Source of the DNA: Eubacterium sp.
GTDB lineage: Bacteria; Bacillota; Clostridia; Oscillospirales; Acutalibacteraceae
Reading direction: 5' to 3'
Length of the DNA: 18,291 nt
NCBI GenBank assembly: GCA_024696725.1
Contig: JAILGO010000003.1
Coordinates: 1 to 18,291, forward strand
This document shows positions 1-18,291 of the stretch, in pieces. Positions within the stretch are counted from its first letter, which is position 1. Each line of letters begins with the position of its first letter. Made by a program: the position numbers and the translations under genes. The notes under the pieces were generated by a model. It had not been told where the DNA came from, did not search any database, and saw only the letters and a list, made by a program, of their open reading frames with translations.

Positions 1-3
1 TTA

Positions 4-32
4 TTGCATTAAAGCGCTAAATCTGTTATAAT
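4..32 (+). promoter_or_regulatory. putP promoter (sigma-A type)
   Basis: A perfect -10 box TATAAT at 27-32 is preceded by TG one base upstream (extended -10). It stands 17 bases downstream of a weak -35 box TTGCAT at 4-9. The start codon lies 43 bases further on, and no other gene intervenes. The extended -10 probably compensates for the poor -35. Confidence 0.65.
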
Positions 33-75
33 TCTAAACATCTTATTGAAATCTTAAAAAACAGGAGGAAAAACT

Positions 76-1602
76 ATGACAAAAGCACAAATAGGAATAA
101 TGATTTCAATCGTTCTTTATCTTTCCGTTGTCGTTCTTATCGGCGTTATCTATTCGCGCAAAACCAAGAACGTCGGCGACTTCTATCTCGGCGGAAGAAA
201 GCTCGGTCCGCTCGTTACGGCTATGAGCGCCGAGGCTTCGGATATGTCGAGCTGGCTTCTTATGGGTCTCCCGGGCGTTGCGTACCTCTGCGGTATTGCC
301 GACGCAGGCTGGACGGCGATAGGTCTTGCGGTAGGAACTTATTTCAACTGGCTTATCGTTGCTAAAAAGCTTCGTAACTATTCCGATAAAATCGGTGCGA
401 TTACCGTACCCGATTATTTCTCGCTCAGGTATAAGGATAAAAGCAATGCGCTTATGGCTGTTGCCGCTCTTGTAATCATCGTTTTCTTCGTTCCCTATAC
501 CGCTTCAGGCTTCGCAGCGTGCGGTAAGCTTTTCGGTACGCTCTTCGGAATCGACTATCATATAGCTATGGTAGTTTCCGCGATTATTATCGTAGGCTAC
601 ACCTCTCTCGGCGGCTTCAACGCAGCTTCGACCACCGACTTTATTCAGTCGATTATTATGAGCGTCGCGCTCGTTATAGTTCTCTTTTTCGGCATTTCAC
701 AGGCAGGCGGAATGGGCGCCGTTATAGATAACGCGCAGTCTCTTTCGGGCTACCTTACTATGTTCAAAACTCACGACGCGGCAACAAATACCGCCTCGCC
801 CTACGGCGTGCTTACAATCTGCTCAACGCTCGCATGGGGACTCGGATATTTCGGTATGCCTCATATTCTTTTAAGATTTATGGCTATCGAAAACCCGAAG
901 AAAATTGCGCTTTCACGCCGCGTTGCTTCCGTATGGGTTGTAATTTCAATGGCTGTTGCCGTTATTATCGGTATCGTAGGTCTCGGTATGGTTAAGAACA
1001 ACGCGCTCGGCGCGCTTGAGGACAGCGAGACAATAATCGTTCAGATTGCTAATCTTCTTTCACAGAGGGGTATTATATTCGCGCTTATCGCAGGCATAAT
1101 ACTTGCAGGTATTCTCGCAAGCACGATGTCTACCGCCGACAGCCAGCTTCTCGCCGCCTCCTCGTCAATGAGTGAAAACATTCTCGGCGGCGTATTCAGG
1201 CTCAAGCTCGGCGAAACCGCACAAATGGTGGTTGCGCGCGTTACTCTTATAGTTATTTCGATTATCGGCGTCGTTCTCGCGTGGGACAGCACCTCGAGCG
1301 TATTTAAAATAGTATCCTTCGCATGGGCGGGCTTCGGCGCTGCGTTCGGTCCCGTTATGCTGCTTTCGCTCTTCTGGAAACGCTCGAATAAGTACGGCGC
1401 TATCGCGGGTATGCTCGCGGGCGGAATTATGATTTTCGTATGGAAATTTGCCGTAAGACCGCTCGGCGGAATCGTTGATATTTACGAGCTGCTTCCCGCT
1501 TTCCTTATCGGCCTTGCGGTTAATATCATCGTTTCGCTTGTAACTCCCGCTCCCGAAAAGGAAATCACCGACACCTTCGAGGAAGTCAAAAAAATGAAAT
1601 AA
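76..1602 (+). CDS. putP: Sodium/proline symporter PutP (SSF family)
   Basis: This is an inner-membrane sodium:solute symporter that most likely imports L-proline with Na+. The 508-residue length matches the 500-residue PutP family and the protein is hydrophobic throughout, in keeping with the 13-helix LeuT-like fold. The PutP signature is clear at residues 38-68: GGRKLGP, then TAMSAEASDMSSWLL. Asp56 and Ser58 align with the Na+-binding Asp55 and Ser57 of E. coli PutP. The second Na+-site helix near residue 350, with AGILASTMSTADSQLL, is also conserved. The C-terminal tail is charged and cytoplasmic. AGGAGG at 63-68 lies seven bases before the ATG and fixes the start. The gene is monocistronic, with its own promoter and terminator. 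Proline is the best guess for the substrate, but close SSF paralogues that carry other solutes cannot be excluded from sequence alone. Confidence 0.93.
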   Translation: MTKAQIGIMISIVLYLSVVVLIGVIYSRKTKNVGDFYLGGRKLGPLVTAMSAEASDMSSWLLMGLPGVAYLCGIADAGWTAIGLAVGTYFNWLIVAKKLRNYSDKIGAITVPDYFSLRYKDKSNALMAVAALVIIVFFVPYTASGFAACGKLFGTLFGIDYHIAMVVSAIIIVGYTSLGGFNAASTTDFIQSIIMSVALVIVLFFGISQAGGMGAVIDNAQSLSGYLTMFKTHDAATNTASPYGVLTICSTLAWGLGYFGMPHILLRFMAIENPKKIALSRRVASVWVVISMAVAVIIGIVGLGMVKNNALGALEDSETIIVQIANLLSQRGIIFALIAGIILAGILASTMSTADSQLLAASSSMSENILGGVFRLKLGETAQMVVARVTLIVISIIGVVLAWDSTSSVFKIVSFAWAGFGAAFGPVMLLSLFWKRSNKYGAIAGMLAGGIMIFVWKFAVRPLGGIVDIYELLPAFLIGLAVNIIVSLVTPAPEKEITDTFEEVKKMK

Positions 1603-1610
1603 TATAAACT

Positions 1611-1640
1611 AAGCCGCAGGTCGACGACCTGCGGCTTTTT
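1611..1640 (+). terminator. Intrinsic terminator of putP
   Basis: A GC-rich inverted repeat (AAGCCGCAGGT at 1611-1621 pairing with ACCTGCGGCTT at 1627-1637, short loop) is followed by a T run ending at 1640. It starts nine bases after the putP stop. On the opposite strand the same hairpin lies just beyond the DUF1015 stop codon but is followed only by a weak T-rich stretch, so it may also work, less efficiently, for that convergent gene. Confidence 0.9.
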
Positions 1641-1641
1641 A

Positions 1642-2880
1642 TTATGATAAATGGTGAATGAAGATTCCCGAAAGCGGCTTCGGTTCAAACCAGGTCGACT
1701 TAGGCGGCATAATCTCTCCCGCGTCGGCGATAGACATTAAATCGTCAATCGTCGTAGGATACATCGCAAATGCGAGCGCCATATCGTCGTTAGCTCTTCT
1801 TTCAAGCTCCTTAAGTCCTCTTATTCCGCCGATAAAATCTATTCTTTCGCTCGTTTTAGGATTGTCTATTCCGAGAAGCGGCTTAAGAACGTTATTCTGT
1901 AAAATCGAAACGTCAAGCTGTCCGACGGGATTATTCTCGTCGAATATTCCCTTCTTAGCGGTAAGCTTGTACCACTTTCCCTGACAGTACATTGAAAAGC
2001 TGTGTTTTTTATCGGGTGACATCGCCTTGGGAAGCGATTCGATTTCAAACCTTTCGCCGAGCTTTTTAAGGAAGCCGTCGAACGAATAGCCGTTTAAATC
2101 CTTAACCACTCTGTTATAGTCCATAATCTCGAGCTCGCTGTCGGGATAAGCGATAGCGAGGAAGAAGTTAAATTCCTCGTCTCCCGTATAATCCGGGTTC
2201 TGCTCTCTTCTCATTTTTCCGACCTTAACGGCGGACGCGCAGCGGTGGTGGCCGTCGGCGATATAGAGCGAGGATACCTCTTTAAAAAGCGCTTCAAGCG
2301 TCCCGATAACCTCCGCGTCGTCGATAACCCAGACGGTATGGTGGGTATAATCTCTTCCGAAATCGTAAACGGCTTCGTGGCTTCTTACCCAGTTATTTAT
2401 AATGTGGCTGATTTCTTTATTCTCTCTGTACGTAAGAAAAATCGGTCCCGTATTAGCGTCGCACACGTCTACGTGATTTATTCTGTCCTTTTCCTTAACG
2501 GCAAGAGTATGCTCATGCTTTTTAATTACGTTGTTTATATAATCGTCAACCGAGGCGCAGCCGACGAGTCCCGTCTGAGACCTTCCGTTCATAACCTGAC
2601 GGTAAATATAAAGACACGGTTTTTCGTCACGAACGAGAGCGCCGCTGTTTTCGAGCGAAAGAAGGTTTTCCCTCGCCTTTTCGTAAACCTCGGGCGAATA
2701 GTGGTCAATATCGGGAGAAAGGTCAATCTCCGCCCTGTCGACGTGAAGGAAGGAATAGGGATTACCCTTAACCATCTCTCTCGCCTCGTCGCTGTTCATT
2801 ACGTCGTATGGTAACGCGGGGATAAGCGTACTCGCCTGCTTACTCGGACGAAACGCGTTAAAGGATTTGAAAACCGCCAT
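1642..2880 (-). CDS. DUF1015 family protein (HHR motif; often linked to serine biosynthesis)
   Basis: This 412-residue cytosolic protein is recognisable as DUF1015 (PF06245). Its two hallmark blocks are the KKHEHT...KEKDRINH stretch near residues 120-136 and ADGHHR at residues 208-213. Clostridial members are often annotated as ParB/Spo0J-like and commonly lie beside serA and a serine/phosphoserine aminotransferase gene. From that I infer a role in serine or phosphoserine metabolism, possibly as a kinase, but no activity can be shown here and no serA or serC is adjacent. I chose the ATG at 2880 because AGGAG lies eight bases before it. A possible upstream start at 2925 would fall inside the terminator hairpin and has no ribosome binding site. 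The gene is convergent with putP and sits downstream of the phage operon. Confidence 0.85.
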   Translation of the reverse strand: MAVFKSFNAFRPSKQASTLIPALPYDVMNSDEAREMVKGNPYSFLHVDRAEIDLSPDIDHYSPEVYEKARENLLSLENSGALVRDEKPCLYIYRQVMNGRSQTGLVGCASVDDYINNVIKKHEHTLAVKEKDRINHVDVCDANTGPIFLTYRENKEISHIINNWVRSHEAVYDFGRDYTHHTVWVIDDAEVIGTLEALFKEVSSLYIADGHHRCASAVKVGKMRREQNPDYTGDEEFNFFLAIAYPDSELEIMDYNRVVKDLNGYSFDGFLKKLGERFEIESLPKAMSPDKKHSFSMYCQGKWYKLTAKKGIFDENNPVGQLDVSILQNNVLKPLLGIDNPKTSERIDFIGGIRGLKELERRANDDMALAFAMYPTTIDDLMSIADAGEIMPPKSTWFEPKPLSGIFIHHLS

Positions 2881-2901
2881 AATCAATTCTCCTGTTTCAT
2901 T

Positions 2902-2933
2902 AAAAATCGGGCAGTGAAAAATCACTACCCGAT
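2902..2933 (-). terminator. Terminator of the phage structural operon
   Basis: On the - strand a 12-bp stem (2922-2933 with 2906-2917, one G-U wobble, loop TTTT) is followed by five T residues. It lies 36 bases beyond the stop codon of the last phage gene and should end the long phage transcript before the DUF1015 gene. The DUF1015 promoter overlaps its upstream arm. Confidence 0.85.
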
Positions 2934-2962
2934 ATTATATTACTTTAACGTCCCGATGTAAA
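2934..2962 (-). promoter_or_regulatory. DUF1015 gene promoter (near-consensus)
   Basis: On the - strand there is TTTACA (5/6 to consensus) at 2957-2962, a 17-base spacer, and a perfect TATAAT at 2934-2939. Initiation is expected near 2926-2927, inside the left arm of the terminator hairpin, so transcripts from this promoter would lack part of that arm. A 6-bp inverted repeat, ACTTTA/TAAAGT (2942-2947 and 2959-2964), spans the -35 and the spacer and could be an operator, though it is short. Confidence 0.8.
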
Positions 2963-2969
2963 GTATTTT

Positions 2970-3446
2970 TTACGCGAACATAATACAAACGTAGGTAACG
3001 CCGACCTCGTTGAAATTCTTATACTCGTCGCCGTGTACTCTTACCGCAGACTGCTGAACGCTCAGCGTGTTTCCGCTCAGCGAGGCGCCCGTCATCGAGC
3101 CCGATTTTGTAACTATTGCAAAATAGTTATAGTCCGAGGCGTTGTCAAAATCCGTTACCGACGCAACGAGATTCATCGCGAAAACTATTCCCCAAGTCGG
3201 CTCGAAGCCGCTTTCTACGGTAATATCGCGGTTACCCGAGCCGTTTCCGTAATACATAAACATATAATAGCCGTTATTCCATTTATTCCTTTCCTCGTCC
3301 GTAATATGAATAAGACTATTCGCAATATGAGTTCCGACGGCGTTATCAATAATAACGTTATCGTCGTTGAAATCGCTCATCTGCGGAACGTCGCTTCCTA
3401 TCCATCGGTTAAGTCTAAGGTGATAGGTTTTATTTGTACTGCTCAT
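2970..3446 (-). CDS. Short tail fibre / receptor-binding-like protein
   Basis: A 158-residue protein encoded by the last gene of the phage operon. The N-terminal 30 residues (LRLNRW...SDFNDDNVIIDNAVGTHIAN) resemble the attachment region found at the start of many Firmicute phage tail fibres. They are followed by HITDEERNKWN, a short stretch that recurs in such fibres. The remainder is rich in Gly, Ser, Asn and aromatic residues, with SGNTLSVQQ and a hydrophobic YVCIMFA end, suggesting a single beta-sandwich tip. Fibres of related phages are usually several hundred residues, so this looks like an attachment domain joined directly to one tip domain. A ribosome binding site, AGGCGG, precedes the ATG. 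The position downstream of the gp48/XkdU-like gene supports the call, but receptor specificity cannot be inferred. Confidence 0.6.
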   Translation of the reverse strand: MSSTNKTYHLRLNRWIGSDVPQMSDFNDDNVIIDNAVGTHIANSLIHITDEERNKWNNGYYMFMYYGNGSGNRDITVESGFEPTWGIVFAMNLVASVTDFDNASDYNYFAIVTKSGSMTGASLSGNTLSVQQSAVRVHGDEYKNFNEVGVTYVCIMFA

Positions 3447-3464
3447 TTTTTCCGCCTTTCATAA

Positions 3465-4025
3465 TTATTCAAAATACTCCGTTGAGAGCGTGTCTATTAA
3501 ACTGAAGGTCAGTCTCAGCCTGTCGTACTGACGGAAGCTTTTTGAAAGAGCGTTCCAGTCCGAAAACCTCATACCGTCCGAGTCAAACTCCGCCGCAGTG
3601 CCGACAGGAACCGCGCCGAGAGAAAAGGCGCCGACGTTTTCGAGCACGGGAGGGCAGCAATTACGGATTATAAGCTTACCGTTGCCGTATTCGTACTGCG
3701 CTCCGCCGAGAACGGCGCATTCGCCGTCAAACGCGCTTTTCAGCGAGCAGGCGCCGAAGCCGTAGGAATACCTGTTTTTTACCGCTTCGGTAACCTGCTC
3801 CGCGGTAAGAAAGTCGGTATTAATTCCCATAACCGACGCGTAATAATCAGCCTCTCCGCCGTAAAGAGAAAAGAAAAGCTTTTCTTTTAAAGCTTCGAGT
3901 TTTTCGTTTATAACGTTTATTCCTGCCGTGTACGCCGCTGCTTCCGCTTCTGCATAGCTTCCCGCCTGAACGTCGAGGCCGAGCACTGAGAAAAGCTCCG
4001 TCAATCTTTCGTAAACGCTACTCAT
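3465..4025 (-). CDS. Baseplate protein, gp48/XkdU (YmfQ, DUF2313)-like
   Basis: A 186-residue protein in the position of Mu gp48 and PBSX XkdU, directly after the gpJ-like gene. In known phages this protein joins the wedge to the tail fibre. The N-terminal half is helical and acidic, with a repeated Glu/Ala stretch. The middle has YGGEADYYASVMGI and a KNRYSYGFG motif typical of the transition to the C-terminal beta region. The call rests on moderate sequence resemblance plus gene order. Its start codon overlaps the end of the upstream gene by eight bases, indicating translational coupling. A 19-base gap precedes the fibre gene. Confidence 0.6.
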   Translation of the reverse strand: MSSVYERLTELFSVLGLDVQAGSYAEAEAAAYTAGINVINEKLEALKEKLFFSLYGGEADYYASVMGINTDFLTAEQVTEAVKNRYSYGFGACSLKSAFDGECAVLGGAQYEYGNGKLIIRNCCPPVLENVGAFSLGAVPVGTAAEFDSDGMRFSDWNALSKSFRQYDRLRLTFSLIDTLSTEYFE

Positions 4026-5079
4026 AGCTGCTCACCCTCAGTCCGTTAATAACGAGATGAGCCTTATCGGGACAGAAAACTATACCCTGAACGGCTTCGG
4101 GAGATGACGCCTCGCAATAGCTTACGCCCTCGGCAAGAGAGGCAAGATAGACGATTTTTGAAATATATATGTTTTCTCCGATAGCCGCGTTGGCTGCGTA
4201 CTGCTCTATTCTCTCTCTTGCCTCGTCTACCGCGCTTTCGCTGACCGCCGCGTTCACCTTCAGCTCAACGTTAAGCGAGAACGTTCTTTCGGGCGATTCC
4301 GAAACGGTAACGGTTTTATCGGTAAGAACCGCGACCTCAAACGCCTCGCTTACGGTATCACTGATTTCCGCGACTGTAACTCCGGGCTTCAGTCTCAAAG
4401 CAACGTCAATACCATTATCGGTATAATATCCCCTGCAGTCGCGTATTCTCCCGTCCTTAAGAAGTCCCTGACGGACGGTTTCAAGCGAAAAGCCCGTCTG
4501 CGGAATACTGTATGAGTCGAGAATACGAAGTCTGAGCGCCTCGTCGCTTTCAGCCGATGAGCCCGACGCGAACGCCTCGTTATTAATTACTCCGTCTATA
4601 CCGACGGGCGGGTTAACCATAACGGTAACGCTTTCAGGAGGCACGTTATATTCCCATCCGCATTCAACCGCGCTTGCCGAAACGGTAACCGAAAGCTCTC
4701 CCGCGGGAATTACCGCCGAGGCGTCCGTAACGAACTGAATATACGGCTCGCCGCTTACCGAACAGATTACGCCCGACGGAATTTCCGTATCGGCGGCGCT
4801 CGGCTCGTCTATATAAAAGGTCAGAACGCCGACCGCCCTTTGCGCTTCCTTGCGGTGAATATCTCTCAGCTCCGCATGAAAGTCGAGATAATCGCCCGTC
4901 GCCGTCTGCGGAAGCGCCTGACGGAGTATATAGTTTTCTTTACAGGCGAGCGTAAAAAGCTCGCTTGCAACAGCCTCAAGCCTTGCCGCCGTGTCCGAGA
5001 AATCCTTTACCGTTTCACCGCAGCTATTGAAGTATGCGTTTTTCATTTCGTTGAGTAATTCGTTATACGTTATTTTCAA
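4018..5079 (-). CDS. Baseplate J-like protein (gpJ/gp47/XkdT)
   Basis: This 353-residue baseplate wedge protein belongs to the Baseplate_J family, the scaffold that forms the ring around the hub in contractile tails. Typical features are the N-terminal helical LA...LHAELRDI...R region, followed by GVLTFYIDEPSAADTEIPSGVICS, and the conserved central NNEAFASGSSAESDEALRLRIL segment in which Ser/Glu-Asp-Glu and Arg are family hallmarks. Its length is normal for XkdT (about 350). The start is TTG at 5079, because AGGTGA lies nine bases upstream and the first in-frame ATG (5046) has no ribosome binding site. It overlaps the upstream gene by 17 bases. The neighbours on both sides are baseplate genes in PBSX/Mu order. 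Confidence 0.85.
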   Translation of the reverse strand: MKITYNELLNEMKNAYFNSCGETVKDFSDTAARLEAVASELFTLACKENYILRQALPQTATGDYLDFHAELRDIHRKEAQRAVGVLTFYIDEPSAADTEIPSGVICSVSGEPYIQFVTDASAVIPAGELSVTVSASAVECGWEYNVPPESVTVMVNPPVGIDGVINNEAFASGSSAESDEALRLRILDSYSIPQTGFSLETVRQGLLKDGRIRDCRGYYTDNGIDVALRLKPGVTVAEISDTVSEAFEVAVLTDKTVTVSESPERTFSLNVELKVNAAVSESAVDEARERIEQYAANAAIGENIYISKIVYLASLAEGVSYCEASSPEAVQGIVFCPDKAHLVINGLRVSSYE

Positions 5080-5401
5080 GCCGTATACTCACCTGTCCTT
5101 CCGTATCGTTTATAAGAAGAGAAATAACCGCCCGTCCGTTTTCAAGCTCTGCGCTTTTTACCGTAACGCCGTCAAGTCCGTCGAGCGCCTCTGCGGCATA
5201 GATAAAGGCGTATTTATCGGCAGGCTCACGGTTCAGCTCTTTTATACGCGAGCCGAAGCTTTTATTCGGATAAAACCGTCCGCGCCTTGTGTTGAGCGCG
5301 GTAAACGCATTCTGAAGAAGCTCCTCTATATACTGTACTGTTAAAGCCTTCCCCGTTTGCGCGTCTCTTTTATAGTCGCCGTCAATCACCCTGAGCGCCA
5401 T
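5063..5401 (-). CDS. Baseplate wedge protein, gp46/gp25/XkdS-like
   Basis: A 112-residue protein with the gp25/gpW-type lysozyme-like-fold layout of small wedge subunits. It has an N-terminal region with GDYKRDAQTGKAL, a helix with EELLQNAFTALNTRRGRFYPNKSFGS that resembles the conserved 'L.T.RGE...P..G.G' core of Mu gp46/XkdS, and a beta-rich C-terminus that ends in a ligand-free tail. It probably joins gpJ-like wedges around the hub. I take ATG 5401 as the start because GGGGAGG lies seven bases upstream. A TTG two codons earlier would abut the ribosome binding site. It overlaps its upstream neighbour by 20 bases and is overlapped by the gpJ-like gene. Confidence 0.75.
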   Translation of the reverse strand: MALRVIDGDYKRDAQTGKALTVQYIEELLQNAFTALNTRRGRFYPNKSFGSRIKELNREPADKYAFIYAAEALDGLDGVTVKSAELENGRAVISLLINDTEGQVSIRLENNV

Positions 5402-5753
5402 TTTCAATCCTCCCCTGTCTATCTATTTTAAGCGTTTTATTAATAATAACGCTTCCGTCGTTTTTCAGCTCGATACAGGCTCCGCCCGACGAGCTGATTT
5501 TTATTTCGCCCGCGTTGAGCGTACCTACGGGCGCTTTTACTCCGAGAGCTACCGAACCGTCGGACGCTTCCAGAATAAGAACCTCCTCGCCGACGGGCGC
5601 TATTGAAGTAAAGCCGTAGGGAAGATAACAGCTTATGTTACGAACGTTTTTTGAAGCGTCAGCCTCCCAGTTGTTCCGCGACGCAAGAGTAACCTCTCCC
5701 TTTTCAGCGAACGGTTGCGTTGCGCTTTTATTCATTTTTCTGCTCAGCCACAT
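5382..5753 (-). CDS. Baseplate spike protein, gpV/Mu gp45-like
   Basis: A 123-residue protein with the layout of a contractile-phage central spike. The OB-fold core (LPYGFTSIAPVGEEVLILEASDGS) ends in GVKAPVGTLNAGEIKISSSGGACIEL, followed by a short repeating beta strand set (KNDGSVIINKTLKIDRQGRI) like the start of a gp45/gpV triple-stranded helix. The spike is short and shows no iron-binding His-x-His tip that I can see. GGGGAGG at 5760-5766 lies six bases before the ATG at 5753, so I prefer this start to one at 5774 or 5735. It overlaps the end of the upstream hub gene, as is usual for coupled baseplate genes. The function is to puncture the target envelope, or just to cap the hub if no tube exists. 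Confidence 0.75.
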   Translation of the reverse strand: MWLSRKMNKSATQPFAEKGEVTLASRNNWEADASKNVRNISCYLPYGFTSIAPVGEEVLILEASDGSVALGVKAPVGTLNAGEIKISSSGGACIELKNDGSVIINKTLKIDRQGRIENGAQGD

Positions 5754-6663
5754 ATTCAACCTCCCCGAGCTCAAGCTCCTTTGAAAGACCTATTACTGTT
5801 TTTACGCCGTTTTTGTTACCGAGAGTTACAAGCGAGCTTATGCGGTAGCCCTCAAGTCCGTCATAAATAACGGGTGAACAAAGCTCTGCCGTAACGACTC
5901 CCGAAACAGTAAGCTCGGCGGAATAGTATTCCCTTGCGGAGTCCTCTATAACCGAGCTTAAGAGAGTTGAGCGTTGCCACTCAGGTACGGCTGAAAGACT
6001 TAGCTTGCGCGAGCGCCTTATCCCGTTCTTATCAAGCAGAGTGCTTTTCAGATGGCGGTTATATTCGCCGTCGGTTTTACAGTCGATTCTGCTTACAGCT
6101 TCGCCCCGTTTAATTATTTTCTTTAAGCCGAGAACGGCGTTTTTATCGACGGTATAGCTCTTTTTTCCGTCGGGTACGTATAGAACGCCGTCGGGACTCA
6201 CGGCGATATTGTTTTTACAAAACGCCCTGACAAAGCTGTTTATCGCACCGTAACAGCTTGTCCCCCGTCCTATGGGATAATCGGCGCGCACCCAGTAGTT
6301 TTTCAGCCCGTTTTTAAAACCGAAGTCCTCTGCGTTTACTAAAAACAGCGTATTAACGCACGGCGCGTTATAGGTAAGCTGAGGCGCCTCGTTATCAACG
6401 AGCAGACAGGCTGACGAGCGCGCGTAGATAAAGGCTCTTCCGTCGCTGAAGCTCTGGCAGTCCGCGTAACCTCTGAATACGCATTTACCGTCGGCGTACG
6501 CCTCAAGGGCTACCGCCTCGACGGGCTCGCTTTCCGAAAGAAAAACGAGTCTCAGCCCGTCGCACGCCGCCCGCGTATCGCGCGACCATTCATAAGAGAC
6601 GACCTCTGCGGCTTTTGATTTTTCTCCGTTCAGGAAGGTAATAATAAATTCTATTTCAGCCAA
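5728..6663 (-). CDS. Tail hub protein, gpD/XkdQ-like
   Basis: A 311-residue late-control-D type hub protein (T4 gp27 / P2 gpD / XkdQ family). The N-terminal domain (FLNGEK...SYEWSRDTRAACDGLRLVF) and the early KCVFRGYADC motif are typical of the tube-like first domain. The later region, with DCKTDGEYNRHLKSTLLDKNG and a C-terminal GYRISSLVTLGNKNGVKTVIGLSKELELGE, fits the second barrel. In contractile phages a trimer links the tube to the spike. The start is TTG at 6663, reading over the last codons of the LysM gene. AGGAGG lies ten bases upstream, a rather long spacing, but no ATG is available nearby. With no tube gene in the element, this protein would have to dock to something else. Confidence 0.8.
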   Translation of the reverse strand: MAEIEFIITFLNGEKSKAAEVVSYEWSRDTRAACDGLRLVFLSESEPVEAVALEAYADGKCVFRGYADCQSFSDGRAFIYARSSACLLVDNEAPQLTYNAPCVNTLFLVNAEDFGFKNGLKNYWVRADYPIGRGTSCYGAINSFVRAFCKNNIAVSPDGVLYVPDGKKSYTVDKNAVLGLKKIIKRGEAVSRIDCKTDGEYNRHLKSTLLDKNGIRRSRKLSLSAVPEWQRSTLLSSVIEDSAREYYSAELTVSGVVTAELCSPVIYDGLEGYRISSLVTLGNKNGVKTVIGLSKELELGEVEYVAEQKNE

Positions 6664-7166
6664 ACCTTATCACCCTCCTTAACGGAAAACGGCTCCTCAA
6701 AATCATTGAGCGCGATTACGGTCTCTATCGCCGTATTGGTTCTGTACGCGATATCAAAGAGGTTTTCTCCGTCCTGAGCCAGCGTGTAGCCAAAGTCATA
6801 TTCTCCGCTTTTACTGCTGATATCCTGAACAAACTCGAAGCTGTAACCGATACAGTTTCGCTCGGAACAGACGTTCAGCTCAAGCGAGGTAAAAAGCGCT
6901 TTAAACGGACTTACCACAGGTAAGAAGAGGTAGGCGGAGCCTTTCTTTTTAAATGCAGCAAGAAGCTGCTGAGCTCTCGCCGAAGCGTTTTCGCCCGCGA
7001 GTATTCCTTTTCCGCTGACCTTAACGGGAAGCTCGCATACCTCCTTGCACCCCGCATTTGAGCCCGGCGCCTCGGTCACAGCCGTGCGTTTTGAGTATTC
7101 CGTTTTAAGCGTCGAGGGATTCACTTCAAAACAGACTCCCCTGTAGCTCATTTTTATACTTTTCAA
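6651..7166 (-). CDS. LysM-domain baseplate/hub protein (XkdP-like)
   Basis: This 171-residue protein has a C-terminal LysM-type module: YTLAQDGENLFDIAYRTNTAIETVIALND, then VKEGDKVWL at the very end, about residues 124-171. In PBSX-type phages a LysM protein (XkdP, also T4 gp53-like) follows the tape measure and precedes the hub; LysM probably holds the assembly or binds peptidoglycan. The N-terminal part (SYRGVCFEVNPSTLKTEY) is beta-rich and resembles the membrane-facing domain of that family. The start is TTG at 7166: AGGTGA sits seven bases upstream and the codon overlaps the stop of the 35-residue ORF (TTGA). An ATG at 7151 has no convincing ribosome binding site. At 171 residues it is shorter than XkdP (about 230). 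Confidence 0.7.
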   Translation of the reverse strand: MKSIKMSYRGVCFEVNPSTLKTEYSKRTAVTEAPGSNAGCKEVCELPVKVSGKGILAGENASARAQQLLAAFKKKGSAYLFLPVVSPFKALFTSLELNVCSERNCIGYSFEFVQDISSKSGEYDFGYTLAQDGENLFDIAYRTNTAIETVIALNDFEEPFSVKEGDKVWLK

Positions 7167-7270
7167 TCTGAGTCACCTATTTTCGTGTCATATCTTTTAG
7201 AGTCGAGAAAAAGGTATTCGCTAATTTCATTTAATTCGGAATATATTTCCGTTTCTCTTTCTTTTTCCAA
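7163..7270 (-). CDS. Hypothetical 35-residue protein at the tail-gene junction
   Basis: I do not recognise this protein. It is highly charged (start MEKERETEIYSELNEISEYL, end DSKRYDTKIGDSD) and predicted to be helical in its first half. Support for translation: GGAG, which overlaps the stop codon of the upstream tail terminator gene, sits seven bases before a TTG start, and the ORF's stop overlaps the TTG start of the LysM gene. Its codons are A+T-richer than those of the neighbours by eye. It occupies the exact place where a contractile phage would encode sheath, tube, chaperone and tape measure, so it is either a remnant of a deleted gene or a small functional adaptor. No start other than TTG is possible close by. 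Confidence 0.45.
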   Translation of the reverse strand: MEKERETEIYSELNEISEYLFLDSKRYDTKIGDSD

Positions 7271-7274
7271 GTTA

Positions 7275-7676
7275 TCACTCCGTTTCCGTATCGGTAAGAC
7301 AGCCGAAGGTAAATACGCAGCGGCAGTAAAGACAGCCGAGGCTTTCGCTCTTTTCCGCGGGAGTAACCGCTATAGCGTCGGGATACAGCTTCGATACAGC
7401 GCGCACCGTATTTTCAGCCGCGGAGTTTAAAGCCTGTCCGCCGAGAGCGAGAGGTGAAAAAAGCTCAGCCCGTACCCTGACGCTCCCGTACTGAGCCGAC
7501 TCGCCGATTCCCGCGGGAATATAATCAGATTCGCCGGACGAAAGGGCGATTACCGTTTTTTCAAGCCTTGTCGGCTTTAAAAAATCGGGATAAGCTCTGA
7601 TTACCGCCGCGTTTTCAAGCGCCGCTTCGGACTTAAGCGCGCCGTAAACCGCATCTAACGCGTTATAGATTCTCAT
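7275..7676 (-). CDS. Tail terminator/completion-like protein
   Basis: A 133-residue protein starting MRIYNALDAVYGALK. The alternation of hydrophobic beta strands, and a C-terminal YCRCVFTFGC strand that is common at the end of tail terminator proteins, suggest the tail terminator fold. Position supports this: it is the third small protein after the capsid and would be the last connector before the tail. The start is the ATG at 7676, because GGAGG lies eight bases upstream. A longer reading frame begins at 7781 but has no ribosome binding site and would overlap the previous gene extensively. It overlaps the previous gene by 14 bases. In normal phages this ring caps the tube, so its retention without a tube gene is odd. 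Confidence 0.6.
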   Translation of the reverse strand: MRIYNALDAVYGALKSEAALENAAVIRAYPDFLKPTRLEKTVIALSSGESDYIPAGIGESAQYGSVRVRAELFSPLALGGQALNSAAENTVRAVSKLYPDAIAVTPAEKSESLGCLYCRCVFTFGCLTDTETE

Positions 7677-8031
7677 AGCCTTCGCCTCCCTGCTCCTTTT
7701 TAAGCACTCCCCTGAAATACTGAACGGTGTTTCCCGCCTTGACGCAATCCGCCTGAACGAAATAATACTTTTCACCGTCAATTACCGCGTATCCGTCGTC
7801 TCCGAGTTCTCTTATATCGTAAGAGGCGGGACCGTAATAGATATAAAAGCGGTTAAAGTATCTTCCTATCGGCGAAATCTTTTCTTCAAAATGGGATTTG
7901 TTTCTTTTCCAGGTCTGCTCTATTACCGCAAACACCTCGGTCGTTTTTCCGTCCTTAATGATAAAAACGCTTTGTCCGAGACGCTTTAAGTATTTTTCTA
8001 TTGTTTCCGATTTATCAAGAATATTAATCAT
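7663..8031 (-). CDS. Head-tail joining protein (head closure/stopper-like)
   Basis: A 122-residue protein in the head-closure position, second small gene after the capsid. It contains KSHFEEKISPIGRYFNRFYIYYGPASYDIREL and a DGEKYYFVQADCVKAGNTVQYFRGVLKK segment. The latter resembles the conserved beta-strand core of SPP1 gp16/XkdH-type stoppers, which end with a similar 'y..g.lkk' tail. Assignment is by position and fold character and is not certain. The ATG at 8031 has AGGGG immediately adjacent, unusually close, and a stem-loop lies just upstream. The in-frame codon two upstream is a stop, so no earlier start exists. The gene ends inside the start of the tail terminator gene. Confidence 0.5.
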   Translation of the reverse strand: MINILDKSETIEKYLKRLGQSVFIIKDGKTTEVFAVIEQTWKRNKSHFEEKISPIGRYFNRFYIYYGPASYDIRELGDDGYAVIDGEKYYFVQADCVKAGNTVQYFRGVLKKEQGGEGYENL

Positions 8032-8040
8032 CCCCTAATC

Positions 8041-8061
8041 GGCGGAGGCAGAGCCTCCGCC
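8041..8061 (-). other. Intercistronic hairpin upstream of the stopper-like gene
   Basis: A perfect 9-bp inverted repeat (arms 8041-8049 and 8053-8061, three-base loop) lies in the only sizeable gap inside the head operon. It ends nine bases before the start codon of the next gene. On the - strand it is not followed by a T run, so it is not a classical terminator. One arm contains GGAGG. It may act as an RNA processing or translation-control element, or stabilise the downstream mRNA. Confidence 0.6.
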
Positions 8062-8064
8062 CGT

Positions 8065-8415
8065 TTAAACTGTCCTGAAGTCGAAGGCTTCGCCGTCGGC
8101 AAGCGCGGGACAGCCGCGGCTTACCTCCTCAAGAAGCGCCCTTGCGCTTTCAAGCGTTTCGTTTCCTTCGGTAATGCTTACGTCGCCTGCCCTGAAGCTT
8201 TTAACGCCGCCCGTTTCCCGTTTAATCAGCGCGAGACGGTAATTAACCCTTGCCGCTGCGAGCATAACCGCGTCAGCAGTGCTTTTACCGTTTTTAAGTC
8301 GTGCGTTTATTCTTTCCCTTTCGGCGTCAATAATTACCGAATAGCCGAGAAGCTCCTCGGCGCCGTAAGGGCTTATCGCCTCAAGACATTCAATGATTTC
8401 GCTGTTGCTAATCAT
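8065..8415 (-). CDS. Head-tail connector (adaptor, gp6/XkdG-H type)
   Basis: This 116-residue, mainly helical protein follows the capsid gene, where adaptor proteins of the HK97 gp6/SPP1 gp15 class normally sit. The central part (RLKNGKSTADAVMLAAARVNYRLALIKRE) looks like the helical core of such adaptors. It is followed by SFRAGDVSITE, the conserved 'sf..GdvSit' motif of the family, and the C-terminal helix region. The motif plus position make this fairly reliable. It starts at an ATG four bases after the capsid stop, with only a weak ribosome binding site, so translational coupling to the capsid gene is likely. A 33-base gap with a hairpin follows. Confidence 0.65.
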   Translation of the reverse strand: MISNSEIIECLEAISPYGAEELLGYSVIIDAERERINARLKNGKSTADAVMLAAARVNYRLALIKRETGGVKSFRAGDVSITEGNETLESARALLEEVSRGCPALADGEAFDFRTV

Positions 8416-8419
8416 ATTA

Positions 8420-9400
8420 TCAGCTCATAAGCTTTACGGCGTCGGTAAAGATAGGCGAGAAGCCCGTAATCGTCGTAATTGCCGCTCTTTCAAGCTGACG
8501 GTCTATGAGCTTATCGAACTCGGTGAGAACCTCGCCGGCCTGTACCTTTTCAAGCGCATAGCTTTTATCGAGACCGATAATACCCGGACAGATTGAAGCG
8601 TCCACCTTGTTGAGCTCCGCGCCGAGCGGGGTAATCATATTACCCGTGCCGTGGAAGTTAAGACCTGCCGCGCTGTCCTTGAACTCGGTCATATTGAGAA
8701 GGTCGGGAAGAAGCGCAGACGAGCAGAGCATAGTAGTCATATTATACGGCGAGAAGCTGTTCCAGAGGTTAACGATATCCGTATAAGCGATATCGTTACC
8801 TGCGATTGAAACGGTCTGTGCGCCGCTGTTAAGAAGCACGTTCACAGCGTCGGCAAGCTGCTGTCTTGCGATATTGCTTCCGATTTTTTTAAGCATAATG
8901 GTAAACATATCAAGACGCTGGAACTTGATAGCCTCGTAGGAGGCTACAAGCATTCTTCCGCGCTTTTTAAGCTGAGTGAGGCTGTCCTTGGTTTTAATTA
9001 CGGTTTCGGGGATAAACGCTCCCTCGCCGACGTCCATAAGCGCCTTGTCCCCGTCACCCGCGTCGCATTGAATCGCTCTGTAATCAAGCGCGTCGATTTT
9101 AGTTGTAGCGGCGATAATCTTTTCGAGGGTGTTATCCTCCTCAATACCCTGATATACCGCGCGGGACACGTATTCGGGGAAAAGCACCGCGGAGGACGTA
9201 GTTTCAAAAAACTTTGAAACGGTATCGCTGTCGGTTCCCGTTACCTTGATATCGAAGCGCTTGAGCTGACGCTGAAACGCGTCGAGTCCCTCGTACTCGG
9301 TACCCCTGTAGTTTTCAGAGGGGTCAAGCTCCTCAAGAGCGCGGGTGAAGCCCTTTGAAGCGGTGTAAAGTCCTTTTTCAAGCTGTATATTATCAAACAT
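8420..9400 (-). CDS. Major capsid protein (HK97 fold)
   Basis: A 326-residue protein between the decoration protein and the adaptor, which is where the major capsid protein is expected. Recognisable features are an N-terminal arm with DAFQRQLKRFDIKVTGTDSDTVSKFF, the 'sAvlFPEyvsraV' segment near residue 75, and the P-domain/spine-like region with KKRGRMLVASYEAIKFQRLDMFTIMLKKIG. A central A-domain follows, ending in ALEKVQAGEVLTEFDKLIDRQLERAAITTITGFSPIF. Length is normal for this family. There is no long delta domain visible, consistent with scaffolding supplied by the protease tail. GGGAGGT lies nine bases before the ATG. It is likely the most highly expressed gene of the operon. Confidence 0.85.
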   Translation of the reverse strand: MFDNIQLEKGLYTASKGFTRALEELDPSENYRGTEYEGLDAFQRQLKRFDIKVTGTDSDTVSKFFETTSSAVLFPEYVSRAVYQGIEEDNTLEKIIAATTKIDALDYRAIQCDAGDGDKALMDVGEGAFIPETVIKTKDSLTQLKKRGRMLVASYEAIKFQRLDMFTIMLKKIGSNIARQQLADAVNVLLNSGAQTVSIAGNDIAYTDIVNLWNSFSPYNMTTMLCSSALLPDLLNMTEFKDSAAGLNFHGTGNMITPLGAELNKVDASICPGIIGLDKSYALEKVQAGEVLTEFDKLIDRQLERAAITTITGFSPIFTDAVKLMS

Positions 9401-9421
9401 TGTATTTATACCTCCCGTTAA

Positions 9422-9772
9422 TTATAAAATGAAGCCGACGGTGCTGTTTTCGGTATCTACCTCAATAACTCTGTAAAGCGGTACTCCGTCGTCTTCGGAT
9501 ACTGCTACGCCGCCGTTTCCGTCGGAGCAGAGCTTACTCCATCCGCACGCGGGCGCGTCCCCGCTGAAGGGAGCTTCAACAAAGCCCTCCATCTGTGCGG
9601 TAATGAGCTTACCTCTGACCGAAACGCAAACGCCCACGAAGGCGCTTCCCTCGCCGGCAATACAGCAATCGCCGTTCTCGTCGAAGCCTACCGTATCTCC
9701 CTTTTTGAACTGAGCGTCGCTTTCAAAGGTAAGCGCGCTTGCGTTAAAGCCTCTGTATGAAATGTTCTTCAT
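9422..9772 (-). CDS. Capsid decoration/cement-like protein
   Basis: This 116-residue protein appears all beta: alternating Gly/Ala/Val with FKKGDTVGFDENGDCCIAGEGSAFVGVCVSVRG and a second barrel half ending in VGFIL. That resembles the DUF2190/gpD-like decoration proteins that stabilise expanded HK97 capsids. Position agrees: it lies between protease and major capsid protein, as lambda gpD does. It has a few cysteines that might be redox sensitive, but no pattern stands out. AGGAGG sits seven bases before the ATG, one of the best ribosome binding sites in the operon, in keeping with a high-copy structural protein. An alternative is an unrelated minor capsid protein. Confidence 0.55.
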   Translation of the reverse strand: MKNISYRGFNASALTFESDAQFKKGDTVGFDENGDCCIAGEGSAFVGVCVSVRGKLITAQMEGFVEAPFSGDAPACGWSKLCSDGNGGVAVSEDDGVPLYRVIEVDTENSTVGFIL

Positions 9773-9783
9773 ATCTTTTCCTC

Positions 9784-10710
9784 CTAAATTCTGAATTGTG
9801 AATAATCCTTAGCGGTTTTGCCCTCGGCTGAAATAAGCTGAGGCTCGGGGACTTCCCCTGATTTTACAAGACTCTCTTTAACGGCAATCAGCTCGCTCAC
9901 CGTCATAGCCGATACAATTTCGGAAAAAACTTCGCGTTCTATTTCGGGTACTTTTTCGGTGAAGAGCTTTAATACGTCCCTGCAAAGCTCGGACTTAAAT
10001 CTCACTCCGAGCGTTGCGTTCTCCTCAAGAGAGTTAATATAGCAGTTAAGCTGCTTTAACTGCGCCGCGTTAAGCTCAAGCTTTTCACAGTCCGAGCGTA
10101 CCGCCTTAATAATGTCGTCCAAAGCGTTAACCTCCTTAGAATAATACGACTTAGTAACGCCTGCCCTTCGCTGAGCGGGTACGGCGACGAAGCTGAATTC
10201 ATAAGCGTCTGAGGCGTCCGACAGAGTAGTGTAGCACAGCTTGCCGCCGTAGCTTTTTCCGCCGATATGGCCGCAGCGCTCGCTTCGTCTGTCCTTGCCG
10301 CAGACCGAGCAGACAGCCTTTTCCATAGAGCAGGAAACCGAAACCTCTTTTTTAATACCGCCCTCGATTTCGTCAATCAGCGTTTTATTTTCGTCGTTTC
10401 TGAGCATATACGCTCTCGCTTTAAGACGGTATAGCCCGTCGCCGTAAGCGGTCAGCTCGTCGTCGGATTTCTCGATATAGGTATCGAAAATTCTCGCCTT
10501 CTGGTCGGCGCTTTTCATCGAGTGGTCGAATATGCCCGTTTTCCCGATAAAGAGCTCTTTAAGCTGCTTAAGCGCGTCGAGCGAAAAGCATTCGTAGTCC
10601 CTGTCGATATCGTTATCGCAGAGGGTGAGGGTAAAGATATATACCTCCTCCTCTGTGAGCTCCCGCTTGGAAAAGGCGTTTATTCTGTCTATATCCTTAA
10701 GCTCGCTCAA
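9784..10710 (-). CDS. Prohead protease with C-terminal helical (scaffold-like) region
   Basis: A 308-residue XkdF-type phage prohead protease. The protease domain spans about residues 20-190. His63 (in GIFDHS) and a serine in VSVSCS (Ser124 or Ser126) are the likely catalytic pair, and YEFSFVAVPA near 170-179 is the conserved closing strand. A Cys/His group, CSVC near 134-137 and CGH near 146-148 plus a later Cys, is characteristic of this phage protease subfamily and could bind zinc. Residues after about 195 are charged and helical, like a fused scaffold. The start is a TTG at 10710 with GGAGG nine bases upstream; the TTG at 10719 would touch the ribosome binding site. It overlaps the portal gene's last codons. 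Confidence 0.75.
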   Translation of the reverse strand: MSELKDIDRINAFSKRELTEEEVYIFTLTLCDNDIDRDYECFSLDALKQLKELFIGKTGIFDHSMKSADQKARIFDTYIEKSDDELTAYGDGLYRLKARAYMLRNDENKTLIDEIEGGIKKEVSVSCSMEKAVCSVCGKDRRSERCGHIGGKSYGGKLCYTTLSDASDAYEFSFVAVPAQRRAGVTKSYYSKEVNALDDIIKAVRSDCEKLELNAAQLKQLNCYINSLEENATLGVRFKSELCRDVLKLFTEKVPEIEREVFSEIVSAMTVSELIAVKESLVKSGEVPEPQLISAEGKTAKDYSQFRI

Positions 10711-11854
10711 GGGTTTCAACCTCCTTTAAAATTTTGTCCGCCTCGGCGTTGAGCTTTCTCGCCTCGGCAAGCTGGGTTTCATCCTGAAGCGTAATATCGT
10801 CCCAGACAACGTCAGCCGTTTCGCCTATGCCGTTTAAGATAAGGTATGCGTTTCCTATGCGTTTAAGAACGGGGGTAATAATCCTTCTGTACGCCTCAAG
10901 CTCGGTTGTAAGAATATCCGTCTGCTGCTGAGCCATCCGCTCGCTGACGGACCAGTTAAGTCCGAACATATAGGGCATAAGTCCCGTCTTGGCAATAATC
11001 TGCTCAAGCATCTGGCGCACGGGAATCTCGCTGTCGAGAATCTGATTATCCGCGCCGATAACGCTTACCTTAACGTCGCCGACGGCTACGAAATCCTTAA
11101 CGCTGTCCTTAGAGCTCATAGCCTCGCGCCACGCGTCAGCCATCTGTTCGGCGCGCTCCTTTGCGAAGGCTCTGTCGCCTCCCTCTCCCTGCGGTCTGTA
11201 GGTAACCGCATAACGAAGATTTCCGACTCTTTCCCAGTTTGTGCCTATGGTTTTATAAATTTTTAAAAGGATATCGCTTACAAACGGCAGTCCGCGCAGA
11301 AGGCTCGTTCCGAGAATTCTTCCCGGCTCGGGATTTAAAACGGTAAAAAGTATCCTCTCGGGATGAGAAAGAAGGACGGGCGCACCCGACGAGCAATTAT
11401 AGAATTCAAGCTCAAGGCTTCCCTTTTTTCTTCTTACGTCTATAACGTCAAGCTCGCCGTTATAAAGCGCTGCTATACCGTTACCGTCGGTTACTATTTC
11501 GCCGACAGCCGTCCCGTAGGTTAAAAGCTGCTCGACGTAGCTGTCGACGAACGCCTGAATTCCCGTCTGATTTCCGCCGACGTTTACAAGCGAAAAGAAT
11601 TCCTTCATTTCGGCGTCGAGCGCCTCGTTACCCGTTAAGAATTCAAAGCCGCCCATAAGCCGCACGATTTTATTTATCGCGCTGTCAATTATCGGTACGG
11701 CGTCTCTTAAGGCACGGTATACCCTCGCGTTGCAGCCTGCTGCGGTACTGCCCGAGAGCGCACTGAATGGGTGAACGCTTCTGTCTCCCGTCTGAACGGC
11801 GACGGAATATCCCTCGCTTTTAGACTCGCTTTTCCTTTTAGTGAATATTCCCAC
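10697..11854 (-). CDS. Phage portal protein
   Basis: A 385-residue portal, the dodecameric vertex through which DNA enters the capsid. Typical elements are YRALRDAVPIIDSAINKIVRLMGG near the start, the wing/stem region with GRILGTSLLRGLPFVSDILLKIYKTIGTNWERVGN, and a clip/crown region with IIAKTGLMPYMFGLNWSVSERMAQQQTDILTTELEAYRRIITPVLKRI. The last is the classic portal C-terminal helix motif. The start is GTG at 11854, with AGGAAG seven bases upstream; no ATG in frame fits. It lies four bases after the large terminase, the usual order. Length is slightly short for PBSX-like portals (about 450), so the crown may be reduced. Confidence 0.85.
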   Translation of the reverse strand: MGIFTKRKSESKSEGYSVAVQTGDRSVHPFSALSGSTAAGCNARVYRALRDAVPIIDSAINKIVRLMGGFEFLTGNEALDAEMKEFFSLVNVGGNQTGIQAFVDSYVEQLLTYGTAVGEIVTDGNGIAALYNGELDVIDVRRKKGSLELEFYNCSSGAPVLLSHPERILFTVLNPEPGRILGTSLLRGLPFVSDILLKIYKTIGTNWERVGNLRYAVTYRPQGEGGDRAFAKERAEQMADAWREAMSSKDSVKDFVAVGDVKVSVIGADNQILDSEIPVRQMLEQIIAKTGLMPYMFGLNWSVSERMAQQQTDILTTELEAYRRIITPVLKRIGNAYLILNGIGETADVVWDDITLQDETQLAEARKLNAEADKILKEVETLERA

Positions 11855-11858
11855 GGCA

Positions 11859-13109
11859 TCACTTCCTTTCTACTGCAACGGAGAACGAATAATCCTCTCT
11901 TCCGCCCAGTACGTGCTGAACAAAGTATCTTACGTCGTCCATTGCGTGGTCGTTTTCCTTTTTCGGTGAATCGCGTTTTATGTCGTTATCCCAGCGGTAT
12001 ACCGAAAACTCGCGGATAGCGTCGCTGCACTCGGGGAAAAAGAATATTTCGCAGTCTCTGAGCGCCTGACACACCCGGTTAATACCCGTTAAAACATCGT
12101 TATCCGCACGAATAACCCTGTACTCGCCGTGGCGCTTTACAACCTCAATAAACGAGGCGGCGGACGGGTCTATAATGAGAGCGGTTATATTCCTGCTTCC
12201 CGCAAGCGTTTTAAGCTCCGCGTAGTATTCCTCGTCGGTTAGCTGAATACCCCGGTCGCGCGAGGAGTGATAATACTCCTTCACCCTGTACCACTTACCG
12301 CCGCTTCTTCCCCACAGTCCGAGAGAAAACGGGTTAACCGTACCGTAGTCGCACGAAAGATACCACATATCGAAGCTCTCTGCTTTTTTAACGTGCTTTT
12401 CGGGCGAAAACATCGGATATACGAGCCCGTCGGCAGCCACCCATTTTCCCTCTATAAAACGCTCATAAAACGCGCCCGAATAAAGGCTTTTATAACGGCA
12501 TTTGATTTCATCCGAAAGGGAGGGATTATCGTCCATAGTGAAATGAAGGTAAAGCATATTCTTCTCATCGGCTTTCTTTATCCACTCATTATAAAACCAA
12601 TGATAAGGATGCTCGGGGTTGCAGTTAAACCAGAACACAGAGCCTTCAACCGAGCATCTCGCCAGGGCCTGCTCAACGAAGGAGCGCGGCATAAGCGCAA
12701 CCTCGTCAAAAAGGACGCCGCCCAGGGTCATACCCTGGATTAAGGCAGCCGAGCTCTCGTCTCTTCCGCCGAAAAGATAGAACCGGTTTTCCGCGTTGCC
12801 CTTTCTGATTGTAAGATAATTCTTGCTTACCCTCTCGCTGACCTCAAAGCCGAGCGCGGTTAAAACGGGTATAAGCGGCGTAACGACGTTACGTCTTAAA
12901 GAGGATATGGTCTTTCCGCAAAGGGCAAACGACGTATCGCTGAAGCCGTAGAATGCCCATCCTATAAACGAAAGCGACATACAAAGCGTCTTGCCGCTTC
13001 TTACCGCGCCGTCACAGATTATACCGTTTTTACTCCTGTCGGGACTTTTTCTGCACCACCAGGTCAGAACGCGAAGCTGCTTTTTTGAAAAGGGCGTGAA
13101 CTTAATCAT
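11859..13109 (-). CDS. terL: Terminase large subunit (PBSX/XtmB type)
   Basis: A 416-residue DNA packaging ATPase and nuclease. Walker A is GAVRSGKT (34-41) and Walker B is LFDE with Asp135 and Glu136. The FNCNPEHPYHWFYNEW coupling motif follows. The RNase H-like nuclease domain carries its acidic residues in LSCDYGTVNPF (Asp254), LIIDPSAA (Asp314) and NDHAMDDVRYF (Asp391/Asp392). All catalytic residues are present, so the enzyme looks active; nuclease-only or packaging-dead forms are not indicated. The family usually packages by the headful (pac) mechanism. I start at ATG 13109, which overlaps the last codons of the small terminase, rather than 13139. Confidence 0.95.
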   Translation of the reverse strand: MIKFTPFSKKQLRVLTWWCRKSPDRSKNGIICDGAVRSGKTLCMSLSFIGWAFYGFSDTSFALCGKTISSLRRNVVTPLIPVLTALGFEVSERVSKNYLTIRKGNAENRFYLFGGRDESSAALIQGMTLGGVLFDEVALMPRSFVEQALARCSVEGSVFWFNCNPEHPYHWFYNEWIKKADEKNMLYLHFTMDDNPSLSDEIKCRYKSLYSGAFYERFIEGKWVAADGLVYPMFSPEKHVKKAESFDMWYLSCDYGTVNPFSLGLWGRSGGKWYRVKEYYHSSRDRGIQLTDEEYYAELKTLAGSRNITALIIDPSAASFIEVVKRHGEYRVIRADNDVLTGINRVCQALRDCEIFFFPECSDAIREFSVYRWDNDIKRDSPKKENDHAMDDVRYFVQHVLGGREDYSFSVAVERK

Positions 13110-13425
13110 CGTTGAATACACTTCCCGCGTTTTCAGCACTTTTCTCCAAAGCCTGATAAAAGCTTAAGCCCTCGTCGCTCCCCGCGCCGCTGTACTCCCT
13201 TAGCTTTTCGCATGCCTTTATTCTGTCGAAGAATTTAATCTCCATCCCTCCGCCTTTCGGCTTCTTAATCTCGCTGACGTTATAAAGGTTAAGCTTTTTA
13301 AGCCTTGAAAGCGCCTCCTCGTCGCTGAGAAATAAAAGCGAAACCGCGTCGCTGATATTTCCGAAGGCGAGCTTTTCAAGTCCGCGTTCGACCTTCTCCG
13401 AGGTCGTCTTTTTTCTTTTCGGCAT
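13102..13425 (-). CDS. terS: Terminase small subunit (XtmA-like)
   Basis: A 107-residue protein, first gene of the operon, directly upstream of terL. The basic N-terminus (KRKKTTSEKVERG) suggests DNA binding. The later KPKGGGMEIKFFDRIKACEKLREYSG is the 'kgG.EikfyDrlKALe.L' motif typical of PBSX-type small terminases, so identification is good although the helix-turn-helix portion is short. Small terminases of this type are usually 150-260 residues, so this one lacks much of the N-terminal DNA-binding region. GGGAGGG about eight bases before the ATG gives a strong start. The stop codon overlaps the terL start by eight bases, typical for coupled translation. The reduced size could relax packaging site specificity; this is inference. 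Confidence 0.7.
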   Translation of the reverse strand: MPKRKKTTSEKVERGLEKLAFGNISDAVSLLFLSDEEALSRLKKLNLYNVSEIKKPKGGGMEIKFFDRIKACEKLREYSGAGSDEGLSFYQALEKSAENAGSVFNDD

Positions 13426-13492
13426 ATCATTCCCTCCCTGCCGTTATTCCGAAGGATGATGAAAACACCCTTCACTTATAGGGGTATGTCGG

Positions 13493-13537
13493 GCGATTTT
13501 ATGCGCTCAAATATACATAATTGGACCATAAAATCGC
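13493..13537. repeat. Perfect 11-bp inverted repeat, candidate operator of the phage operon
   Basis: Arms GCGATTTTATG (13493-13503) and CATAAAATCGC (13527-13537) are exact reverse complements separated by 23 bases. They bracket the -10 box of the promoter read toward terS: one arm overlaps the -35 region and the other the expected start site. This layout fits a repressor or regulator binding site. As RNA it is less likely to matter, since one arm lies upstream of the start site. Confidence 0.6.
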
Positions 13538-13539
13538 AA
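13510..13539 (-). promoter_or_regulatory. Candidate promoter of the phage structural operon
   Basis: On the - strand TTGCGA (13534-13539) is followed after 18 bases by TATATT (13510-13515), with initiation expected near 13503, about 80 bases before terS. Both boxes are imperfect, so it may need an activator. It is the only good candidate close to the terminase genes and lies within the inverted repeat. Confidence 0.5.
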
Positions 13540-13563
13540 AAAAAATATTTTTTCACCGAAATA

Positions 13564-13592
13564 TGTATAGTGCAAGGCATACTACTTTACAA
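13564..13592 (-). promoter_or_regulatory. Second, weaker candidate promoter upstream of terS
   Basis: On the - strand TTGTAA (13587-13592) is followed after 17 bases by TATACA (13564-13569). It lies just beyond the aroF terminator. Match quality is modest. The 13426-13602 stretch as a whole holds no gene that I can see, only these promoter-like sequences, the inverted repeat and the terS ribosome binding site. Confidence 0.3.
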
Positions 13593-13602
13593 AAAATGAA
13601 TC

Positions 13603-13633
13603 AAAAAAAGAGCCGTCCCTTTCGGGACAGCTC
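13603..13633 (-). terminator. Intrinsic terminator of aroF
   Basis: On the - strand a 10-bp stem (13624-13633 with 13610-13619, one wobble pair) closed by a GAAA loop is followed by seven T residues. It lies 15 bases beyond the aroF stop codon and insulates the phage operon from aroF transcription. Confidence 0.95.
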
Positions 13634-13648
13634 AGGCTGTTTTCTGTA

Positions 13649-14689
13649 TTAAACCTGGTCGGCGATTGTATAGATAAGCTCCTCGGTTTTTTTCCAGCCG
13701 AGACACGGGTCGGTAATCGACTTTCCGTATACTCCGTCCTCAACCTTCTGGTTTCCGTCGACGAGATAGCTTTCTATCATAAAGCCCTTGACCATTCGGG
13801 AAATATCGTCGCTGTGGCGTCTTGAATGTAAGACCTCGTTAGCGATTCTTATCTGTTCAAGATATTTCTTTCCCGAATTTGAGTGGTTTGTATCAACAAT
13901 AACCGCAGGATTTTTGTATCCGCCGTTACAGTACATATCGTGAAGAAATCTTAAATCCTCATAGTGATAATTCTGGTGGTTAATTCCGTGCTTATCAACG
14001 CTGCCGCGAAGGATAGCGTGAGTCAGCTCGTTGCCCTTCGTTTCAACCTCCCAGCCGCGATGGATAAAAACGTGTCCGCTCTGCGCCGCTTTTATAGCGT
14101 TGAGCATAATTGTAAAGTCGCCGCTTGTAGGATTCTTCATACCTACGGGGATATTAAGTCCGCTCGAAAGAAGGCGGTGCTCCTGGTTTTCAACCGAGCG
14201 CGCGCCTACCGCAACGTAGGAAATCAAATCGGATAAATACCTGTGGTTTTCGGGATAGAGCATCTCGTCCGCACAGGTGAGTCCCGTCTGTTCTATTGCG
14301 TCCTTATGAAGCTCTCTGATGGCGATAATGCCCTCGAGCATATCCGGCTTCTTATCCGGGTCGGGCTGATGAAGCATGCCCTTATAGCCTGCGCCGGTAG
14401 TTCTCGGCTTGCCGGTATAAATCCTCGGTACAATAAAGATTTTATCCTCTACCTTTTTCTGTACCTCCGAAAGACGGTGGATATATTCAAGCACGGCGTC
14501 CGCTCTGTCCGCAGAGCAGGGACCGATAACGAGCACAAGCTTGTCAGACTTACCCTTAAAAATATCCTTCAGCTCATTATCTCTTTTTTCCTTCACCTTT
14601 GCCGCATCCGGTGAAAGAGGATATTTCGCTTTAATATCCATAGGGATAGGGAGCTTCCTTATAAAATCGGAATTAAGCATATTGTCCAT
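13649..14689 (-). CDS. aroF: DAHP synthase, type I (3-deoxy-7-phosphoheptulonate synthase)
   Basis: A 346-residue enzyme that condenses phosphoenolpyruvate and erythrose 4-phosphate to DAHP, the first step of the shikimate pathway. It is of the AroFGH (type I-alpha) class. Metal ligands by alignment with E. coli AroG are Cys58 (GPCS), His269 (DTNHSNS), Glu306 (MIESYLV) and Asp327 (SITDPCLGW). The substrate-binding KPRTT motif (residues 94-98) and GARSVENQEHR are intact, so it looks active. The N-terminal extension before the barrel is the region that in AroFGH carries feedback control, but the effector cannot be read off. GGAGGT precedes the ATG by eight bases. The gene is monocistronic, between its own promoter and terminator, and directly borders the phage cluster. 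The choice of the symbol aroF over aroG/aroH is arbitrary. Confidence 0.93.
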   Translation of the reverse strand: MDNMLNSDFIRKLPIPMDIKAKYPLSPDAAKVKEKRDNELKDIFKGKSDKLVLVIGPCSADRADAVLEYIHRLSEVQKKVEDKIFIVPRIYTGKPRTTGAGYKGMLHQPDPDKKPDMLEGIIAIRELHKDAIEQTGLTCADEMLYPENHRYLSDLISYVAVGARSVENQEHRLLSSGLNIPVGMKNPTSGDFTIMLNAIKAAQSGHVFIHRGWEVETKGNELTHAILRGSVDKHGINHQNYHYEDLRFLHDMYCNGGYKNPAVIVDTNHSNSGKKYLEQIRIANEVLHSRRHSDDISRMVKGFMIESYLVDGNQKVEDGVYGKSITDPCLGWKKTEELIYTIADQV

Positions 14690-14712
14690 AGTTTGTTACC
14701 TCCATAAAAGCT

Positions 14713-14741
14713 ATATTATCATTGCCGCATAAAATAGTCAA
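14713..14741 (-). promoter_or_regulatory. aroF promoter
   Basis: On the - strand TTGACT (14736-14741, 5/6) and TAATAT (14713-14718, 4/6) are separated by 17 bases. The -35 lies just beyond the stop codon of the upstream phosphatase gene and the start codon follows about 24 bases after the -10. I see no T-box or tryptophan-type attenuator hairpin in the very short leader, so regulation is likely at the enzyme. Confidence 0.65.
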
Positions 14742-14744
14742 TAT

Positions 14745-15461
14745 TTAATGTCGCGTATCGTCGGTAAACTGCTCACAGAATCTCGCCGCGAACGACGGCT
14801 CCTCTCCTCCCGCGTATAAATGAGAAAGGTCGCCGAACTGAATACAGTTAAATATTGCCTTACCCTGCTCTCTTTCAACGCTTGCAAGCCGTGTAACAGA
14901 GCTCGGGAGCGCGACGAAATTGTGCCACAGTATCATAGGTGAGATATTAAAAATGTGAGAAAGCATAACCGCCTCAACGCCGAAGTGACAGAATAGCAGA
15001 ATCTTATCCGCGTTCGGCTTTTCCGCGCGGTACATTCTTCCGTCGTGGACGTATCCGTGGCGCTCGAACAACGCGTCGATACCTTCACAGACCTCGTCGT
15101 AATGCCTTTTAACGTCGCCGTTTTTCATAAGCTCTACGCCGAGCCATTTATCGTAGGAATAGTAATCGTCAATCGCCGTCCAGTAAGCGGGAAGCCTGTC
15201 CCAGCAAATCTGCTCCTCACCCTTCCAGTTTATCTTTCCGTCGAATTCGTGAGCCCAGGGTAGAATCTCCGCCTCTCTTTTACATTTTTCAAGATAGTAA
15301 GAGGCGGTCTTTTTAGCTCTGCCGAGCGGTGAGCAGTACACCGCTGAAAATTCGGTTTTAATAAGTCTTTCTGCAAGAAGCTTCGCTTCGCGTTCGCCCT
15401 TTTCCGTCACGCTGTCGATAGAGTAATCCGGGTCGGCGTGGCGCGCAATCCATAGCTCCAT
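14745..15461 (-). CDS. Histidine phosphatase family protein (phosphoglycerate mutase-like)
   Basis: A 238-residue enzyme of the branch 1/2 histidine phosphatase superfamily. The RHG-type motif ARHAD has the phospho-acceptor His8 near the very N-terminus with Arg7. The second arginine is in CSPLGRAKKTA (Arg48), a candidate acid/base is Glu72 in HEFD, and the second catalytic His159 is in FCHFG. All core residues are present. It is probably a cytosolic phosphomonoesterase of unknown substrate. The central insertion with WDRLPAYW is longer than in small alpha-ribazole phosphatases. AGGAGG about six bases before the ATG sets the start. It has its own promoter. It is adjacent to aroF, but nothing shows a joint pathway. 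Confidence 0.85.
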   Translation of the reverse strand: MELWIARHADPDYSIDSVTEKGEREAKLLAERLIKTEFSAVYCSPLGRAKKTASYYLEKCKREAEILPWAHEFDGKINWKGEEQICWDRLPAYWTAIDDYYSYDKWLGVELMKNGDVKRHYDEVCEGIDALFERHGYVHDGRMYRAEKPNADKILLFCHFGVEAVMLSHIFNISPMILWHNFVALPSSVTRLASVEREQGKAIFNCIQFGDLSHLYAGGEEPSFAARFCEQFTDDTRH

Positions 15462-15488
15462 AAGCGCCCTCCTGATATTATTTTAATA

Positions 15489-15518
15489 ATCATAACACAT
15501 AATCGGGTCGTTACGCAA
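15489..15518 (-). promoter_or_regulatory. Promoter of the histidine phosphatase gene
   Basis: On the - strand TATGAT (15489-15494, 5/6) is preceded by TG-T, an extended -10. The best -35 is TTGCGT (15513-15518) with an 18-base spacer. It lies between the terminator of the upstream gene and the phosphatase start. Confidence 0.55.
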
Positions 15519-15550
15519 CAAAAAAATAAGCCGCGGATAATCCGCGGCTT
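15519..15550 (-). terminator. Intrinsic terminator of the lipase-like gene
   Basis: On the - strand a perfect 10-bp stem (15541-15550 with 15528-15537, three-base loop) is followed by A and then seven T residues. It sits just after the stop codon of the class-3 lipase-like gene. Confidence 0.93.
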
Positions 15551-15554
15551 CAAT

Positions 15555-16892
15555 TTATTTATTTGAATTTTCAATAAGCCTCGCTTCGTCCATAGAGAGC
15601 ATATACGATGCGTAGGAGTCAGGTCTGTGGCTGTCGCCGAAATACGTCGCGCCGATTTTATTACCCGTCGCGCCGCCGAGTCCCTCCTTGAATACGAAGA
15701 AGCCCGAGGTCTTTCTTAAAACCTTTGTCGTGCCGAGAACGTCAACCGCGCTCGCGAGAAGAAGATACATAGCCTTATTAGCCTGAGCGATTTCCTCCAC
15801 GTTCCGTCCGCCGGCTATGTAAGCGCAAAGCGTGTATTTAAAGTATTCAAACGGCGTAACCGTCTTAAAGCACTCTCTCATTTTTTTCGAATAGAAATCG
15901 TCGAAGCCCTTAATCGAATCGCCCATAATCTTTATAACGTTTTCAGCGGTAGTATTACCCTTCCTGAACGGGTGGAATTCTTTATCCTTAACGAAAAGCG
16001 TGTAATGCTTCTGCATATCCGCTTTCATATCGGCATAGTCCTTAAGTCCTCTGTTATCGCTTCCCATAAGCGTATACATTCTTCCGTACTTGCTGAAGCC
16101 GTTCTGTGCCGGGAAAACCATCGTAACGAAGTCCTCGGGGTTTATGATATTTATAATTCTTTCGTAATCGGGGTTATCGTCAATTTCGGATACGGCGATT
16201 GCGTTAGGAGTCGCAACACAGTAAGCGAAAAGGTTTTCAGGCTTGATTTTATGGTCGCCTAAGCCACCCGTCTTTAAGAGCTTGGCAGCGAGAAGATTAG
16301 CCGCCGCAGCGCCTCTGCTGTGGCCGATAAGAAGGAGCTTGGTTTCATACTCGCTCGGGTGCTTATCCATATACGCGGTGAGCTGCTGATACATATAATC
16401 TCTCGCGTCCGCAAAACCGAGATGCACCTTACCCATCTCGTCGTTACCCGCGTAGCCTAAACCGCCGTTCGCCTCTCTGTCAACGCCGCTCGGGTCGAAG
16501 TTTGAGAACCACTGACGCTTGTACGAGCCCATAAACGCGCTGAGAATAAGGTTAAACTTTACGCCGCCGAGTTCAATTTCCTTCCGTCCGGTAAAATAGC
16601 TTACCTCGTCGCGCTCCGCGCAGCCGTTGATTTCTATATCCGTCATTCCGATTTCTCTTAACGCGCGCTCAAGATTCGGCTGCTGATTCTTAAAGCCCGT
16701 CGCCGTTATTTCCTCGGTTTCGTTCGGCGTATCGTAGCCGAGAACCGTCATAACCGTAACGAATCTTGCAATCTCAAAATTAAAAATTTTCGAGTCCTGA
16801 GCGAACCAGTTATAGTCGTAGTCAACGTCTGCAACGCCCTCAACGCCGTCACAGATAAACTCGCATTTATACGTTCCTTTAAGATTTTCCAT
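15555..16892 (-). CDS. Class-3 lipase-like alpha/beta hydrolase (Mbeg1/DUF2974-like)
   Basis: A 445-residue serine hydrolase. The nucleophile elbow is GHSRGAAAA with Ser192. A plausible triad is completed by Asp254 in INPEDFVTMV and His422 in GDSHRPDSYASYM. The HSRG elbow and the NPEDFV segment are the pattern of lipase class 3 (PF01764) and the related Mbeg1/DUF2974 proteins common in Clostridia. Residues 1-110 form a separate N-terminal region with no signal peptide or membrane helix, so the enzyme is likely cytosolic or exported by an unknown route. The substrate is unknown. AGGGG lies before the ATG. It stands alone between a terminator and an AT-rich promoter region. Confidence 0.75.
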   Translation of the reverse strand: MENLKGTYKCEFICDGVEGVADVDYDYNWFAQDSKIFNFEIARFVTVMTVLGYDTPNETEEITATGFKNQQPNLERALREIGMTDIEINGCAERDEVSYFTGRKEIELGGVKFNLILSAFMGSYKRQWFSNFDPSGVDREANGGLGYAGNDEMGKVHLGFADARDYMYQQLTAYMDKHPSEYETKLLLIGHSRGAAAANLLAAKLLKTGGLGDHKIKPENLFAYCVATPNAIAVSEIDDNPDYERIINIINPEDFVTMVFPAQNGFSKYGRMYTLMGSDNRGLKDYADMKADMQKHYTLFVKDKEFHPFRKGNTTAENVIKIMGDSIKGFDDFYSKKMRECFKTVTPFEYFKYTLCAYIAGGRNVEEIAQANKAMYLLLASAVDVLGTTKVLRKTSGFFVFKEGLGGATGNKIGATYFGDSHRPDSYASYMLSMDEARLIENSNK

Positions 16893-16929
16893 AAATATTC
16901 CCCTTGTAAATAATCGACTGATGTTTATA

Positions 16930-16963
16930 ATTATACCTTATTATATATTAATGTTTTTGTCAA
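16930..16963 (-). promoter_or_regulatory. Promoter region of the lipase-like gene (boxes at poor spacing)
   Basis: On the - strand a perfect TTGACA (16958-16963) is followed by two TATAAT boxes, at 16940-16945 and 16930-16935, with spacers of 12 and 22 bases. Neither spacing is good; at 17 bases the match is only TAAGGT. Some promoter is likely in this AT-rich stretch, but which elements are used cannot be told by eye. Confidence 0.45.
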
Positions 16964-16965
16964 GC

Positions 16966-17000
16966 AAAAAAGTAAGGACGATACCTAAATCGCCCGTTAC
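16966..17000 (-). terminator. Intrinsic terminator of the DNA glycosylase gene
   Basis: On the - strand an imperfect stem (16989-17000 with 16972-16982, one bulge and one wobble) is followed by six T residues. It begins directly after the glycosylase stop codon and ends the S51 peptidase-glycosylase unit. Confidence 0.75.
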
Positions 17001-17001
17001 C

Positions 17002-17487
17002 TTAAAGTATTTCCTTCCATTTTTCCTTAAGCCGCTCAAGGCTCCACGCCGCGTTGGCGGGACTTGTTGAGGGAAGGCATACGGCTTTTATTCCGGTTTC
17101 GCTTTCAAGATACCTTCGGTAAAGCTCGTCAGCCTTTTTTCCGTTAGTGAAAATCCGCTCTATATTACTGTTATTAATTATTTTCATTATATTATTAGGC
17201 ACGGCATTTTTTATACTGCTGTCAGCCGAGCCGCTGATTTCGCACGAATGAATAACGTCCCAGACAGCGATATTGTTCCGAATAAGAAGCGCTCCCTTTT
17301 CGTCGTTGGTAACGGGTATTTCTTCACCCGTAATCTCAGCGATTACACGCCAGAAGCGGTTTTGAGGATGACCGTAGAAGAAGCCGTATTCCCTCGATTT
17401 TACCGACGGAAACGAGCCGAGTATAAGCACTCTTGAGTTTTCGTCGTACACGGGAGGTATAGGGTGAACTATCGTTTTTTCTTTCAT
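17002..17487 (-). CDS. DNA-deoxyinosine (hypoxanthine) glycosylase, UDG family 6-like
   Basis: A 161-residue base-excision repair enzyme of the uracil-DNA glycosylase superfamily, HDG type (family 6). It would remove hypoxanthine produced by adenine deamination in DNA. Motif 1 is GSFPSVKS (residues 24-31) followed by HPQNRFWRVI (40-49). The middle signature is AVWDVIHSCEISGSADSSI, and motif 2 is LPSTSPANA (138-146). These are the family hallmarks, and the length of about 160 is typical. It begins three bases after the S51 gene stop, so the two are probably co-transcribed, but the ribosome binding site is weak, suggesting coupled translation. No functional link between the two proteins is obvious. 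Confidence 0.88.
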   Translation of the reverse strand: MKEKTIVHPIPPVYDENSRVLILGSFPSVKSREYGFFYGHPQNRFWRVIAEITGEEIPVTNDEKGALLIRNNIAVWDVIHSCEISGSADSSIKNAVPNNIMKIINNSNIERIFTNGKKADELYRRYLESETGIKAVCLPSTSPANAAWSLERLKEKWKEIL

Positions 17488-17490
17488 TTT

Positions 17491-18069
17491 TTACTCATTT
17501 ACAATAATATATTCATCGTCGTTCAGGGTGAAAACGTTGTACCTGTTTTCAGCCTTTGCCTTTTCAAAATAGGGCTTTCTCTTCTCGCAGAAGTGGCAGA
17601 AAAGTATGCCGTCAAACAGAGCCAGCCCGCTAAAATCGGTGAGCCCTACCGCGTTTTCATCAAACACCTGAACGTGCTCAACGTTCCTTGAGGCGATATG
17701 CGCGCCCGCGCTTCCGCCGATATAGATCGCACCGTCTTTAACAAGGCGGATTATCTCTTTGTCAAAGCCGGTTTCCCGCATGGTTTTGAGCATAGCAAAG
17801 GTGTTTCCGCCGCCGACGTACACTATATCAAAACTTAAACCGAAGTATTTTTCGGGCGTGTTTTTGTTGAACACCGTGACGTTCGCGCGCGTAAAACCGT
17901 AGGTTTCAAGCCATTTTTTGAACTTCGCGCTCTTTACGTCCTTGTTGCTCGCCTTCTCGCTCGGGAAGAAAAGCACGGTGCAGTCCTCCGCCGCCTTCGG
18001 CAGCTCCTTCATTATCGCCGCGCGCACCGTCTCATTATTAAAATCCGTCGAACTCAAAATCAAATGCAT
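17491..18069 (-). CDS. Peptidase S51 (dipeptidase E)-like protein
   Basis: A 192-residue protein of the S51 family, which in E. coli PepE cleaves dipeptides with N-terminal aspartate. The glutamine-amidotransferase-like fold is indicated by YVGGGNTFAML (residues 84-93) and the nucleophile elbow IGGSAGAH with Ser120, which coincides in number with PepE Ser120. His159 in FCHFC is a candidate for the second catalytic residue. The PepE acidic residue has only an approximate counterpart (Asp137). Many Firmicute members of this family are called type 1 glutamine amidotransferase-like and their substrates are unknown. I start at ATG 18069, with GGTGA just upstream. A longer reading from 18123 would overlap the preceding gene and has no ribosome binding site. 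Confidence 0.8.
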   Translation of the reverse strand: MHLILSSTDFNNETVRAAIMKELPKAAEDCTVLFFPSEKASNKDVKSAKFKKWLETYGFTRANVTVFNKNTPEKYFGLSFDIVYVGGGNTFAMLKTMRETGFDKEIIRLVKDGAIYIGGSAGAHIASRNVEHVQVFDENAVGLTDFSGLALFDGILFCHFCEKRKPYFEKAKAENRYNVFTLNDDEYIIVNE

Positions 18070-18085
18070 ATAATCACCGTAGCTA

Positions 18086-18291
18086 TTATACAATTTTTGC
18101 TCTGTATATAAAATAGTTTGCAAGGTTGACGATAAAAGTAGGAATTGGCGCTACTATTGTAGCAAATATATTAGAATCAAATCTATCAACCATATCATAT
18201 ATCAAAGGATATGTAACCCTGTTAGCAAACAAAACTAAAAAGGCAAATGATTCGCTATAATTCCATTCAATAACACTATAAACAGTCACAA
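18086..18291 (-). CDS. C-terminal fragment of a small membrane protein (GtrA-like?), cut by the window edge
   Basis: The last codons of a - strand gene whose start lies beyond the window. About 67 residues are visible. They contain two hydrophobic segments (residues with FAFLVLFANRVTYPLIY and FATIVAPIPTFIVNLANYFIY) and end in YRAKIV. The second helix followed by N-x3-Y/F-x2-R-x2-V resembles the end of the GtrA family of four-helix proteins linked to polyprenyl-linked sugar transfer. The match is short, so it is tentative. The region is richer in A+T than its neighbours. A GTG at the very edge could be a start, but the frame is open to the window end. It stops 16 bases before the S51 gene, so it may lie in the same operon. 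Confidence 0.45.
   Translation of the reverse strand, partial: VTVYSVIEWNYSESFAFLVLFANRVTYPLIYDMVDRFDSNIFATIVAPIPTFIVNLANYFIYRAKIV

Follow-up and report, generated by a model that had tools for sequence, protein, structure and literature searches.

The window, the whole stretch of 18,291 nucleotides that was analysed, carries on its reverse strand a cluster of phage-type genes (positions 2970-13425) that runs from terminase, portal and capsid through neck proteins and a tail terminator to a 35-codon ORF, followed by hub, spike, wedges and fibre (Table 1). The cluster is flanked by the host genes aroF and DUF1015. Its structural and packaging genes are not accompanied by replication or integration genes; family-library scans of the genes within 2970-13425 identified no integrase or replication gene. 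No lysis gene was found in the cluster, and PF05105, the one holin family sought, was found in nine of 60 genomes of the genus and was absent from the window's genome. The TerL translation, read by eye, has intact Walker A (GAVRSGKT) and Walker B (LFDE) motifs and nuclease-type aspartates. PDB sequence searches with profiles of the adaptor, stopper and terminator gave nothing useful. In fold, the terminator model comes closest to 2gjv, a structure without known function, and another match is a Listeria antigen.

Table 1. Genes of the cluster, from the terminase end, with the evidence for each assignment.
Feature	Position	Strand	Evidence
TerS	13102..13425	-	107 aa; PF03592 aligned at 58-129 of 141 only, 25.0 bits (cut-off 26.1); N-terminal (DNA-binding) half absent
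TerL	11859..13139	-	PF03237 1.6e-12; phrog_2 5.7e-50
Portal protein	10697..11854	-	phrog_30703 2.8e-124
Conserved head-module protein	9784..10719	-	phrog_16951 1.8e-88, a family without known function; scaffold/protease role by position only
Small head protein	9422..9772	-	phrog_4588 1.5e-19, virion structural protein
Major capsid protein	8420..9400	-	PF25209 3.4e-14; phrog_3922 3.6e-83
Head-tail adaptor-like neck protein	8065..8415	-	phrog_442, E 0.023 only; position
Stopper-like neck protein	7663..8031	-	By position; no match in family libraries; nothing useful in PDB
Tail terminator	7275..7676	-	Fold match of its model to 6tba_4A
35-aa peptide	7163..7270	-	Probable residual C-terminus of protein at tape-measure position
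DNA_circ_N + LysM baseplate protein	6651..7166	-	PF07157 1.8e-5; LysM 0.005 (below cut-off)
Baseplate hub	5728..6663	-	Mu gp44/T4 gp27 fold
Spike, Mu gp45-like	5382..5774	-	9ki1_V, E 0.0011; phrog_25991 (function not known)
gp25-like wedge protein	5063..5407	-	phrog_120 7.5e-8; PF10934 under cut-off
gpJ-like baseplate wedge	4018..5079	-	PF04865 3e-27
gpI-position baseplate protein	3465..4025	-	Place kept in many relatives; no family matched
Fibre/receptor-binding-type protein	2970..3446	-	N-terminus phrog_33092 6.4e-5 (function not known); weak tail-protein matches; final gene in relatives too

Tail genes in the genome and the genus

The preliminary description held that the terminator gene leads through the 35-codon ORF to the LysM gene with no sheath, tube or tape measure between them, and this is the arrangement at the locus. 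Searches elsewhere in the genome, which the same description had proposed, found no sheath, tube or PF10145 tape measure in the window's genome, a MAG of 195 contigs that is 93% complete. The tube profile had no match in any of the 60 genus genomes; in a control on six genomes it found all four tube carriers and left the window's genome and G329 empty. PF10145 occurs in nine of the 60 genomes, the window's genome not among them. The sheath family PF04984 exceeded its cut-off in one of the 37 genus genomes searched (G010), where it lies on contig C1 while the capsid is on C5 and the hub on C142; a second match, on C14, was under the cut-off. Compared with PBSX and Mu-type phages, the cluster shares the gp44/gp27-type hub, the gp45-like spike, the gp25-like and gpJ-like wedge proteins and the DNA_circ_N/LysM protein, but searches found neither a sheath, a tube or a chaperone nor a tape measure of any length.

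Capsid and LysM hub genes are present in 52 and 50 of the 60 genus genomes, respectively. Gene order was compared in related genomes as the preliminary description had suggested, and 34 of the 37 fetched genus loci have the tubeless order of the window (type A), the other three being cut short. Capsid and hub lie 1177-1291 bases apart in the 37 genus loci that have both genes, the window included, and finite dN/dS values range from 0.03 to 0.52 (16 genes, 11 close pairs). Because the tubeless order is genus-wide and dN/dS is low, one clean deletion in the window strain alone, the first of two explanations offered earlier, is refuted. The second, in which the hub would dock straight on the neck of a short-tailed particle, is compatible with the gene evidence. 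The capsid gene is absent from eight genus genomes, four of them at least 95% complete (G001, G006, G038 and G051, 95-97%), so the element can be lost.

Packaging genes are the best-conserved part of the cluster, with a mean genus identity of 0.75 for TerL against 0.37 for the hub. This argues against a domesticated head-baseplate particle that has another job, killing or marking competitors or serving in defence with no delivery of DNA, as does the sheath search, which leaves such a particle no means of contractile puncture. With the faster evolution of baseplate and fibre genes than of TerL in its favour, we regard this reading as unlikely.

Tail types across the order

A capsid profile matched 101 of the 395 genomes in a sample of the order, from 52 of 172 genera, with exactly one match in 98 of the 101. 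The window's family contributes 51 genomes with a match and nine without among the misses listed, 274 of the sample's misses lying outside that list. The loci fetched cover 72 of these positive genomes and comprise 73 stretches, classed by profile as S (24), E (12), C (11), D (10), C? (6), A (5) and B (3), with two unclassed. Counts made by class leave out stretches of insufficient length for classing, as well as L105, where the contig ends inside the capsid gene. Titles of the 80 relatives listed name Clostridia, Oscillospiraceae, Ruminococcaceae, Ruminococcus, Eubacterium and others, and Clostridium sporosphaeroides DSM 1294; Faecalibacterium is named neither there nor in any of three lists of 120 proteins. 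One capsid relative (P0304) lies on a Ruminococcus contig of 3,685,408 bases.

Class S is defined by a sheath profile whose seeds were ORFs of 320-420 aa from the slot between capsid and hub, and the two seeds that were scanned are both sheaths (L211, phrog_279 1.5e-40 and PF04984 6.4e-12; L213, phrog_279 1.6e-19). In type C a tube gene occupies the slot that is left empty in the window, and the tube profile matches a phage tail tube chain (8q01_A, E 0.0011). Type E keeps the hub, with gpJ absent from the fetched locus, and type D ends at the terminator or soon beyond it. In the four type B loci checked (L114, L118, L121 and L169) terminator and fibre are combined in a single ORF of 274-308 aa, its N-terminal part terminator-like (5.5e-13 to 2.3e-15 with the terminator profile) and its C-terminal part fibre-like (1.7e-21 to 9.4e-26 with the fibre profile), and the hub profile has no match after it. 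A hub in a second operon was not found in any of the 24 genomes with hub-less types (loci: 16 B, 7 D, one too short to class); the same search was positive in the other five genomes, three of them controls and two with a short fetched locus. Phrog_27038 ties the sheathed to the unsheathed sets (L160, 7.1e-13; L167, 1.3e-6; no match in L150). The relatives form a graded series, from sheath plus tube, through tube only and no tube (the window), to no hub.

Capsid-hub distance was measured in 123 loci with both genes, a partly redundant set, since certain named loci are genus loci counted again (L106 and L070, for example). The distances fall into bands that agree, imperfectly, with the later profile classes: 59 loci at 0.80-1.29 kb (A 50, C 4, others 5), 42 at 1.55-1.94 kb (C 35, C? 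3, others 4) and 22 at 3.18-6.79 kb (all 22 S). Some loci depart in detail. Portal or conserved head protein follows the capsid gene in L284, L285, L286, L327 and L255, unlike the order in the window, and two overlapping small ORFs between the tube and the pre-hub ORF of L211 (9673-10313) are a possible frameshifted tail-assembly chaperone pair. One ORF matches both terminator and tube profiles in L301 and L305, and both stopper and tube profiles in L307 and L312, which suggests gene fusions.

Such terminator-tube ORFs, together with the fold that terminator, hub and tube share, favour a reading in which a tube is made after all, from an unrecognised tube protein encoded elsewhere or by stacking of the terminator in several rings. 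The empty result of the tube profile across the genus, with its successful control, and the presence of the tube gene in just that slot in type C relatives argue the other way, and we consider this quite improbable.

Most loci group by host family in a FastTree phylogeny built from TerL, portal and capsid (90 rows; the order-sample loci L283, L287, L288 and L291 omitted by name, together with loci lacking any of the three genes). Sheath types occur in f26 and f14, with one in f1 (L309); the tree requires five or more changes of sheath label on starred branches. The series appears to run in the direction of loss and not gain, a reading that rests mainly on the occurrence of sheath types in all three families, the base of the tree being weak.

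The slot before the hub is the tape-measure position in other contractile phages. Of 45 sheath-type loci, 39 have an ORF of 100-292 aa whose end lies directly ahead of the hub (ORFs of 90-320 aa were eligible, and six loci have none), and in 31 of these the last 25 residues contain the motif [DE]-x-[RK]-[RK]-[YF], which the other eight lack; it is also absent from the shorter pre-hub ORFs of L252 and L231. The 35-aa ORF has this motif in common with the longer ones. When a profile made from the C-terminus of the sheath-type ORF only was run against 27606 ORFs of tail-reduced loci, 24 matched at E<=0.01. All but two of them occupy the pre-hub position (22 ORFs, in types A, C, C? and E), and the two exceptions (L145 and L316) overlap the called start of the hub. 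By profile search the 35-aa ORF is present in 30 of 37 genus loci, with a pooled dN/dS of 0.18 (10 pairs). The window's own copy scores E 17 against the sheath-type profile, and the link goes via its orthologues in the genus. The 35-codon ORF is probably a remnant of the protein at the tape-measure position, because it keeps the motif that ends the pre-hub ORF of most sheathed relatives. By the rule of about 0.15 nm per residue for a helix, a peptide of this length would reach across about 5 nm, close to the height of a single tube ring.

Inheritance of the cluster

DUF1015 lies within the fetched stretch in 26 of 37 genus loci (the window counted, L105 not), and the ORFs between it and the cluster in some of these loci look host-like when read from their translations (coaX-like, transporter-like). 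Distances for six cluster genes correlate with those for DUF1015 (Mantel r 0.66-0.82, 0 of 2000 permutations each). DUF1015 is a neighbour of the cluster and not a whole-genome marker, and this result speaks more for joint travel of cluster and site than it serves as a whole-genome test. From these comparisons, the single capsid match in most positive genomes, the tree and the dN/dS values, the cluster is a fixed element, vertically inherited under purifying selection like a gene transfer agent (GTA), with the Mantel comparison made against one neighbouring gene only.

The preliminary description had named premature stops accumulating in relatives as a finding that would refute its reading. 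Broken frames do occur in single relatives, but the genes of the genus overall have low dN/dS. Capsid and hub are in split frames in G041, and one stop interrupts the hub frame in each of G047, G039 and G055. TerL is in three pieces in one relative (L111/L291), where the other cluster genes were found, either through decay or through assembly error. A decaying prophage remnant that has lost its tail genes would account for the absent tail block and for the broken frames of L111/L291 and G041, but is very improbable given the gene order kept throughout the uncut genus loci, the low dN/dS and the host-like phylogeny.

Relatives of the capsid also occur in viral collections: a search of viral contigs that used one capsid sequence retrieved no relative, while with a capsid alignment 398 of 441 stretches encode one. 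MT835508.1, an unannotated 46.7 kb entry in a phage collection, originating from human faeces, has a capsid 56.5% identical. A small autonomous phage or satellite moving between hosts is consistent with these capsid relatives in IMG/VR contigs and seven phage-collection records, but is hard to credit against the single match in nearly all positive genomes of the order, the host-gene flanks, the host-like phylogeny and the scans for integrase and replication genes.

A candidate gene transfer particle

The TerS of the window lacks a specific DNA-binding domain. Its match to PF03592 begins at position 58, whereas those of six type C, D and E relatives begin at positions 1-13. The TerS of the sheath-type locus L322 matches only from 64, and in the profile alignment the short group (offset -48 or lower) takes in 17 of 43 TerS from sheath types; because these are also short, truncation of TerS is not special to tail loss.

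Tailocins such as R-type pyocin and diffocin are likewise domesticated phage structural genes in a chromosome. Their loss is the opposite one, as they keep the tail and drop the head, while the window keeps head and packaging genes and drops the tail. The GTA of Rhodobacter capsulatus is vertically inherited and has a siphovirus-type tail, whereas the window cluster has a contractile-phage baseplate and no tube. As far as the available text of its description goes, the two are alike in the fold of the terminator (6tba_4A) and in a short TerS; the Rhodobacter TerS (gp1) has its start at the coiled coil, a loss that the authors of that work propose as the reason why packaging is random (PMC6854486).

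The closest published system is FpGTA of Faecalibacterium, with particles of about 40 nm and no identifiable tail, in a 2026 paper which, in its accessible part, also reports GTA-like packaging in Ruminococcaceae and Oscillospiraceae (PMC12946183). By that description, FpGTA resembles the window cluster in its compact operon with a TerS without obvious DNA-binding domain, TerL, portal and capsid, and in its host among gut Bacillota; it differs in having its baseplate, fibre and lysis genes in a second operon (PMC12946183), whereas in the window hub, spike, wedges and fibre adjoin the head genes and no lysis gene was found in the cluster. Mainly open-access literature without preprints yielded no published description of the window's family, and only this paper, in the text available, comes close.

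We think it probable that the cluster encodes a GTA-like particle, fixed in the chromosome and vertically inherited, in which a contractile-phage tail has been dismantled stepwise until the hub docks on the terminator; packaging, docking and delivery are inferred. In this particle TerL, together with a TerS that lacks the DNA-binding half, would fill a small head with DNA, most likely drawn at random from the host, and adaptor, stopper and terminator would seal the neck. With no tube, the hub would sit directly on the terminator hexamer; hubs of the gp44/gp27 type are trimers whose tube-like domains make a pseudo-hexamer. The 35-aa peptide may be the last remnant of the tape measure at the hub-terminator joint, and spike, wedges and fibre would grip the wall of the recipient and open the neck. 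Judged from the genes, gene transfer is the likely function of the particle.

There is about an even chance that the relatives together form an order-wide GTA family of contractile-phage descent in gut Clostridia, with members ranging from a sheathed short tail, through tube only and a hub on the neck with a 35-residue tape measure, to a terminator-receptor-binding fusion, and that the window's particle is the first contractile-type baseplate on a tubeless head neck. If this is true, DNA-delivery particles owned by bacteria would gain a widespread Gram-positive home, and a natural series would test how much phage tail the delivery of DNA into a cell requires. The tape-measure rule would become testable at its lower limit, and isolates such as Clostridium sporosphaeroides DSM 1294 (L160, tube-only type) would make the system workable at the bench.
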